A DNA stretch of 64,000 nucleotides. Source: Pseudomonas capeferrum (lineage in GTDB: Bacteria; Pseudomonadota; Gammaproteobacteria; Pseudomonadales; Pseudomonadaceae). The stretch covers positions 1,611,526 to 1,675,525 of the forward strand of contig NZ_JMIT01000001.1 of the NCBI RefSeq assembly GCF_000731675.1, in the 5' to 3' direction. Each line of letters begins with the position of its first letter. Positions within the stretch are counted from its first letter, which is position 1. The notes under the pieces are model-generated. The model was not told where the DNA came from and ran no database searches. It worked only from the letters and a program-made list of their open reading frames with translations. Below are positions 1 through 64,000 of the stretch, one piece after another. A program made the position numbers and the translations under genes.

Positions 1-253
1 CCGGCACACTGGCCTGGTGCCAGTCCTGGCCCTGGTTGTCGGAATACACGATGTGCCCACGCGGCCCCACCGCCACCAGCCGATCCCCCGCCCGCGTCAC
101 ATCGCGCAAGGGGCTGAGCACCGCCAGCGCACTCGGCTTGGCCGGCAAGTCCAGCACATCGACATACCCAGCCGCCCGCGCCGGGCCTTGAACGCCAGCC
201 ACAGCCATGGCCAACGCCAGCGCCCAGGGCGCCCATTTTCTTGAACAAGCCAT
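1..253 (-). CDS. YCF48/BNR-repeat-like exported protein, N-terminal part only
   Basis: The first 84 codons of a minus-strand gene run off the left edge of the window. The ATG at 253-251 is followed by a Sec signal peptide (MACSRKW, a hydrophobic stretch, then a likely cut after ARA near residue 27). The mature part begins YVDVLDLPAKPSAL and continues with GDRLVAVGPRGHIVYS, which has the look of a YCF48-type beta-propeller blade. Genes of this kind often follow DUF1329 and DUF1302 genes in pseudomonads, usually with an RND permease beyond. That partner is outside the window. The family call rests on one blade and on context. Confidence 0.7.
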   Translation of the reverse strand, partial: MACSRKWAPWALALAMAVAGVQGPARAAGYVDVLDLPAKPSALAVLSPLRDVTRAGDRLVAVGPRGHIVYSDNQGQDWHQASVP

Positions 254-318
254 GCCACATCCTCTGCAGACTCTGCCGGCTGCCCTTCTGGCGCGGCCGG
301 CAGGTTGATCGTCGGGGG

Positions 319-1677
319 TCAGCGAATACCGGCGCCGGCGAGGGCTTCGGGCGACCACTGCGCCTTGGACAGAGGGCTGATGTACTCGATACCACCGTGC
401 GGGCCGATCAGGCCGTTGATGTTGTAGCTGCCGCCGACCAGGTCGTAGACCACATGCGGGTTGTTGTTGGGGATCTGCACGTCGTAGCTCTGCGTGAAGA
501 AGCTGTAGGAGCCGCGATACAACTGGCCTCGGGCGTCGTACTGGTCGGACGCCAGGGCGAACCAGCTGTCCTCGTCCAGGTAGAAGCGGCGTTTGGCATA
601 GATGTGCCGGGCATTGCCCTTGAGGGTGCCCTCGACCACCCAGACCCGGTGCTTCTCCCAGCGCACCTGGTCTGGCGCCAGGTGGTTGGGCGTGGTCAGG
701 CTTTTCGGGTCGTGAATGTAGGTCAACCGGTAGGTGTTGTACGGCACGTACATTTCGCGCTTGCCCACCAGGTGCCAGTCATAGCGGTCCAGCGCACCGT
801 TGAACACATACACATCATCGAAGGTACCGGAGCCGGCCGTACCGGGGTTTGGCGTGTCGTAAGCCAGGTTCGGTGCCAACTTCACCCGGCGCTGGCCCGG
901 CAGGTACTGCCAGGCGCGGCGTTCCTGCACCAGAGGGTTGGCGGCATCCTTGAGCATCATCGACTCACCGGCACGGCGTGCCGGGCCTTCGAAGTACAGC
1001 TTGGTCTGGAAATAGATGTCCTTGGCTCCGATGACCTTGTTCAGGTCCTCGTAGATCGGGTAGGCGTTGTAGGCCAGGCCCGTGGTGGCCAGGGCTGCCA
1101 CACCGGCTGCGTCGACGTTCCACGAATCGTACTTGGCCTTCTGCGCTACGCCCTGGTAGCGCAGCAGGTGGTTCCACATGGCTTCGGCGCCCGACTGCGG
1201 GATGGGGAACGGCACGCCAGGCAACACATTCTCGATGGCCAGGCCATCCTCTAGCGACTTGGCGTTGGCGGCATTTTTCAGGGTGTTGTCCAGCAGCGCC
1301 TTGGGCAATGCCGCCGTACGGTGGCTCGGGTAGACCTCGATGCGGAAGGTGGGGAAGCGCTTGGCCAGCTCCACCGTGGTGGCGGTCAGCGAGCCCTGAT
1401 ACTGCTCGACGTTCTTGCCATCGATCACCAGTAGTGGCTTTTCCGCCGTGTAGGGGTCAGGCCGCAGGGTATCGCCTTGCTTGAAACCGGCAGGCGGGGT
1501 GTTCAGGCCGCCCTCGTAGGGCGGGATGGAGCCGTCGGCGTTGCCCGCCTGGTCGGCCCCCACCACGGTCAGGTCCTTGCCCAGCCGGGCGACGTCCTGG
1601 GCCGGTGCGCCCGCGTGGGCATGCCCGGCGAAGATGACCGCCAGCGAGGCGCACAGCAGGCTGTTGAGATGCTTCAT
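319..1677 (-). CDS. DUF1329 family outer-membrane-associated protein
   Basis: A 452-residue exported protein of the DUF1329 family (LolB/LppX-like fold in known members, associated with lipid or hydrophobic-substrate handling). The start is the ATG at 1677, which gives a clean signal peptide (MKHLNSLLCASLAVIFAG, cut after AHA near residue 22) and has GGAGAAA upstream; longer in-frame starts add a non-signal leader. Typical family segments such as WEKHRVWVVEGTLK and AKRRFYLDEDSW are visible. It lies downstream of the DUF1302 gene on the same strand, the usual pairing. Its substrate is unknown. Confidence 0.85.
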   Translation of the reverse strand: MKHLNSLLCASLAVIFAGHAHAGAPAQDVARLGKDLTVVGADQAGNADGSIPPYEGGLNTPPAGFKQGDTLRPDPYTAEKPLLVIDGKNVEQYQGSLTATTVELAKRFPTFRIEVYPSHRTAALPKALLDNTLKNAANAKSLEDGLAIENVLPGVPFPIPQSGAEAMWNHLLRYQGVAQKAKYDSWNVDAAGVAALATTGLAYNAYPIYEDLNKVIGAKDIYFQTKLYFEGPARRAGESMMLKDAANPLVQERRAWQYLPGQRRVKLAPNLAYDTPNPGTAGSGTFDDVYVFNGALDRYDWHLVGKREMYVPYNTYRLTYIHDPKSLTTPNHLAPDQVRWEKHRVWVVEGTLKGNARHIYAKRRFYLDEDSWFALASDQYDARGQLYRGSYSFFTQSYDVQIPNNNPHVVYDLVGGSYNINGLIGPHGGIEYISPLSKAQWSPEALAGAGIR

Positions 1678-1690
1678 CGCGTTTCTCCGC

Positions 1691-1700
1691 TTGTTGTTGT
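1691..1700 (-). promoter_or_regulatory. Crc/Hfq-type CA motif before DUF1329 gene
   Basis: The minus strand reads ACAACAACAA 14-23 nt before the ATG. This fits the AAnAAnAA motif bound by Hfq/Crc in Pseudomonas catabolite repression. The role is inferred from position and motif. Confidence 0.5.
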
Positions 1701-1709
1701 AGTGGCGTT

Positions 1710-3575
1710 TCAGAAGGTGGTCTTGAACGATGCGGTGACCATGCCGCGGTCCTTCAACAACGGCGCCAGGCCTGCCTGCGAGGTAATCTGGCCGGGGATG
1801 CACTGGTAGCGCCCGTTGGTGCCTGGGGTGTTGTTGTCGGTACCGGTTTCGCAGGTATCGAACTTGCCGAAGGAGTCGACATACTTCAGGTCGAACTTGT
1901 ACTTCTGGTAGACATCGGCGGCGATGCCCACCGAGTAGCTGCCCGAATCCTCGTTGCCGCCCAGTTGCACGGCAGAGTTGCCCTTGAGGCCGACGTTGTA
2001 GGACAGCGGCATGGAGATATCGACCCCAGGCAGCGCCTGGAACCAGGTCGGCGTGAAGTTGACCGCCAGGGTGTAGGCGTTGGTGGTGACCTTGTCGACA
2101 CCCTCGTAGCTGGAATCACCCTTGAAGGTCTGCTCACCCTTGTCGACGCTGACCAGGTGGGTCATGGCGCCCTCCACCGCCAGCGACGAGGCGTCCCACA
2201 GTGGCGTGGCACCGAACGTGACCAGGCCGTTGAGCACCACATGCAAGGTCTTGCCGCGGGCCAGGCCGGTCTCGCCGTTGCCCGGCACCTCGCCGATCAG
2301 GTTGGTGCCGCCCGCCGTGCCCACCAAGGCCTGGTACAGCGGCCCGTTGATGGTGGTGAAGTTGCTGATCAGCGGCATGTTCTCGCGGTAGTTGACGTCC
2401 AGCCCGACACTCACCGGCCCGACGTTCTTCGCCAGGCTGATGCCGTAGATATCGATGTCGTCGGCGTAGGCCGCCATATAGCTGGTACCGTCCAGGCTGC
2501 CGGTGTGCAGGTTGGGCGCATTGATCAGCACGGCCGGGGTCGGGTCGGAAGTGTTGCGGTAGTAGAAGCCCAGGGTGCCGTCGAGCCATTCCGGGCTCCA
2601 CTTGGCCATCAGGCCGAAGTCGCCCGCGTTGCGTGGCCGGATGTCATGCCCGCGGGGTGCACCGTAGAACGCACCGGCCCCGCCAACGGCATTGGGCACC
2701 GGCAGCCAGAAGATATCGCCACCCTCGCCGAGCATGTCGTAGGCGCCCATGTAGGTACCGCCTTCGGGCAGGCGCGAGTTGTCGAACTCGAGGAAGTACT
2801 GCGCCGCCACCGTCAGCTCGGGGTTGACCGTGAAGCTCAACGACAGCTGCTTGCGCGGCAGGAACAGCTCTTTGGTTTCGGTGCCCGGCACGTTGTACAG
2901 CTTGGCCAGGTCCAGTGCCGACTGGCCATAGTTGATGCCGTTGGCGGCGTTGAACAATGTCTCGCCCCAGTACACTGAGTGCCAGCCAAGCTTGCCACTC
3001 AACATCGACTCGTCGCCGATCTCGGTGTTGTAGAAGACGAAGGCATCGAGAAACTCGCCGGACGGCCCATTGTAGTAACGGTCGCTGTAACGGCTCAGGC
3101 CATGATGACGCGCCGGGCCGCCGGCCAACACGGTGCCCGCCGGCAAGCCTGCGGCCGGGCGCGCCAGCACCAGGTTGCCGGCATTGCCCTGCTGGCCGGG
3201 GAACGGGTTGCTGTTCGAGCCGACGTCGTCATAAGCATGGTCGTACCAGCTGGCGGCGCTGACGCGCATGCCCATGCTGCCCTGATAGACGATATCCAGC
3301 TCGGTGAGCAGGTCCAGGCGCTGGGTAACCGCGCTACCCACACTGAAATTCTTGTCGCCGTCATTGAGATTGGAGGTGCGGGCGACCTTGGCGTTTTCGC
3401 CTTCGACCCGCTGGCCATAGCTCAGCTTGGCGGTGTTGTCGAAGCGCACGCTCCAGTCGGGGTCGGCGATGTCCAGCTGAAATGCCTGGGCAGCGGGTGC
3501 ACCGGCGATCAGCAGCAGCGTGGCCATGAGGTTAAAGCGGGGAAGGCAGAAGAGAACGTTCTTATTGTTGTTCAT
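1710..3575 (-). CDS. DUF1302 family outer-membrane protein
   Basis: A 621-residue DUF1302 protein, probably a porin-like beta-barrel. The ATG at 3575 is chosen because it is followed by a signal peptide (MNNNKNVLFCLPRF, hydrophobic run, cut after AQA near residue 31) and the mature start FQLDIADPDWSVRFDNTAK typical of the family. The C-terminus ends in phenylalanine (SFKTTF), as barrel proteins do. It lies 47 nt after the small hydrolase gene and 32 nt before the DUF1329 gene, so the three are probably co-transcribed. The codons right after the start (AACAACAATAAG) are themselves a Crc/Hfq-type motif. Confidence 0.85.
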   Translation of the reverse strand: MNNNKNVLFCLPRFNLMATLLLIAGAPAAQAFQLDIADPDWSVRFDNTAKLSYGQRVEGENAKVARTSNLNDGDKNFSVGSAVTQRLDLLTELDIVYQGSMGMRVSAASWYDHAYDDVGSNSNPFPGQQGNAGNLVLARPAAGLPAGTVLAGGPARHHGLSRYSDRYYNGPSGEFLDAFVFYNTEIGDESMLSGKLGWHSVYWGETLFNAANGINYGQSALDLAKLYNVPGTETKELFLPRKQLSLSFTVNPELTVAAQYFLEFDNSRLPEGGTYMGAYDMLGEGGDIFWLPVPNAVGGAGAFYGAPRGHDIRPRNAGDFGLMAKWSPEWLDGTLGFYYRNTSDPTPAVLINAPNLHTGSLDGTSYMAAYADDIDIYGISLAKNVGPVSVGLDVNYRENMPLISNFTTINGPLYQALVGTAGGTNLIGEVPGNGETGLARGKTLHVVLNGLVTFGATPLWDASSLAVEGAMTHLVSVDKGEQTFKGDSSYEGVDKVTTNAYTLAVNFTPTWFQALPGVDISMPLSYNVGLKGNSAVQLGGNEDSGSYSVGIAADVYQKYKFDLKYVDSFGKFDTCETGTDNNTPGTNGRYQCIPGQITSQAGLAPLLKDRGMVTASFKTTF

Positions 3576-3622
3576 GCGATGTCTCTGCTTGGGTGAGTCT
3601 CTGCTTGGGTGATAGATGCGCC

Positions 3623-4189
3623 CTAGTAATCGAGTTGCCGGATCAGGGCCTCGGCGTGGGGCCATGGGCCGTAGCCCGAGGCAGGGTTGAGGTGGCCGAC
3701 GGCACCGAGCTCGACCAGCTCGCTGCCCCACTGCGCGGCCATGCCGGCCACTGCGGCGGGGCTGGCCAGGTGGTCATTGCTGCTTGCCGCCAGCAGGCTT
3801 GGGAAAGGCAGCGGGCCGCCCGGCAGCGGCGCCCAGCCGTGGGCGCGCAGGCTGTCAGGGCTGGGGTAGCCTTGCGGCCAGTCGCTTTGCAGGTCAGGGG
3901 GGGCGGCGAGCAAGGCGCCCTTGATCGGGCGCTGATAACGTGCGGCCCAGTGCACCACCATCAGCACACCGGCACTGTGCGCGACCAGGATCACCGGGCC
4001 ATCGATTGCGGCCAGTTCACGCTCGATCGCCTCGACCCGCGCCGTGCAACTGAGCGTGTCGGTTGTCAGCGGCAGCACGGCACGCACCTTGGCCAGGCGA
4101 GCCTGCAACAGGGTTTGCCAATGTTCTGCCACATGGTCGCGCAGACCGGGAACGATCAGCACGGTAGCGGCGGTTTGCAGTTTTTCCAT
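3623..4189 (-). CDS. RBBP9/YdeN-family alpha/beta hydrolase
   Basis: A 188-residue serine hydrolase of the RBBP9/YdeN type. The nucleophile elbow is VAHSAG at residues 69-74 (Ser72); Asp139 in SNDH and His166 in GHLNP complete the triad. There is no signal peptide, so it is cytoplasmic. It is the first gene of the minus-strand unit that continues with the DUF1302 and DUF1329 genes and is divergent from the AraC gene. An esterase or lactonase step on the imported compound is possible, but the substrate cannot be read from the sequence. Confidence 0.85.
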   Translation of the reverse strand: MEKLQTAATVLIVPGLRDHVAEHWQTLLQARLAKVRAVLPLTTDTLSCTARVEAIERELAAIDGPVILVAHSAGVLMVVHWAARYQRPIKGALLAAPPDLQSDWPQGYPSPDSLRAHGWAPLPGGPLPFPSLLAASSNDHLASPAAVAGMAAQWGSELVELGAVGHLNPASGYGPWPHAEALIRQLDY

Positions 4190-4449
4190 GTCAGGGCCCT
4201 TTGCTCTGGATCACTCGGTCGATTGCCGACTGCTTGAGGGCCAGAGTAAAGCGTCGTTCCGGCACACGCTTTACATTGCGCGTCAGCCATTTTTCAGTTG
4301 ATGACACAGTTGGCATGGCGGCCCGCACGCCCTTGGTGAGTGGGACCAGCGGTCTGAAAATGGCTTTGCATCCGATGACACAAACGCTATAAGTGACTAC
4401 CCGCCAGCGCAGCGGGACGCCCATCAAGAACACGTGGAAAACAACAAAT
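4190..4449. promoter_or_regulatory. divergent control region, hydrolase/DUF1302 unit versus araC-type gene
   Basis: This 260-bp intergenic region carries promoters for both directions. TTTTTCAGTTGATGACA at 4290-4306 occurs again, identical over 17 bp, at 11473-11489, at the same distance and orientation from the qor start. A second GATGACACA lies at 4374-4382, giving the two-site layout common for AraC proteins. An AAAACAACAAAT tract (4438-4449) touches the araC start and resembles a Crc/Hfq site. Confidence 0.55.
4290..4306. promoter_or_regulatory. shared 17-bp motif, copy 1 (candidate AraC site)
   Basis: TTTTTCAGTTGATGACA lies 101 nt upstream of the hydrolase start at 4189. The only other copy found (11473) lies 102 nt upstream of the qor start at 11371, in the same orientation. 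Binding by the adjacent AraC protein is inferred. Confidence 0.55.
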
Positions 4450-5505
4450 ATGACCGTGCTCGCCCGTGCTGCTTCGCTGACCAATTACCTGGAAGTCTCC
4501 CGCCATCTGGGCCTCAATGGCCATGGGCTGCTGGCCCAGGCTGGCCTCAGCGCTTCATTGCTCGAAGCCCCCGACCAGCGCATTCCAGTCGCTGCTGCCA
4601 TCAACGTGCTCGAAGAGTCGGCGCGCCTGAGCGGCTGCGAAGCCTTCGGCCTGCGCATGGCCGAACTGCGCCAGTTGTCGGATTTTGGTGAAGTCAGCCT
4701 GCTGATCAGCCACCAGCATTCGCTGCGCGATGCGCTGCAGGTGATCGTGCAATATCGCCATGTGCTCAACAATGCCCTGGCGATTCACGTCGAAGAAACC
4801 GGCAAGACGGTGATCATTCGCCAGGAAGTCATCACCGAGCAGCCCATGCACAGCCGCCAGGCCATCGAGCTGGCCATTGGTGTCATGCACCGCTTCTGCT
4901 CGGCGTTGCTGGGCGCGCACTGGCACCCGGTCAGCGCCAATTTCACTCACGCTGCCCCCGCCGACCTGGCCATCCACCGCCGCATCTTCGGCTGCAAGCT
5001 GGAGTTCAACAGCGACTTCAATGGCATCGTCTGTTCCGCCGCCGACCTGGACACGACCAACCCACAGGCCAACGAAGCCATGGCGCGGCTGGCCCAACGC
5101 TACGTGTGTGCCCTGCAGGATGACGGCAACCCTTCGCTGGTGCACGAGGTGCGCAAATCGATCTTTCTGCTGATGCCGATGGGCCGCGCCACCATCGAGC
5201 ACATCGCCCAGACCCAGGGCATGAACGTGCGCACCTTGCAGCGCCGCCTGGAAGAGGATGGCGCCACCTTCAGCGAGCTGGTCAACAGCGTGCGTCGCGA
5301 CCTGGTGCTGCGCTACCTGGAAAGCCCCGGCTATTCACTGGGGCGTATCGCCGACATGCTTGGCTATTCCATGCACAGTTCATTCACCCGCTGGTTCATC
5401 AACCAGTTCGGCCAGCCACCGGCCACCTGGCGTGTGCAGCATGACCTGCACACGCCGCACAAACGCGCCCGCAGCGCCGCGCAAGGGCCTGTCACCACGC
5501 GTTGA
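4450..5505 (+). CDS. AraC family regulator with Arabinose_bd-type N-domain
   Basis: A 351-residue AraC/XylS regulator. The N-terminal half (LTNYLEVSRHLGLNGHGLL onward) matches the Arabinose_bd domain found in OruR/ArgR-like regulators. The C-terminal part (about residues 245-330) carries two helix-turn-helix units, with MNVRTLQRRLEEDGATF and IADMLGYSMHSSFTRWF visible. The ATG at 4450 is preferred over an upstream start at 4393 because the conserved domain begins right after it. It probably controls the divergent hydrolase-DUF1302-DUF1329 unit and, through the shared 17-bp motif, the qor-TauD-BKACE unit. Confidence 0.88.
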   Translation: MTVLARAASLTNYLEVSRHLGLNGHGLLAQAGLSASLLEAPDQRIPVAAAINVLEESARLSGCEAFGLRMAELRQLSDFGEVSLLISHQHSLRDALQVIVQYRHVLNNALAIHVEETGKTVIIRQEVITEQPMHSRQAIELAIGVMHRFCSALLGAHWHPVSANFTHAAPADLAIHRRIFGCKLEFNSDFNGIVCSAADLDTTNPQANEAMARLAQRYVCALQDDGNPSLVHEVRKSIFLLMPMGRATIEHIAQTQGMNVRTLQRRLEEDGATFSELVNSVRRDLVLRYLESPGYSLGRIADMLGYSMHSSFTRWFINQFGQPPATWRVQHDLHTPHKRARSAAQGPVTTR

Positions 5506-5534
5506 GCGCCTGGTGTAGTGGGAGTTGTGGATGC

Positions 5535-5877
5535 CTGGAGATTGTATTTGGGGCCACCAGGTGCCTGGCTTGGCATTTTCAGCCCTTATCAGATCCAGCG
5601 CCGCCCGCGCGGCGCATCGCGACGCAAGGCCGCTCCTACATCTGTTTCGGGCCAATTATTCCTGAGGCATTTGCGCGCGGCCCCTTGGTGCCCGCCTCAA
5701 TGTTGCGTCGAACAAACAAGGCGGTCGCGCGCTTTTGTCACAGGCATAACTGGCCCGAAACAGATGTAGGAGCGGCCTTGCGTCGCGATGCGCCGCGCGG
5801 GCGGCGCTCGATCTCCGCCCCACCTCCAAAGCGAAGACAGGCACCTAGCCGCCATCATCCTATCTCCCGACAAGCAC
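5535..5877. repeat. nested palindromic element, copy 1
   Basis: This fills most of the 462-bp gap between the araC-type and Rieske genes. Two perfect 57-nt inverted arms (5598-5654 and 5751-5807) carry CGACGCAAGGCCGCTCCTAC and surround a 96-nt asymmetric core. Outside them are shorter terminal repeats (AGGTGCCTGGCTTGG at 5559-5573 against its near-complement ending at 5846) and flanks also found at copy 3. In this copy the core runs GGCCCC...ACAAACAAGG; in copy 3 the same core is reversed while the outer flanks keep their direction. No ORF in it looks real. Confidence 0.85.
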
Positions 5878-5967
5878 CTACCAGCCCCACTTCCCCAACA
5901 TTCCGTGAAGAAACCTAAAAAGCCGAGGGCATCCTGGCCTCCATCGCCTGGGCAAGCGCCAGGCTGT

Positions 5968-6294
5968 TCATGACAGGGTCTCCTGGCAGGCCATCACGAT
6001 GAACACCCGGTCACCCTCCACCTCCACGGGGTAGCTGGCCACCTTGAGCGCCGTGGAATTGAGCAGGTAGCCGCTGGCCAGGTCAAAGCGCAGGCCATGG
6101 GCCCGGCACTGGATCACACCACCGTCCAGCTGGCCGGCGCACAGCGACGACCCTTGGTGCGGGCAGTTGTCGTCAATGGCCAGCAAACGCCCGGCGATAT
6201 TGAACAGCGCCAGGCTTTTGCCTGCATGCTCGAACAACGCGCGCCCGCCGACCGTGGGCACGCGCTGGGCCGGCACCTCGATACGCTGCGTCAT
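5968..6294 (-). CDS. Rieske-type [2Fe-2S] ferredoxin
   Basis: A 108-residue stand-alone Rieske protein. Cluster ligands are Cys44-x-His46 (CPHQG) and Cys63-x2-His66 (CRAH), with the normal 16-residue spacing. There is no signal or membrane anchor, so it is a soluble electron carrier of the kind that feeds oxygenases or NirD-like enzymes. The start is the ATG at 6294, overlapping the stop of the FrnE-like gene by 4 nt (ATGA), which indicates translational coupling. No Rieske oxygenase large subunit lies next to it, so the partner enzyme is unknown. Confidence 0.85.
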   Translation of the reverse strand: MTQRIEVPAQRVPTVGGRALFEHAGKSLALFNIAGRLLAIDDNCPHQGSSLCAGQLDGGVIQCRAHGLRFDLASGYLLNSTALKVASYPVEVEGDRVFIVMACQETLS

Positions 6295-6959
6295 GCGCCG
6301 GCCCCCGCTGCTGCCGAACGCGACAGCGCCAGTTGCATGGCGTCGAGCAACGCCTCTGGCGGCTGCGCACCGAACACGGGCAGATGATCGTCGAACACGA
6401 AACACGGCACACCCCGGCTGGCGATGTTCGCGCTGGCACTGGCAAACGGCCGGCCATCGCCGCGCAGGCTGCCGGCCAGCGCGGCAGGCGCAAAACCGCA
6501 CTGCTCGGCAATACGCAACAGCGTGGCGCGGTCGCCCAGGTCTTCGCCCAGCCGGAAATACGCTGCAAACAGCCGCTCCAGCAGCGCTTCGAGCTGCTGC
6601 TCGCTGCCCAGGTCGGCAGCATGCAACAGCAAGCGATGGGCGTCTGCAGTGTTGGGCATGCGCGCAATGCGGCTGAAATCGAGCTGTTCACCTACCGCAC
6701 TGGCGGCCTCCTGTACCTGGGCCTGGCGTTGGCGCACCGCCTCGTCACTGCCCAGGCGGCGCCGGTAGAACGCGGCGAACGGCTGGCCGGCCACAGGCAG
6801 GTCGGGCAACAACTGCACGCCCTGCCAAGCCAGGTTGATCACGACCTCTGGCCGCGCTTCGCGCAATTGCGCCAACGCACGCTGCAATTGCCGCTTGCCG
6901 ATCAGGCACCACGGGCAGATGAAATCGACGTACACATCAATCGACAATGAAGGGTTCAC
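6291..6959 (-). CDS. DsbA-family oxidoreductase (FrnE/HCCA isomerase-like)
   Basis: A 222-residue cytoplasmic DsbA-fold protein with the active-site motif CPWC at residues 15-18 (VDFICPWCLIGK) and the cis-Pro region SRGVPCFVF near residue 185. FrnE-type proteins are dithiol oxidoreductases; close relatives include polyketide-modifying and glutathione-dependent isomerases. The start is GTG at 6959, overlapping the stop of the MFS gene by 4 nt, and it overlaps the Rieske gene by 4 nt at the other end. The tight coupling suggests a joint role in the pathway. Confidence 0.85.
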   Translation of the reverse strand: MNPSLSIDVYVDFICPWCLIGKRQLQRALAQLREARPEVVINLAWQGVQLLPDLPVAGQPFAAFYRRRLGSDEAVRQRQAQVQEAASAVGEQLDFSRIARMPNTADAHRLLLHAADLGSEQQLEALLERLFAAYFRLGEDLGDRATLLRIAEQCGFAPAALAGSLRGDGRPFASASANIASRGVPCFVFDDHLPVFGAQPPEALLDAMQLALSRSAAAGAGA

Positions 6960-8290
6960 GTTCGGGCCTCCAGTACAGGCTCGACAGGCGCTGGCATGCT
7001 TTCGCCCAGGTCCAGGCGCGCCATGTCACGGTGGTAGTGGCGCTTGGCGTAGAAGAACACCGCCGCGGCGGCGATGCTGATCAACGGCACCAGTTCAAAG
7101 GCGGCCTGCAAGCCGATCAGGTCGGACACCTTGCCGGTGATCAACGGGCCGGTGGCCAGGCCGAGCAAGTTGTTGCTCAAGGTCAGGGTGGCGAAGGCAG
7201 TGCCATGCACCGTGTAGTGGGTCAGGTTGGCGACCATGGCGCTGGACGGGCCATTGGTGCCGGCGGCTATCATCATGCCCAGGCAGATGAGCACCAGTTG
7301 CGGCATGCCCGCCGGCAAGGCGAAGGCCACCGACAGCAGCACGCAACTGCCCAGGCAATAGGCGATGGCCAGGCTGATCTTGCGATCAGGGCGGTTGCGC
7401 CCCATGCGGTCGCACAGCATGCCGCACAGCACGATGCCCACCCCACTGCACAGCACGATGAGCGCCGCCACCGCGCCGGCCTGGTCGGTGCTCATGGCGT
7501 AGTAACGGTTCAGGTAACTGGGGAACCAGACGATCACCGTGCCGCCGACGAACAGCTGCAAGCCGCTGCCCACGTAGGCGCTGATGACCGAACGGCTGGA
7601 ATACAGCGTGCGCAACGGCCGCAATGCCTTCAGCGCAGCCTTGTCGGCGGCATCGGCCAGGCCCCTCGGGGCAATGCGCGCCTCACGCACGATCAACGGG
7701 TAGAGCACCGCCAGGGCCAGGCCAAAGAACGCCATGCCGGCAAACGCCCAGCGCCAGCCCAGGTGCTGGGCCATCACGCCGCCCAACGCCATGCCCAGCA
7801 CCGAGCCGAACATGCCACCGGCCATGAACGAGCCGGCCAGGGTGGCGCGCATCTCGCGCGGGAACACCGCCACCACCACGGCGATGCCGACGCTGCCGTA
7901 AGCGGCCTCGCCGACGCCGACCAGAAAGCGCGCGATGAACATCTGCTGGTAGTTCTCGGCGACAGCGCAGCCCAGCGTGGCCAGGCTCCACATCACCGCC
8001 ATGAAGGTCAGGCTCTTGATCCGGCCGATGCGGTCGGCGAGCAAGGACAGCGGAAAGGTCAGCAGGCCGACCATCAAGGCGACGATGCCACTGAGCAGGC
8101 CGAGCTGGCTGTCGCTGAGCTGCCACTCCTGCTTCAGCAGGGGGAACACGGCATTCAGCACTTGCCGCGACATGTAGTCGGAGATCAACAAACCGAAGGT
8201 CAGGGCAAAGACGATCCAGGCGTAGCGCCGGGGGATGCCCAGTGATGTATCAGCGCCGGGTTCTGACGCACTGGCGTGGTAGGTGGCCAT
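6956..8290 (-). CDS. MFS transporter
   Basis: A 444-residue major facilitator protein with about 12 hydrophobic segments. The loop motif ADRIGRIKSL follows helix 2, and ISDYMSRQVLNAV in helix 1 resembles MFS carriers for organic acids (spinster/hexuronate-like). It is the first gene of the MFS-FrnE-Rieske unit. A transcription stop lies upstream, between it and the BKACE gene, so it likely has its own promoter in 8291-8395. The substrate is probably the acid handled by the island, but this is not shown by the sequence. Confidence 0.85.
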   Translation of the reverse strand: MATYHASASEPGADTSLGIPRRYAWIVFALTFGLLISDYMSRQVLNAVFPLLKQEWQLSDSQLGLLSGIVALMVGLLTFPLSLLADRIGRIKSLTFMAVMWSLATLGCAVAENYQQMFIARFLVGVGEAAYGSVGIAVVVAVFPREMRATLAGSFMAGGMFGSVLGMALGGVMAQHLGWRWAFAGMAFFGLALAVLYPLIVREARIAPRGLADAADKAALKALRPLRTLYSSRSVISAYVGSGLQLFVGGTVIVWFPSYLNRYYAMSTDQAGAVAALIVLCSGVGIVLCGMLCDRMGRNRPDRKISLAIAYCLGSCVLLSVAFALPAGMPQLVLICLGMMIAAGTNGPSSAMVANLTHYTVHGTAFATLTLSNNLLGLATGPLITGKVSDLIGLQAAFELVPLISIAAAAVFFYAKRHYHRDMARLDLGESMPAPVEPVLEART

Positions 8291-8317
8291 GCTGCCTCCT
8301 CGGGTATCTGGCTTGGG

Positions 8318-8333
8318 TTGTTTTTGTTGTTAT
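8318..8333 (-). promoter_or_regulatory. Crc/Hfq-type CA motif before MFS gene
   Basis: The minus strand reads ATAACAACAAAAACAA about 28-43 nt before the ATG at 8290, containing AACAACAA. This suggests catabolite control of the transporter unit. Confidence 0.45.
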
Positions 8334-8395
8334 GGGTAACAGCCGATCAGGTACTACTGGAAGAACAACAGCGCTCTATGGGCCCTGCAAAAACA

Positions 8396-8431
8396 TGTGG
8401 GAGCAACTGCCTTGCTCAAGCGGCTCCCACA
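8396..8431 (-). terminator. hairpin terminator after BKACE gene
   Basis: A 9-bp stem (TGTGGGAGC/GCTCCCACA) is followed on the minus strand by TGTTTTTGC, the form of a rho-independent terminator. It lies 16 nt after the BKACE stop and separates that unit from the MFS unit. The stem resembles P. putida REP arms. Confidence 0.6.
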
Positions 8432-8447
8432 AGCCCCTGCTCATTCA

Positions 8448-9500
8448 TCACGCGCGCTGTGGCACGCCCTTCTGCCCTGGCCGGCGGTTCGGCGCCATGC
8501 CGTTGGCCAGCAAGGTCTGCTCGACGGTCGCGTACTGCTCGCCGATGCGGTAGATGGCGCGCGCTTCCTTGCCGCTGGCCACCTCACGCCCCAGTTCGTG
8601 CGCCACGCGCACGGTCTGCTGAATCTGCTGCACCGAGGTGAACGGCTTGCCGTGCTGGTCGATGATGGTGTCTTCGATGCCACAGCGCGGGTGCAAGCCC
8701 ATGGCCAGAGCCATGGTGTTGAACGGCAGCACGTTCTTGAGCAACGACTCCGCAGTCAGGGTGCAACCGTCCGGCGCCCGGTGCACGAAATTGAAGAAGT
8801 TGAACGGGTTGGGGCCGTCGAAGCCGCCACCAATGCCGATCCAGGTCAGGTTCAGCGGGCCTTTGTAAACCCCCTTGCGCACCAGGCGCTCGAGGGTTTC
8901 CAGGGCATGCATGCCAGTCAGTTGGAAGTGCGGCTGGATGTGGCTCGCCTGCAGGCGGCGCAGGTGCTCTTCGACCCAGGCCGGCCCCGCAGGCACGGTC
9001 ATTTCACTGTAGGCGGCCTGGATCCCGGGGCTGGCCAGCGATGTGCCTTCCAGGTACTCCGGGTACAGCAGCTCCATGATGTTCATCTGGGTGGTGTTGA
9101 TCGCCACCGTCACCTGGTCCGGCTTGGGGGTCAGCTCGGCCAGCATGTGCCGGGTGTCGTCGCTCAGCCACTTGGCCGCTTCGCCTTCGCCTTCGGGCGC
9201 AAAGGAAATCGAGCCACCCACCTGGATGATCATGTCCGGTACCGCTTCGCGGACCCCGGCGATCAGTTCGTTGAACTTGGACAGGCGCTTGGAGCCGGTG
9301 CCATCGAGTTCGCGCACGTGCAGGTGGAGCACCGTGGCGCCCGCTTCATAGCAGTCGACTGCCTTTTGCACCTGCTCATCCATGGTGACCGGGATGTCCT
9401 GCGGGAAATCATCCGGCATCCACTCGGGGCCATAGGGCGCCACGGTGATGACTACCTTTTCCATGTTTTCCGGGTGCAGCGAGTCGTCGAAGAATTGCAT
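8448..9500 (-). CDS. beta-keto acid cleavage enzyme (BKACE, DUF849)
   Basis: A 350-residue member of the 3-keto-5-aminohexanoate cleavage family. These zinc enzymes combine a beta-keto acid with acetyl-CoA to give acetoacetate and a new CoA thioester. The metal-binding HLH is at residues 59-61 (VLHLHVREL), and the GGSISFAPEG and GIGGGFDGPNP segments fit a TIM-barrel active site. It follows the TauD gene by 29 nt. Together with Qor and TauD it suggests oxidation of a substrate to a beta-keto acid, followed by cleavage. Family members act on many beta-keto acids, including dehydrocarnitine, so the substrate is open. Confidence 0.88.
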   Translation of the reverse strand: MQFFDDSLHPENMEKVVITVAPYGPEWMPDDFPQDIPVTMDEQVQKAVDCYEAGATVLHLHVRELDGTGSKRLSKFNELIAGVREAVPDMIIQVGGSISFAPEGEGEAAKWLSDDTRHMLAELTPKPDQVTVAINTTQMNIMELLYPEYLEGTSLASPGIQAAYSEMTVPAGPAWVEEHLRRLQASHIQPHFQLTGMHALETLERLVRKGVYKGPLNLTWIGIGGGFDGPNPFNFFNFVHRAPDGCTLTAESLLKNVLPFNTMALAMGLHPRCGIEDTIIDQHGKPFTSVQQIQQTVRVAHELGREVASGKEARAIYRIGEQYATVEQTLLANGMAPNRRPGQKGVPQRA

Positions 9501-9513
9501 GTCTGATCCTCAG

Positions 9514-9526
9514 TCTTGTTCTTGTC
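9514..9526 (-). promoter_or_regulatory. Crc/Hfq-type motif before BKACE gene
   Basis: The minus strand contains AAGAACAA (AAnAAnAA) 14-26 nt before the ATG at 9500. Confidence 0.4.
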
Positions 9527-9529
9527 TGT

Positions 9530-10378
9530 TCAGAAGGTGCTGTCGCCCATGATCCCGGCACGCTCCATCTTGCGATGGCAGGCCGGGTAGTCCATGACGG
9601 CGTAATGCTGGGTGCTACGGTTGTCCCAGATGGCGATGCTGTTGGGTGTCCAGCGCCAGCGCACCTGATACTCGGGGATATACACTTGGCTCACCAGGTA
9701 GCGCAGCAGGTCGGCGGCACCGGGGTTGGCGTCCTGGCCGAAACGCACGCGTTCGGGGGTGTGGTAATTGCTGAAATGGGTGGCGAAGGCATTGACGAAC
9801 AGCACCTTCTCGCCGGTTTCCGGGTGGGTGCGCACCACCGGGTGCTCGGCGTCGGGGTAACGCGCCTTGAGCGCAAGGCGCTTGTCCAGCGGCATGGCCG
9901 CACCAAAGCTGGCCTCGATGCTGTGCCGGGCGCGCAGCCCTTCGACCCTGGCCTTGATCTCGGCCGGCAGGTTGTCGTAGGCCAGCACCATGTTCGCCCA
10001 CATGGTGTCGCCGCCTACCGGTGGGCATTCGACGCAGCGCAGCACGCAGCCCATCGGCGGCGCTTCGCGCCAGGTGGCGTCGGTGTGCCAGGCATTCTCA
10101 TAGCGGTCGGCCGGCTGGTCGGGGCGCTTGTAGATCTGCACCAGGCCGGGGTGCTCCGGGTCGCTGCCGGCGACCGGGTGGTCTTCCAGCTCGCCGAAGC
10201 GGCGAGCAAAGGCCACATGCTCAGCGCGGCTGATGGCCTGGTCACGCAAGAACAGCACCCGGTGCCTGAGCAGTTGGGCGCGGATCTCGGCGAACAGGCC
10301 GTCATCATGAATGGCATCGGCCAGCCTGACGCCCACCAGTTCGGCACCGATGGCGCAGGTCAGTTGTTCGACTTGCAT
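9530..10378 (-). CDS. TauD/TfdA-family Fe(II)/2-oxoglutarate dioxygenase
   Basis: A 282-residue dioxygenase. The iron triad is His98 and Asp100 (NAWHTDATW) with distal His258 (STQHYAVMDY). The 2-oxoglutarate arginine lies in HRKMERAG (Arg269 or Arg273). Members hydroxylate carbons next to sulfonate, ether, ammonium or carboxylate groups and often release an aldehyde or ketone. It starts 12 nt after the qor stop and is followed by the BKACE gene, so all three are one transcript. The substrate is not known. Confidence 0.9.
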   Translation of the reverse strand: MQVEQLTCAIGAELVGVRLADAIHDDGLFAEIRAQLLRHRVLFLRDQAISRAEHVAFARRFGELEDHPVAGSDPEHPGLVQIYKRPDQPADRYENAWHTDATWREAPPMGCVLRCVECPPVGGDTMWANMVLAYDNLPAEIKARVEGLRARHSIEASFGAAMPLDKRLALKARYPDAEHPVVRTHPETGEKVLFVNAFATHFSNYHTPERVRFGQDANPGAADLLRYLVSQVYIPEYQVRWRWTPNSIAIWDNRSTQHYAVMDYPACHRKMERAGIMGDSTF

Positions 10379-10390
10379 GGCAGTGCCCCC

Positions 10391-11371
10391 TCAGATGACG
10401 AAGATCGACGAACCCGTGGTCTTGCGTGACTCCAGGTCACGGTGGGCCTGCACCGCATCCTGCAGGGCGTAGTGCTGGTTGATCTCGATGCGGATGCGGC
10501 CACTGCTGACATGGTCGAACAGCTCGCTGGCCAGGCGGGCTTTTTCCGCCGGCTCGGCGATATAGTCGGCCAGGGCCGGCCGGGTCATGAACAGCGACCC
10601 CTTGATCGCCAGGATCTGCGGGTCGAACGGTTCGATGGGGCCGGACGCAGTGCCCACGCAGACCATCAGGCCGCGGCGCTTGAGCGAGTCCAGCGAGCCC
10701 ATGAAGGTGTTGCGGCCGACGCTGTCGAAGACCACGTTGACGCCCACGCCGTCGGTCAGCTCACGCACGCGGCTGGCCACATCCTCGTGGCTGTAGTTGA
10801 TGGTGTGGTCGCAACCATGGGCGCGTGCCACCTGGGCCTTGGCGTCGGTGGACACCGTGCCGATCACGGTCAGGCCCAGCAGTTTGGCCCACTGCGAAAC
10901 GATCAGGCCGACGCCGCCCGCCGCAGCGTGCAGCAGGATGCTGTCACCCGGCTTGAAGTCGTACAGGCGGCGCATCAGGTACGACGCCGTCAGGCCGCGC
11001 ATGGTCATGGCGGCGGCGGTCTCGAAGGATAGGGTTTCCGGCAGTTTGATCAGTGCTGCTGCGGGGATCAGGCGTTCGGTGCTGTAGGCGCCGAGGGTGT
11101 TGATAAAGCCGGTGTAGGTCACCCGGTCGCCAACGGCCACATGGCTGACGCCCTCGCCCACCGACTGCACCACACCCGACGCTTCCACGCCCATGCCATT
11201 GGCCAGCGGGATCGGGTAGGTGCCGTTGCGAAAATAAGTGTCGGCGTAGTTAAGGCCAACCGCCACGTGGCGCAGGCGCACCTGCCCAGGGCCCGGCTCG
11301 CCGACTTCGACGTCTTCGTAGCGCAGGACCTCAGGCCCTCCGGTTTCGTAGAAACGTACCGCTTTGGCCAT
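10391..11371 (-). CDS. NADPH:quinone oxidoreductase, zinc-free MDR family
   Basis: A 326-residue medium-chain reductase of the Qor type. It has the quinone-reductase segments NGMGVEASGVVQSVGEGV and a nucleotide-binding AAAGGVG at 149-155, and it lacks the zinc ligands of alcohol dehydrogenases. The start ATG at 11371 is preceded by AAAGGAG. It is the first gene of the qor-TauD-BKACE unit; an AACAAGAACGACAAGAAAG tract (Crc/Hfq-like) covers its leader. Reduction of an enone or enoyl intermediate would fit as well as a quinone. Confidence 0.88.
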   Translation of the reverse strand: MAKAVRFYETGGPEVLRYEDVEVGEPGPGQVRLRHVAVGLNYADTYFRNGTYPIPLANGMGVEASGVVQSVGEGVSHVAVGDRVTYTGFINTLGAYSTERLIPAAALIKLPETLSFETAAAMTMRGLTASYLMRRLYDFKPGDSILLHAAAGGVGLIVSQWAKLLGLTVIGTVSTDAKAQVARAHGCDHTINYSHEDVASRVRELTDGVGVNVVFDSVGRNTFMGSLDSLKRRGLMVCVGTASGPIEPFDPQILAIKGSLFMTRPALADYIAEPAEKARLASELFDHVSSGRIRIEINQHYALQDAVQAHRDLESRKTTGSSIFVI

Positions 11372-11472
11372 GCCAATCTCCTTTCTTGTCGTTCTTGTTA
11401 ACCGATAAACCGCGTGTTGAAGGGCAATTTAGGCCGTTGCGCCAAGCGGCGCTTATCATCGGACGACAACGG

Positions 11473-11489
11473 TTTTTCAGTTGATGACA
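11473..11489. promoter_or_regulatory. shared 17-bp motif, copy 2 (candidate AraC site)
   Basis: Identical to 4290-4306 (TTTTTCAGTTGATGACA), and 102 nt upstream of the qor start in the same orientation. It probably brings the qor-TauD-BKACE unit under the AraC regulator at 4450. Confidence 0.55.
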
Positions 11490-11508
11490 GCGCGCATGGC
11501 ACAAGCGC

Positions 11509-11580
11509 TCAGAGCGCTGAAAGGCCACCATCGACGGCGATGGCCTGGCCGGTCATGTAGCTGTTTTCGCGGGCACACAT
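11509..11580 (-). pseudogene. remnant of an SDR gene (lvaD-like C-terminus)
   Basis: On the minus strand, in a different frame from the acyl-CoA dehydrogenase end it overlaps, the codons read CARENSYMTGQAIAVDGG followed by LSAL and a stop at 11511-11509. This is the classical SDR C-terminal motif (TGQ..AVDGG). No start or Rossmann part remains. In the P. putida levulinate operon an SDR (LvaD) follows the acyl-CoA dehydrogenase, so this is best read as a deletion scar that removed almost all of that gene and left the last 23 codons. Confidence 0.7.
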
Positions 11581-12755
11581 TGCCCGCCCCCCGTGGCGGC
11601 ACGGGCGAGGATCTTCTTCGCCAGGCTCATCCGGTGCACTTCGTTGGGGCCGTCATAGATACGGAAGCTACGGGCATCACGGAAGATCCGCTCGACAATC
11701 GATTCGCCCGTGACGCCCTGCCCGCCCAGCACCTGCACGCAGCGGTCGATCACCCGCCAGATGGCCTCGGAGCTGAGCACCTTGGCCATGCTCGACTCGA
11801 AATTGCCACGCTCGCCCTGGTCCAGTACCCAGGCGCAATGCCAGATAGCCAGGCGCGTGGTATGCAGGTCGATTTCGTTGTCGGCGAGCATGAAGCCCAC
11901 ACCCTGATGCTCGCCCAGCGGCTTGCCGAACGACATTCGCCGGTTGGCATAGTGGCAGGCCTCGTCATGGGCGCGGCGGGCCTGGCCCAACCAGCGCATG
12001 CAGTGGGTCAGGCGGGCCGGCGCCAGGCGCACCTGGGCGTAACGGAAACCTTTGCCCACCTCGCCCAGCACATCGCTGGCCGGCACCCGCAGGTTGTCGA
12101 AGCGCAACACCGCATGGCCGCCGGCAAAGCAGCTGTCCAGCGAGCCCATCATGCGTTCCAGGATAAACCCCGGGCGGTCGGTGTCGGTCAGGAACATGGA
12201 CGCGCTACCGTCCTCCATGCGCGCCATGATGATCGCCAGCTGCGCGCCTTCGGCACCGGTGATGAACCACTTCTGGCCATTGATGACGTAGTCGTCACCG
12301 TCACGCACGGCCTGGGTGGTCAGCATCGAGGGATCGGAGCCGGCACCTGGGCTCGGCTCGGTCATGGCGAAGCACGAGCGGATGTGGCCCTGCACCAGTG
12401 GCCGCAGCCAGCGGTCTTTCTGCGCCGCCGTGGCCACGTGTTCCAACAGGTGGATATTGCCTTCGTCGGGCGCGTGGATGTTCAGGGCGACGGGCCCCAG
12501 TGGCGAATAGCCCGCCTCTTCGAAAATGATCGCCTTCTCGATATGGCTCAAACCCAGGCCGCCCATTTCACGCGAGGCATGCGGGGTCAGCAGGCCGTGT
12601 TCACGGGCCCTGTCGAGCAGCGTCTGGCGCAGCTCAGGCGATGGACCATGGGCTGTCTGGCGGGGGTCATGCTCCATCGGCAGTACCGATTCGGCAATGA
12701 AGTGCCGGACTTTGGCTTGCAGGGCGAGCTGTTCGGCTGGGAGGGCAAAATGCAT
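11553..12755 (-). CDS. acyl-CoA dehydrogenase, LvaC/ACAD10-11-like
   Basis: A 400-residue acyl-CoA dehydrogenase with the FAD/substrate segments AMTEPSPGAGSDPS and WFITGA and the C-terminal IYDGPNEVHRMSLAKK. It follows an APH-type kinase and a DUF6285 protein. This matches the lva order in P. putida, where LvaC acts on 4-phosphoacyl-CoA made by LvaAB; mammalian ACAD10/11 fuse equivalent kinase and dehydrogenase parts. The last residues (GGGQCVPAKTAT) run into the SDR remnant in another frame, so the native C-terminus may have been altered by the deletion. A 4-hydroxyacyl-CoA role is inferred. Confidence 0.85.
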   Translation of the reverse strand: MHFALPAEQLALQAKVRHFIAESVLPMEHDPRQTAHGPSPELRQTLLDRAREHGLLTPHASREMGGLGLSHIEKAIIFEEAGYSPLGPVALNIHAPDEGNIHLLEHVATAAQKDRWLRPLVQGHIRSCFAMTEPSPGAGSDPSMLTTQAVRDGDDYVINGQKWFITGAEGAQLAIIMARMEDGSASMFLTDTDRPGFILERMMGSLDSCFAGGHAVLRFDNLRVPASDVLGEVGKGFRYAQVRLAPARLTHCMRWLGQARRAHDEACHYANRRMSFGKPLGEHQGVGFMLADNEIDLHTTRLAIWHCAWVLDQGERGNFESSMAKVLSSEAIWRVIDRCVQVLGGQGVTGESIVERIFRDARSFRIYDGPNEVHRMSLAKKILARAATGGGQCVPAKTAT

Positions 12756-12776
12756 GGTGGGGTTCCTTGTAGAGGC

Positions 12777-13487
12777 TCAGGCGTGCAGGCGACGCGGGTC
12801 GATGGCGGCATGCAACTGCTCCATGACGGTCTTGTCGATCGATGCCTTGCCGGGGTCGTAGGGGGTGTAGTTGAAGGTGCGTATGCACGCGTGGGTTACC
12901 TGCGCGCCCGCCATGTCGATATCGACGATGTTCAGGCAGGCAGGGTCTTGTTCGAAGGCGGCAAGCCCGCCCAGCCCGGCTCCGCTGGCCCAGGCCAGCA
13001 GGATGCGGTTGACGGCGTCGTGGCTGACCAGCAGCAGCGATGCCCAGCCGGGCTCAGCCAGCAATTGCTGGAAACTGTCTAATACCCGTTGCTGGAACGC
13101 CGCCCAGGGTTCACCGCGCAGAAAGGCAGCGCCGTGGTGGTCGGCCATTTGGTAGGCCTGGGCCACTTCGCGGTACAGGCAATCCAGGGGGATTTCCCGC
13201 AGGCGGCCGGCCCGCACTTCGCGCAAGGCGGCGCGCTGTTCCACCTCCAGGGCGCGGTGGCCCAGCAGTTGGTCGAGGGTCTGGCGGGTGCGCGGGTAGT
13301 CCGAACACACCGCACGGTCGAACCGAGTGTGCGCCAGCACACGGCCCAACGCCTGGGCCTGGGCCACGCCTTGCGCCGACAACGGTACAGTGCGCGGGTC
13401 GAGTGGGCGGCCGTCGGCGTCGAAGTAATCGACATGGCCATGCCGAACCAGATAGCAGCGGCGACGCTGTACGGGCAATTCAGTCAT
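12777..13487 (-). CDS. histidine phosphatase superfamily protein
   Basis: A 236-residue phosphoglycerate-mutase-like protein. The catalytic motif is R15-H16-G17 (LVRHGHVD), with the second half in CSDYPRTRQT and LLVSHDAVNR. No signal peptide is present. It overlaps the DUF6285 gene by 8 nt and precedes the acyl-CoA dehydrogenase by 21 nt, so it is part of the lva-like operon. A phosphatase between the kinase and the dehydrogenase is not part of the classical lva set and could hydrolyse a phosphorylated intermediate or a dead-end product. Confidence 0.85.
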   Translation of the reverse strand: MTELPVQRRRCYLVRHGHVDYFDADGRPLDPRTVPLSAQGVAQAQALGRVLAHTRFDRAVCSDYPRTRQTLDQLLGHRALEVEQRAALREVRAGRLREIPLDCLYREVAQAYQMADHHGAAFLRGEPWAAFQQRVLDSFQQLLAEPGWASLLLVSHDAVNRILLAWASGAGLGGLAAFEQDPACLNIVDIDMAGAQVTHACIRTFNYTPYDPGKASIDKTVMEQLHAAIDPRRLHA

Positions 13488-13845
13488 GGGCCAGCACCTT
13501 GGGGTTGCTGATGCTCAACTGCGCCCGGTTGATTGCCCGCAGTGCCTCCAGCAAGCGCGTAGCGTGCTGATCGTAGGCCCCTTGGCGAATGTTCCGCGCT
13601 AGCCACTCGCGGGCCTGCTCAAGCTCGGTCACTGCCTGGCCGCCCCGTGCCAGCAAGGCCTCCAGGGCCTGGCGCTCGACCTCGGTACAGTCCGCTGCCT
13701 GCGCCAGTTCGCGGCTGGCGATCAGCATGGCGCTGGCGACCATTCGCCCTTCGTAGTGCAACCCTTGCGGCAACGCCGGCAGCAAGTGCGTGAGCAGGGC
13801 TTCGCGCGCCGTCACAAGCAGGTCATGGGCATCGGGCTGGTTCAT
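13480..13845 (-). CDS. DUF6285 protein, LvaB-like partner of the kinase
   Basis: A 121-residue helical protein (MNQPDAHDLLVTAREALLTH at the start; REWLARNIRQG near the end) of the DUF6285 type. In the levulinate pathway LvaB is a small protein of this size needed with kinase LvaA. It overlaps the kinase gene by 4 nt and the phosphatase gene by 8 nt. It has no catalytic motif of its own. Confidence 0.8.
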   Translation of the reverse strand: MNQPDAHDLLVTAREALLTHLLPALPQGLHYEGRMVASAMLIASRELAQAADCTEVERQALEALLARGGQAVTELEQAREWLARNIRQGAYDQHATRLLEALRAINRAQLSISNPKVLAHD

Positions 13846-14891
13846 GCGTGGCCTCCACGGGTGAGCAAGATGATTTCCTGTCCCAGTTCACTGACCATCC
13901 GCCCGGTCAACGCCAGCTCCAGCGAACGTTGCTGGCCCGACACGTGGCGTTGCGCCTGCTGCAGGGCGATCACTGCCCAACGCAGGTGGGCCATGACTTG
14001 CCAAAAGCGCAGCGCCTGGCGGTCCAGTTCCAGCGCCGACACGCTGCGGTATCCGGCGAGCAGGTCATCCAGGCGGCCGACGCCGCCGGCCTCCAGGTCC
14101 GGCCGGCCGAACCGCCAGCAACGTGCGGTGAACCAGCCCAGGTCTTCACGCGGGTCACCCCAGCCGGCGAACTCCCAATCCAGCACGCCGGTCAACGCGC
14201 CGGCCTCGACCAGGTAGTTGCCGGTGCGGTAGTCGCGGTGGATCAGGCACGCGGGCAAGGGCGCAGGCTTGTTCAGCTCGCACCAGCGCAAGCCCCACTC
14301 CAGTGTCGGATGGCTACCTGGCAAGGCATCCAGAAAGCTACGGTACTGATCGACGCTGGCCTGCACCGCGTCAGGCGCTGCAGCGGGCAGAAACGCCAGC
14401 GCCGGTTGCGGCGGACGCAACTGATGCAGGCGCGCGAGGTTGGCACCCAACTGCCGGCATAGCGCCGAGTTGCCCTCAGGCGCGGCGTGGTCGTGGGTGA
14501 GGCGGTGGCCGCTGGCATTGCCGTCGAGGGCCTGCATGATGAAGAAGCTGCGGCCGATCACCTGCACGTCCTGGCACAGCCAGAGTGGCTTGGGCACCTT
14601 GACGCCGGCCTGGTGAACGGCGCTGAGCACCGCGAACTCTTGCGCGCGGCTCAGGCTGGCAGCCACAGCGGACACCGCGTCAGTGCGCAGGACCCAACGC
14701 TGGGGCTTGCCGGCGACATCGGCTTCGAGTAGCCAGTTTTCCTGGATGGCACCGCCTGACAATCGCTCACTGCGGGTGATGTGCACTGGCGGGGTGTCGA
14801 ATTGCTGAGTCAGGTAGGTAGACAGTGGCTCATGGGCGCTGGCGATGTCGAGGCGAGCGCTGGGTTGCGGCGCGTGGTGACGGGTTGGCAT
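13842..14891 (-). CDS. APH-family acyl-CoA kinase, LvaA-like
   Basis: A 349-residue aminoglycoside-phosphotransferase-fold kinase. Catalytic loop HRDYRTGN at 218-225 (Asp220, Asn225) and metal motif DWE at 238-240 (GVLDWEFAGWGDP) are intact. The combination with DUF6285 and an acyl-CoA dehydrogenase points to phosphorylation of a hydroxyacyl-CoA, as LvaAB does for 4-hydroxyvaleryl-CoA, rather than antibiotic resistance. It is the first gene after a strong sigma-54 promoter (14931-14947). Which hydroxy acid is used is unknown; with BKACE and TauD nearby it need not be levulinate. Confidence 0.85.
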   Translation of the reverse strand: MPTRHHAPQPSARLDIASAHEPLSTYLTQQFDTPPVHITRSERLSGGAIQENWLLEADVAGKPQRWVLRTDAVSAVAASLSRAQEFAVLSAVHQAGVKVPKPLWLCQDVQVIGRSFFIMQALDGNASGHRLTHDHAAPEGNSALCRQLGANLARLHQLRPPQPALAFLPAAAPDAVQASVDQYRSFLDALPGSHPTLEWGLRWCELNKPAPLPACLIHRDYRTGNYLVEAGALTGVLDWEFAGWGDPREDLGWFTARCWRFGRPDLEAGGVGRLDDLLAGYRSVSALELDRQALRFWQVMAHLRWAVIALQQAQRHVSGQQRSLELALTGRMVSELGQEIILLTRGGHA

Positions 14892-14930
14892 AGGCGGTCC
14901 AGTTGGCTGTTCGTAGGTGAACAGGGCAAT

Positions 14931-14947
14931 AGCAAGATGACTGCCAG
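14931..14947 (-). promoter_or_regulatory. sigma-54 promoter of the lva-like operon
   Basis: The minus strand reads CTGGCAGTCATCTTGCT: GG at -24 and GC at -12 with exactly 10 bp between, close to the consensus TGGCAC-N5-TTGC. The expected start of transcription is about 30 nt before the ATG at 14891. Confidence 0.7.
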
Positions 14948-15031
14948 GTTTTTTGATATTTAGTTAAGTCTTGTTTATCAATGGGTTGGGTATGGTTTTG
15001 CGGGGTGTTCTGGGCAGGTTTGAACGGGGCG

Positions 15032-15047
15032 GTTTCATTTTTGAAAC
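15032..15047. promoter_or_regulatory. palindromic upstream activating site
   Basis: GTTTCATTTTTGAAAC is a perfect 6-4-6 palindrome about 95 bp upstream of the sigma-54 promoter, the usual distance for an enhancer-binding activator. The activator could be the PrpR-type protein at 24263 or one outside the window. Confidence 0.5.
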
Positions 15048-15080
15048 GGTTGTTCAGGGGTGCACGCTCGACACGACATC

Positions 15081-15329
15081 TTCAGCGCCTATGAAATCGA
15101 GCGCCGCCCGCGCGGCGCATCGCGACGCAAGGCCGCTCCTACATCTGTTTCGGGCCAATTATTCCTGAGGCATTTGCGCGCGGCCCCTGGGTGCCTGTCT
15201 CAATATCGCGTCGTACAAACAAGGCGTTCGCGCGCCAATGCCACAGACCTCACTGGCCCGAAACAAATGTAGGAGCGGCCTTGCGTCGCGATGCGCCGCG
15301 CGGGCGGCGCTCGATTTACGCCCCACCTC
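15081..15329. repeat. nested palindromic element, copy 2
   Basis: Inverted arms of 57 nt (15101-15157 and 15254-15310, one mismatch) with a 96-nt core in the same orientation as copy 1. The outer flanks are only partly kept (TTCAGCGCCTATGAAATCGA on the left, CCCCACCTC on the right). The rest of the 575-bp gap (14892-15466) holds the sigma-54 promoter, the palindrome and the start region of the MalT-like gene. Confidence 0.85.
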
Positions 15330-15466
15330 AACACCTGAGCCAAGCGCCTTGCAGCCCCCTGATCCCCCGACTACACCCCGCCCCCCCAACCAACAACCAA
15401 AATTCCCACGCACCAAGCGCCCCCTCGGCTAGGATGTCTGGCTGACCCGACGGAGCACTGCTTGCC

Positions 15467-18124
15467 ATGCACCTTCCCGCGCTCAAACCGAACCAGCTGC
15501 GCCCGCCCGCAGATCCCCCCAAGGGCCTACTGCGCATACGGTTGCTCGACCAGCTGACCAGTGCGCTGGACGACGGCGCTGTCATCCTCCTGCAAGCGCC
15601 CTTGGGCTATGGCAAAAGCACATTGCTTGGCCAGTTCGCCCGCCGCCTGGCAGGCCCCTTCGCCTGGCTGCGACTGACCCGTGCCGAGAACCAGCCCCTG
15701 GCCCTGCTGCTGCACCTGCACGCAGCGCTGCAGTTGCCCGCGCAAGCGCGCGACACGCCCCAGGGCGAACTGCTGTGGAGCCAGATCCTGGCCGACCTCG
15801 AAGCCCGCCAGGCACCCGTGACCTTACTGATCGACGACTTGCACCTGCTCAACGCCGCCCAGGCCTGGCACTACCTCGACACCCTGCTGCACGACCCGCC
15901 CGCGGCACTGCGCCTGATTGCCGCCAGCGAAGGCCCACCGCCACTGCCGCTGGCCCACCTGCGCCGTAACGGTCGGCTGGTGCTGCTGAGCGCCCGTGAA
16001 CTGGCCCTGGACAGCGAAGAGACCCGGCAATTGGCACTGGCCCGCGATGTCAGGCTGGGCAGCGATGCGCTGTACCAACTGCGCGCTGGCAGCGAGGGCT
16101 GGCCCAGTGGCGTGCTGTTCTGGTTCGAGGCCTACCGCGAGGCACTGCACAGTACCGGCCAGCCACCCGCCGACCTGCGCCCGATCACCCGCCAGGCCTA
16201 TGCCCATGCCCGGCAGTTTCTTGAAGAAGAACGCCTGCGCCACTTGCCCACGGCGCTACGCAGCTTTCTCGAACATACCGCCGTGGCCCAGGTGTTCGAT
16301 GCAGGCCTCGCTCGCGAACTGGCCGCCGACACCGATGTCGCGGCCGCGCTGCGCCAGTTGCAGCGCCTGGACCTGATCATCGAAGTGCCGCACGCCAGCC
16401 ACGCCGAATACCGCTACCACCCTGCCCTGCGCAACAGCCTCTACCAGCGCCTCGAACAACGCGACCCGCAGCGCCTGCGCCTGCTGCATCGCCAGGCGGC
16501 AAACTGGCTGCTGGTGCAGCGGCGCTACACCGAGGCGATCTACCAGTTCGGCCGGGCCAGAGACCTGGATGCCGTGCTCGGCATCGTCGACCGGCATGGC
16601 TTCGAGCTGTTGCGCGAGGGCAAGGTCAACACCCTGGTCGATGTACTCGACGAAGTGGCCGGCCATGCCGGCAACGACAGCTTCACCCTGGCGGTGACCG
16701 AAGCCTCCACGGTGATGGTCACCAACGATATCGCCCAGGCGTGCCAATGCCTTCGCCAGCTGTACGCCCTGCAGCGTCGCCAGGCAGTGCCGCGGCACCC
16801 CGAGCGGGTACAGCAGACGGTGATGTTCCTGCGCAGCCGCCTGGCCTACCTGGGCGGCAACCTGGCGCACGGCCTGGCCCTTGCGGCGCGGGCACTGCAG
16901 CAGTTGGGGCAACACAACGCGGCGCGTTCGGTGCTGTATTTCGACCGGGCCAACTGCCTGGCGGCCCTGGGTCAACTGCAACCGGCCCACGCCGAAGCCA
17001 GCCGTGCCCTGGTCGAGTTGCAGGGCTTCGGCCTGAGCGGCTACACCAACTTGCTGCAACTGCTGCTGGGCCAGATCGAGCTGGCCCAAGGTGCCAGCGA
17101 AGCGGCCTGGGCGCGCCTGCAGAACATGGCCGAACTGCCCGCCGCCGGCAGCTCGGGGCGCTTCTACGAACTGTTCCGGCACTTGGGTAAAGGGCTGGCG
17201 CTGCTGCAGGCCAACCAGCTGACCCAGGCGCGCCACGCCTTGGCCCAGGCCGAAGTGCTGGCCCTGGGTTTCCCGCACAGCGCCGCGCTGCCCTGGGTGT
17301 TCCACCACCAGGCCTGCCTGCACTGGGCGCTGGGCGAGACCAGCCAGGCCAAGGCGCGCTGGGCCGAAGTGCGGCGCCTGGCCCTGCAGTACCGCTTGTT
17401 CACCCTGTATCGCCAGGCCGGGGCCTGGCTGGCGCGCCTGGCGCTGCGCGACAACGACCCGGACTACCTGCCTGGCTGGCTCGACCAGTGGCACTGGTGC
17501 AACCGCCAGTATGACCAGCAGCTGCTGCCGGAGGAGTGGCTGGCCTATGCCTGGGTGCAGCGCCACCTGGGGCAGCGGGACAAGGCGCGGCAGATCCTGG
17601 CAACACTGCAGGCTCAGGCCCAGGCCCAGCTGAACCGCCGGCTGTTGCTCGACACCCTGTTGCTCGACGCGGCCCTGCACCAGGACCGCGGCGCCCACGA
17701 CGACGCCCTGCACAGCCTGGAACAAGCATTGCAACTGGCGTGTCAGCACGGTTTCGGGCAACTGTTGCAGTACGAGGGCGACGCCTTCCTCGAAGCCTTG
17801 CGCCAACTGCTGCTGCCGCAGGTTCGCGAACGCCTGGCCCTGGCCGCCCCGGCACCGCCACGCGAACGCCTCAACAGCCTGTTCCGCCCGTTGCTGGCCG
17901 GCCGAGAGCACGCCGACAGCGCGTTGATCGTGCCATTGTCACGCCGTGAGCTGGAGGTGCTGCAACGCATGGCACGTGGGCAGAGCAACGGGCAGATCGC
18001 CGAAGCGATGTTCATCAGCCTGAGCACGGTCAAGACCCACATCAACAACCTGTTCCGCAAACTCGACGTGGTCGACCGCGACAGCGCCTTGTGCTCGGCA
18101 CGCGAACTGCAACTGCTGAACTGA
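15467..18124 (+). CDS. MalT/AlkS-type LuxR family ATP-dependent regulator
   Basis: An 885-residue regulator with a P-loop APLGYGKST at 44-52, LLIDDLHLL as Walker B, a long helical TPR-like middle, and a LuxR helix-turn-helix at about 820-885 (LSRRELEVLQRMARGQSNGQ, then FISLSTVKTHINNL). Size and layout match MalT and the alkane regulator AlkS, which bind an inducer and ATP and activate nearby catabolic operons. The acyl-CoA dehydrogenase operon starts 110 nt downstream on the same strand and is the likely target. The inducer cannot be predicted. Confidence 0.88.
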   Translation: MHLPALKPNQLRPPADPPKGLLRIRLLDQLTSALDDGAVILLQAPLGYGKSTLLGQFARRLAGPFAWLRLTRAENQPLALLLHLHAALQLPAQARDTPQGELLWSQILADLEARQAPVTLLIDDLHLLNAAQAWHYLDTLLHDPPAALRLIAASEGPPPLPLAHLRRNGRLVLLSARELALDSEETRQLALARDVRLGSDALYQLRAGSEGWPSGVLFWFEAYREALHSTGQPPADLRPITRQAYAHARQFLEEERLRHLPTALRSFLEHTAVAQVFDAGLARELAADTDVAAALRQLQRLDLIIEVPHASHAEYRYHPALRNSLYQRLEQRDPQRLRLLHRQAANWLLVQRRYTEAIYQFGRARDLDAVLGIVDRHGFELLREGKVNTLVDVLDEVAGHAGNDSFTLAVTEASTVMVTNDIAQACQCLRQLYALQRRQAVPRHPERVQQTVMFLRSRLAYLGGNLAHGLALAARALQQLGQHNAARSVLYFDRANCLAALGQLQPAHAEASRALVELQGFGLSGYTNLLQLLLGQIELAQGASEAAWARLQNMAELPAAGSSGRFYELFRHLGKGLALLQANQLTQARHALAQAEVLALGFPHSAALPWVFHHQACLHWALGETSQAKARWAEVRRLALQYRLFTLYRQAGAWLARLALRDNDPDYLPGWLDQWHWCNRQYDQQLLPEEWLAYAWVQRHLGQRDKARQILATLQAQAQAQLNRRLLLDTLLLDAALHQDRGAHDDALHSLEQALQLACQHGFGQLLQYEGDAFLEALRQLLLPQVRERLALAAPAPPRERLNSLFRPLLAGREHADSALIVPLSRRELEVLQRMARGQSNGQIAEAMFISLSTVKTHINNLFRKLDVVDRDSALCSARELQLLN

Positions 18125-18233
18125 CTCCACCCCGTGCAACGCCGATTCCACCCCCCATTCCACCGGGGGGGTGGACGCGGCACCCAGGCCTGCCTGCTAC
18201 AACATGCCGAATCCACCCAGCCAGGAGTCCGGC
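18125..18233 (+). promoter_or_regulatory. control region before the beta-oxidation operon
   Basis: The gap holds a C-run/G-run inverted repeat (CCACCCCCC at about 18147 with GGGGGGGTGG at about 18164) separated by ATTCCACC. It may be an operator of the MalT-like regulator or a hairpin. A sigma-54-like CGGCACGCGAACTGCA lies just upstream at 18096-18111 inside the regulator gene, but it is weaker than the one at 14931. Confidence 0.35.
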
Positions 18234-20021
18234 ATGCCCAGCTACAAAGCCCCGTTGCGCGATATCACCTTCGTTGCCCAGGAACTGCTCGACCTGAGCA
18301 GCCACTATCAACAGCTGGCCGGCTGCGAAGCCCCCGACGCGGCCACCTTCGCCGCCATCGTCGAGGAAGGCGCCAAGTTCGCCGAACAGGTACTGGCGCC
18401 GCTCAACGCCGTCGGCGACCAGCACGGTTGCCAATGGCAGGATGGCAAGGTCAGCACCCCGCCGGGCTTCGCCGATGCCTTCAAGCGTTTCGCCGCCAAT
18501 GGCTGGCTGGGCCTGGACAAGGACCCCGCCTACGGCGGCCAGGGCCTGCCGCCTTCGCTGGGCTTCGTCAACCACGAAATGGTCTGCAGCGCCAACCACG
18601 CCTGGGGCATGTACGGCAACCTCACCGGTGGCGCCATCAGCACCCTCAGCGAGCATGCCGACGCGGCGCTGCGCCAGCGTTTATTGCCGCCGATGATTGC
18701 CGGCCGCTGGAGCGGCACCATGTGCCTGACCGAGGCCCACTGCGGCTCGGACCTCGGCCTGCTGCGCACCAGCGCCCGGCCCGAGGCCGACGGCAGCTAC
18801 CGCATCAACGGCAGCAAGATCTTCATCTCGGCGGGTGAGCACGACCTGACGGAAAACATCGTGCACCTGGTGCTGGCACGCATCGAAGGCGCGCCAGCGG
18901 GGGTCAAAGGCATTTCGCTGTTCGCCGTGCCCAAGCGCCAGGTGGATGAAGCCGGTAACTTGGGCCAACCCAACGGCGTCAGCTGCGGCGCCATCGAGCA
19001 CAAGATGGGCATCCACGGCAACGCCACCTGCGTGCTCAATTTCGATGGCGCCACCGGTTACCTGCTGGGCGAGGCCAACCGTGGCCTGAACGCCATGTTC
19101 ACCTACATCAACGAGTCGCGGCTGGCCGTATCACAACAAGCCCAGGCCCACGCTGAAGCTTCGTTCCAGGGTGCCCTGACGTATGCCCGCGACCGCCTGC
19201 AGATGCGCACCACACCGCGCCTGCGGGCCGACCAGCCGGCCGACCCGATCATCGGCCACGCCGATGTACGGCGCATGTTGCTGACCCAGAAGGCCTACGC
19301 CGAAGGCGGTCGCATGCTCGCCTACACCTGTGCCAAAGGCGTCGACCTGCTGCACCACGGCGCCACCCCGGGCGTGCGCCAGGCGGCAGCACGCCGGTTG
19401 GCCCTGCTCACGCCGATTGCCAAGGGCTTCCTGACCGAGACCGGCAACGAGGCGGCGCAGCTGGGCATCCAGGTATTCGGCGGCCACGGTTTCATCCGCG
19501 AATGGGGCATGGAGCAGATCGCCCGCGATGTGCGCATCACCGCGATCTACGAAGGCACCAACACCATCCAGGGCATCGACCTGCTGACCCGCAAGGTACT
19601 GGCCGATGGCGGCGAGGCCTTGTCCGAACTGCTGGCTGAAATCGAAACCTTCATCCACACCACTTCGGCGTCGGCCGACCTCGCCCAGGCTTTGCACGAC
19701 CGTGTGATCGCCTGGCGCGAGGTCAGCGAGTGGCTGCGCGACGCCAGCGCCACGGATGCCAACCTGGTTGGTGCCAGCGCGTACGACTACCTGATGCTCT
19801 GCGGCTACACCTTGATTGGCTACTTGTGGTTGCGTGCCGCCTGCGTCGCCGAACAGGCACTGGCGGCCGGCAGCGAGGACGTCGCGTTCTACCAGGGCAA
19901 ACGCGAGACCGCGCGCTTCTACCTGCAGCGCCTGCTGCCCAGGGCAAGCCTGCACGAAACGCTGATCCGCACCGGCAGTGACAACCTGATGCGCATCAGC
20001 GACAGCGCCTTCGCCCGCTGA
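18234..20021 (+). CDS. acyl-CoA dehydrogenase, long FadE/DmdC-like type
   Basis: A 595-residue acyl-CoA dehydrogenase with an N-terminal extension (MPSYKAPLRDITFV) and a C-terminal domain, as in DmdC and P. putida FadE paralogues. FAD/substrate segments MCLTEAHCGSDLG and KIFISAGEHDL and the catalytic-glutamate segment IYEGTNTIQGIDLL are present. The start is the ATG at 18234, preceded by AGGAG; the longer upstream start has no such site. It is the first gene of the operon and would introduce the double bond in an acyl-CoA. It is a paralogue of the gene at 32665. Confidence 0.9.
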   Translation: MPSYKAPLRDITFVAQELLDLSSHYQQLAGCEAPDAATFAAIVEEGAKFAEQVLAPLNAVGDQHGCQWQDGKVSTPPGFADAFKRFAANGWLGLDKDPAYGGQGLPPSLGFVNHEMVCSANHAWGMYGNLTGGAISTLSEHADAALRQRLLPPMIAGRWSGTMCLTEAHCGSDLGLLRTSARPEADGSYRINGSKIFISAGEHDLTENIVHLVLARIEGAPAGVKGISLFAVPKRQVDEAGNLGQPNGVSCGAIEHKMGIHGNATCVLNFDGATGYLLGEANRGLNAMFTYINESRLAVSQQAQAHAEASFQGALTYARDRLQMRTTPRLRADQPADPIIGHADVRRMLLTQKAYAEGGRMLAYTCAKGVDLLHHGATPGVRQAAARRLALLTPIAKGFLTETGNEAAQLGIQVFGGHGFIREWGMEQIARDVRITAIYEGTNTIQGIDLLTRKVLADGGEALSELLAEIETFIHTTSASADLAQALHDRVIAWREVSEWLRDASATDANLVGASAYDYLMLCGYTLIGYLWLRAACVAEQALAAGSEDVAFYQGKRETARFYLQRLLPRASLHETLIRTGSDNLMRISDSAFAR

Positions 20022-20105
20022 CCCTGCACGGCAGCGGTTTTTCCGGTGGTGGCCAAGGCTCCGGGCCACCACCTGTTTTTCCAGGACACTCACAAGAAGG
20101 TTCCC

Positions 20106-22205
20106 ATGCAACTGATCGACTACCGTCGCGACAACCAACTGGCCCTGATCGGCCTGTGCAACGCCCCGGTCAATGCCCTCGGCCACGGCCTGCGCCAGGC
20201 GCTGATGCAGGCTTGCACACGGGCCGCCGCCGACCCTGAAGTGAAGGCCATTATCCTGCATGGGCACCACCTGCCGTTCAGTGCCGGCGCCGACATCAGC
20301 GAATTCGGCAGCCCACGCACCTGGCAGCAACCCGCCCTGCCCCAACTGCTGGATGAACTGGCCCGCTTCAGCAAACCGCTGATCGCCGCGCTCGACGGTG
20401 TGGCCCTGGGTGGCGGCCTGGAACTGGCCCTGGCCTGCAGACACCGGGTCGCCAGCGCCACTGCCCGCCTGGGCTTGCCGGAGGTGCGCCTGGGCCTGCT
20501 GCCCGGTGCCGGGGGTACCCAGCGCCTGCCACGGCTGATCGGCGTGGCACCCGCCCTGGCACTGATGCTCGGCGGCGAGCCGATCGATGCCCGCCAGGGC
20601 CTGACGTTGGGCCTGGTGGACCAGCTGGTAGAGCCCGGCCACGACCTGCTCGAACAGGCCTGCGCCTTTGCCCGCAGGCAGCTCGCGCACCCCGCCCCTG
20701 CGCTCACGCCTGCGCCGCTGTCACAGGGCCTGGCCGATGACTTCTTCGACACGCACGCGGCGCAACTGGCTGCACGCAAACCCGGCCAACGGGCACCGCT
20801 GCGGGTGCTGGCAGCGCTGCGCGCGGCCTGCGAGCTGCCCTTGGCCGAGGGCCTGGCACGCGAGCAAGCACTGTTCCGCGAAGCCCTGCAAGACCCCCAG
20901 GCCACGGCATTGCGTCACCAGTTCTTCGCCGAACGCGAGGCTTTGCGGGTGCCGGGTATCGACGCTGCCACCGCGCTGCGCAGCATCGCTCAGGTCGCCG
21001 TGATCGGCGCCGGCACCATGGGCGCCGGCATCGCCATGAACTTCATCAACGCGGGCCTGCCGGTGCGCCTGCTGGAGCTCAAGCCCGAGGCGCTGGACCG
21101 TGGCCTGGCGCAGATCCGCAAACACTACGAAAGCAGCATCACCCGCGGCAAGCTGACCCCCGCGCAACTCGAACAGCGCATGAGCCTGTTGCAAGGCACC
21201 CTCGACTATGCCGACCTGGCTGACGCTGACCTGGTGATCGAGGCAGTATTCGAGGACCTGTCGATCAAGCAGTCGGTGTTTCGCACCCTCGACCGGGTGT
21301 GCAAGCCCGGCGCGATCCTGGCCAGCAACACCTCGACCCTGGATGTCGACCGCATCGCCGCCAGCACCCGCCGCCCGCAAGACGTGGTCGGCCTGCACTT
21401 CTTCAGCCCGGCCCATGTGATGCGCCTGCTCGAAGTGGTACGTGGCCGGGCCACGGCGCCCGACGTACTGGCCACCACGCTGAAAATCGCCAAGCGCATC
21501 GGCAAGCTGCCGGTGGTGTCTGGCGTGTGCTTCGGCTTCATCGGCAACCGCATGCTCGAACCCTACGCCCGCGAAGCCCATCGCCTGGTGCTCGAAGGCG
21601 CCTCGCCGGCCCAGGTGGACAAGGTGCTCACCGACCTGGGCCTGGCCATGGGGGTATTCGCCATGTACGACCTGGCCGGCATCGATGTGGGCTACCTGGT
21701 GCGGCAGGCGCGGCGCAACGAACTGGCCCACGATCCGAGCTACTTCCGCCTGGCCGACGAACTCTACAGCCTGGGCCGCCATGGCCAGAAGAGCGGGCGC
21801 GGGTTCTACCGCTACGAAGGCCGCGAGCGCATCGAAGACCCCGAGGTGGTGCAGATCGCAGCGCGACTGGCCGGCAAGCTGGGCATCAACCGGCGCAGCA
21901 TCAGTGACGCAGAAATCCACGACCGCTGCCTGTTCACGCTGATCAACGAAGGCCTGCAACTGCTCGACGAAGGCATTGCCTTGCGCAGTGGCGACATCGA
22001 CCTGGTCTGGACCAACGGCTACGGCTTCCCTGCCTGGCGTGGCGGCCCGCTGCACTATGCCCGCGACCTGGGCCTGGACAACGTGCTGGCAGGCATTGAG
22101 CAACTGCGCGAGCGCCTCGGTGCCTATGGCCAACTGTGGTTGCAGCCAGCGCCCTTGCTACGGCGCCTGGCCGGCAGCGGCAAGCTGCGCGTGCAAGGCC
22201 ACTGA
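20106..22205 (+). CDS. FadB-like enoyl-CoA hydratase/3-hydroxyacyl-CoA dehydrogenase
   Basis: A 699-residue two-domain enzyme. The crotonase part has the oxyanion segment FSAGADI (59-65) and both catalytic glutamates (Glu106 in GGGLE, Glu126 in LPEVRLG). The dehydrogenase part starts with the NAD motif GAGTMGAG at 301-308, with NTSTLDVD and [10 protein letters not shown] further on. The ATG at 20106 has AAGAAGG before it. It carries out hydration and NAD oxidation in beta-oxidation, between the dehydrogenase and the thiolase of this operon. Confidence 0.92.
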
Positions 22206-22238
22206 GCTGCAAAAAACCTCGCCAACAAGGAAACCCTG

Positions 22239-23423
22239 ATGAAAGAAGCCGTCATTCTCTCGACCGCCCGCACCCCGATTGGCAAGGCCTTTCGCGGTGC
22301 CCTCAACAACCTGCGCTCACCCAGCCTGGCCGCCCATGCCATCAAGGCTGCCGTTGCCCGCGCCGGCATCGCCGCCGACGAAGTGGAAGACCTGGTGATG
22401 GGCACCGCGATGCCCTCTGGCACCGCCGGCTGGAACCTGGGCCGCATGAGCGCGCTGGCGGCCGGCCTGCCGGTTTCGGTGAGTGGCCAGACCCTGGACC
22501 GGCAATGCGCCTCCGGGCTGATGGCGATTGCCACCGCCGCCAAGCAGATCATTGTCGATGGCATGCACGTTACCGTCGGCGCCGGCCAGGAAAACATCAG
22601 CGCGGTGCAGGTGCGCAACCTCGAATGGGCCTTGGCCGAGCAAGACAACGCGGTTATCCAACAGGTACCGCACGCCTACATGCCGATGCTGCACACCGCC
22701 GAGCATGTTGCCCAACGCTACGGTATCAGCCGTGCTGCGCAGGATGCCTACGCCCTGCAATCGCAGTTGCGCACTGCCGCCGCCCAGCAAGCCGGGCTGT
22801 TCGAGGCCGAGATCGTGCCAGTGACCGCCCAGCAGAGGATCAAGGACAGGCACACCGGCGAAGTCAGCTACCGCCAGGTGACCCTGACGCAAGATGAAGG
22901 CAACCGCCCGCAGACTCGCCTTGACGACCTGGCAGGCTTGCAGCCGGTGGTCGAGGGCGGCTGTATCACCGCTGGCAATGCCAGCCAGCTGTCCGACGGT
23001 GCCAGCGCCTGCGTGCTGATGGATGCGCGCCTGGCCGAACAGCGCAACCTCAGGCCGCTGGGCCTCTATCGGGGCATCGCCGTGGCCGGCCTGGCACCGG
23101 AAGAGATGGGCATCGGCCCGGTGTATGCGGTGCCGCGCCTGCTCAAGCAACACGGGCTGAAGGTCGCCGACATCGGCCTGTGGGAGCTGAACGAAGCCTT
23201 TGCCTGCCAGGTGCTGTACTGCCGCGACAAACTGGGCATCGACCCGGCGCGCCTGAACGTCAACGGTGGGGCCATCGCCATCGGTCACCCCTATGGCATG
23301 AGCGGCGCGCGGATGGTCGGGCATGCCCTGCTCGAAGGCAAACGGCGCGGGGTGCGCTATGTGGTGGTGACCCTGTGCGTAGGCGGCGGCATGGGTGCGG
23401 CCGGCCTGTTCGAAGTGCTGTGA
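22239..23423 (+). CDS. acetyl-CoA acyltransferase (thiolase)
   Basis: A 394-residue thiolase II-type enzyme. The acyl-accepting cysteine is Cys90 (LDRQCASG). The C-terminal motifs [17 protein letters not shown] (catalytic His) and TLCVGGGMG (second Cys) are complete. It lies 33 nt after the FadB-like gene and performs the cleavage of 3-ketoacyl-CoA. Confidence 0.92.
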
Positions 23424-23476
23424 AGAAGCCCCAGCCGTCCACAAGTCCCAGCTTGATCATCGAACAAGGAGAAACC

Positions 23477-24250
23477 ATGCTAGCTACCCCCTTTACCCTG
23501 GCCGGCAAGACCGTGCTGGTGACCGGTGCCTCCAGCGGCCTGGGTGCCCACTTCGCGCGCCTGGCCCAGGCCGCAGGCGCCCGCGTGGTGCTGGCGGCGC
23601 GCCGGGCCGAGCGCTTGCAGGCGCTGGTCGAACAACTTCAAGCCCAAGGCGGAGAAGCGTTGGCCGTGGTGCTCGATGTCACCCGGCGCGACAGTGTCGA
23701 ACAGGCGTTCGACCAGGCCGAGGCGCGTTTTGCCGTGGTCGATGTGGTCATCAACAACGCCGGCATCGGCGACCCTGGGCGCTTCCTCGAACTGAGCGGG
23801 CAGGACTGGCAGCACATGCTCTCGACCAACCTCGACGGCGTGTTTCATGTGGCGCAATGCGCCAGCCAGCGCCTGGTGAAGGCCGGCCGCGCCGGGAGCA
23901 TCATCAACATCGCCTCGATCCTGGGCCTGCGTGTTGGCACCGGCCTGAGCCACTACTGCACGGCCAAGGCCGGTGTGGTGCAGTTGACCAAGGCCATGGC
24001 GCTGGAGCTGGCCCGCCACCGGATCCGGGTCAATGCCATCGCCCCGGGTTACTTCAAGACCGAAATGAACGAGGCCTACTTCGACAGTGAGGCCGGCCAG
24101 GGCTACATCAAGGATCACGTGCCGATGCGGCGTCTGGGCCAATTGAGCGAGCTGGACGGGCCTGTGCTGTTACTGGCCAGTGACGCCGGTGGCTTCATGA
24201 CCGGCAGTGTCCTGGCCGTGGATGGCGGGCACCTGGTCAACCCGTTATAG
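23477..24250 (+). CDS. SDR family oxidoreductase
   Basis: A 257-residue short-chain dehydrogenase. Cofactor motif TGASSGLG (16-23), NNAG (93-96), and catalytic Ser147, Tyr160 and Lys164 (YCTAKAG) are all present, as is the C-terminal TGSVLAVDGGHLV. The ATG at 23477 has AAGGAGAAACC before it; earlier in-frame starts lie inside the thiolase gene. It could oxidise a hydroxyacyl-CoA or reduce a keto group of the operon's substrate. Confidence 0.9.
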   Translation: MLATPFTLAGKTVLVTGASSGLGAHFARLAQAAGARVVLAARRAERLQALVEQLQAQGGEALAVVLDVTRRDSVEQAFDQAEARFAVVDVVINNAGIGDPGRFLELSGQDWQHMLSTNLDGVFHVAQCASQRLVKAGRAGSIINIASILGLRVGTGLSHYCTAKAGVVQLTKAMALELARHRIRVNAIAPGYFKTEMNEAYFDSEAGQGYIKDHVPMRRLGQLSELDGPVLLLASDAGGFMTGSVLAVDGGHLVNPL

Positions 24251-24262
24251 CAAGGAGCCTGC

Positions 24263-25846
24263 ATGCCCGTTGCCGCCTACCTGCCACGCGTGGTCGCGCT
24301 GGTCACCCACTTGCGCCAACCACCGGCCCCCAGCCGCATGGCGCGCCTGATCGAACAGGTCAGCGCCGACTACCGCCAGCAGGCCCATATCGAGGTGATC
24401 GAAACCACCCTGGCCGAACTGCTGCCGCTGGCGCGCGACCTGGACCGCCACCAGCGGGCAGACATCATTTTGTGTTCCGGTGCCGTCGCCGAGTACTTGC
24501 GCCAGCACCTGACGACCAAGGTGCTGGCCCTGCACCCAGGCCAATGCGACCTGGCCCGCGCCCTCACCCTGGCCCGCCGCCGCGCCAAGCGGGTCGGCGT
24601 GCTCAACTTTGGCCAGCACCCCGGCCCGGCCACCCTGCCGCCACTGTTCGACCTGCGGGTTCAGCAACACACCTATACCAGCCTGGAACAAGCCCGGGCG
24701 CAGGTCGAGCGCCTGGTGCAGGACGGCGTCGAAGTCATCATCGGTTCGCCTACGGTCTGCCAGCTGGCTGATGCGGCCGGCGCCGAAGGCGTGCTCGCCC
24801 TGGACAGCGACAGCCTGCGCCAGGCCTTCGACCGCCTGCGCGCGCGGTCCCGGCGCGCGCGCAAGCCGCCCACCCCACAGCCGTTCACCACCCGCTATCG
24901 TTTCGATCAGTTGCTCGGCGACGCCCCGGCGTTTCGCGCGACCGTGCAGTTGGCGCAGCGCTACGCCACCAGCAACGCCACGGTGCTGATCACCGGTGAA
25001 AGCGGCACCGGCAAGGAATGGCTGGCGCAGAGCCTGCACCACGCCAGCGCCCGCCAGCCGGGGCCGTTCGTGGCCATCAACTGCGCGGCCTTGCCTGAGT
25101 CGTTGCTCGAAAGCGAGCTGTTTGGCCATGAAGATGGCGCGTTCACCGGCTCGCGCAAGGGTGGCAAGCCTGGCCTGATCGAGCTGGCCCACGGTGGCAC
25201 GCTGTTCCTCGACGAAGTCGGCGACATGCCCGTGGCCCTGCAAACCCGCCTGCTGCGCGTGCTGCAGGAGCGCGAGGTGCTGCGCCTGGGCGCCTGTGAG
25301 CCGACACCGGTGGATATCCGCGTGATTGCCGCCACCCATTGCGACTTGCCTGCGCGCATCGCCAGCGGGCAGTTTCGCGCCGACCTGTTCTACCGGCTGA
25401 ACATCCTGCGCCTGGTGGTGCCGCCCCTGCGTGAGCGGGTTCAAGACATCCTGCCGCTGTTCGAAGCGCTGCTCGCCCGGCACGGCACAACACGGCTTGG
25501 CGCACCGCAGTTGCAGCCGCTGCTGCCCATGCTGCTGCGCCACAGCTGGCCGGGCAACATCCGTGAGCTGGACAACATTGCCGAGCGCGCCGCCCTGTGT
25601 GCCCCCGCCCTGGAGGGCGCCGATGGCATCGCCCTGGCCAGCCTGTTCCCGGAGTTTTTCCAACAGCCGCAGGCCCCCACCCAGCCACTGACCTTCAACG
25701 ACAACCTGCGCAGCCTGGGCAAGGCCGCCGAGGCGGCGCATGCCCGGCGTACGCTGGCCAGCTACGACGGCAACATGGAGCAAGCCGCACGTAGCCTGGG
25801 CGTCAGCCGCAGCACCCTGTGGCGGCGGCTGCGGGCGCAGCCCTGA
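24263..25846 (+). CDS. sigma-54 activator with PrpR-type sensor domain
   Basis: A 527-residue enhancer-binding protein. Residues 1-200 form a PrpR_N-like sensor (LVTHLRQPPAPSRMARLIEQ); PrpR senses 2-methylcitrate, so a small organic acid or CoA-derived signal is possible. The AAA+ part has Walker A GESGTGKE (245-252), Walker B LFLDEVGDMP (314-323) and a sigma-54 contact loop GAFTGS (292-297), where Ser replaces the usual final Ala. The Fis-type helix-turn-helix is at the end (ARSLGVSRSTLWRRL). It lies 12 nt after the SDR gene, so it probably belongs to that operon. The sigma-54 promoter at 14931 is a candidate target. Confidence 0.88.
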   Translation: MPVAAYLPRVVALVTHLRQPPAPSRMARLIEQVSADYRQQAHIEVIETTLAELLPLARDLDRHQRADIILCSGAVAEYLRQHLTTKVLALHPGQCDLARALTLARRRAKRVGVLNFGQHPGPATLPPLFDLRVQQHTYTSLEQARAQVERLVQDGVEVIIGSPTVCQLADAAGAEGVLALDSDSLRQAFDRLRARSRRARKPPTPQPFTTRYRFDQLLGDAPAFRATVQLAQRYATSNATVLITGESGTGKEWLAQSLHHASARQPGPFVAINCAALPESLLESELFGHEDGAFTGSRKGGKPGLIELAHGGTLFLDEVGDMPVALQTRLLRVLQEREVLRLGACEPTPVDIRVIAATHCDLPARIASGQFRADLFYRLNILRLVVPPLRERVQDILPLFEALLARHGTTRLGAPQLQPLLPMLLRHSWPGNIRELDNIAERAALCAPALEGADGIALASLFPEFFQQPQAPTQPLTFNDNLRSLGKAAEAAHARRTLASYDGNMEQAARSLGVSRSTLWRRLRAQP

Positions 25847-25964
25847 GCGGCGAGCACAGCCATGCTCAGCTTACGGATGACTTATCGCGTAACGCCCGAT
25901 ACCCTTGGCTTCTGCAGGCCTGAGGGTTTCAGGCTCAATTACTTCCCCCGCAGACGAACATGCC

Positions 25965-27470
25965 ATGAAAACTGCCGCAGGTTTGCTGCTGTCGGCCATC
26001 GAGCTGGACCGCGCCAGCCCCCTTCCCCTGTACCGCCAACTGTACCTGCAGATTCGCAAGCAGATACTCAACGGCAGGATGCAGGGCGGCGTCCGCCTGC
26101 CCTCGACCCGCACGTTGAGCCACGAGTTGGGGCTGTCGCGAATCACCATTCTCAACGCGTTCGATCAGTTGATTGCCGAAGGTTTCCTGGCCTCGCGCAC
26201 CGGCGCCGGCACCTATGTCGGCAGCGAGTGGGAGAGCCGGGGCGGCCAGGCCGAGCAACAGCAGCCGCCACCGCGCCTGTCCGACCTGAGCCAGTCGATG
26301 CTGTCCCTGCGTAGCGACCATTTTCGCGGCATTTCGTACGCCGATTGGGACCCCGCCACACCGACGTCTTTCCTGCCCAGCCACAGCACCTATGAAGCGT
26401 TCCCCCAGGCGGTCTGGCGACGCCTGATGAACCAGCACCTGCTCAAACCCACCAAGGCGATGCTGGGGTACGGCGAGTTGCAAGGCTTGCACGCCCTGCG
26501 CAGCGCGATCGCCGAGTACGTGTTCGATGCCCGTGGCATTGACTGCGAGGCCGGGCAGGTGGTGATCGTGTCCGGCGCGCAGCAAGCGTTCAACCTGCTG
26601 GGCATGCTGTTGCTCAACCCTCAGGACAACGTGTGGATGGAAGACCCGGGGCACATCGCCGCGCGCATTGCGTTGCAGGCGCAAGGGGCACGGGTGACGG
26701 CGTTGCGTGTCGACCCAGACGGGATCGATGTCGAACAAGGGCTGAGCGAGTGCCCTGAGGCGCGGCTGGTGTTTTGCACACCCTCGCGCCAGCACCCGCT
26801 GGGCGTCACCTTGAGCTATGCGCGGCGCCAGGCACTGATCGACTGGGCCGCACAGCAACAGAGCTGGATCATCGAAGACGATTGCGACAGCGAGTTGCGC
26901 TACAGCGGCCGCCTGCTGCCCGCGCTGTACGCACTGGACCAGATGGCCCGGGTGATCTATGTCGGCACCTTCAGCAAAGTGCTGTTTCCATCACTCAGGC
27001 TGGGCTACGTGATTCTGCCGCCGGCGCTGGTCGAGCCCTTCTGCACCCTGCGTGCAGTCATGGACCGCAGCCCGCCGACGCTGCTGCAGGCAACCACCGC
27101 AGACTTCATGGCCCAAGGTCACTTCATTGGCCACATCCGCCGCATACGCGGCCTGTACAAGGCGCGCCAGCAGGCGTTGATCGAACAACTTGAACTGCAG
27201 GTTGGCGGCTTCTTCACCCTCACCCCGGCCGATGCCGGCATGCACCTGATCGCCTGGTTGCCCACCCACCTCAGCGACGCAGACATCGCCCGGCAACTGG
27301 CCGAGCATGGCATCCACACCTACCCCTTGAGCGACTACAGCATCGCCCATGCGCAACCGCCGGCGCTGCTGATCGGCTTTGCCGGCACGCCTGAAAACCA
27401 GGCCGCGACGCGGGTCGAGGCGCTGGCCCGGGCCCTGCGCGCACTGGGGTATCTGCCCGGCAGCGCTTGA
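25965..27470 (+). CDS. MocR/GntR-type regulator with aminotransferase domain
   Basis: A 501-residue MocR protein. The N-terminal winged helix (LPLYRQLYLQIRKQILNG, LSHELGLSRITILNAF) is followed by a class I aminotransferase fold with YVGTFSKVLFPSLRLGY carrying the PLP lysine. The ATG at 25965 is chosen because it sits directly before the domain; the earlier TTG start adds an unrelated leader. It likely controls the TIM-barrel/MFS pair downstream, since direct repeats of CTATCGA lie in the gap between them. Confidence 0.9.
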   Translation: MKTAAGLLLSAIELDRASPLPLYRQLYLQIRKQILNGRMQGGVRLPSTRTLSHELGLSRITILNAFDQLIAEGFLASRTGAGTYVGSEWESRGGQAEQQQPPPRLSDLSQSMLSLRSDHFRGISYADWDPATPTSFLPSHSTYEAFPQAVWRRLMNQHLLKPTKAMLGYGELQGLHALRSAIAEYVFDARGIDCEAGQVVIVSGAQQAFNLLGMLLLNPQDNVWMEDPGHIAARIALQAQGARVTALRVDPDGIDVEQGLSECPEARLVFCTPSRQHPLGVTLSYARRQALIDWAAQQQSWIIEDDCDSELRYSGRLLPALYALDQMARVIYVGTFSKVLFPSLRLGYVILPPALVEPFCTLRAVMDRSPPTLLQATTADFMAQGHFIGHIRRIRGLYKARQQALIEQLELQVGGFFTLTPADAGMHLIAWLPTHLSDADIARQLAEHGIHTYPLSDYSIAHAQPPALLIGFAGTPENQAATRVEALARALRALGYLPGSA

Positions 27471-27486
27471 GGCCGGGCAAGTGGTC

Positions 27487-27516
27487 CTATCGATTGATGG
27501 ATAATGGATCTATCGA
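27487..27516. promoter_or_regulatory. direct repeats CTATCGA, candidate MocR operator
   Basis: CTATCGA occurs at 27487-27493 and 27510-27516, with 23-bp periodicity, about two helical turns. MocR proteins such as GabR bind direct repeats. The site is 68 nt upstream of the TIM-barrel gene. Confidence 0.45.
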
Positions 27517-27583
27517 ACGTTCCTGACTGGCGCGATAAAGGCTGGGCCGGCAAAACCCGGCGTCTGAACCAGGAACGACGCTA

Positions 27584-28645
27584 ATGAACAATAAGATCCA
27601 GGAACGTTTCAACGCCTTGCTCAGCCACAACGTGGTCGAACACGCGGCAGCCCCCATGCTGACGCCCGCCTTGGCCCAACGGTTGCTCGAACGCCTTGCA
27701 CAGGTGCGCCTGTTTGCCCACGCCTATCCGCTGTTGACCAACCTCACCCACGGCCACGTCACCCCCGCCGACCTGCTGGACTTCGCCTATCGCCACGAAC
27801 TGCAAGGCCTGAGCCTGCACGTGCTCGACGGCGAGCAGAACAGCCTGAGCCAGATGTCCCCCGGCCAGCTCCAGGCGTTTGCCGACAAGGCCCAGGCACT
27901 GGGGCTGGACGTGCACGTGGAAATCAGCAGCACGCTGAAACAGGATGTCGACCAGGTGATCGCCATCGCCAAGGCCCTGGGGGTACGCAACATCCGCGTC
28001 TACTCGCGTTACGAGGGCACGCTGTCGCGGGTCATGGACATCATCGAGAGCGACCTGCACTACCTGGCGCAACAGGCCGACGCCCACGACCTGTACTTTG
28101 ACTTCGAGCAGCACGAAGAGCTCAAGAGCGACGAGATCGCCCAACTGCTCAAGCGCCTCGACCACCCACGCCTGCATGCCCTGTTCGACTTCGGCAACAT
28201 GATCAATGCCTGCGAACAGCCGCTGCAAGCCCTGCGCAACCTGGCGCCGCACATCCGCCAAAGCCACCTCAAGGGGGTGCGCATCGTCGCCGAACAGAAC
28301 GGCTTCGGCCATTACGGCGTGCTGCAGGGCAGCGCCGAGGACGACCTGCCCAGTGCACGCATGCTGTACGAATTGCTGATGCTGGGCGACACAGCCCCGC
28401 AGGTGATCGCCTTCATCCTCGAACAGGAAAACCACTACGTGGCCCCGGCCTTCCGCCAACAGCAGGAAGCGGCCGACCCCTTCATCGCTTATCGGGAAAT
28501 GAGCGAAACCCCGCTGCCTGCCGGTTTCACCCTGGCGCGCATGCTGGCCGACGAACACCGTTGGGCCAACAACCAGGTGGCCTACGTGCGCGGCCTGCTG
28601 GGCGAATTTCGCACCCTGGCCGAGCTGACCTTGGCCAACGCTTGA
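27584..28645 (+). CDS. sugar phosphate isomerase/epimerase-like TIM barrel protein
   Basis: A 353-residue AP-endonuclease-2/xylose-isomerase-like barrel. Likely metal ligands lie in YFDFEQHEE, LFDFGNMINA, IRQSHLKGVR and ILEQENHY. No signal peptide is seen. The codons after the start (AACAATAAG) form a Crc/Hfq-like motif. It is followed 33 nt later by an MFS gene, and a MocR gene precedes it, so the three look like one uptake-and-conversion module for a sugar acid or polyol. The substrate was not recognised. Confidence 0.8.
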   Translation: MNNKIQERFNALLSHNVVEHAAAPMLTPALAQRLLERLAQVRLFAHAYPLLTNLTHGHVTPADLLDFAYRHELQGLSLHVLDGEQNSLSQMSPGQLQAFADKAQALGLDVHVEISSTLKQDVDQVIAIAKALGVRNIRVYSRYEGTLSRVMDIIESDLHYLAQQADAHDLYFDFEQHEELKSDEIAQLLKRLDHPRLHALFDFGNMINACEQPLQALRNLAPHIRQSHLKGVRIVAEQNGFGHYGVLQGSAEDDLPSARMLYELLMLGDTAPQVIAFILEQENHYVAPAFRQQQEAADPFIAYREMSETPLPAGFTLARMLADEHRWANNQVAYVRGLLGEFRTLAELTLANA

Positions 28646-28678
28646 CCCTGGCGACCCGATTACCTGCGGAGAACAACA

Positions 28679-29944
28679 ATGACATCCCAGAACAAAGCCA
28701 AATGGCTCCGATTCCTGATCCTCATCCTGGGCGGCGGCACCGTCTACAAGCTGGCGAACCTGAAGGACGCTTTCTACGTTCCCATGCAGGAATTCATGGG
28801 CCTGAGCCACACTGAAATCGGCCTGCTGCTCAGTGCCAACGCGGTCATCGCCACAGCCCTGTTCGTGGTTGGCGGCCTGCTCGCCGACCGCTTCGAGACG
28901 CGCAAGCTGATCCCCCTCGGGCTAATCGGCACCGGTTGCCTGGGCGTGTACCTGGCAACCTTCCCCCCGTTCAGCAGTTTGTTGATCGTGTTCAGCCTGC
29001 TGGCCGTGTGCGCCGATTGCCTGTTCTGGCCCTCGCTGCTCAAGGCTATCCGCAACCTGGGTAACGACCAGGAGCAAGGGCGCCTGTTCGGCCTGCTCGA
29101 AGGCGGGCGTGGCGTGGTGGATACACTGGTCGCCTTTGCCGCACTGGGGGTGTTCGTTGCCATGGGCTCGGGCGAAAACGGCCTGAAGTCGGCGATCCTG
29201 TTCTACTCGGTGATCGACTTGCTGGCCGGCACCCTGACCTGGTTCCTGCTCAAAGGCGGCAACGCGCCGTCGGTGGCCAAACCGAAAAACGGCCTGGCGA
29301 ACCTGATGGAAGCGATCAAGGTACCGGGGATCTGGCTGGTCAGCCTGAACGTGTTCATGGTCTACATCGTCTACTGCGGCCTGACCTACTTCATCCCCTA
29401 CCTCAAGGAAATGTACGGCTTGCCCGTGGCGTTGGTGGGTGCCTACGGCATCATCAACCAGTACTTCCTGAAGATCCTGGGCGGGCCTGCCGGCGGTTTC
29501 ATTGCCGACAAACAGTTCAAAAGCACCAGCCGCTACCTGAAATGGGCATTTCTGGCGCTGTTGCCAGTGATGGCAGTGATCCTGCTGATCCCCAAAAGCC
29601 CGGGCTTCATCTATGCCGGCATGGCCGCCACCCTGTCCTTTGCGCTGATCGTGTTCTCCATGCGCGGCGTGTTCTGGGCGCCCATGGGTGAAGTCGGCAT
29701 ACCCCAGCACATCACCGGGTCCGCCTTCGGCATCGGTTGCCTGATCGGCTACGCACCCGGCATGTTTGCCTACGTCATCTACGGCGCGATCCTCGACCAC
29801 TTCCCTGGCCAGCAGGGTTATACCGTCGTCTTCACCTTGATGAGCCTGCTGGCCCTTGCAGGGTTCATGGTGTCCAGCCTGCTCTATCGGGCAGTGCGCA
29901 AGCAATCCGTGGCCTCAGATGGGATGCGTGCGGCGCAGGCCTGA
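28679..29944 (+). CDS. MFS transporter
   Basis: A 421-residue major facilitator carrier with about 12 hydrophobic segments; the loop after helix 2 is ADRFETRKL. The overall pattern (TVYKLANLKDAFYVPMQEFM at the start) resembles the YihN-like sugar-acid group. The start overlaps an AACAACAA tract (28672-28679), a likely Crc/Hfq target. It probably imports the substrate of the TIM-barrel protein. Confidence 0.85.
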   Translation: MTSQNKAKWLRFLILILGGGTVYKLANLKDAFYVPMQEFMGLSHTEIGLLLSANAVIATALFVVGGLLADRFETRKLIPLGLIGTGCLGVYLATFPPFSSLLIVFSLLAVCADCLFWPSLLKAIRNLGNDQEQGRLFGLLEGGRGVVDTLVAFAALGVFVAMGSGENGLKSAILFYSVIDLLAGTLTWFLLKGGNAPSVAKPKNGLANLMEAIKVPGIWLVSLNVFMVYIVYCGLTYFIPYLKEMYGLPVALVGAYGIINQYFLKILGGPAGGFIADKQFKSTSRYLKWAFLALLPVMAVILLIPKSPGFIYAGMAATLSFALIVFSMRGVFWAPMGEVGIPQHITGSAFGIGCLIGYAPGMFAYVIYGAILDHFPGQQGYTVVFTLMSLLALAGFMVSSLLYRAVRKQSVASDGMRAAQA

Positions 29945-30050
29945 CCCGCGCAGCGCATGGGCCAGTGGCAAGCCTGAGGGGTTCGGTTTCCATGTCGGTC
30001 TGGCATCTGACGCCAGCGCGCGGTACAACTGAACCTTTTGGGAGCCCACC

Positions 30051-31904
30051 ATGCTTGGTGTTTTTGAACGACGGCTAGACCCCTTCCCACCCGACGAGGC
30101 GCCGCCGCCACCGGTCGGCCTGCTGCGCTTCCTCTGGGCGTGTACGCGTGGTGCCCGTGGCTATGTGCTTGCGCTGGCCTTGCTCAGCGCGGCGGTGTCG
30201 ATCTACGAAGCCTGGTTGTTTTCCTTCCTTGGCCAGGTCGTCGACCTGCTCTCGACCTGGCAGGCCGGCGGCGCTGCAGCCGGGCAGGAACGCAGCGTGC
30301 TGTGGGGTATCGGCATCGTGCTTATGACCAGTATCGGGCTGGTGGCACTGCGCACGATGGTGCAGCACCAGGTGTTGGCGATCAATTTGCCGCTGCGCCT
30401 GCGCTGGGACTTCCATCGCCTGATGCTGCGGCAAAGCCTGTCGTTCTTTTCCGACGAGTTCTCTGGCCGGGTCACCACCAAGGTGATGCAGACGGCGCTG
30501 GCAGTGCGCGAAGTGCTGTTCACCCTCATCGAGATCGCCCCCGGTATCGGTGTGTACTTCATCGCCATCATCGCCCTGGCGGGCGGCTTCGCCTTGAAGC
30601 TGATGCTGCCGTTCATTGCCTGGGTCGCGCTATTCGGGCTGGCGATGGTGTACTTTGTGCCACGCCTGGGCAAAGTCGGCCAGGAGCAGGCCCATGCGCG
30701 CTCATCGATGACCGGGCGAATTTCCGACGCCTACACCAATATCACCACCGTGAAGCTGTTTTCGCACTCCAAGCGCGAAGCGCACTTCGCGCGTGCGGCG
30801 ATGGAGGATTTCAAGCAAACCGGCTTTCGCCAGATGCGCCTGGTGAGCCAGTTCGAGATCGTCAATCAGGCCCTGGTGGTCGGTTTGATCCTTGGCGCAG
30901 GCGGCTATGCCCTGTGGCTCTGGCACCAGGGTGAGGTAGGCACCGGCGCCGTGGCGGCGATTACCGCCATGGCCTTGCGTGTCAATGGCATGTCGCACTG
31001 GATCATGTGGCAGATGACCGCCCTGTTCGAGAACATCGGCACCGTGCAGGACGGCATGGCCACCTTGACCCGCGGCCCCAAGGTGCAGGATGCGCCGAAC
31101 GCGAGCGTGCTGGAAACCCGCGGCGGCGCAGTGGCCTTCGACAAGGTCAGCTTCAACTACAACGGTGAACGGCAGGTGCTCGACGGCCTGAGCCTGAACA
31201 TTCGCGCGGGCGAAAAAGTCGGCCTGGTGGGGCGCTCCGGCGCCGGCAAGTCGACGCTGATCAACCTGCTGCTGCGGTTCTATGACGTGGACAGCGGCGA
31301 GATTCGCATCGACGGGCAGAACATCGCCCAGGTCACCCAGGACAGCCTGCGCAGCGCCATCGGCATGGTCACGCAAGACACTTCCCTGCTGCACCGCTCG
31401 ATCCGCGACAACATCGCCTACGGCCGCCCCGACGCAACCGACGCGCAAATCCGCACGGCTGCGGCCAATGCCCAGGCCGACGGCTTCATCGAACAATTGA
31501 GCGACCGGCAAGGCCATAGCGGCTACGACACGCTGGTGGGTGAACGCGGTATCAAGCTCTCCGGTGGCCAACGCCAGCGCATTGCCATTGCTCGGGTGAT
31601 GCTCAAGAACGCGCCGATCCTGTTGCTCGACGAAGCCACCAGCGCGCTGGATTCGGAAGTCGAAGTCGCCATCCAGGAAAGCCTCAACGAGATGATGCAA
31701 GGCAAGACCGTCATCGCCATCGCCCATCGGCTGTCCACGATCGCGGCCATGGACCGGCTTATCGTCATGGATGAGGGGCGCATCATCGAGCAAGGCACCC
31801 ACGCCGAACTGCTGGCCCGCAACGGCACCTACGCCAGGCTCTGGCAGCACCAGAGTGGCGGGTTCCTGGGTGAGGACCAGGGGGTGGCGGAGGCCATGGA
31901 GTAA
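30051..31904 (+). CDS. ABC exporter, fused membrane and ATPase domains
   Basis: A 617-residue type I ABC half-transporter. About six membrane segments lie in residues 40-330. The nucleotide-binding domain has Walker A GRSGAGKST, signature LSGGQRQR, Walker B ILLLDEATSALD and the switch histidine in AIAHRLST. It resembles the MsbA/multidrug group and works as a dimer. It lies alone between the MFS gene and the MarR gene, with a hairpin after its stop. No specific substrate is indicated. Confidence 0.9.
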   Translation: MLGVFERRLDPFPPDEAPPPPVGLLRFLWACTRGARGYVLALALLSAAVSIYEAWLFSFLGQVVDLLSTWQAGGAAAGQERSVLWGIGIVLMTSIGLVALRTMVQHQVLAINLPLRLRWDFHRLMLRQSLSFFSDEFSGRVTTKVMQTALAVREVLFTLIEIAPGIGVYFIAIIALAGGFALKLMLPFIAWVALFGLAMVYFVPRLGKVGQEQAHARSSMTGRISDAYTNITTVKLFSHSKREAHFARAAMEDFKQTGFRQMRLVSQFEIVNQALVVGLILGAGGYALWLWHQGEVGTGAVAAITAMALRVNGMSHWIMWQMTALFENIGTVQDGMATLTRGPKVQDAPNASVLETRGGAVAFDKVSFNYNGERQVLDGLSLNIRAGEKVGLVGRSGAGKSTLINLLLRFYDVDSGEIRIDGQNIAQVTQDSLRSAIGMVTQDTSLLHRSIRDNIAYGRPDATDAQIRTAAANAQADGFIEQLSDRQGHSGYDTLVGERGIKLSGGQRQRIAIARVMLKNAPILLLDEATSALDSEVEVAIQESLNEMMQGKTVIAIAHRLSTIAAMDRLIVMDEGRIIEQGTHAELLARNGTYARLWQHQSGGFLGEDQGVAEAME

Positions 31905-31915
31905 GCCTGAGCGGT

Positions 31916-31938
31916 GGCAGCCGGTTGCGAAGGCTGCC
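31916..31938 (+). terminator. hairpin after the ABC exporter gene
   Basis: GGCAGCC and GGCTGCC form a 7-bp stem 12 nt after the stop codon. No T-run follows, so a rho-independent role is only possible. Confidence 0.35.
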
Positions 31939-31982
31939 CCTCACCCGGAAGGTGGCGCTGTTTGCAGGCGCTCGGCATCGGT

Positions 31983-32005
31983 TATACTTGTTAATCATTT
32001 TTGTC
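31983..32005 (+). promoter_or_regulatory. marR-type promoter with GTTAAT half-site
   Basis: TATACT at 31983-31988 could be a -10 box, and GTTAATCATTTT starts at 31990. The same GTTAA/TTAAC words make palindromes before ech (39990) and the LuxR/VanB pair (50668), so autoregulation is possible. Confidence 0.4.
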
Positions 32006-32032
32006 CCTACCACCCCTGACACACGAGACCGC

Positions 32033-32485
32033 ATGAAGACTTCCCCTGCACTCCAATCGGGCGCCGACGGCAGCGAGGCCAGCGCGCCGGCAGACCTCAA
32101 TGACCTGGTTGGCTACGCCTTGCGTCGCGTGCAGATGAAGGTGTTCCAGCACCTTGTCGATTGCCTGACACCGTACGAACTGCGGCCTGCACAGTTCTCC
32201 GCGTTGGCGATCATCGCGCAGAACCCCGGCCCCACGCAGGCCGAGCTGGCCAAGGCGCTGAACATCGAGCCGCCCCAGGTCGTGCCCCTGCTCAACAAAC
32301 TGGAAGAAGCCGGGCTGGCCCTGCGGGTGCGCAGCAAGGCAGATAAGCGCTCGTATGGCCTGTACCTGAGCAAGGCGGGTGAAAAGCTGCTGAAAACGCT
32401 GTACGGCGTCGCCGAAGAAAGCGACCGCGCCGCCACTGCCAACCTGAATGATGACGAGCGCCAGCAGTTGCTCGCCCTGCTGCGC
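32033..32485 (+). CDS. MarR family regulator, FerR-like
   Basis: A 150-residue MarR protein: the winged helix includes QAELAKALNIEPPQVVPLLN and RSKADKRSYGLYLS. The frame stays open up to the stop TAG near 32497 in some readings; the stop used here is the TAG after LLRKAY. The start ATG at 32033 follows a TATACT box (31983-31988) and a GTTAAT half-site. It is convergent with the ferulate operon and is the expected feruloyl-CoA- or hydroxycinnamoyl-CoA-responsive repressor (FerR/HcaR type). Exact 3' limit may be 32497. Confidence 0.8.
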
Positions 32486-32545
32486 AAGGCTTATTAGGCT
32501 GCCGGAAGGGTTGCCCAGCCCTTTGAACTGCGCTGTCGCGCAGAG

Positions 32546-32640
32546 AACCTGTGGGAGCGGGCTGGTCCCGCGAACACCGGCTAAGCCGGTGCCAGGCACC
32601 GCGTGGCCCCATTCGCGGGACCAGCCCGCTCCCACAGGTT
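32546..32640. repeat. REP-type palindrome between convergent genes
   Basis: Two 29-nt arms (AACCTGTGGGAGCGGGCTGG at 32546 and its complement ending at 32640) enclose the inner hairpin CACCGGCTAAGCCGGTG. This is the common P. putida GGGAGCGGGC REP pair. It lies between the convergent marR-type and acyl-CoA dehydrogenase genes and may end transcription from both sides. Confidence 0.8.
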
Positions 32641-32664
32641 CCAGAGCAGGCTTGAAGGGTGGTG

Positions 32665-34407
32665 TCAGCCCACGAACGGCAATGGCAGCTGCGCCGCGTG
32701 CAGCTGCTGCAGCCGATAGGCAAAACGCAACCACAGATGGTCAAAGAAATACGCCGCCGTCTGGCGTTTGCGCCGGTAGAACGGTTGATCCGCGTGCACC
32801 AGTGCCAGGCGCGCCGACCGGGCCCAGGCATGGCCCAGCAACAACATTGCCAATGCCTGGAGAAAATCACCCGCAGCGCGGTAGGCGTACTCCTGGTCAT
32901 CGTGCTCGACAAGCCCACCCACCCACGCCTGCAAGCCGTCGCTGGCAACGCGCAGCTGCTGCGCCCAGCGCATGCCTTCAGCGTCGCTGGCCAGGCCTGC
33001 TTCTTCCAGCACGTGGGCCAACAGTGCTTGCAGGGCCTCGCCACCATCGCCCAAGACCTTGCGCAGCAACAGGTCGTTGGCCTGGATCTCGTTGGTGCCC
33101 TCGTAGATCATCGCCACGCGGCTGTCGCGCACGGTTTGCTCGATGCCCGACTCGGTAACATAGCCGTAACCGCCGAACACCTGCAGCGCGTCACTGGCCA
33201 GTTGAAACCCTTGCTCGGTGAAAAAGGCTTTGACCACCGGGGTGAGCAAGGCGATGCGCGCCTCCAGCGCTTGCCGGGCCATGCCTTGCGCCTGCTCGGC
33301 AAGGTCAATCAGGTGGGCGCTCCAATAACCGATGGCCCGCATGCCTTCGGTCATCGCCCGAGACTGCCAGAGCACCTGGCGCACGGCCGGGTGAAAAGCC
33401 ACAGGGTCCGCCGCCGCGGCCAATGCACCTTCGGGGCGTAGCACCGCGCGCATCTGCAGGCGCGCCTGCGCATACGCCAAGGCGCGCTGGCCAGCGCTTT
33501 CGGCATGGGCCAAGCCCTGCAGGCCCACGTAGGTACGGGCACTGTTCATCATCACGAACAACGCTGCCAAGCCACCCTGCGGCTCGCCGACAAGCCAGCC
33601 TTCGGCCTGGTCGAAGCTCAGGCTGCAGGTGGCGCTGGCGTGAATACCCATCTTGTGTTCGATGCCGGTGCAATGAACGCCATTAAGCCGGCCTTGCTCA
33701 GTCAGCTTGGGTACCAGAAACAGCGAAATCCCACGGCTGCCTGCGGGCGCATCGGGCAACCGCGCCAACACCAGGTGCAGGATATTGTCGGTCAGGTCGT
33801 GCTCGCCGCCGGAAATGAATACTTTGTTGCCGGTCAGCCGATAAGCCCCGGCTTCATCTACCCGCGCCTGTGTGCGCAGCAGCCCCACATCGCTACCGGC
33901 CTGGGGTTCGGTCAGGCACATGGTGGGCAGGCACTCACCGCTGACGATTTTGCCAAGCCAGGCCTGGCGAAGCTCGGCAGAGCCAAACTGACGCAGGCAT
34001 TCGTAGGCGCCATGGGCAATGCCGCTGTACATGGCCCAGCCATGGTTGCAGGCGTAGATCACTTCGTGCAGCGCAGCGCCGAGCAGCAGCGGCAGGCCCT
34101 GCCCGCCGTGCGCCTGCGCGCAGGCCAAGCCTGGCCAGCCGCCGTCCACATAACGCTGGTAAGCCTGGCGAAACCCGGTTGGCGTGCTCACATGGCCGTC
34201 CTGGAACCGGCAGCCTTCGCGATCACCGGGCCTGTTCAGCGGCACTAGTTGCTGTTCTGCAAAGCGCGCGCCCTCCTCCAGCAACTGTTGCGCCAGGGCA
34301 CTGTCGACGCCAGCGAAGCACTCGCATTCGGCCCACGCCGCCGGTGCCTGCAGCCAATGATCGATCACAAAACGGATGTCTTGCAGCGGAGCGCGATAGC
34401 TGTGCAC
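32665..34407 (-). CDS. acyl-CoA dehydrogenase of the ferulate cluster
   Basis: A 580-residue long-type acyl-CoA dehydrogenase, with the segments MCLTEPQAGSDVGLLRT, KVFISGGEHDLTDN and MIYEGTNEIQANDLLLRK. The start is the GTG at 34407, which has AAGGAG before it and gives the family N-terminus HSYRAPLQDIRFV; the longer start inside the thiolase gene is unlikely. In P. putida KT2440 a gene of this kind (PP_3354) closes the ferulate operon. Feruloyl-CoA is split by Ech without a dehydrogenase, so it may handle a saturated (dihydro)cinnamoyl-CoA side route. Confidence 0.9.
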   Translation of the reverse strand: MHSYRAPLQDIRFVIDHWLQAPAAWAECECFAGVDSALAQQLLEEGARFAEQQLVPLNRPGDREGCRFQDGHVSTPTGFRQAYQRYVDGGWPGLACAQAHGGQGLPLLLGAALHEVIYACNHGWAMYSGIAHGAYECLRQFGSAELRQAWLGKIVSGECLPTMCLTEPQAGSDVGLLRTQARVDEAGAYRLTGNKVFISGGEHDLTDNILHLVLARLPDAPAGSRGISLFLVPKLTEQGRLNGVHCTGIEHKMGIHASATCSLSFDQAEGWLVGEPQGGLAALFVMMNSARTYVGLQGLAHAESAGQRALAYAQARLQMRAVLRPEGALAAAADPVAFHPAVRQVLWQSRAMTEGMRAIGYWSAHLIDLAEQAQGMARQALEARIALLTPVVKAFFTEQGFQLASDALQVFGGYGYVTESGIEQTVRDSRVAMIYEGTNEIQANDLLLRKVLGDGGEALQALLAHVLEEAGLASDAEGMRWAQQLRVASDGLQAWVGGLVEHDDQEYAYRAAGDFLQALAMLLLGHAWARSARLALVHADQPFYRRKRQTAAYFFDHLWLRFAYRLQQLHAAQLPLPFVG

Positions 34408-34420
34408 GTGAAACTCCTTG

Positions 34421-35668
34421 TCAAACCATGGCCAGCGGGTTTTCCAGCAGCAAGGCCATGCCCTGGCCGCCACCGACGCAGGCCGAGACCACACCAAAAC
34501 GCTGGCCACTGGCGCGCAGTTGCCGGGCCACACTGATGACCAGGCGCAGGCCGGTAGCGGCCAGCGGATGGCCCAAGGCGATGGCGCCGCCGCAGGCATT
34601 CAAACGCTCAGGGGCAATGCCCAGCGCTTGCTGCACCGCTACGATCTGCGCCCCCTGGGCTTCATTGATTTCAAAGCAGGCAATGTCGTCCAGCGCCAGC
34701 CCAGCCCGCGCCAGCAGCAAGCGGATGGCCGGTACCGGGCCCAGCCCCATCACCTCGGGCGCCACGCCCACCACACTGCTGGCCCGCAACCAGGCCAAAG
34801 GCGTACGCCCGGCCAGCGCGTCGGCCGAACACATCAGCACCGCCGCCGCCCCATCCACCACCGCACAGCTGTTGCCCGCAGTCTGTACCCCCTGCGGGTA
34901 AAGCGCGGGCAGTTGCTGCAGACGTTCGAACGCGGTCGCACGTGGGTGGCTGTCTTCAGTGACGGCTTCAACGCCACGCGGCAGGCGAATACCGCGCGCC
35001 AGCAAGCCGGACGCTTCGAACACTTCGCTGCAGACGTTGACGCATTCGTCGCTGAACCACCCGCGCGCCCGCGCCTCCATGGCCCGCGCAAAGCTCATGG
35101 CAGCCCAGGCGTCTACGGCCTCGCGGGGGATGCGGTATTGCCGGGCGATATTCTCGGCGGTCTGGATCATGCTGATGCCCACCGCAGGGTCGAACAATGC
35201 CTCCCACAGAAAGTCCTTGAAGCCGACCTCGCCGCCCAGCTTGAACCCGCCACGGTGGGTGTAGGCGACAATCGGGTTACGCGACATCGACTCGGTGGCC
35301 ACGCACAGCACGGTGCCCGCCTCCCCCGCCTGAATCTGCTCACCAGCCTGGCGCAGCAGCTCGAAACCGGTGGCGCAGATCCGTTGCACCATCAGCGCCG
35401 GCACTGCCTGGTCGACACCGCAATAAAGCCCGATATGCCTGGGCAGCATGTAGGCATCGAAGTCTGCCTGGGCCATGGAGCCGGCCAGTACGCTGTCGAC
35501 TTCGCCGGCATCGAGCCTGGCACGCTGCAACACCGCGCGGCCGGCCTTGATGCCCAGGTCGGTCGGCGAGACCAGGCCGAATGCGCCATTGATATCGACC
35601 CACGGCGTACGGATGCCCTCTAGCAACGCGGTCGCCGCAAACGTGCGGAACTGCCCCCGGGCCGTCAT
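34421..35668 (-). CDS. aat: beta-ketothiolase of the ferulate cluster
   Basis: A 415-residue thiolase with the nucleophile in VQRICATG, and the C-terminal EINEAQ, GHPLAATGLR and SACVGGGQG motifs. The ATG at 35668 overlaps the fcs stop by 4 nt (ATGA). It corresponds to the thiolase named aat in P. putida ferulate clusters. With the acyl-CoA dehydrogenase it could form a CoA-dependent beta-oxidative branch next to the Ech retro-aldol route; known work shows the Ech route is the main one. Confidence 0.88.
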   Translation of the reverse strand: MTARGQFRTFAATALLEGIRTPWVDINGAFGLVSPTDLGIKAGRAVLQRARLDAGEVDSVLAGSMAQADFDAYMLPRHIGLYCGVDQAVPALMVQRICATGFELLRQAGEQIQAGEAGTVLCVATESMSRNPIVAYTHRGGFKLGGEVGFKDFLWEALFDPAVGISMIQTAENIARQYRIPREAVDAWAAMSFARAMEARARGWFSDECVNVCSEVFEASGLLARGIRLPRGVEAVTEDSHPRATAFERLQQLPALYPQGVQTAGNSCAVVDGAAAVLMCSADALAGRTPLAWLRASSVVGVAPEVMGLGPVPAIRLLLARAGLALDDIACFEINEAQGAQIVAVQQALGIAPERLNACGGAIALGHPLAATGLRLVISVARQLRASGQRFGVVSACVGGGQGMALLLENPLAMV

Positions 35669-37524
35669 GGTGCGTCTACACGCAACGGCCCAGGCCCTGC
35701 ATACAGGCTGTCGATCAGGCCGTGCCGCAATTGCAGGACCACGCGCTGGTTGAGCGAGCCCTTGTCGGTGATCTCACCACGGTCGATGGACGGTGCTTCG
35801 GCGGCCAGGCCGGCGAAGCGGATGTAGCTGGCGTTGCCTGTCGCGCCCCGGTTGAGCGTGGCCAGCAGGCTGGCCAGCCAGTCACGCACGGCGGGCGATG
35901 CCAGCACCTGGGCGTCACTGGCCTGGGCGCCAAGCCCGGACAACTGCCGACATTCCGGCAAGCGCGGGAAGATCAGCAAACCCAGGCATTCGCGGTCCGG
36001 GCCCAACACCACCACATCCAGCACATAGGGCGCACCCTGCAAGATCACCTGGGTGCGCATCGGCCCAACGCTGACGAACACCCCGGAGGACAACTTGAAG
36101 TCCTCGGCAATGCGCCCGTCGAACATCAAACCCAGCTGCGGATTGCCGGGGTCGCACAGGCGCACCGCATCACCGCTGCGGTAAAACCCCTCTTCGTCGA
36201 ACGCCTCCTGGGTCTGCTGCGATGAGCGCCAGTACCCCGGCATCACGTGGGGCCCGCGAAACCTCGCCTCGAGCTTGCCGTCCACCGGCACCAGCTTGAC
36301 CTCGCACCCCGGGGCCGGCAGGCCGATGTAGCCGGCCACCGACAGCGGCCCGGTGGTGAAGGTGCACGACGGCGAAGTCTCGGTCATGCCCAGCCCCGCC
36401 ATCATGCGGATGCGTTCGCCGCAGTGGGCCACGGCCACGGCGTCAAGGCGGTCCCAGATGGCCTGGGATAACCCGGCACCGGCGAAAAAGAACAGCTTCA
36501 TGCGCTGGAAGAACCGCTCGCACAGGGCGCTGTCCTGCTCCAGTGCCTTGACCAGTTCCTCCCAGCCTTTGGGCACGGTCAGGTACGCCGTGGGGGAAAT
36601 GTCCTTGAGGTTGTGCAGCGTCTGGGCAAAGCCCTGCGGCGTCGGCTTGCCATCGTCGATGTACAGCGTGCCGCCGTTGTACAGCACGATACCGACGTTG
36701 TGGCTGCCGCCAAAGGTGTGGTTCCACGGCAGCCAGTCGACCAGCACTGGCGGCACTTCGGCGAACTCCGGGAAGGTCTGCAACAGCATCTGCTGGTTGG
36801 CACACAGCATGCCCTGGGTGGTGACCACCGCCTTGGGCAGCTTGGTGGAGCCGGAGGTGAACAGGAACTTGGCCAGGCTGTCCGGGCGCAAGGCGGCAAA
36901 AGCCTGGTCGGCACAGGGTTGGGCGACGGTGGCCAGTACCTCGGCGAATGGCGTGCTCGCCCAACCCGCCAGCTCGCCCTGGCCCAGCACCAGGTTAATC
37001 GAGGGTTCGAACACCGCGTCGATGGCCCTGCCGTAGGCGGCATCAGCCGCGAAGACCAGGCCCGGTTGCAGTGTCTGGACGATATGGCGCAGCTTGCCAA
37101 AATCCTGGGACAACAGTGAATACGCTGGCGATACCGGGCAATAGGGAATACCGGCATACAGCGCGGCCGTGGCCAGTTGCACGTGCTCAAGGTCGTTGCC
37201 CGAGAGGATCAGTAGCGGGCGTTCGGCGCTCAGGCCTTGGCCCAGCAGCCACGTGGCGATCCGTCGAACACGCTGCAACATGGCGGCGTAAGTGATGTGC
37301 TGCCACTGCCCGTCGGCAGCGCGGCGCGCGACAAACGTCTGCTCGCTGCGCTGCTGCGCCCAATGCAGCAAGCGCTCCATCAGCCGTGCAGGGTAGGCAT
37401 CGAGCGTTTCCACGGGGTCCAGGTACAGCACGTCGCCCTGTTGGCGCACCTGTACCTGGGGCTGCCCGATCTTGACGGCGCGCAACGGCGCACGCTGGGC
37501 AACGGAGAGGGTTTCGCAGTCCAT
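35665..37524 (-). CDS. fcs: feruloyl-CoA synthetase
   Basis: A 619-residue AMP-forming acyl-CoA synthetase. The phosphate loop is FTSGSTKLPKA, with A5 motif GLGMTETSP and A7 segment YRSGDAVRL. It activates ferulate, coumarate and caffeate to CoA thioesters. The start is the ATG at 37524 (MDCETLSVAQRAPLR); the open frame upstream lies in vdh-proximal leader sequence. It sits between vdh and the thiolase, the P. putida order. An ACAACAACAAAA tract (37581-37594, minus strand) in its leader suggests Crc/Hfq control. Confidence 0.93.
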   Translation of the reverse strand: MDCETLSVAQRAPLRAVKIGQPQVQVRQQGDVLYLDPVETLDAYPARLMERLLHWAQQRSEQTFVARRAADGQWQHITYAAMLQRVRRIATWLLGQGLSAERPLLILSGNDLEHVQLATAALYAGIPYCPVSPAYSLLSQDFGKLRHIVQTLQPGLVFAADAAYGRAIDAVFEPSINLVLGQGELAGWASTPFAEVLATVAQPCADQAFAALRPDSLAKFLFTSGSTKLPKAVVTTQGMLCANQQMLLQTFPEFAEVPPVLVDWLPWNHTFGGSHNVGIVLYNGGTLYIDDGKPTPQGFAQTLHNLKDISPTAYLTVPKGWEELVKALEQDSALCERFFQRMKLFFFAGAGLSQAIWDRLDAVAVAHCGERIRMMAGLGMTETSPSCTFTTGPLSVAGYIGLPAPGCEVKLVPVDGKLEARFRGPHVMPGYWRSSQQTQEAFDEEGFYRSGDAVRLCDPGNPQLGLMFDGRIAEDFKLSSGVFVSVGPMRTQVILQGAPYVLDVVVLGPDRECLGLLIFPRLPECRQLSGLGAQASDAQVLASPAVRDWLASLLATLNRGATGNASYIRFAGLAAEAPSIDRGEITDKGSLNQRVVLQLRHGLIDSLYAGPGPLRVDAP

Positions 37525-37580
37525 GAAGGCTACCTCTGCGTGAGTGCGCCAAGGGCCGAGGGGGCGCCAGGCGCATTCGC

Positions 37581-37594
37581 TTTTGTTGTTGTGA
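37581..37594 (-). promoter_or_regulatory. Crc/Hfq-type CA motif in the fcs leader
   Basis: The minus strand reads TCACAACAACAAAA, 57-70 nt before the fcs ATG. It matches AAnAAnAA, although farther from the start than at other genes here. Confidence 0.4.
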
Positions 37595-37603
37595 GGTTGT
37601 GGG

Positions 37604-39052
37604 TCAAATCGGGTAGTGCCGCGCGCCATGCTGCACGGTAACCCAGCGCAACTGGGTGAAGGCATCGATAGCCGCCGTGCTGCCGAAGCTGCCGTAACCG
37701 CTGGCCTTGACCCCGCCAAACGGCATCTGCGCTTCGTCATGCACCGTCGGGCCGTTGATATGGCAGATGCCCGACTCCAGGCGCTGGGCAAGGGCCAGGG
37801 CACGTTGGGTATCACGGCTGAAGATCGCCGCGCTCAGGCCGAACTCGGAGTCGTTGGCCAGGGCCAGCAGCGCTTCGTCGCCGCTGGCGCGCAGCACCAC
37901 TGCCACCGGCCCGAACGACTCTTCGCGGTACAGCTTCATGCCCGCATTGACGTGGTCAAGCAGTACCGGCTGCATGACGCTGCCCGTACGTTCGCCGCCT
38001 GCCACCAGGGTCGCACCCTTGCCGACGGCGTCATCGACCAGCGCCTGTATGCGCTCACCGGCCCCGGCATCGATCAAAGAGCCCAGCGGCGCGTCGGGTT
38101 GCGAGGGGTCTGCCGCACGCAAGCGGCGCACCTTCTCACCCAGCTTGGCCACGAACTCATCGGCCACCGCCTGGTCGACGATCAGCCGCTCGGTCGACAT
38201 GCAGATCTGGCCCTGGTTGAAGTAGGCACCAAAGGCCGCCGCATCGACCGCAGCCTCCAGGTCGGCATCGGCCAGGACCAGGAACGGTGCCTTGCCACCC
38301 AGTTCGAGCACTGCAGGCTTGAGGTGACGCGCCGCCAGTTGCCCAACGATGCGCCCGACATGGGTAGACCCGGTGAAATTCACCCGCCGCACCGCCGGAT
38401 GGGCGATTAGACGCTCAACCACTGCCGGTGCATCGTGCGGGGCATTGCAGATGACGTTGACCACACCGTCGCCCAAACCGGCCGCCTGCAATACCTGACC
38501 GATCAGGCCATGCACCGCCGGGCTGGCTTCGGAGGCCTTGAGCACCACGGTATTACCGCACGCCAGGGGCATGGCAATAGCGCGTGTGGCCAGAATCACC
38601 GGGGCATTCCAGGGGGCGATACCCAGCACCACCCCACAGGGTTGGCGCAGGGCCATGGCAAAGCTGCCAGGCACGTCGGAGGGGATGACACTGCCCTGTA
38701 TCTGCGTGGTCATCGACGCCGCTTCACGCAGAATATTGGCCGCCAGCATCACATTGAAACCGTACCAGTTGGCCTTGGCCCCGGTTTCCCCGGCCATGGC
38801 CAGGAATTCGTCGCGCCGGGCATCCAGCGCATCGGCTGCCTTGAGCAAGCGCGCACGGCGCTCGCCCGGCCCCAGCGCGGCCCAGGCGGGGAACGCCGCC
38901 TGCGCCGCTTCGACCGCCGCGTCGGCGTCGGCCAGGGTGGCGGCGGCCACCACCGACACCACCTCGCCGCTGACAGGATGGCGACGCTCGAACGTGCCGC
39001 CGTCGCTGGCCGCACGGGCCTTACCGCCAATTAACAAGGGCACCTCGAACAT
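37604..39052 (-). CDS. vdh: vanillin dehydrogenase
   Basis: A 482-residue NAD-dependent aldehyde dehydrogenase. The general-base motif LELGGKAP and the catalytic cysteine in NQGQICMSTER are intact, and NFTGSTHVG marks the cofactor site. It oxidises vanillin (and 4-hydroxy- or protocatechualdehyde) to the acid. It lies 47 nt after ech, 79 nt before fcs, and follows the P. putida gene order, which supports the specific call. Confidence 0.92.
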   Translation of the reverse strand: MFEVPLLIGGKARAASDGGTFERRHPVSGEVVSVVAAATLADADAAVEAAQAAFPAWAALGPGERRARLLKAADALDARRDEFLAMAGETGAKANWYGFNVMLAANILREAASMTTQIQGSVIPSDVPGSFAMALRQPCGVVLGIAPWNAPVILATRAIAMPLACGNTVVLKASEASPAVHGLIGQVLQAAGLGDGVVNVICNAPHDAPAVVERLIAHPAVRRVNFTGSTHVGRIVGQLAARHLKPAVLELGGKAPFLVLADADLEAAVDAAAFGAYFNQGQICMSTERLIVDQAVADEFVAKLGEKVRRLRAADPSQPDAPLGSLIDAGAGERIQALVDDAVGKGATLVAGGERTGSVMQPVLLDHVNAGMKLYREESFGPVAVVLRASGDEALLALANDSEFGLSAAIFSRDTQRALALAQRLESGICHINGPTVHDEAQMPFGGVKASGYGSFGSTAAIDAFTQLRWVTVQHGARHYPI

Positions 39053-39099
39053 CGGGCATTCCTCTTTTCTGATTGTTCGGGAATGAAAACCGCGGCCGC

Positions 39100-39930
39100 T
39101 CAGCGCTTGTAGGCTTGCAGGCCTGGCTTGATGCTTTTGTCGTCGAGGAACTGCTTCAGGCCTTGCGCGCGGCCGTGCTCCGGGTCACGCAGCTGGGCCT
39201 GGTCCAGCTTGGCGTACAGGTAGTCCTCGTTCTGCTCCCAGGTCAACTCGCGGCAGCGCTTGAAGCCGTTTTTGGCGGCGCGCAGCACAACCGGGTTCTT
39301 GTCGAGAAGGTCCTGGGCGAGCAGCACCACTTCATCGCGCAACTGCGCCAACGGCACGCTCTTGTTGACCAGCCCCATCTGCGCGGCTTTCTGCCCGTCG
39401 AAGGTCTTGCCGGTCATGATGTAGTACAGCGATTCACGGTGGCCCACGGTGTCGGCCATGGCCTTGCTGACCAGGTTGCCCGGTGGAATACCCCAGTTGA
39501 TTTCAGACAGGCCGAAGGTGGCCTCGTCGGCGCAGATAGCCAGGTCGCAAGCGACCAGCGGGCTGAAACCACCGCCGAAGCACCAGCCGTTGACCATGGC
39601 GATGGTGGGTTTGCTGTAGAAGCGCAGCAGCTTCCACTGCCATTCCGAGGCATCGCGACGGATACGCTCCTGAAGGATCTCGGGGCCTGCGTCCACCTCG
39701 CGGAAGTACTCCTTGAGGTCCATGCCGGCGGTCCAGGCGCTGCCCTCACCGGTCAACACCAGCACGCGTGCGTCGGCATCCTGCTCGACGGTTTCCAGTA
39801 CATCGCGCATTTCACGGTTGAGCGTTGGGCTCATGGCGTTGCGCTTTTCAGGACGGTTGAAGCTGACCCAGGCGATGCCTTGCTCGACGGTGACTTTCAC
39901 GGTCTGCCAGCGGTTGTCGTATTGGCCCAT
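39100..39930 (-). CDS. ech: feruloyl-CoA hydratase/lyase
   Basis: A 276-residue crotonase, also called p-hydroxycinnamoyl-CoA hydratase/lyase. It has the family N-terminus GIAWVSFNRPEKRNAMSPTL, the oxyanion segment AWTAGMDLKEY, and NGWCFGGGFSPLVACDL. The active-site glutamate lies in LSEINWGIPPG. It hydrates feruloyl-CoA and releases vanillin and acetyl-CoA. The ATG at 39930 is chosen over the GTG one codon earlier because AGAGG stands six bases before it. A GTTAA-N5-TTAAC palindrome lies 60 nt upstream. Confidence 0.95.
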   Translation of the reverse strand: MGQYDNRWQTVKVTVEQGIAWVSFNRPEKRNAMSPTLNREMRDVLETVEQDADARVLVLTGEGSAWTAGMDLKEYFREVDAGPEILQERIRRDASEWQWKLLRFYSKPTIAMVNGWCFGGGFSPLVACDLAICADEATFGLSEINWGIPPGNLVSKAMADTVGHRESLYYIMTGKTFDGQKAAQMGLVNKSVPLAQLRDEVVLLAQDLLDKNPVVLRAAKNGFKRCRELTWEQNEDYLYAKLDQAQLRDPEHGRAQGLKQFLDDKSIKPGLQAYKR

Positions 39931-39989
39931 CACACACCTCTTGTACTGATTGTTCTTTGTGGTTGGCCGAACATTAGCCCGGCCAGATA

Positions 39990-40004
39990 GTTAAGTCAAT
40001 TAAC
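39990..40004. promoter_or_regulatory. GTTAA-N5-TTAAC palindrome before ech
   Basis: GTTAAGTCAATTAAC is a perfect inverted repeat, followed at once by CATTAATG (40005-40012). Its place 60 nt upstream of ech fits an operator of the MarR-type regulator at 32033. Confidence 0.5.
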
Positions 40005-40019
40005 CATTAATGAAATTAT

Positions 40020-40559
40020 CTATTTTACTTCGAATGCGTCGTAGACCACGGCATTGCCCAGGCGCATGGCGCTGCCCACGCCCACCGTGCGGTTCAGCCA
40101 GGCGTATTGCGGGGCCGAGGTTTCAAAGCGCAGCGTGATGCGGAACTGGTACAGGCTGGGGTCGACGTCCTCGCCGGCGGCGACTTTCTTCATTACCTCG
40201 GGCGGGCCGAAGCGGTAGCCCTCGGTGCGCAGGTAGATCAACGCACCGTCATCGGTCTGCAGCAGGTAACGGGTGTCGATAATGGCCACCCCCTCTGGGG
40301 TGACCACTTGCCAGTCCGCGCCGTTGTTGAGGATGGTGCCCTTGAGCCGAGCGCCCTCGAAATGCCCACCCGTGATGGGGATGATGCGCCGCTTGCCCTG
40401 CCCGCTGGTGCTGCCCAGCTCCCAGATGGGTGCCACCAGGTCGACACTGAAGCGCGCCAGTGGCTCAAGCTTGAGCGGCGGCGGTTCATAGCTGGCCGCC
40501 TGGGCCAGTGCGGCGCAACCGCTCAACAGCATGACGGCAAGTGCTTTACCCAGGCTCAT
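40020..40559 (-). CDS. exported DUF3237 family protein
   Basis: A 179-residue protein: signal sequence MSLGKALAVMLLSGCAALAQ, then a DUF3237 beta-barrel-like domain (LGSTSGQGKRRIIPITGGHF, TRYLLQTDDGALIYLRTEGY). LLSGC could be a lipobox (Cys15), but AQA-ASYE also fits a normal signal-peptidase cut near residue 22. It overlaps the MFS gene stop by 4 nt (ATGA). DUF3237 proteins recur in aromatic catabolic clusters; their role is not established. Confidence 0.85.
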   Translation of the reverse strand: MSLGKALAVMLLSGCAALAQAASYEPPPLKLEPLARFSVDLVAPIWELGSTSGQGKRRIIPITGGHFEGARLKGTILNNGADWQVVTPEGVAIIDTRYLLQTDDGALIYLRTEGYRFGPPEVMKKVAAGEDVDPSLYQFRITLRFETSAPQYAWLNRTVGVGSAMRLGNAVVYDAFEVK

Positions 40560-41788
40560 GGCGCAACACCTCCCGAGGCTGCAGCTTCGGCCTGCGCTGC
40601 ACCGCGCCCCAGCAGTGCCATCGCCGCTACGGCAGCCACCACCAGCCCCGGTGAGGCCGCCAGCAACAAACCGCCTACGCCTGCGCCGGCAGCGAGGATC
40701 TGCCCGGCCGCCAACGGCCCGGCCATCGACCCCAACCGGCCCACGGCCACCGACGCGCCCACCCCCGTGGCGCGCACGTGTGTCGGGTACAGCGTGGGGG
40801 CCAGCGCATACAGCACCAACTGGCCGCCGATGGCGCAATAGCCTGCGGTAAAGCCCGCCAGCAAGAGCAAGCCGAAGCTGGTGGACAGGCCCAGGCCTGC
40901 CAACGAGGCGAGCATGCCGGCATAGGCGATGCACACCGCACGCCCCGCATGGCCACGGTCCATCATGCGCCCGGTGAGGAATGACCCCGCCGCGCCGCCC
41001 AGGTTGAACAGGATCTGCACCGCGCCGGCCTGCGGCCGCGTATAGCCCTGGCCAATCAACAGCGAAGGCAGCCAGTTGAGCAGCATGTACAGCACGGTCA
41101 AGGTAAAGAAGCACGCCAGCCACAGCAGCAGCGTGCGGCTCGCCCGGCCTGGGCCGAACAGTTGCGCTGCCAGCCCGTTCTGCGTGCCCGTGGTCGCGGC
41201 CTGGGCACGAAACGCCTGGGATTCAGGCAGCCAGGCCATCAGCACGAAGGCAATCGCGATCGGTGCGAAACCGCCGACATAGAACACCAGGCGCCAGCCC
41301 TCACCCAAGCCTGCCATGCCAATCACCGACGCGATGGCGCCGCCTAGGGGGACACCGCAGTAAGTCAGGCTGACGGCCGTGCTGCGCAAGCGTTCGTGGG
41401 CCGCTTCACTGGCCATGGCGATGAGGATCGGCAATGCCGCCCCCAGCCCCAGCCCGGTCATCAGCCGGGCAACCAGCAGCGAGGCATAGTCCCAGGCATG
41501 TGCGGTGCCCAGGGAGAACAGCCCGAACAGCAACACGGCCATGATCAGGATGCGTTTGCGGCCCAGGCGGTCAGCCAGCCAGCCGCCAACGAAGGCGCCA
41601 GGCAACAGGCCGAGCAAGCCGGCACTGAACACCCACCCCAGCATCGCCGGAGTCAAGGCGAATTCCTTGGCCATGTGCGGCGCCGCAATACCGGTGGCTT
41701 GCAGGTCGAGCCCTTCGAGCAGGGCGACGAGAAAGCACAAACCGATAGTCAGTACCGGTCGGTGCGAATGTGCGATTGAACCACTCAT
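40556..41788 (-). CDS. MFS aromatic acid transporter (AAHS family)
   Basis: A 410-residue MFS carrier: EGLDLQATGIAAPHM in helix 1 and ADRLGRKRIL after helix 2 are typical of the aromatic acid:H+ symporter family, as is the second loop DRGHAGRAV. It most likely imports ferulate, coumarate or a related hydroxycinnamate, given the ferulate operon next to it. CATAACAACAAG at 41799-41810 (minus strand), ahead of the start, is a Crc/Hfq-type motif. Confidence 0.88.
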   Translation of the reverse strand: MSGSIAHSHRPVLTIGLCFLVALLEGLDLQATGIAAPHMAKEFALTPAMLGWVFSAGLLGLLPGAFVGGWLADRLGRKRILIMAVLLFGLFSLGTAHAWDYASLLVARLMTGLGLGAALPILIAMASEAAHERLRSTAVSLTYCGVPLGGAIASVIGMAGLGEGWRLVFYVGGFAPIAIAFVLMAWLPESQAFRAQAATTGTQNGLAAQLFGPGRASRTLLLWLACFFTLTVLYMLLNWLPSLLIGQGYTRPQAGAVQILFNLGGAAGSFLTGRMMDRGHAGRAVCIAYAGMLASLAGLGLSTSFGLLLLAGFTAGYCAIGGQLVLYALAPTLYPTHVRATGVGASVAVGRLGSMAGPLAAGQILAAGAGVGGLLLAASPGLVVAAVAAMALLGRGAAQAEAAASGGVAP

Positions 41789-41820
41789 GTGCAGCCCTCT
41801 TGTTGTTATGCGTAAGGTAA

Positions 41821-43212
41821 TCAGAGCCTGAAGGTGGCGCGCATGGACACGAACGAGGCGTCGTCGCCCCCGGCATCGCGAATGGCAGCGCCTATGTCGT
41901 AGTACTTCAGGTCCAGGTCGAGCGTCAGGTTAGGCGTTGGCAACCATCGGGTGTTGACCCGGTAGATGGTGCCCACGTGCCGGCCAGTGCCGCGGGTGTT
42001 GGCAAGTACGCTCATGCCAGGCATGTATACCCCGTCGCTGGTGTTCTGTTTCCACACTTCGAACACGCCGGGCTCGAAGCGCAGGTTGCGCCAAGGTGAA
42101 AAACCGAAGGTCGGGCCAATGACGATGACGTTGCTCAAGGTGGTCAGGCTGGCCTCGCCGTAGACGCCATTGCGCGGGTACAACGGGTCGAAGGTACCGA
42201 CCTTGCCATCGCCCACCTCGCTGTCACCACTGGCGGCGTCCAGGCGCATGGCCAGGCGCGGGTTCCACGGATGGCTGAAGGTGTACCCGGTGTCGCTGGA
42301 CACCGCCCAGGCCCGAATGTCGGCGTTGCCCAGGTGCCCGCGCTGGGCCGCCAGGTCCCAGCTCCAGTCGATGGCCTGGTAACGGCCGAACACGCGGGTG
42401 CCGAAGGTGTAGCGTTTCTCGTCACCGGTTTCCCCCGCCAGGGTGCGGTCGTCGGTTTCCAGGCCGAAGGCGAACAGGTCGATGTTCCACGCCTGGGTCA
42501 GCGGCTGCGTGCCATACAGGCCATAGAACTTGACTGCATTGTTGCTGCCGTCATCCCAGCTGTCCTCGCCGGTTTCTACGGGCCGCACGGCAAAGGCATC
42601 GAGCTTGCGCCCGTCCTTGAGGTTGAGGCTGGCGCGCAGCCCATCGAAAGTCTGGCGGATGTTGGGCGAATCGCGGTAGGTCACGAACACCTGGTTGCCA
42701 TAGGCCATTTCCTGGCGGCCGACGCGTGTGGTGTAGCGCCCACCGGTAAAGTCATGGTTCAGGTCGATAAAGGCCTGGCGCACTTCATTGCGGCTTTCGT
42801 CATTGGGCGAGTACAGGTCTTTGCCGAAGGCGCGGGTGTTCTCGACCTGCACGAAGGCGCGCAGCGCATCGTCGAACAGGTGCAGGTCGGCGTGCGCCTG
42901 CAGGCGCTGCATCAGGTAGGAATCGTCCTTGATGCCGCGCAAGCCGAAGAACGGTTTGTCCATTGCATCGGCGCGGTAGCGCGCCTCTGCGCCCAATTGC
43001 AGCCAAGCGCTGTCGGACAAGCGATGGTAGCGCAGGCCATCGAACGGATCGGTGGCTTTGCCCGGTGCATCCAGAAAGCGGTAGTCCTCGACCCAGCGCG
43101 GCGCGCCGGGACGCCCCGGCCGACTGTCCTCCAAGGGGCTGGCAGCCTGTGAAAGCGGAGCGATTGATAACAGCGCCAGGGACAGACATGCCCCCGTCAA
43201 CGGCTTGGTCAT
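41821..43212 (-). CDS. alginate-export-family outer-membrane porin
   Basis: A 463-residue beta-barrel with a signal peptide (MTKPLTGACLSLALLSIAPL, cut after SQA near residue 23). Segments such as RWVEDYRFL, LQLGAEARYR, RLQAHADLHLF and NTRAFGKDLYSPNDE fit the alginate-export (AlgE-like) porin family better than OprD. The last residue is Leu after TFR. It heads the porin-MFS-DUF3237 unit and probably passes hydroxycinnamates through the outer membrane. CACAACAACAAGAAA (43223-43237, minus strand) lies just before the start. Confidence 0.85.
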   Translation of the reverse strand: MTKPLTGACLSLALLSIAPLSQAASPLEDSRPGRPGAPRWVEDYRFLDAPGKATDPFDGLRYHRLSDSAWLQLGAEARYRADAMDKPFFGLRGIKDDSYLMQRLQAHADLHLFDDALRAFVQVENTRAFGKDLYSPNDESRNEVRQAFIDLNHDFTGGRYTTRVGRQEMAYGNQVFVTYRDSPNIRQTFDGLRASLNLKDGRKLDAFAVRPVETGEDSWDDGSNNAVKFYGLYGTQPLTQAWNIDLFAFGLETDDRTLAGETGDEKRYTFGTRVFGRYQAIDWSWDLAAQRGHLGNADIRAWAVSSDTGYTFSHPWNPRLAMRLDAASGDSEVGDGKVGTFDPLYPRNGVYGEASLTTLSNVIVIGPTFGFSPWRNLRFEPGVFEVWKQNTSDGVYMPGMSVLANTRGTGRHVGTIYRVNTRWLPTPNLTLDLDLKYYDIGAAIRDAGGDDASFVSMRATFRL

Positions 43213-43495
43213 CAGAATATCCTTTCTTGTTGTTGTGAAAATGGATAACTCTGTTAACGATTATTTTGATTAACGATGGTGCCGTCAATAGGCGCCAGCG
43301 CATATCACCGCTGCGGCTGCGCGATCAGTGTTCGCTGATCGAACACTTTTGAAACCCCCGATTCAGGGCCGTTGCCTGGCAAAGCCCGTAAAGAAGCGTT
43401 TCAGCCACGGGCGCCTGCGATTTGCTTTCCTTGACAAGATCATTAAATAAAAAAATCATGTGGTGCATTCCACCCACAATAATAAAGAGAACCCC
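43213..43495. promoter_or_regulatory. divergent control region, porin versus sulfatase
   Basis: The 283-bp gap is AT-rich near the porin. Direct repeats of TTAACGAT lie at 43254-43261 and 43270-43277, the first inside GTTAAC. CA-type motifs stand near both starts (43223-43237 minus strand, AATAATAA at 43478-43485 plus strand). No other element was recognised. Confidence 0.45.
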
Positions 43496-45160
43496 ATGAC
43501 ACCCTCTAAGCCCTTGCTTGCTTTCGGCCTGCTTCTGCTCGGCGCGAGCCAAGCGTTCGCCGCGCCAACCGTTAAACAACCCAACATTCTGCTGGTGGTC
43601 GCGGATGACCTGGGGTTTTCCGACCTGTCTGCGTTGGGCAGTGAAATCGCTACCCCCCACCTGGACAAGCTGCTGGCGGACGGGCGCCTGATGCTGGACT
43701 TTCACGCCGCACCCAGCTGCTCCCCCACCCGCGCCATGCTGATGTCCGGCAACGACCCGCACCTCTCCGGGGTTGGCATGATGGCCGAGTCGCGCGGGCG
43801 GCTGCCGGCGGGCAGCGAAGTGCAACCGGGGTATGAAGGTGTGCTGGGGGCCAACGTGGCCACGCTCGCCGAGTTGTTGCGCGATGCCGGCTACCGCACC
43901 TACATCGCCGGCAAATGGCACCTGGGCATGACCCCGGCGCAGCAGCCGCAGAACCGCGGTTTCGACCAGGCTTATGTACTGCTCGAAGGGGGGGCGGCGC
44001 ACTTCAAGCAAACCAACATGGGCCTGCTGCCTAACTACAGCTGGACCTTCCGCCACAACGGCGAGCCGGTGGAGCTGCCTAACGATTTCTACTCGACCCG
44101 CTGGTTCACCGACCGCCTGATCGACGCCATCGACCAGGGCAAGGCCAGCCACAAGCCGTTCTTCGCCTTTGCCGCCTACACCGCACCGCACTGGCCGCTG
44201 CAGGCACCCGACGCGTACCTGGCGCAATACCGCGGCCGCTATGACCAAGGCTATGAGCAGATTGCCCGCGAACGGCTTGAGCGCCAGCGCAAGGCGGGGT
44301 TGGTGCCCGCCGACTTCCCGATTGAGCCGCAACTGGAAGGCGTGCCGGCCTGGGCGTCGCTGAGCCCTGAGCAACAGCAGCAGTCAGCCCGCACCATGGA
44401 GGTTTACGCAGCCATGGTAGCGGCGCTGGACGCCGAGGTCGGACGCTTGGTGGAGCATCTGCGGGCCACGGGCGAACTCGACAACACCCTGGTGTTGTTC
44501 ATGTCCGACAATGGCCCGGAAAATGCCAACCGTGTAGACCCGGCGTGGATCAAAAGCAACTTCGACAACCGCCTGGAAAACTACGGCCGGCCCGATTCTT
44601 TCCTGATGATCGGCTCGGCCTGGGCCCAGGTCAGCGCCCTGCCCAGCCGCCGCTACAAGATGACCACCTACCAGGGCGGAATTCGCGTACCGGCCTTCGT
44701 CCACTACCCGGCGACGATAAAACCCGGGCGCAGCGAAGCGCTCGCCAGCGTCCGCGACATCATGCCGACCTTGCTGCAACTGGCCGGTGCGTCCTTGCCA
44801 GGCATCAAGTACCGCGACCGCGATATCGTGCCCCCCCAAGGCACATCAGCTTTGGCTTACCTCGAAGGCAAGGACACCCAGATCCACCCCCGCGACGAGG
44901 CCCTGGGCTGGGAAATCAACGGGAATGCCTCCTTGCGCAAGGGCGACCTCAAGCTGTTGTTCGATACCACCGACGCAGCGCCGGCCTGGCGTTTGTTCGA
45001 TTTGAGCAAGGACCCAGGCGAACGCCATGACCTGGCCCCGCAACAGCCCATGCAAGTGGCCGAACTGCTGCGCGACTGGAAAAGCTACGCCCAGCGCAAC
45101 AACATCGTGACCACGGCCGAGGGGCGGCCTGTTTCCCCCGCGTTGGTCCGCAAGCCATGA
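43496..45160 (+). CDS. type I arylsulfatase, exported
   Basis: A 554-residue sulfatase. The modification motif is CSPTR at 75-79, whose Cys75 is turned into formylglycine. Metal-binding Asp37 and Asp38 (VVADDLG), GKWHLG and FMSDNGPE are present. It has a Sec signal peptide (MTPSKPLLAFGLLLLGASQA, cut after AFA) and so acts in the periplasm. The ATG at 43496 is preferred over one at 43460 because it sits directly at the signal peptide. The stop overlaps the start of a formylglycine-generating enzyme. Aryl or choline sulfate esters are possible substrates. Confidence 0.92.
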   Translation: MTPSKPLLAFGLLLLGASQAFAAPTVKQPNILLVVADDLGFSDLSALGSEIATPHLDKLLADGRLMLDFHAAPSCSPTRAMLMSGNDPHLSGVGMMAESRGRLPAGSEVQPGYEGVLGANVATLAELLRDAGYRTYIAGKWHLGMTPAQQPQNRGFDQAYVLLEGGAAHFKQTNMGLLPNYSWTFRHNGEPVELPNDFYSTRWFTDRLIDAIDQGKASHKPFFAFAAYTAPHWPLQAPDAYLAQYRGRYDQGYEQIARERLERQRKAGLVPADFPIEPQLEGVPAWASLSPEQQQQSARTMEVYAAMVAALDAEVGRLVEHLRATGELDNTLVLFMSDNGPENANRVDPAWIKSNFDNRLENYGRPDSFLMIGSAWAQVSALPSRRYKMTTYQGGIRVPAFVHYPATIKPGRSEALASVRDIMPTLLQLAGASLPGIKYRDRDIVPPQGTSALAYLEGKDTQIHPRDEALGWEINGNASLRKGDLKLLFDTTDAAPAWRLFDLSKDPGERHDLAPQQPMQVAELLRDWKSYAQRNNIVTTAEGRPVSPALVRKP

Positions 45161-46194
45161 CCCCCCGGAGGCTCGGGGGTGTGGTACTCGCCCTCGGCGT
45201 GCTTGCCGCCGCGTATGCCGCCTGGCCGGTGCCCCCTGCACCGGCGCTGCTATGCAGCAGTTACAGCGGCGTGCCAGAGCCCCACCAGGGGCCTTGGCGA
45301 GACGGTATGGTCCGCGTTGCCGGGGGCACGTTCAGCTTCGGCTCAGACCGCTTCTACAGCGAAGAACGCCCGCCGCACCGGGCCAAGGTCTCGGCCTTCT
45401 GGGTCGACGTGCACCCGGTCACCAATGCCCAGTTCGCCCGCTTCGTACAGGCCACCGGCTACGTGACCCAGGCCGAACAGGGCATCGACGCACAGGCCGC
45501 CCCCGACCTGCCAGACCCGCTGCGGGTGCCAGGCGCAATGGTGTTCAAGCAAGGCGCGCAGGTGTTGCGGCCCGGCTGGCAATTCGTTGCCGGGGCGAAC
45601 TGGCGCCACCCCCTGGGGCCCGGCAGCCACTGGCACGATCGGGCCAACCACCCGGTGGTGCAGGTGACCCTGCGCGATGCCCAGGCCTACGCCCGCTGGG
45701 CCGGGCGCACACTGCCCAGCGAGGCGCAGCTGGAATACGCGATGCGCGGTGGCCTGCAGGATGCGGACTTCAGTTGGGGCACGGCTGAGCGGCCCAACGG
45801 CAACCCCATGGCCAATACCTGGCAGGGCCAGTTCCCGTATCACAATCAAGCGCTCGACGGTTTCACCGGCACCTCCCCGGTGGGCTGCTTCGTGGCCAAT
45901 GGCTTTGGCCTGTTCGACGCGGGCGGCAACGTCTGGGAGCTGACGCGCAGCGGCTATCGCCCCGGGCATGATGAGGCACGCGACGCCGCCCTCGACCCCA
46001 CGGGCCCGGCGCTGGGCGACAGCTACGACCCCGTACAACCCGGTACGCCGGTGGTGGTGATCAAGGGGGGTTCACACCTGTGCTCGGCGGATGCCTGCAT
46101 GCGCTACCGGCCTTCGGCACGGCAGCCGCAGACGGTGTACCTGGCAACGTCTCATGTGGGGTTTCGGACGGTGCGGGCAGCTGCGGCCGACTGA
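45157..46194 (+). CDS. formylglycine-generating enzyme (SUMF1), exported or anchored
   Basis: A 345-residue FGE-sulfatase domain protein. GGTFSFGS near residue 58, HPVTNAQFARFV, and FDAGGNVWELTRSGY are characteristic, and both copper-binding cysteines are present (Cys309 and Cys314, C-SADA-C) near the end. The N-terminus (LGGVVLALGVLAAAYAAW) is a signal or membrane anchor, so it works on the outside of the inner membrane. The start overlaps the sulfatase stop (ATGA). It should activate the upstream sulfatase. Its last 134 bp overlap the MocR gene on the other strand. Confidence 0.9.
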   Translation: MTPRRLGGVVLALGVLAAAYAAWPVPPAPALLCSSYSGVPEPHQGPWRDGMVRVAGGTFSFGSDRFYSEERPPHRAKVSAFWVDVHPVTNAQFARFVQATGYVTQAEQGIDAQAAPDLPDPLRVPGAMVFKQGAQVLRPGWQFVAGANWRHPLGPGSHWHDRANHPVVQVTLRDAQAYARWAGRTLPSEAQLEYAMRGGLQDADFSWGTAERPNGNPMANTWQGQFPYHNQALDGFTGTSPVGCFVANGFGLFDAGGNVWELTRSGYRPGHDEARDAALDPTGPALGDSYDPVQPGTPVVVIKGGSHLCSADACMRYRPSARQPQTVYLATSHVGFRTVRAAAAD

Positions 46195-47683
46195 GGCTGC
46201 CCAGGTCGCTTGCCGCCTGTGCCAGCCGCTGGGTCGCACGGCGGATCTCGTCCACATCGAGCGAGGCGAAGCCCAGGCGCAAGGCATTTTCGCGGTGGCC
46301 GAACGGTGAAAACTGGCCGCCGCCGCGCAGCACCAGGTCCAGCTGCAACGCTTTGGCCGCCAACTGGTCGACATCGATCGCATCGTCGAACGTCACCCAC
46401 AGTGCCAACCCGCCTTCCGGTGCCTGCACCGCTATCTGCTCGCCAAAGGCATCGCGCAGGCAACTCAACAAGGTCTCCCGACGCCGACGGTACTCGCTGG
46501 ACACCCGCCGCAGGTGCTTTTTCAGCTCGCCGTCATTGATCAGGTCCGCCAGCATCCGTTGCATGACCGCATCCCCCTGCCCCAAGGTCAGCACCGCGGT
46601 ACGCTCAAGCACCTCGATCACATTCGGCGGCGCCACGATAAAGCTGCAACGAAAGGTGCTGCCCAACGACTTGGACAGCGAACCGATGTAGATCACATGG
46701 CGCTGCGAAGGGTCGCTGGCCAGCGGCAAGTAGGGGCGTCCGGCAAAGTGATACTCGTGGTCGTAATCTTCTTCGATCACGCAAAAATCATGCAGCCTGG
46801 CCAGCTCCAGCAATTGCTGCCTGCGTGCGGCATGCAGGCTGACCGTGGTCGGGAACTGGTGATGCGGGGTGAGGTACATCATGCGAACGTCGTGTGCCCG
46901 GCACAACGCGTCGACCTGATCGACCCGGCAACCCTCCTCGTCCAGGTCGACGGTAACCAGCCGCGCCCCCAACTGGCGGAATATCTCCCACGCCGGCGGG
47001 TAGCTCAGGCGCTCGACCAGCACCACATCACCCGGCTTGAGCAATGCGCTGGCCGTCAGGTACAGCGACATCTGCACGCCTTGGGTCAGGCAGATGTGTT
47101 CTGCTCCCACGTTCAGGCTGCGGTTATGGCGCAGCATGTCGGCCAATGCGCTGCGCAGGTATTGGCTGCTGCCCTCGCAGCCATGGCGCACGGTGTTGGT
47201 GGTGAAACTGGTGCGCAAGGCCTTGCGGTAATAGCGATGCAACACAGCCTGGGGCAGCAGGCGATGGTCACAGGCGCCGTTATCGAAAAACAGCGCGCCC
47301 GGCCGATGGTGCAGCGTCGTCACCTGCTCGCTGTGGGTGAAATACGCCACCGCTGGCGCGTCGTTCAGCGCCAGGGCGAAGGTCGGCGGCGCGCCGCGCG
47401 CAGGCAGCGTGCCCGCGGCGAGCCGGGTACTGACGAAGGTGCCCCGGCGCTGCACGCTCTCCAGCCAGCCTTTGGTGACCGCCTCTTCGTAGGCGAGGAT
47501 CACCGTCTTGCGATTGACGTCAAGCAGTTGCGCCATCTCCCGCGTGCCGGGCAACAGTGTGCCGGGGCGCAGGCGGCCCTCGACGATGGCGGTCACCAGG
47601 CCTTCGACGATCTTGCGGTACGAGGCCTGCGGCTGAGCCCCATCGAGCTTGAGCAGCGGCCGCCATTTGCGAAGCTGGACCAT
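46061..47683 (-). CDS. MocR/PdxR-type regulator with aminotransferase domain
   Basis: A 540-residue MocR protein. The winged helix (YRKIVEGLVTAIVEGRL, MAQLLDVNRKTVILAYEEA) is followed by an aminotransferase fold with the PLP lysine in YIGSLSKSLGSTF. The C-terminal tail beyond the domain (about 45 residues, rich in Pro and Ser) is encoded antisense to the end of the FGE gene and looks non-conserved. It is divergent from the ferredoxin reductase-M24 fusion gene, which is the likely target, through 90 bp with an AGAAC-N5-GTTCT repeat. Confidence 0.9.
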   Translation of the reverse strand: MVQLRKWRPLLKLDGAQPQASYRKIVEGLVTAIVEGRLRPGTLLPGTREMAQLLDVNRKTVILAYEEAVTKGWLESVQRRGTFVSTRLAAGTLPARGAPPTFALALNDAPAVAYFTHSEQVTTLHHRPGALFFDNGACDHRLLPQAVLHRYYRKALRTSFTTNTVRHGCEGSSQYLRSALADMLRHNRSLNVGAEHICLTQGVQMSLYLTASALLKPGDVVLVERLSYPPAWEIFRQLGARLVTVDLDEEGCRVDQVDALCRAHDVRMMYLTPHHQFPTTVSLHAARRQQLLELARLHDFCVIEEDYDHEYHFAGRPYLPLASDPSQRHVIYIGSLSKSLGSTFRCSFIVAPPNVIEVLERTAVLTLGQGDAVMQRMLADLINDGELKKHLRRVSSEYRRRRETLLSCLRDAFGEQIAVQAPEGGLALWVTFDDAIDVDQLAAKALQLDLVLRGGGQFSPFGHRENALRLGFASLDVDEIRRATQRLAQAASDLGSLSRPQLPAPSETPHETLPGTPSAAAVPKAGSACRHPPSTGVNPP

Positions 47684-47694
47684 GTGAATTATCC

Positions 47695-47709
47695 AGAACT
47701 GGAGGTTCT
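47695..47709. promoter_or_regulatory. AGAAC-N5-GTTCT repeat in the MocR/fusion gap
   Basis: A perfect inverted repeat (AGAACTGGAGGTTCT) lies 12 nt upstream of the MocR start and 65 nt upstream of the fusion-gene start. It is a candidate operator for the MocR protein. Confidence 0.4.
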
Positions 47710-47773
47710 TGTGGTCCTAGTCTAAACGCAACAATCAGGCCTCTCCAGCCCACCCTTGCGCCCTGAGGTCTGT

Positions 47774-49474
47774 ATGCACGATCGCCATGTCATTGAACTC
47801 TCGCCCTCGGGCAAGCGCTTCGAAGCCGCCGAAGGCTTGCTGCTCGATGCAATGCTCGCCAGCGGCCTGTCCGTGCCCTTCTCGTGCCGCCGCGGCGCCT
47901 GTGGGTCGTGCAAGGTCAAGGTGGTGGCGGGCCAGTATCGGGCCAAACAACGCAGCGACGACACGCCCGCGCCCTGCTACCCCCTCGCCGCCAACGAGAT
48001 GCTGCTGTGCCAGAGCCATGCCTGCAGCGACATGCGCCTGGAAATACCCGGCTGGTCAGTGGACACGCCGACCCTGCAGATCAGCGCCCATGTGCTGAGC
48101 AAACGCGCCCTGAGCGTGGACATCACCGAACTGGTGCTGCAACCCACGCAGCCCCTCGAGGTACGCGCCGGCCAGTACCTGAGGTTTTGCCTGGCCAACG
48201 GCGACAGCCGCTGTTTCTCCATCGCCAACCTGCCAGCGCAGGACCAAGGGCGGTTGGTGTTTCATATTCGTACCCTCAGCGGCGGGCTGTTCACCGCAGG
48301 CACCCTGCCGTCCCTGCAGGTGGGCGACGCGCTGCAGCTCGCAGGGCCCGTGGGCGCCTGCACCTGGCAACACGAAGGTGAACGCCCCGTGGTGTTGTTC
48401 GCCACCGGCACCGGCTATGCCGGCATCAAGCCGTTGTTGCTGACGGCCCTGTCTGGCACTGCCCAGGTCACGTTGTATTGGGGCGGTTCAGCGCAGGCCG
48501 ACTTCTATGACAGCGCGTTTCTCGACCAGGCCAGCCAGGCCCATCCACGGTTTCGCTGGCACCGGGTGCTGTCGGCACAAGCCCGCGTGCAACAGGTTGC
48601 GCTGACGCACGCTCACCCGTGGGCCGACACCCAGGTCTATGCCTGCGGCAACCCTGCGATGATCAGCCAGGCCCGCGCGCTGTGCCTTGCAGCGGGCGTG
48701 CAGGCACACCGTTTTGTCGCCGAGGCGTTTGTGCCCAGCGGCGCATCGGTACCGGCGGCCGCGATGCTCGACACGCTGGACCCGGTACTGGAAAAAGTCG
48801 GCCCGCGCTACTCGCTGGACGGCATGCTCGCCGCCCGCGAGCAGTCGGTGCGGGCCCTGGCGGCCATCGCCAGCCAGCTGAAAGTCGGCATGACCACCGC
48901 CGAGGCGTTGCACATGGCAGGCCAGACGTTGCAGGCAATGGGCGCGTCGCACACCTGGCACCCGACCTATATCCGCTTTGGCGACGACACCATCCGCACA
49001 CCGCGCCAGGGCATCGACCTGCAGCGCCGGCTGCGTGCCACCGACATCGCCGTGGTCGACCTCGGCCCGGTGTGGGATGGTTATGAAGGCGACTATGGCG
49101 ACACCTTCGTGTTCGGCGAGCACCCGCTGTATCAGGCCTGCGTCACCGCCCTGCACGAGGTGTTCGAAGAGACGCGCCAAGCCTGGTGCGACGGGCTGAC
49201 CGGCCGTGAACTGTACGACGTCGCCGAGCGCAGCGCCCTGGCCAAAGGCTGGCAGCTGGAGCGCAACCTGGCCGGGCACCGCATCGCCGACTTCCCCCAT
49301 GCGCTGTTCGGCCAGGACAAACTGGCCGACCTGGACATCGTACCGAGCGAGATGGTCTGGGTACTGGAGATTCAGCTGTGCCACCCCACGGAGCCGGTCG
49401 GGGCGTTTTTCGAAGACATTCTGGTTGGGCAAGCCAGGCCGGCCAAATCTGTGGTGCTTCAGAAACACCAATGA
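47774..49474 (+). CDS. fusion: [2Fe-2S] ferredoxin reductase and M24 metallopeptidase-like domain
   Basis: A 566-residue three-part protein. Residues 1-90 are a plant-type ferredoxin (Cys38, Cys43, Cys46, Cys79; CRRGACGSC). Residues 95-315 are an FAD/NAD(P)H reductase (RCFSIAN 146-152, ATGTGYAGIKP 210-220, YACGNP 289-294). Residues 330-566 match an M24 (pita-bread) fold, and all five metal ligands appear in order: Asp429, Asp440, His502, Glu532, Glu547. The ATG at 47774 follows GAGG; an upstream TTG would add six residues. No stop or frameshift divides the parts. The reaction is unknown; M24 members include creatinase-type C-N hydrolases as well as peptidases. Confidence 0.85.
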   Translation: MHDRHVIELSPSGKRFEAAEGLLLDAMLASGLSVPFSCRRGACGSCKVKVVAGQYRAKQRSDDTPAPCYPLAANEMLLCQSHACSDMRLEIPGWSVDTPTLQISAHVLSKRALSVDITELVLQPTQPLEVRAGQYLRFCLANGDSRCFSIANLPAQDQGRLVFHIRTLSGGLFTAGTLPSLQVGDALQLAGPVGACTWQHEGERPVVLFATGTGYAGIKPLLLTALSGTAQVTLYWGGSAQADFYDSAFLDQASQAHPRFRWHRVLSAQARVQQVALTHAHPWADTQVYACGNPAMISQARALCLAAGVQAHRFVAEAFVPSGASVPAAAMLDTLDPVLEKVGPRYSLDGMLAAREQSVRALAAIASQLKVGMTTAEALHMAGQTLQAMGASHTWHPTYIRFGDDTIRTPRQGIDLQRRLRATDIAVVDLGPVWDGYEGDYGDTFVFGEHPLYQACVTALHEVFEETRQAWCDGLTGRELYDVAERSALAKGWQLERNLAGHRIADFPHALFGQDKLADLDIVPSEMVWVLEIQLCHPTEPVGAFFEDILVGQARPAKSVVLQKHQ

Positions 49475-49479
49475 AACGC

Positions 49480-49820
49480 CTGGAGATTCTATTCGGGGCC
49501 ACCAGGTGCCTGGCTTGGCATTTTCAGCGCCTATCAGATCGAGCGCCGCCCGCGCGGCGCATCGCGACGCAAGGCCGCTCCTACATTTGTTTCGGGCCAG
49601 TCATGTCTGTGCCAGCGCGCGCGAGCCCTTGTTTGTACGGCGCGAAATCGAGGCGGGCGCCAAGGGGCCGCGCGCCAATACTTCAGACGTAACTGGCCCG
49701 AAACAAATGTAGGAGCGGCCTTGCGTCGCGATGCGCCGCGCGGGCGGCGCTCGATATCTGCCCCACCTCCAAACCCAAGACAGGCACCTAGCCGCCATCA
49801 CTCCATCTCCCGACAAGCAC
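49480..49820. repeat. nested palindromic element, copy 3, core inverted
   Basis: Arms of 57 nt (49543-49599 and 49694-49750) match perfectly. The outer flanks run in the same direction as in copy 1 (CTGGAGATT on the left, CCCGACAAGCAC on the right). The 94-nt core, however, reads as the reverse complement of the core in copies 1 and 2. It fills the 370-bp gap between the fusion gene and the LuxR gene. Confidence 0.85.
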
Positions 49821-49844
49821 ATTTGATCGTGCTGCCAGGGCGCC

Positions 49845-50615
49845 CTACCCCTGGGCCGAGAACAACGCGAACAGCTGGCTGCGAAAGTGGATGCCTAGCC
49901 GGTCGAACGCCCGGTTACGGTAAGTCTTCACGGTACTTTCCTTGATGCCCAGGTCGGCGGCGATGCCGGCATGGGTCATGCCCTGTAGCAGGCGGGCACA
50001 GATGTTCAACTCTTGCGTGGTGAGCTCGGGGCAGCGCTGCAGCAACTGCTGCTGAGGGTTCTTGACCGGGTTCAGGCTGTTCAGCGCCAGGTGCCCGCGC
50101 AACAGCTGCAGCAGCGCCGGGCTGAGCGCTTCGCACATCTGCAATTCCTGGTCGTTGAAAAAACCCTGATCGTGGTGCCGGTAGAGGTTGAACTGCACTG
50201 GGCGCGCCTGTTCGTCCAGGTACACGCTGGACAACCGTTCGATCATGCCATTGCGCTGGTAGATCGCCTCGCGGTATGGCCCATGGCGGATGTCCTGGGC
50301 CAGCAGGTGGCCGACCTGCCCGGGGGCCTCCTTCAACGGCTCGAACAAGGGGTCATAACGATGGTAGTGCTCGATGTACGCCTGGCCGCAGCGCAGCACC
50401 AGGCTGGCGTCAGGGTGGCGGGTGCCGGCCGCCAGCAGCTGCGGCCGCGCGCCGTCCATGCGCAACACGGAAAAATGCTCGCAGGCCGCCCACTGGCCCA
50501 GGCAGTCCAGCAACGCAGCGGGAAAGCCAGGCGTGCCCAACGTGCGGGTCAGGTCGCTGAAAGCGCGAATTTGCGCGGGCAAGGTCGATGCCTGTGGGGT
50601 GCTGAGACGAATCAT
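49845..50615 (-). CDS. LuxR family transcriptional regulator
   Basis: A 256-residue protein with a sensor-like N-terminal part (CEHFSVLRMDGARPQLL, YHRYDPLFEPL) and a LuxR helix-turn-helix at about 190-250 (LTTQELNICARLLQGMTHAG, IAADLGIKESTVKTY). The ATG at 50615 is used because the longer frame upstream covers the divergent promoter. It is divergent from the oxygenase operon and probably controls it through the 20-bp palindrome between them. CCAATAACAATAAA (50631-50644, minus strand) is a Crc/Hfq-like motif. Confidence 0.87.
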   Translation of the reverse strand: MIRLSTPQASTLPAQIRAFSDLTRTLGTPGFPAALLDCLGQWAACEHFSVLRMDGARPQLLAAGTRHPDASLVLRCGQAYIEHYHRYDPLFEPLKEAPGQVGHLLAQDIRHGPYREAIYQRNGMIERLSSVYLDEQARPVQFNLYRHHDQGFFNDQELQMCEALSPALLQLLRGHLALNSLNPVKNPQQQLLQRCPELTTQELNICARLLQGMTHAGIAADLGIKESTVKTYRNRAFDRLGIHFRSQLFALFSAQG

Positions 50616-50667
50616 GGCGGCACTCGGATATTTATTGTTATTGGCTCGGGCGAACAGCGCCCGATAA

Positions 50668-50687
50668 ATAGTTAACCTATTAACTAT
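50668..50687. promoter_or_regulatory. 20-bp palindrome between LuxR gene and oxygenase operon
   Basis: ATAGTTAACCTATTAACTAT is a perfect 8-4-8 inverted repeat in the 175-bp divergent gap. It is a strong candidate operator for the LuxR protein, and shares GTTAA/TTAAC words with the site before ech. Confidence 0.6.
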
Positions 50688-50790
50688 CAGTCTGCCGCCA
50701 ATCCACGACCTTGTCCACCTCACGGGTGACAGCCCTGGCAAACGCGCGTCCGTAAGCTGGCCCCGACAACGACAATGATCGGGAACACCC

Positions 50791-51741
50791 ATGAACCAGC
50801 ACCCACTGAACCTGCGCGTCACGCGCTACGCCGCAGAAGCCAAGGACGTGGCACTGATCGAGCTGCGTGCAGACGATGGCCGGGCACTGCCGCCCTTCAG
50901 CGCGGGTGCCCACCTGGAAATCCTCGTCGCAGGCGACCTGCCGCGCCACTACTCACTGCTCAACGCGCCCGATGAACACGACCGCTACCTGATCGGCGTG
51001 GGCCTGGCACCTGATAGCCGCGGCGGCTCGCGTTTCATGCATCAGCAACTGCGCCTGGGCGACACCCTCGCCTGCAGCCTGCCGCGCAACCACTTCGGGC
51101 TGGACGAGCACCTGCAACGCTATTGCCTAGTGGCGGGCGGCATCGGCATCACGCCGATACTGGCGATGCTGCGCTGGTGCCAGGCGCACGACAAGGACTG
51201 GCGATTGGTGTACAGCGCCCGCAACCGGCAACGCGCCGCGTTCTACGAAACCCTGCGCGCACTGGACCCTGCCCGGGTGCAACTGCACTTCGACGACGAA
51301 GCGGGCGGCCATCTGGATACCGCGCAACTGCTCGACACCCTGCGCGATGGCGAGCACCTGTACGCCTGCGGGCCAGCGCCGATGCTCGACGCCTTGCAAG
51401 CCGCTGCCGGGCCACGCGCCGAACGCCTGCACATCGAACGCTTCAGCGCCGCACCGGCCAGCACCGAGGGCGACAGTGGCTTCACCGTGCACCTGAACCT
51501 CAGCGACCGCAGCATCTGGGTCGCCCCCCAACAAAGCATCCTCGAAGCCCTAGAGGCCCACGGCATCGAGCTGCCGTTTTCATGCCGGGCCGGCATCTGC
51601 GGCAGTTGCCAGACCCGCGTCTGCGCAGGCGTGCCAGACCACCGCGACCTGATCCTCTCGGATGCCGACAAGGCCGCAGGCCAGAGCCTGATGATCTGCG
51701 TCTCGCGTGCCCTGGGCGACAGCCTGGTGCTGGACCTCTGA
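50791..51741 (+). CDS. VanB-type oxygenase reductase
   Basis: A 316-residue reductase of the phthalate dioxygenase reductase family: flavin motif RHYSLLNAP, NAD part VAGGIGITPIL and YACGPAPML, and a C-terminal plant-type [2Fe-2S] domain (CRAGICGSC and a fourth Cys in MICVSR). It transfers electrons from NADH to the Rieske oxygenase encoded 31 nt downstream. VanB is the closest familiar example. Whether the pair acts on vanillate is not certain. Confidence 0.88.
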   Translation: MNQHPLNLRVTRYAAEAKDVALIELRADDGRALPPFSAGAHLEILVAGDLPRHYSLLNAPDEHDRYLIGVGLAPDSRGGSRFMHQQLRLGDTLACSLPRNHFGLDEHLQRYCLVAGGIGITPILAMLRWCQAHDKDWRLVYSARNRQRAAFYETLRALDPARVQLHFDDEAGGHLDTAQLLDTLRDGEHLYACGPAPMLDALQAAAGPRAERLHIERFSAAPASTEGDSGFTVHLNLSDRSIWVAPQQSILEALEAHGIELPFSCRAGICGSCQTRVCAGVPDHRDLILSDADKAAGQSLMICVSRALGDSLVLDL

Positions 51742-51772
51742 ACCGCCTCACCCTTTTTCAAGGAGCATCCCC

Positions 51773-52882
51773 ATGTCACTGCCCACCAGCAACCTGATTG
51801 CGCATGCCCGCAAAGCCAGCGAACCGATGGCCAACCGCGAGACCCCGTTCATCTACAATGAGTGGTATGTCGCCGCCTTTGACGATGAAGTCGGCCGGCA
51901 CTTGCTGGCCCGGCGCCTGCTCGACCGCCGCGTGGTGATGTACCGCACAGAGGCAGGCGAGCCGATCGCCCTGGAAGACCGCTGCGCGCACCGCTCGTTC
52001 CCGCTCTCGCGCAGCCATCTGCAAGGCGACACCATCGTCTGTGGCTACCACGGCTTCCGCTACGACGCCGCCGGCGACCTGACCGAGGTGCCGTCACAGA
52101 AAAACTGCCCACGTGGTATTGGCGTACGCCGGTACCCGCTGGTGCGCCAAGGGCCGTTACTGTGGATCTGGCTGGGCGAGGAGGCCCTCGCCGACGCGGC
52201 GCAGATCCCCCATCAGGCATGGATCGACGACCCGGCCTGGGCCTGCACCTCCGGGTATTTCCATCACCCGGGCAACTACGTCAGCCTGCATGAAAACCTC
52301 ATGGACCTGACCCACCTGAGCTTCCTGCATGCCAACACCATCGGCACCCCGGACTACGCCAGCGCGCCCTACAAGCTGGACCTCAAGGAAGGCCATTACA
52401 CCCTGATCCGCGAAGTGGTGCCGACCACCCTGTCGCCAGTGTGGGGCAAGACCACAGGGCTGGAAGGCTGCCCCAGCGCGGCACGCATTGCCACGTCGGA
52501 GTTTCTTTCGCCGGGGCTGCACCGGGTCAGCGTGACCTTCTACGACAGCGCCCAGCCGCTGGAGCAGCGCCAGCAGTTCCACATCCGCACCGCGCATATC
52601 CTGACCCCGGAAACCGCCAACAGCCTGCACTACTTCATCGTCCATGGGCGCGACTTCGCCCAGCACGACGAAGCCCTGGGCGAGTACATGCACGAGCAGC
52701 TGTTCGCCGCCTTCAACGAAGACGTGGAAGGCCTCGGTGCACTGGAGGCCGCGCTCGACGACCGCGACGACCATCACTACGAAATATCCGTGGCCAGCGA
52801 CGCCCCTGCCGTCGCCACCCGCCTCTACCTGAAGAAACGCGCCGATGCCGAGCGCCAGCACGACAGCCGCAAGGTCGGCTGA
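51773..52882 (+). CDS. VanA-type Rieske oxygenase
   Basis: A 369-residue aromatic-ring or O-demethylating oxygenase. Rieske ligands are Cys71, His73, Cys90 and His93 (CAHRS, CGYHG). The non-heme iron site is HENLMDLTHLSFLHAN with His181 and His186; Asp178 links the centres. The ATG at 51773 follows AAGGAG. It resembles VanA and DdmC-type demethylases, but the N-terminus and many segments differ from canonical VanA, so another methoxy- or side-chain-bearing aromatic acid may be the substrate. Confidence 0.88.
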   Translation: MSLPTSNLIAHARKASEPMANRETPFIYNEWYVAAFDDEVGRHLLARRLLDRRVVMYRTEAGEPIALEDRCAHRSFPLSRSHLQGDTIVCGYHGFRYDAAGDLTEVPSQKNCPRGIGVRRYPLVRQGPLLWIWLGEEALADAAQIPHQAWIDDPAWACTSGYFHHPGNYVSLHENLMDLTHLSFLHANTIGTPDYASAPYKLDLKEGHYTLIREVVPTTLSPVWGKTTGLEGCPSAARIATSEFLSPGLHRVSVTFYDSAQPLEQRQQFHIRTAHILTPETANSLHYFIVHGRDFAQHDEALGEYMHEQLFAAFNEDVEGLGALEAALDDRDDHHYEISVASDAPAVATRLYLKKRADAERQHDSRKVG

Positions 52883-52903
52883 AGGCAGCGCTGGCCGCCG
52901 TCC

Positions 52904-52918
52904 ATAACAACAATAAAA
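52904..52918 (+). promoter_or_regulatory. Crc/Hfq-type CA motif before the OprD gene
   Basis: ATAACAACAATAAAA lies 10 nt before the ATG at 52929 and contains AACAACAA. It overlaps the ribosome-binding region (AAAAGGGA). Confidence 0.5.
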
Positions 52919-52928
52919 GGGACATCAC

Positions 52929-54179
52929 ATGTTCAAGCCTGAACCGGCTATCACCTGCCTGCGCCTGGCGCTGGTGGCAGCGCTGGCCTTGCCACTGCCC
53001 GCCCGCGCCGACTTCATCGGCGACAGCCAGGGCAGCCTGGAGCTGCGCAACTTCTACCAGAACCGCGATTATCGCCAGCACGGGGCCCAGGCTTCCCAGG
53101 TCGGCAACTGGTCGCAAGCCTTCATGCTGCGAATGCAATCGGGCTTCACCGAAGGGCCGGTCGGCGTTGGCCTGGACTACCTGGGCCTGCTGGGGGTCAA
53201 GCTCGACTCGGGGCGCGGCCGCAGCGGGGACGGCACGCTGCCCTTCGGTTCGCAGTCAGGCCGGCCGGTGGACGACTTCAGCCACATGGGTGTCACCGGC
53301 AAGCTGCGGGTGTCGAAGACCCGCCTTGATGTCGGCATCCTCACCCCGACGCTGCCCGTGGTCTTTCGCGATGACATGCGCCTGATGCCCCAGACGTTCG
53401 ATGGCGCGCTGCTGCAATCGCAGGACGTCGAGCGGCTGACCCTGACCGCCGGGCAGCTCTGGCGCTCGCGCACCCGTGAGTCGTCGGGCAGCGACCGCAT
53501 GTACCTGGCCGGGCGCAGCGCCGCGTTCGACAGCGGCGCCTTCGATGTGCTGGGCGCCAGTTATGACGTGGGCCACGGCTTGATCGCCAGTGCCTTTCGC
53601 GGCGAGCTGCATGACGTGTACCGGCAAGACTTCTACGGCCTGGTGCACACGCTGCCATTAGGGCCGGGGTTGTCGCTGCTCACCGACCTGCGTTACTTCG
53701 ACAGCACCAGCGCCGGCACTGCCAAGGCCGGCAGCGTCGACAACCGCAACTTCAACATGATGAGCACCCTCAGCGTGGGTGCGCACAAGGTCGGCGTGGG
53801 CTACCAGCGCATGTACGGCAACGATGCCTTCCCCACCCTGAACGGCTACACCCCGCCCTACACCGCCAACTTGGTCACGATCGGCACCTTCACCAGCGCT
53901 GGCGAAGTGTCGTGGCAAGCCCGCTATGACTACAACTTCGCCGCCCTCGGGCTACCCGGGCTGAGCTTCATGACCCGCTACGTGCGCGGCGACGACATCC
54001 GCACCCGCGCGGCCGACGGCCATGAGTGGGAACGCGACACAGACCTCGCCTACGTCATCCAGGCCGGCTACTTCCAAGGGCTGGGCGTGCGTTGGCGCAA
54101 CGCGGCCTATCGCTCCAGCTACGCCAGCGACATGGACGAGAACCGGCTGATCCTCAGCTACACCCTGAAACTCTGGTGA
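52929..54179 (+). CDS. OprD family porin
   Basis: A 416-residue outer-membrane porin with a signal peptide (cut after ARA near residue 27) and the OprD start ADFIGDSQGSLELRNFY. The C-terminal strand ends in LKLW. Segments such as GVTGKLRVSKTRLDVG and SFMTRYVRGDDIRT are typical. It follows the oxygenase gene by 46 nt and likely takes up the aromatic acid. Confidence 0.92.
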   Translation: MFKPEPAITCLRLALVAALALPLPARADFIGDSQGSLELRNFYQNRDYRQHGAQASQVGNWSQAFMLRMQSGFTEGPVGVGLDYLGLLGVKLDSGRGRSGDGTLPFGSQSGRPVDDFSHMGVTGKLRVSKTRLDVGILTPTLPVVFRDDMRLMPQTFDGALLQSQDVERLTLTAGQLWRSRTRESSGSDRMYLAGRSAAFDSGAFDVLGASYDVGHGLIASAFRGELHDVYRQDFYGLVHTLPLGPGLSLLTDLRYFDSTSAGTAKAGSVDNRNFNMMSTLSVGAHKVGVGYQRMYGNDAFPTLNGYTPPYTANLVTIGTFTSAGEVSWQARYDYNFAALGLPGLSFMTRYVRGDDIRTRAADGHEWERDTDLAYVIQAGYFQGLGVRWRNAAYRSSYASDMDENRLILSYTLKLW

Positions 54180-54210
54180 CCCCCTTACACCTGCCCTTCG
54201 AGGTAACCCC

Positions 54211-55512
54211 ATGAGCCAGACCTTCGAGTCTCTGCAACACGCGCAGAGCACTGCCAATACCCACCGCCAGATCAGTTGGCGGATCATGCCGCTGCTGCTG
54301 ATCAGCTACGTTTTCGCCCACCTGGACCGCATCAACATCGGCTTCGCCAAGCTGCAGATGAGCAACGACCTGCAGTTCTCCGACACCGTCTACGGCCTGG
54401 GTGCCGGGCTGTTCTTCGTCGCCTACGCGATGTTCGGCGTGCCGGCAAACCTGGTGCTCGACAAGCTCGGCCCACGGCGCTGGATCGCCCTGATGATGGT
54501 GACCTGGGGGCTGCTCTCCAGCGCCATGCTGCTGATTGAAAGCGCCCACGGCTTCTATGCCCTGCGTTTCGGCCTGGGGGTGGCCGAGGCCGGTTTCTTC
54601 CCGGGCATTCTGGTCTACCTCTACCGCTGGTTCCCGGCCGGGCGCCGGGCCTCGATCACCGCCCTGTTCACCCTGGCAGTCCCCATGGCCGGCGTGGTCG
54701 GCGGCCCGGTATCGGGCTGGATCCTCGAACACATGCAAGACACCGCCGGGCTGCGCGGGTGGCAGTGGATGTTTCTGATCGAAGGCCTGCCGGTCGTGGC
54801 CTTGGGCCTGGTGATACTGGCGCGGCTGGACGACCGCATCGAAGACGCACGCTGGCTCAGCGACGAACAGAAGCACGCCCTGCGCCAGACGCTGGCCCGT
54901 GAAGAAGCACGCAAACAGATCAGTTCCTGGCGCGGGATCTTTGCCAATGGCCAGGTCTGGCTGCTGGTGGCGATCTATTTCGCGGTCATGCTGGCGGTCA
55001 ACACCCTGGCGTTCTGGATGCCGACCCTGATCCACGGCGCGGGCGTTGCCCACGACAGCCAGATCGGCCTGCTCAGTGCACTGCCCTATCTGGCCGGGTG
55101 TTTCTTCATGATTGCCGTGGGGCGTTCTTCCGACCACCACAAAGAGCGGCGCTGGCACCTGTGCGTGCCGATTCTGATGTGCGCGGTGGGGTTGACCCTG
55201 ACCGGCCTGCAGCCGCAGTCACCGCTGTGGGTGATGACAGGCCTGGCCATTGCCGGCATGGGTGCCAGCAGTGCGTTGCCGATGTTCTGGCAATTGCCTC
55301 CGGCCTACCTGGCCGGGCCGATACTGGCGCCTGGGTTGGCCCTGATCAGCTCGCTGGGCAGCGTGGCGGCGTTTGTCGCGCCTTACCTGATCGGCTGGAT
55401 GCGCGACAACACTCAAAGCGCCAGCCTGGCGCTCTACTTGTTGTCGTTGGTGATCGCCTTGGGCGCCTTGCTGGTGCTGCGCACCTCGGCTGCGGTGGTC
55501 AACCCACGCTGA
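54211..55512 (+). CDS. MFS transporter, anion:cation symporter (ACS) family
   Basis: A 433-residue MFS carrier with the ACS signature in the first helices (SYVFAHLDRINIGFAKLQM) and DKLGPRRWIALMM. Family members import phthalate, glucarate, tartrate and other acids. It ends the LuxR-regulated operon (reductase, oxygenase, OprD, MFS), completing outer- and inner-membrane uptake for the same substrate. Confidence 0.9.
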   Translation: MSQTFESLQHAQSTANTHRQISWRIMPLLLISYVFAHLDRINIGFAKLQMSNDLQFSDTVYGLGAGLFFVAYAMFGVPANLVLDKLGPRRWIALMMVTWGLLSSAMLLIESAHGFYALRFGLGVAEAGFFPGILVYLYRWFPAGRRASITALFTLAVPMAGVVGGPVSGWILEHMQDTAGLRGWQWMFLIEGLPVVALGLVILARLDDRIEDARWLSDEQKHALRQTLAREEARKQISSWRGIFANGQVWLLVAIYFAVMLAVNTLAFWMPTLIHGAGVAHDSQIGLLSALPYLAGCFFMIAVGRSSDHHKERRWHLCVPILMCAVGLTLTGLQPQSPLWVMTGLAIAGMGASSALPMFWQLPPAYLAGPILAPGLALISSLGSVAAFVAPYLIGWMRDNTQSASLALYLLSLVIALGALLVLRTSAAVVNPR

Positions 55513-55526
55513 GGCAAGGTACGCAG

Positions 55527-55551
55527 GCAGGCGTGGCTGGGCCACGCCTGC
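55527..55551. terminator. hairpin between convergent MFS and RidA genes
   Basis: GCAGGCGTGG and CCACGCCTGC form a perfect 10-bp stem with a CTGGG loop, midway between two converging stop codons. It could end transcription in both directions, though no long T-run follows. Confidence 0.55.
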
Positions 55552-55568
55552 TTCAAGCAACGGTCTTG

Positions 55569-56066
55569 TCAGGGACGAACCGCCGTGACTTCGATCTCGA
55601 CGCGCCAGGCTGGGTGTGCCAAGCCTGCAATCTGGAACGCCGAGCGGGCAGGCAGTACTGGCTGCTTGGCCGCTGGCCCGAAGAACTGGGTGTAGCCGGC
55701 CATGAAGCCGTCGAAGTCCATCTTGCCGCCGTTCTCCGGCCCGCCTACCAGGAATACCTGCATCTTCACCACATCCTTGAGGCCCAGACCGAGGTCTTTG
55801 AGCTGCTTCTGGATGTTTTCAAGCACATTGATGGTCTGGGCTTTGGTATCACCGAAGGATTCCAGCGAATCCTTGGCGGCGTCGGGGTGGATGACCGACG
55901 GAACGGAGCCGCTCAGGTAAACGACTGTCTTGCCAGCAGGCACTTCCACAGCGGCCGAAATGGGGAAACTACCTGCGCTATGGCGCACAACATCCTGTGC
56001 ATGAACGCTCCCGGCACCGGCGATCGTCAGGGCCAATGCAGCAACGGTCTTGAAAGCGACCTTCAT
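55569..56066 (-). CDS. exported RidA family protein
   Basis: A 165-residue RidA/YjgF-type protein with a Sec signal peptide (MKVAFKTVAALALTIAGAGS, cut after VHA at 23), which most RidA proteins lack. Core segments VVYLSGSVPSV, QTINVLENIQKQLKDLG and the arginine region LPARSAFQIAGLA are present, as is VEIEVTAV at the end. RidA hydrolyses reactive enamines/imines made by amino-acid-oxidising enzymes. The next gene upstream codes for such an oxidase, also exported, so the two may work together in the periplasm. Confidence 0.88.
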   Translation of the reverse strand: MKVAFKTVAALALTIAGAGSVHAQDVVRHSAGSFPISAAVEVPAGKTVVYLSGSVPSVIHPDAAKDSLESFGDTKAQTINVLENIQKQLKDLGLGLKDVVKMQVFLVGGPENGGKMDFDGFMAGYTQFFGPAAKQPVLPARSAFQIAGLAHPAWRVEIEVTAVRP

Positions 56067-56147
56067 GTGTTTCTCCTAAATGATTACCAAGGGTGATGCG
56101 CACGCATCGATGACGCGTGCACGGGTCATTCCATTGTCGTAGCAGGT

Positions 56148-57563
56148 TTAGAATCGGTACAAGCTAAACGGCTCTGGATCAAGCACTGGCGCCTTGCCCA
56201 GCAGCAGGTCAACCGTCAACTCGGAGGACACCGGGCTCTCCGTCATACCCCAGCCGGTCGCGGTGTTGATGACCAGGCCTGGGTACTCTTTGACCGTCGA
56301 AATGATGGGGTTCTCATCCGGGGCGATGGCCATGGCGCCGCTCCACTGATCGATCAGCTTCGAGTCGTTGAAGGCAGGGAATTCGACCTTGAGTTTGGCC
56401 AGGGATGCATCGAGCTCTGGAATATCAGGGGCCGCGGTCATCAGCCTGTTCTTCTCGAACGGCGACACCTCATCCAGCCTCCAGCTGGTTGGCTGAGTGA
56501 ACGAGTCGATCAGCTGCTTGTTCAGCGAGATGTGTACCGGGAAGTCGGGGATGGCCAGCAGTGGCAGGTACTTGTAACCATACATGAACGACTCTTTGAC
56601 CACCGGCGCAACGACAACGCGCGGCGAGGTGGCGTAGGTGCCGTCAGCCTGCTCGCGGAAGTAGATATTCCCCGGCAATGCAACGTTGCCACCCGGTGCG
56701 CGGGGCGCAGCGCTGATGATTTGCTGGGATTGGTAGGCAGGCAAGGTCGGCACGTCGACGCCCAGGTTCTGCATGAACAACCGGGACCAGGCACCGCCCG
56801 CGACGATCACGCGAGACGCGCGAATGGCGCCCTTCTCGGTCACCACATCAGAGATGGCACCTGCCTGGGTTTCCAGGCCCCTTGCCGCGCAGTGGGTGTA
56901 GATACGCACACCCATTTTCTTGGCGTACTCGGCCATGACGTACGACGCGCGCTCGGCGTCCAGGCTACCGGAGTCTTCCTCGAAGCCTGCGACCTTCCAG
57001 CTGGAGGCTGAACCGCGCAGCCGTTGATCGAGCTCATTGCCTTGGATGATGCGCGTCTTGAAGGGGATGTCCGAGCCGACTTCGCGGGTTTTCAGATCGA
57101 TCCACTTTCTGACGCCTTCCAGGTCTTCTTCATCGAAAGGCACTTCGACCCGGCCTTGTGTGCGATAGCTGGTATCCGCACCTACTTTGGCGTTCATTTC
57201 ACGCCAGCGTTGCTTGGCCAGGTGGTGCAACTGGAACGTCGCATCAGGCATCTTGTAGGTCATGACCTGACCATAGAACCGGCACGACTGCTCGCCGGCA
57301 ATCTCACCTTTTTCGACGACAACGACGGAGAGGCCACGCTCGACGAGGTTGATCGCGGTCATGAGCCCCAGAATGCCAGCGCCAACGACGACCACGTCCG
57401 CTTGCTTGGGCAGCGTGCCCTCGGTGCCCTGTACAAAACCGAAGCGCGGTTTGCCGGGGATCAACCGACCTTCGCGCGTCAGCATAGGCGTCAGAATACC
57501 CGCACCCGCCGCAGCGGCCACGACGCCGCCGCCAATCAAAAATTTACGCCTTGTCATTCCCAT
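56148..57563 (-). CDS. Tat-exported FAD-dependent oxidoreductase (DAO type)
   Basis: A 471-residue flavoprotein. The Tat signal TRRKFLIGGG is at residues 4-13, followed by AAAAGAGIL. The dinucleotide fold VVVVGAGILGLMTAI and the C-terminal IVINTATGWGMTESP fit the DAO (D-amino-acid/amine oxidase) family. The start at 57563 has AAGGAAAG before it; an ATG at 57584 adds seven residues. It would oxidise an amino acid or amine in the periplasm, passing electrons to the respiratory chain or to oxygen, and the imine product would suit the RidA protein 81 nt downstream. Confidence 0.88.
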   Translation of the reverse strand: MGMTRRKFLIGGGVVAAAAGAGILTPMLTREGRLIPGKPRFGFVQGTEGTLPKQADVVVVGAGILGLMTAINLVERGLSVVVVEKGEIAGEQSCRFYGQVMTYKMPDATFQLHHLAKQRWREMNAKVGADTSYRTQGRVEVPFDEEDLEGVRKWIDLKTREVGSDIPFKTRIIQGNELDQRLRGSASSWKVAGFEEDSGSLDAERASYVMAEYAKKMGVRIYTHCAARGLETQAGAISDVVTEKGAIRASRVIVAGGAWSRLFMQNLGVDVPTLPAYQSQQIISAAPRAPGGNVALPGNIYFREQADGTYATSPRVVVAPVVKESFMYGYKYLPLLAIPDFPVHISLNKQLIDSFTQPTSWRLDEVSPFEKNRLMTAAPDIPELDASLAKLKVEFPAFNDSKLIDQWSGAMAIAPDENPIISTVKEYPGLVINTATGWGMTESPVSSELTVDLLLGKAPVLDPEPFSLYRF

Positions 57564-57786
57564 GACACTTTCCTTTCCAAGCATTCGGTGTGGGTTGCAT
57601 CAGCCCAGACAATGGGCCATAGGCTGGCCGACAGCCCCCGTGGCCAACTTTGTGGCCATCGCGTCAGGCTGACGGTTCAAATTGAGGGCGGGCATTCTGG
57701 TGATGCTGTTCAGACTGTGGAATCGCTGAGGACAAATAATTAGTTCAGGGATTTCGTAACTATCATGGAGGGGACATATAAAGTTG

Positions 57787-57805
57787 ATATGGCGACACGC
57801 CATAT
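57787..57805. promoter_or_regulatory. ATATGGCG-N3-CGCCATAT palindrome
   Basis: A perfect 8-3-8 inverted repeat in an AT-rich stretch, about 225 nt upstream of the FAD oxidoreductase. It looks like an operator, but no regulator can be assigned. Confidence 0.4.
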
Positions 57806-57865
57806 TAGTTATAGGGGATTAGTTCGGGTGAAGTAACTGGATGGTTAATTGTTATTTGGGTAAGG

Positions 57866-57996
57866 GCTGCCAGGTGCCTGTCGTGGGATTAGTGGTGGGG
57901 CGTACATCGAGCGCCGCCCGCGCGGCGCTCGATCTCATAGGCGCTGTAAAAACCAAAGACAAGCACCTAGCCGCCCTCACCCGATCTCCCGACGTA
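57866..57996. repeat. nested palindromic element, copy 4, without inner part
   Basis: Only the outer part is present: AGGTGCCTGTCG (57872) and its complement near GCACCT (57963), around ATCGAGCGCCGCCCGCGCGG, which closes directly as a small hairpin. The 57-nt arms beyond this hairpin and the core seen in copies 1-3 are missing. The orientation is opposite to copy 3. The rest of the 554-bp gap (57564-58117) holds the palindrome at 57787 and otherwise nothing recognised. Confidence 0.75.
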
Positions 57997-58117
57997 CATT
58001 CATTCCCTCAGAATGCCGGTACACTAACGCCCCTATCAAACCCTACAGAACAATCGCCACAACGCATCTTCGGACTGTTCGGTATTGCCCCTGCACTGTC
58101 ACCCAAGGAAGAACGGG

Positions 58118-58528
58118 ATGCTGCAAAACCAGATTCAACACCACCACCCCATTAAAGTATCCCTCATCGCGTTACTAGGGGTTTTCTCACTCACGCAAAC
58201 ACCGCACGCCGTCGCCGACATGACCAATGGCAAAAACCTCTACGTACAACGATGTGCCGTGTGCCACGGTGCCGATATCAAGGGAACAGGGCCGCTGGCC
58301 AATAAAAGCAACCCGCCAACCCCCGACCTTACAAGCGCTGCCTTCAAAAAGCGGCTGAGCAATTATCCAGGCGTTATCGTCGCGTCGGTGATACTTCGCC
58401 CCAATGGCAACTTGATCCCAAAGACGCTCCAGCAGAACGGTGTAAAAATACCGCCGCACGCCTGGAGCGTTAACGATTTTCGCGACCTGAACCAATACAT
58501 GACCGGTGTGATTTCAAGAACCCCCTGA
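58118..58528 (+). CDS. small exported c-type cytochrome
   Basis: A 136-residue protein with an N-terminal signal segment (VSLIALLGVFSL, cut near AVA 34) and one heme site CAVCH at 46-50 (Cys46, Cys49, His50). Where class I cytochromes have the axial Met (usually MPP), this one has IPPHAW (Ile111), so the sixth ligand may be His114 or Met128, or absent. The ATG at 58118 follows AAGGA. Its end overlaps the MerR gene on the other strand by 15 nt. It may accept electrons from the exported FAD enzyme, which is inference from position. Confidence 0.8.
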   Translation: MLQNQIQHHHPIKVSLIALLGVFSLTQTPHAVADMTNGKNLYVQRCAVCHGADIKGTGPLANKSNPPTPDLTSAAFKKRLSNYPGVIVASVILRPNGNLIPKTLQQNGVKIPPHAWSVNDFRDLNQYMTGVISRTP

Positions 58529-58912
58529 TCCTGAAATGACTGGCAGGCGCTCAGCGCCGCACTGATAGCTGGCACTCTCAAGGCTGGCTTCAAACGCTTC
58601 AAGCCCCGCGTACACCTGCTGCAACCCACTGATCTGCGCCATCACTTCAAGCTTCTTGTCGGCAATGGCCTTGCCCACCAGCGCCCACGGCAATGCTTGC
58701 CCACGGTGCCCCTGGAGGATCGCCTGCATTTCCTTGAGTTTGAAGCCCAACTGCTGCGCGCATTTGATGAGCGTCAGCAGCTCAACGCTTTGCTGGTTGT
58801 AAACGCGGTACTTTCCCTGACGCTCGGGCGGCGGCAGCAGGCCAATCGCTTCATAGTGGCGGATGGTCTTGACCGTGGTGCCCGACAGCTGGGCGGCTTT
58901 GCCGATGTACAT
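58514..58912 (-). CDS. MerR family regulator
   Basis: A 132-residue MerR protein with the N-terminal motif MYIGKAAQLSGTTVKTIRHY and YEAIGLLPPPER, and a coiled-coil dimer helix (LKEMQAILQGH onward). It lacks the paired cysteines of metal-sensing members (one Cys each near 51 and 118), so a redox or organic signal is more likely. It lies directly downstream of, and may be co-transcribed with, the quinone reductase gene (72-nt gap), which is a frequent MerR target. Confidence 0.88.
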   Translation of the reverse strand: MYIGKAAQLSGTTVKTIRHYEAIGLLPPPERQGKYRVYNQQSVELLTLIKCAQQLGFKLKEMQAILQGHRGQALPWALVGKAIADKKLEVMAQISGLQQVYAGLEAFEASLESASYQCGAERLPVISGSGGS

Positions 58913-58984
58913 GAACGTCCTTTTTCGTTCGGGTGCGCCGCATCTTCACATAGCGCTGCCGGATCGGGAACCACCCGGGCCTGG

Positions 58985-59563
58985 TCAGCGGCTGGCGATA
59001 CTGTTGGCCTTCGCAAGCCAGGCTTCGCGTTGCCGCGGGCTGGAGCCGAGCAGCGGCCCGAACGTCAGGGTCTTCAAGGGTTTTATGCCGCAGAACTGCA
59101 ACGTCGTCTTGCGTACCTGATGAAGGCCAGGCATGCGGTAAACCCATCTGTAATACCACGGGGGAGTGTCCATCGTTACCAGCAGATGCGCCGTTCGCCC
59201 TTTCAGGCGTTGCTCGGGGAAGGCCTTGCCTGCGCGGTACTGGAAAGCAAAACCGGGCAGGAACACCCGGTCGAAAAAACCTTTCATCAAAGCGGGAATG
59301 CCGCCCCACCAAATCGGGTAGATGAAGGCCAGGTGCTCAGCCCAGGTGATGTCTGCCTGGGCCTTGAGCAGGTCGGGCTCCAGTGGCTGAACCTGCCTGT
59401 AGCCTTCGCGCAGCACCGGGTCGAAGTTCAAGGCACCAAGGCGTAACACCCGTACATCATGCCCGGCACTGCTGGCTGCCTCGACGTAACGCGCGGCCAA
59501 AGCACCGCAGAAACTATCGCCAGAAGGGTGGCCCAGCACCACCAGTACGCGCTTACTCATCAT
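58985..59563 (-). CDS. NAD(P)H dehydrogenase (quinone), flavodoxin-like fold
   Basis: A 192-residue member of the NQO1/MdaB/Kef-ancillary family with VLVVLGHPSGDSFCGAL at the start and IYPIWWGGIPALMKGFFDRV, the typical flavin/dimer motif. It gives two-electron reduction of quinones. The ATG at 59563 (AGGA upstream) is preferred over a GTG two codons earlier. It lies 72 nt after the aldehyde dehydrogenase gene on the same strand. Confidence 0.88.
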   Translation of the reverse strand: MMSKRVLVVLGHPSGDSFCGALAARYVEAASSAGHDVRVLRLGALNFDPVLREGYRQVQPLEPDLLKAQADITWAEHLAFIYPIWWGGIPALMKGFFDRVFLPGFAFQYRAGKAFPEQRLKGRTAHLLVTMDTPPWYYRWVYRMPGLHQVRKTTLQFCGIKPLKTLTFGPLLGSSPRQREAWLAKANSIASR

Positions 59564-59635
59564 GACCACATCCTGAACGTGAAGCCTTCAGGGTAAAGGC
59601 TGCCCGTAACAGGAGAGTCAAGGCCAGCCAGGCCG

Positions 59636-61060
59636 TTACTGCGAATCCAGATGGTTGATGCACACCACCTTGGGCTGGGTCATGTCTTCATAGGCAAAGC
59701 GCACCCCCTCGCGGCCGAGGCTGCCGTACTTGAAGCCGCCAAACGGCATGGCGTCGAAGCGGTAATCGGACGAGTCGTTGATCATCACGCCCCCCGCCTC
59801 GATCCGCCGCGCCAGCTTCAGCGCCGTCGACAGGTCCCGGGTAAACACTCCCGCATGCAGGCTGTATTCCGGCGCATTGGCCAGGGCAACGGCCTCATCC
59901 AAGGTGTCGAACGGCTCAAGGATCGCCACCGGCGCGAACACTTCCTGTAGCCAGATACGGCTGCTGTGGCTGACCTGCTCCAGCACAGTGGGCGCATACA
60001 GGGCGCCTTGCCGGCGATGGCCACAAAGCAGCGTTGCACCCTGCCCCAGCGCCTCGTCCACCCACTGCTCGGTGCGACGGGCCGCCTGTTCGGTGACCAT
60101 GGGGCCGACATCCGTTTCCAGGTTCGCCGGGTCACCCAACTGCAACGCCTTGGACTGCGCCACGAACTGTTCGCGGAATGCCGCGTACACCGCGCGCTGC
60201 ACGAGGATCCGTTGCGTGCCGATGCAGTTCTGCCCCGCCGCCCAGAAGGCACCCGAGACACATGACTCTACCGTCTGCTCCAAGTCGCAGTCCGCCAGCA
60301 CCAGCACAGGCGCATTGCCGCCCAGGTCCATGGCAAGTTTTTTCAACCCTGCGCTGCGGGCGATCGACTCGCCGGTCGCAAAGCCGCCGGTGAAGGAAAC
60401 CATGCGCACCTCGCGCAGTTCGACCAGCGCCTTGCCCAGTTCGACACCGCCGGTGGCGGTAGTCACCACGTTTTCGCCGAGCCCGGCCTGTACCAGGCAA
60501 TCGACCAGTTTCAACGCCGACAGCGGCGCCAGTTCGGACGGCTTGAGGATCACCGCATTGCCACCGGCAATCGCGGGGCCCAACTTGTGCGCCACCAGGT
60601 TCAGCGGGTCGTTGTAGGGTGTGATCGCCACAATCAGCCCCAGCGGTTCGCGGCTGAACCAGCCCTGGCGGGCCTCGGAGCCTTCATAGGCTTCGAACGG
60701 CACCACTTCGCCGGCATTACGCCGCGCCTCCTCGGCGGACAGCTTCAGCGTGTTCACACAGCGCTTTACCTCCTTCTGGGCCTGACGCAGGGTTTTACCG
60801 GCTTCGGCCACGATCAGCTCGGCGAACGCGGCAGCATCGGCTTCCACCAACCGCGCCGCCTCTTCCAGAATGCGCGCGCGACGGTGCCGGGGCATTGCTG
60901 CACTTTCAAGGCACCCCGCCCGTGCACGCGCCAGCAAGGCGGGCACTGCACTGGCGTCCAGGCAGGGCACACGTCCCACCAGGCGGCCGTCAAAGGGGCT
61001 GAACACGTCTATGTGGCTTGGCGCTACAGCGTGAACACTGGCCATGCGAGATACGCTCAT
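59636..61060 (-). CDS. aldehyde dehydrogenase family protein
   Basis: A 474-residue NAD(P)-dependent aldehyde dehydrogenase. The catalytic cysteine is in GQNCIGTQR, and [11 protein letters not shown] marks the cofactor site. The general-base motif reads MDLGGNAP, with Asp where most members have Glu. The start ATG at 61060 follows GGAG and lies 10 nt after the homoserine dehydrogenase stop, so the two are co-translated. In this setting aspartate semialdehyde, formed from homoserine, is a likely substrate. Relatives act on phosphonoacetaldehyde and other small aldehydes. Confidence 0.88.
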
Positions 61061-61070
61061 AAAGGCTCCG

Positions 61071-62111
61071 TTACTGACGGTGGGTGGTGTGCAGGGCAAT
61101 GATGTCGGAGAGCAAGGCGTAGGCCGTCTCGATGCGCCCTGCGCCCGGCCCGGACACCGTGACAGCACCCAGCAGCCCGGTGTCGAACGACACCGCATTA
61201 ATTGCGCCGCTGATGCCGGCAAGCGGATGCTCAAGTGGCAGCAAGCGGGCTTCGACACTCGCAGACACCGCACCGTCAGCCGCCTTGCTGGCAGCACCGA
61301 TCAGCTTCCAGCACTGGCCTGTGGCCTGCGCCTTGACGATGTCCGACGCGCTGATGCCGCTGATGCCCGAGCACGTCACATCGCTGACGTTCAAGCGTGC
61401 ATCCAGCAACTCATTGGCCAGGATCACCACCTTCAGGCGCACGTCATAGCCTTCGACGTCGGCCGTCGGGTCGGCTTCGGCATACCCCAGCTGCTGCGCC
61501 TGGGCCACGGCATCGGCGAACGACAAGCCGTCTTTCATGCGGGTCAGGACATAGTTGGAGGTGCCGTTGAGAATGCCCTCGAAGCCTTGTATCTGCGCAC
61601 CCGCCAGGGCCTGCTTGGCCAGGCGAATCACCGGCGTGCCGCTCATCACTGCGCCTTCGTATTCGAACGCAACGTTGTGCCGCTGGGCCAGCGCCTTGAG
61701 TTCGGCACCGTGCAAGGCGATCGGCCCTTTGTTGGTGGTCACCACATGGATGCCGCTCTCCAGCGCCCAGCGGCAGAAGGTGGCGGCCGGCTCACCATCG
61801 ACCGGGTTGGTGAAGGTGGCCTCGGCGATGATGTCGGCGCCGGACTGCTTGATGACGGTTTCGTTGAACGCCTCGGCGGTGCCGCCTGGCAGCTGTGCAA
61901 ACGCGCCCTTTTCGGCTGGCAAGGCCGCCAGTGCGGCAGCGTCCAGGCCATTGCGGTCGACCAGCGAGCCGAGGAACAGGTCGGTGACGCCGACGATTTT
62001 CAGGCTGAAGCCGAGGGTGGCCTGCCAGCTGTCGTTGCTCGTTGCAATCAGTTGGGCCAGGCCTCTGTTGACACCGCCAAAACCTACCAGGGCAATTTTG
62101 TATTCAGTCAC
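61071..62111 (-). CDS. homoserine dehydrogenase, short form without ACT domain
   Basis: A 346-residue homoserine dehydrogenase: NAD(P) motif [23 protein letters not shown], and the catalytic segment [13 protein letters not shown] with [12 protein letters not shown]. The usual Pseudomonas biosynthetic Hom is over 430 residues and ends in an ACT domain for threonine feedback; this one stops before it. The start is GTG at 62111, preceded by AAAGGA. With the aldehyde dehydrogenase downstream and Lrp upstream, a catabolic direction (homoserine to aspartate semialdehyde) is plausible. Confidence 0.9.
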
Positions 62112-62120
62112 GAAGGCGTT

Positions 62121-62138
62121 CCTTTTTGCTGTTGTTTG
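62121..62138 (-). promoter_or_regulatory. A-rich leader before the homoserine dehydrogenase gene
   Basis: The minus strand reads CAAACAACAGCAAAAAGG just before the GTG start, overlapping the ribosome-binding site. It resembles a Crc/Hfq target and, if real, supports a catabolic role. Confidence 0.4.
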
Positions 62139-62218
62139 ATGGGCTCAGCGTACGAGGTGGCGGCGGGCAGTAGAATTGGCCAAAACGCCGTATTTATTGG
62201 GCGATCTGCACAGGCTCG

Positions 62219-62293
62219 CAGGCCCGCGAATGGGGCCACGCGGTAGCTGACACCGGCTTTGCCGGTGTTCGCGGGGCAAGCCCGCGCCCACAG
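62219..62293. repeat. REP-like hairpins between lrp-type and homoserine dehydrogenase genes
   Basis: ACACCGGC-TTT-GCCGGTGT (62250-62268) and GCGGGGCAAGCCCGC follow each other, as in P. putida REP pairs. They lie in the 234-bp gap and could reduce read-through from the Lrp gene. Confidence 0.6.
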
Positions 62294-62345
62294 GGTCGCT
62301 GCGTAATCAATGAGATAAATTTTGTTCGGGGGGATAGAAGCAGGG

Positions 62346-62783
62346 TTAAAAGACGGCGGAGAGGACGAAGGAGGTGACGGTGTTTTCAACACCCTTGATG
62401 CCGGCGATTTCTTTCCACACGGCGTGGACCCGCTCCGGGGTAGCGGCAGCAACCCTGAGCATCAGGTCAAACTCGCCGCTGAGCACTTCGCACTGCACCA
62501 CCTCGGGGATGCTCCGCAAGGTGGCCAGCACGTCGTCACCGCGCATGCGGTCGTAGCGATAGACGAAAATCACCGCACTGATCAACGACGATGGCCGGCG
62601 GGCGTCCCCCAGCCTAACCGTATAGCCCTGTATCGCACCGTCGCGCTCAAGCCGTTCGATACGCTGGCGCACCGCATTGCGCGACAGGTTCACCTTGGCC
62701 CCGAGCTCGGCGTGGGCGATGCGTGCGTTGGCGGTCAGTTCGGCAAGGATGCGCTCGTCCAGCGGGTCGAGAATACGCTTCAT
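62346..62783 (-). CDS. Lrp/AsnC family regulator
   Basis: A 145-residue Lrp protein: helix-turn-helix in LDERILAELTANARIAHAEL and LSRNAVRQRIERLERDG, then a RAM domain (VVQCEVLSGEFDLMLRV). The ATG at 62783 overlaps the stop of the threonine synthase gene by 4 nt, so both come from one transcript. Lrp proteins sense amino acids; threonine, homoserine or aspartate is likely here. Confidence 0.9.
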   Translation of the reverse strand: MKRILDPLDERILAELTANARIAHAELGAKVNLSRNAVRQRIERLERDGAIQGYTVRLGDARRPSSLISAVIFVYRYDRMRGDDVLATLRSIPEVVQCEVLSGEFDLMLRVAAATPERVHAVWKEIAGIKGVENTVTSFVLSAVF

Positions 62784-64000
62784 GCGGGCCTCGACTGCGC
62801 CGCCAGCAAGGCCTTGCACAAGCCATCCAGGTCACCCCGATGCAACGCCGGTGGGCCCTCTTGCACCGGTGGCAGGCAGGCCAGCTCACCCTCCCAGACA
62901 CCCAGCTGCGCCAGCAGCGCGGCAGACTTGCTTGGCGCGATCTGGCCCAGGGTCACCATCGGCGCACCCAGGCTGCGCCGATGCATGCGGCCCGCCAGTG
63001 CGCCGACGGCCGTATGAGGGTCGACCAACGTTGCCGCTTGCTCGCGCAGGGTGATGACTTCGCGGCGTACTTCGGCGTCGTCCACCGCATAGGAGTCGAA
63101 CAACACCCGCGCCTCAAGCCATTGCGCATTGCCGATGCTCAATTCACCACAGGCCTCGAAATGCTCCATCAGCGCTGCGACACGGCTGCCGCTGCGCCCA
63201 TACAGCTCCCAGATGAAGCGCTCCAGGTTCGAATACAGCGAAAAGTCCATGGCCGGTGACGACGTGCGCTGACTGGCATGGGGGGCGTAGCGGTTGCGAT
63301 GAAGGAAACGGTGAAGGGCATCGTTGCTGTTGGTCGAAACGATCACCTGGTTGATCGGCAACCCCATTTTCTGCGCAATGAAGCCGGCGTAGATTTCCGC
63401 GAAGCTTGCCGCCGGTACGCTGAATGCAACCGGCCGGGTGCCGCCACCCAATTGCAGGGCCGCGTGGAAGTAGAACACGATCTGCGCCAGCACCCCTACC
63501 CAGTTGGTCGAGTTGAAACACACCGGTATCAAACCCTCCAGCGGCCAGGCACGAAACAGCCGTGCTACCAGGGTCTGACAGTCGTCGAAACTGCCCTCCA
63601 CCGGCAGCAGCTGAACACTGGCGGGGTCCGCCGCCTGCAAGGCGGCCAGGCGGTCTGCCGGGATCTCGCCCTGCGGGTAGAGAATGGCCAGGCGCACATT
63701 GGGCCTGGACGCAAAGGCCTCGATCGCGGCAATGCCGGTATCACCATTGGTGGCCCCGACCACCAGTGCCTCGCCGCCGGAGCGCGTCAGAAAGTGGCTG
63801 ACCAGCCGTGCCTGGAGCTGCGCGGCGAAGTCCTTCGAGGTGCGTGTGGGGCCATGGAACAACTGCAGGATCCATTCGTTATGGCCAATCTGCTGCAAGG
63901 GTGTGATCGCGCGGTGGCTGAAGGCCTGGTAGCTGTCGCTGAGCAGCACGCGCAAGCACGGGTCATCAATGGCATCGCCGACAAAGGGCGCGATGACCCG
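62780..64000 (-). CDS. threonine synthase-like protein, N-terminus beyond window
   Basis: At least 406 residues of a PLP-dependent threonine synthase. The PLP lysine is in PTRTSKDFAAQ, and the phosphate-binding GATNGDTGIAAIEAF follows. The frame stays open to the right edge (the visible part begins RVIAPFVGDAIDDP), so the start lies outside. Paired with Lrp and homoserine dehydrogenase, it may be a paralogue in homoserine use rather than the biosynthetic ThrC. Confidence 0.88.
   Translation of the reverse strand, partial: RVIAPFVGDAIDDPCLRVLLSDSYQAFSHRAITPLQQIGHNEWILQLFHGPTRTSKDFAAQLQARLVSHFLTRSGGEALVVGATNGDTGIAAIEAFASRPNVRLAILYPQGEIPADRLAALQAADPASVQLLPVEGSFDDCQTLVARLFRAWPLEGLIPVCFNSTNWVGVLAQIVFYFHAALQLGGGTRPVAFSVPAASFAEIYAGFIAQKMGLPINQVIVSTNSNDALHRFLHRNRYAPHASQRTSSPAMDFSLYSNLERFIWELYGRSGSRVAALMEHFEACGELSIGNAQWLEARVLFDSYAVDDAEVRREVITLREQAATLVDPHTAVGALAGRMHRRSLGAPMVTLGQIAPSKSAALLAQLGVWEGELACLPPVQEGPPALHRGDLDGLCKALLAAQSRPA

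Follow-up and report, generated by a model that had tools for sequence, protein, structure and literature searches.

What chemistry is carried out by a protein that joins an NAD(P)H-dependent [2Fe-2S]/FAD reductase to a metal-hydrolase fold in a single chain? The question is raised by a gene in a 64,000-nt stretch of DNA from the soil bacterium Pseudomonas capeferrum (hereafter, the window). The gene is a single ATG-started open reading frame of 566 amino acids, in which the domains Fer2, FAD_binding_6, NAD_binding_1 and Peptidase_M24 follow one another, each above its Pfam gathering score. This bears out the original prediction of a four-cysteine [2Fe-2S] domain, an FAD/NAD(P)H reductase and an M24 domain in one frame. 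The source genome has one copy, with the following layout.

47774–49474, + strand: fusion gene, 566 amino acids, Fer2–FAD–NAD(P)–M24 (open reading frame and Pfam)
47798–48022, + strand: [2Fe-2S] domain (Fer2), residues 9–83, with Cys 38, 43, 46 and 79 (Pfam)
48092–48364, + strand: FAD-binding domain (FAD_binding_6), residues 107–197 (Pfam; R146 and S149 invariant)
48398–48676, + strand: NAD(P)-binding domain (NAD_binding_1), residues 209–301, with GTG at 212–214 and CG at 291–292 (Pfam and alignment)
48743–48811, + strand: linker, residues 324–346 (pLDDT below 50 in the full-length model)
48821–49426, + strand: M24 domain (Peptidase_M24), residues 350–551 (Pfam), with ligands D429, D440, H502, E532 and E547, invariant W395-H396 and E438, and P410 at the place of the prolidase catalytic His

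The N-terminal half has the make-up of an oxygenase-type Fer2–FAD–NAD reductase: FAD and NAD domains are present together with the four cluster cysteines (C38, C43, C46 and C79), which are invariant in all 47 rows of an alignment (A1) that also keeps R146 and S149 of the FAD domain. The C-terminal half belongs to the M24 superfamily by its pita-bread fold and its five metal ligands; these had been named in the prediction, and every one of the 78 fused rows keeps all five unchanged. The full-length structure model (pTM 0.55) leaves the domain arrangement open. No characterised enzyme of this architecture was found in Pfam, NCBIfam, the PDB or a literature search that covered few subscription papers or preprints, in agreement with the earlier view that the make-up lacks a characterised match.

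Distribution of the fusion

Scanning named genomes turned up 79 related loci, 77 of which encode the whole architecture in one open reading frame of 549–584 amino acids. The exceptions, a short frame of 452 amino acids in Variovorax (L115) and a locus with only an M24 piece (L114), were left out of the 78-row fused alignment. Within the genus Pseudomonas, 38 of 298 sampled genomes match the fusion at E ≤ 1e-60. Because of these two counts, two genes joined by a sequencing error, or by a chance fusion, can be excluded as the origin of the frame; the prospect that the architecture might be missing from all related genomes did not materialize. Both the architecture and its conservation are direct observations.

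The hosts fall in Pseudomonas (one record is titled Pantoea) and in Burkholderiales, with Variovorax, Achromobacter, Herbaspirillum, Roseateles, Comamonas and Paraburkholderia. The Burkholderiales fusions L100, L111 and L256 have the same Pfam domain order, the FAD domain of L256 scoring 20.6 bits, slightly below the Pfam cut-off of 21.1. Spread by plasmids was considered and rejected: only 6 of 72,556 plasmid records match, and those with the M24 part alone. Gene calls in the loci come from a simple script, which leaves start sites and small genes uncertain. The M24 piece of L114 (8001–8477) is a second, partial copy, 84% identical over residues 386–544, in Pseudomonas sp. K2I15, which also carries a full fusion (L039).

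Reductase half and possible electron acceptors

The closest relatives of the reductase half are oxygenase reductases, namely GcoB (5ogx), T4moF, BenC and a carbazole dioxygenase reductase, with 5ogx the best PDB match by both sequence and fold. The fusion shares with BenC, T4moF and GcoB the order of Fer2, FAD and NAD domains and the intact motifs, but it lies far under the NCBIfam equivalog cut-offs (for BenC, NF040810, 114 against 430 bits) and has a C-terminal M24 domain.

Oxygenase-type reductases have no substrate of their own. With three query proteins, a Rieske or P450 relative was present in the flanks of 2 of the 78 fusions and in none of the other 76 (flanks of up to 8 kb, some shorter), which leaves the M24 domain as the only visible electron acceptor. 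Because the reductase is substrate-less, the chain has one other metal site and oxygenase neighbours accompany so few fusions, the M24 site is the most likely destination of the electrons.

The original prediction had pictured a C–N or N-methyl bond being oxidised and hydrolysed in one complex. In a related scheme, the reductase would feed an oxygenase from another locus, whose product the M24 domain would cleave, for example at a C–N or amide bond. Single cases in which an M24 gene lies beside a P450 or Rieske gene (L135; L154) would suit this scheme; the 76 flanks argue against it, as do the genes tested beside two unfused reductase–M24 pairs described below (L279 and L280), among which there was no oxygenase relative.

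In the window, a VanA-type Rieske gene with its own reductase lies 2.3 kb downstream of the fusion, within a separate catabolic cluster at 49845–55512 (LuxR-type regulator, reductase, VanA-type Rieske oxygenase, porin-like gene and MFS transporter). On the other side, 43460–46194 holds a sulfatase gene that is followed, with an overlap, by a member of the sulfatase-modifying (FGE) family; upstream of the pair, a gene like those of outer-membrane porins lies on the opposite strand. An earlier suggestion that the sulfatase and the Rieske oxygenase are partner genes had to be given up: neither the sulfatase pair nor the Rieske, reductase and MFS genes are kept beside the fusion in related loci, and these neighbours were rejected as pathway partners.

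A remodelled M24 active site

Modelled alone, the M24 domain reaches a pLDDT of 92.5 and a pTM of 0.88, and a fold search with this model places prolidase 1wy2 (Z 21.8, r.m.s.d. 3.1, 211 aligned) and methionine aminopeptidase 1xnz (Z 21.2) in a tie at the top. The domain shares the pita-bread fold and all five ligands with the M24 peptidases (prolidase, aminopeptidase P and methionine aminopeptidase). It differs from them in its replaced catalytic His, in W395-H396 and E438, which do not match the aligned peptidase residues, and in being fused or linked to a reductase.

A profile alignment places the prolidase catalytic His at column 410, where, in the sequence alignment, none of the 133 fused and standalone rows has His (the set leaves out L114, L115, L143, L144, L145, L148 and L149). 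Fused rows have Pro (52), Ser (13), Ala (12), Trp (1) or Val (1) at this column, and standalone rows have Phe (46), Met (4), Tyr (3) or Ala (1); His occurs at the next column, 411, in one fused and one standalone row. The peptidase His is lost, and the redox and metal motifs are intact. W395, H396 and E438 are invariant in all 133 rows. In an alignment to 1pv9, a pocket Phe is the counterpart of H396, and E438 faces an Asn that precedes one of the ligands by two residues. All 79 fused rows have Asp at position 405, as against Asn in 51 of the 54 standalone ones.

Readings of the domain as a creatinase, a methionine aminopeptidase or a plain peptidase are weakened because the catalytic His is replaced, and with them the creatinase analogy drawn in the original prediction. 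The methionine aminopeptidase model TIGR00500 gives 27.8 bits against a cut-off of 171.35, and Pfam shows in the fusion no N-terminal creatinase domain, which marks creatinase and ectoine hydrolase. The replaced His also tells against hydrolysis of another oxygenase's product by the M24 domain.

A remodelled pocket, in which Trp-His stands in for the pocket Phe of prolidase, would suit an enzyme of the same architecture that passes electrons straight to a substrate held there, such as an N-oxide or hydroxylamine, with no part for O2. As neither neighbours nor relatives give any pointer to a reducible substrate, we regard this as improbable.

Split pairs and standalone relatives

Most standalone M24 relatives have 37–46% identity. 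They were matched in 52 of 199 genomes of Pseudomonas (E ≤ 1e-65) and, in one Burkholderiales family, in 38 of 200 genomes, L256 among these 38 being a fusion; the list of fusions and that of standalone genes share eight Pseudomonas genomes. A class-wide search for standalone M24 in 369 genomes returned only the fusion of the window itself.

A reductase gene lies within 3 kb of the M24 gene in five of 74 loci (L253, L254, L257, L279 and L280), in a set that counts one place twice (L139 and L278), includes L149, where there is no M24 match, and includes L271–L285, over which counts are not a random sample because these loci were chosen as relatives of the L254 M24 or its clade. The split reductases are FAD–NAD–Fer2 proteins with a C-terminal cluster domain, unlike the fusion with its N-terminal Fer2; the L257 reductase (4683–6038), which adjoins M24, is Fer2–FAD–NAD–Fer2, with a [2Fe-2S] domain at each end. 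The pairing persists in spite of these differences. Four of the five split loci have a MocR gene. In L279 and L280 it is divergent from the reductase–M24 pair, in the same order as at the fusion, and those neighbouring genes that were tested are carbohydrate genes; in L253 and L254 it is found beyond M24, which it faces, and is divergent from an amino-acid permease gene.

Fused and split rows share one clade in the M24 trees, with 20 rows at 97/98 in one tree and 26 rows at 93/81 in a second, and all 18 reductase-linked rows of the second tree (13 fused and 5 split) are inside the clade. Support for a reductase-linked clade is good, though in the second tree it falls below the 95 mark. Residue 437 is Tyr or Trp in this clade; in 54 standalone rows it is His (44), Trp (7), Tyr (1), Ala (1) or Gln (1). 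The split pairs firmly tie reductase and M24 to a common role, and recurrence of the pairing in other bacteria, fused or as adjacent genes, suggests an undescribed redox enzyme, probably acting on amines.

Observations on the relatives count against a redox role. Most standalone relatives lack a reductase within 3 kb (68 of the 73 loci where M24 was matched), eight rows of the 26-row clade likewise have none nearby, and the pairing of some standalone M24 genes with GGACT (9 of 74 loci of the wider M24 group) or gamma-glutamyltranspeptidase (2 of 74) looks hydrolytic. Standalone relatives that have no reductase keep all metal ligands, and GGACT, gamma-glutamyltranspeptidase and class I glutamine amidotransferase genes near some of them suggest gamma-glutamyl or amide chemistry, both of which favour an M24 domain that hydrolyses the product of an oxygenase encoded elsewhere. 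Weighed with the missing oxygenase neighbours and the replaced His, this scheme is in our judgement somewhat unlikely, yet nearly as likely as a redox M24 site.

Reductase-less relatives also bear on a third possibility. Fe(II) can occupy M24 sites and is lost on oxidation; the reductase might keep the metals of an otherwise ordinary hydrolase divalent and active. Relatives with no reductase are common, in keeping with this idea. A dedicated reductase with three cofactors would however be a costly repair device, and most relatives manage with none, which makes it a remote prospect.

The GGACT genes (gamma-glutamyl cyclotransferase-like) lie within 3 kb of standalone M24 in L137, L140, L141, L154, L230, L232, L235, L283 and L285, from Pseudomonas, Novosphingobium and one Burkholderiales family. 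A MocR gene is found beside M24 with no reductase in L248, L249 and L255; in L248 and L249 it is divergent from M24, and a gamma-glutamyltranspeptidase gene lies downstream. In 5 of 60 loci (L222, L225, L226, L227 and L234) a LysR gene of the PtrR (putrescine utilisation) type is directly upstream of standalone M24, the family being scored for L222 only. These GGACT, gamma-glutamyltranspeptidase and PtrR neighbours hint loosely at amine or gamma-glutamyl compounds, and mostly belong to M24 relatives outside the reductase-linked clade. L241 (5027–6673) has a LysR regulator and M24 in a single open frame, a candidate fusion or a lost stop.

A conserved divergent MocR regulator

The gene next to the fusion and the region between them are laid out as follows.

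46061–47683, − strand: MocR-type regulator (GntR plus aminotransferase class I/II fold), divergent from the fusion (Pfam, NCBIfam)
47684–47773, no strand: intergenic region shared by MocR and the fusion, with operator-like repeats (56 aligned Pseudomonas loci)
47675–47683: operator-like repeat CTGGACCAT, overlapping the MocR start
47699–47707: operator-like repeat CTGGAGGTT
47712–47718: inverted TGGTCCT, operator-like

The regulator has the GntR and aminotransferase domains of the MocR/GabR type, with K338, presumably the PLP lysine, in an SLSKS motif, and scores 322.5 against NCBIfam PdxR (cut-off 320). Its 540-residue product compares with about 495 residues in many relatives, the C-terminus looking extended, and its gene shares 134 bases (46061–46194) with the 3′ end of the FGE-like gene.

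The predicted link between a divergent MocR protein and the fusion is kept in 75 of 78 fused loci; of the other three, two are on contigs that stop within 470 bases upstream, and L111 has no such gene. Burkholderiales MocR proteins are only 26–32% identical to that of the window, and the pairing is therefore old. Other genes beside the fusion vary among lineages, so the unit is regulator plus enzyme.

The alignment of 56 Pseudomonas loci shows CTGGAC.../CTGGAGG and an inverted TGGTCC conserved in the intergenic region; because the first repeat runs into the MocR start codon, its conservation is partly coding. By eye, a comparable set (AGTGGCTT / AATGGC.CTA / GCCATTCTA) can be made out in most of the listed Burkholderiales loci. 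These repeats are putative MocR operators.

MocR/GabR inducers require a primary amino group (PMC5924519). With the conserved MocR link, this makes the amine or amino-acid ligand of the original prediction reasonable.

The ectoine hydrolase EutD (DoeA) is an M24 protein, and the fusion gives no sequence sign of the ectoine set. As here, a MocR-type regulator (EnuR) is encoded beside the hydrolase gene eutD/doeA; no reductase is named there, the word 'ferredoxin' being absent from the text (PMC5924519).

Proposed mechanism and implications

Taken together, we propose, with a probability of about 0.4, that the fusion is a MocR-controlled, self-contained redox enzyme in which the M24 dimetal site is driven by the reductase and most likely activates O2 for attack on an amine-derived small molecule. 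NAD(P)H would reduce the FAD of the N-terminal half, the reduced FAD would pass electrons to the [2Fe-2S] cluster, and the cluster would deliver them singly to the dimetal site, where the metal may be iron. That site, having lost the peptidase His, would act as a reductase-driven metal centre that most likely activates O2, and the activated O2 would oxidise the amine-derived compound. MocR would sense the amine, or a product bearing a primary amine, through PLP and control the fusion gene. Redox chemistry of this kind at the M24 site fits at least as well as oxidation and hydrolysis in one complex.

M24 enzymes are known as hydrolases and also as lyases. More tentatively, the fusion may represent a new O2-activating class in Pseudomonas and Burkholderiales: M24 (pita-bread) dimetal oxygenases that act in an amine pathway under MocR control and draw on a [2Fe-2S]/FAD reductase fused to them or encoded next door. 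In the amidohydrolase-related family PF04909, dinuclear monooxygenases were recognised through their reductase neighbours (PMC10811679). There, AibH1H2 and SfbO offer a precedent for a metallohydrolase family turned dinuclear monooxygenase; they differ from the fusion in their family, in an unfused reductase and in demonstrated chemistry (PMC10811679). The self-contained fusion lends itself to a direct test of this idea, for which a single purified protein, NADH, O2 and a range of amines would be enough. If it is true, a dedicated electron supply to an M24 site that has lost its His and kept its ligands would mark a redox branch of the fold, parallel to that found for amidohydrolase-related proteins.
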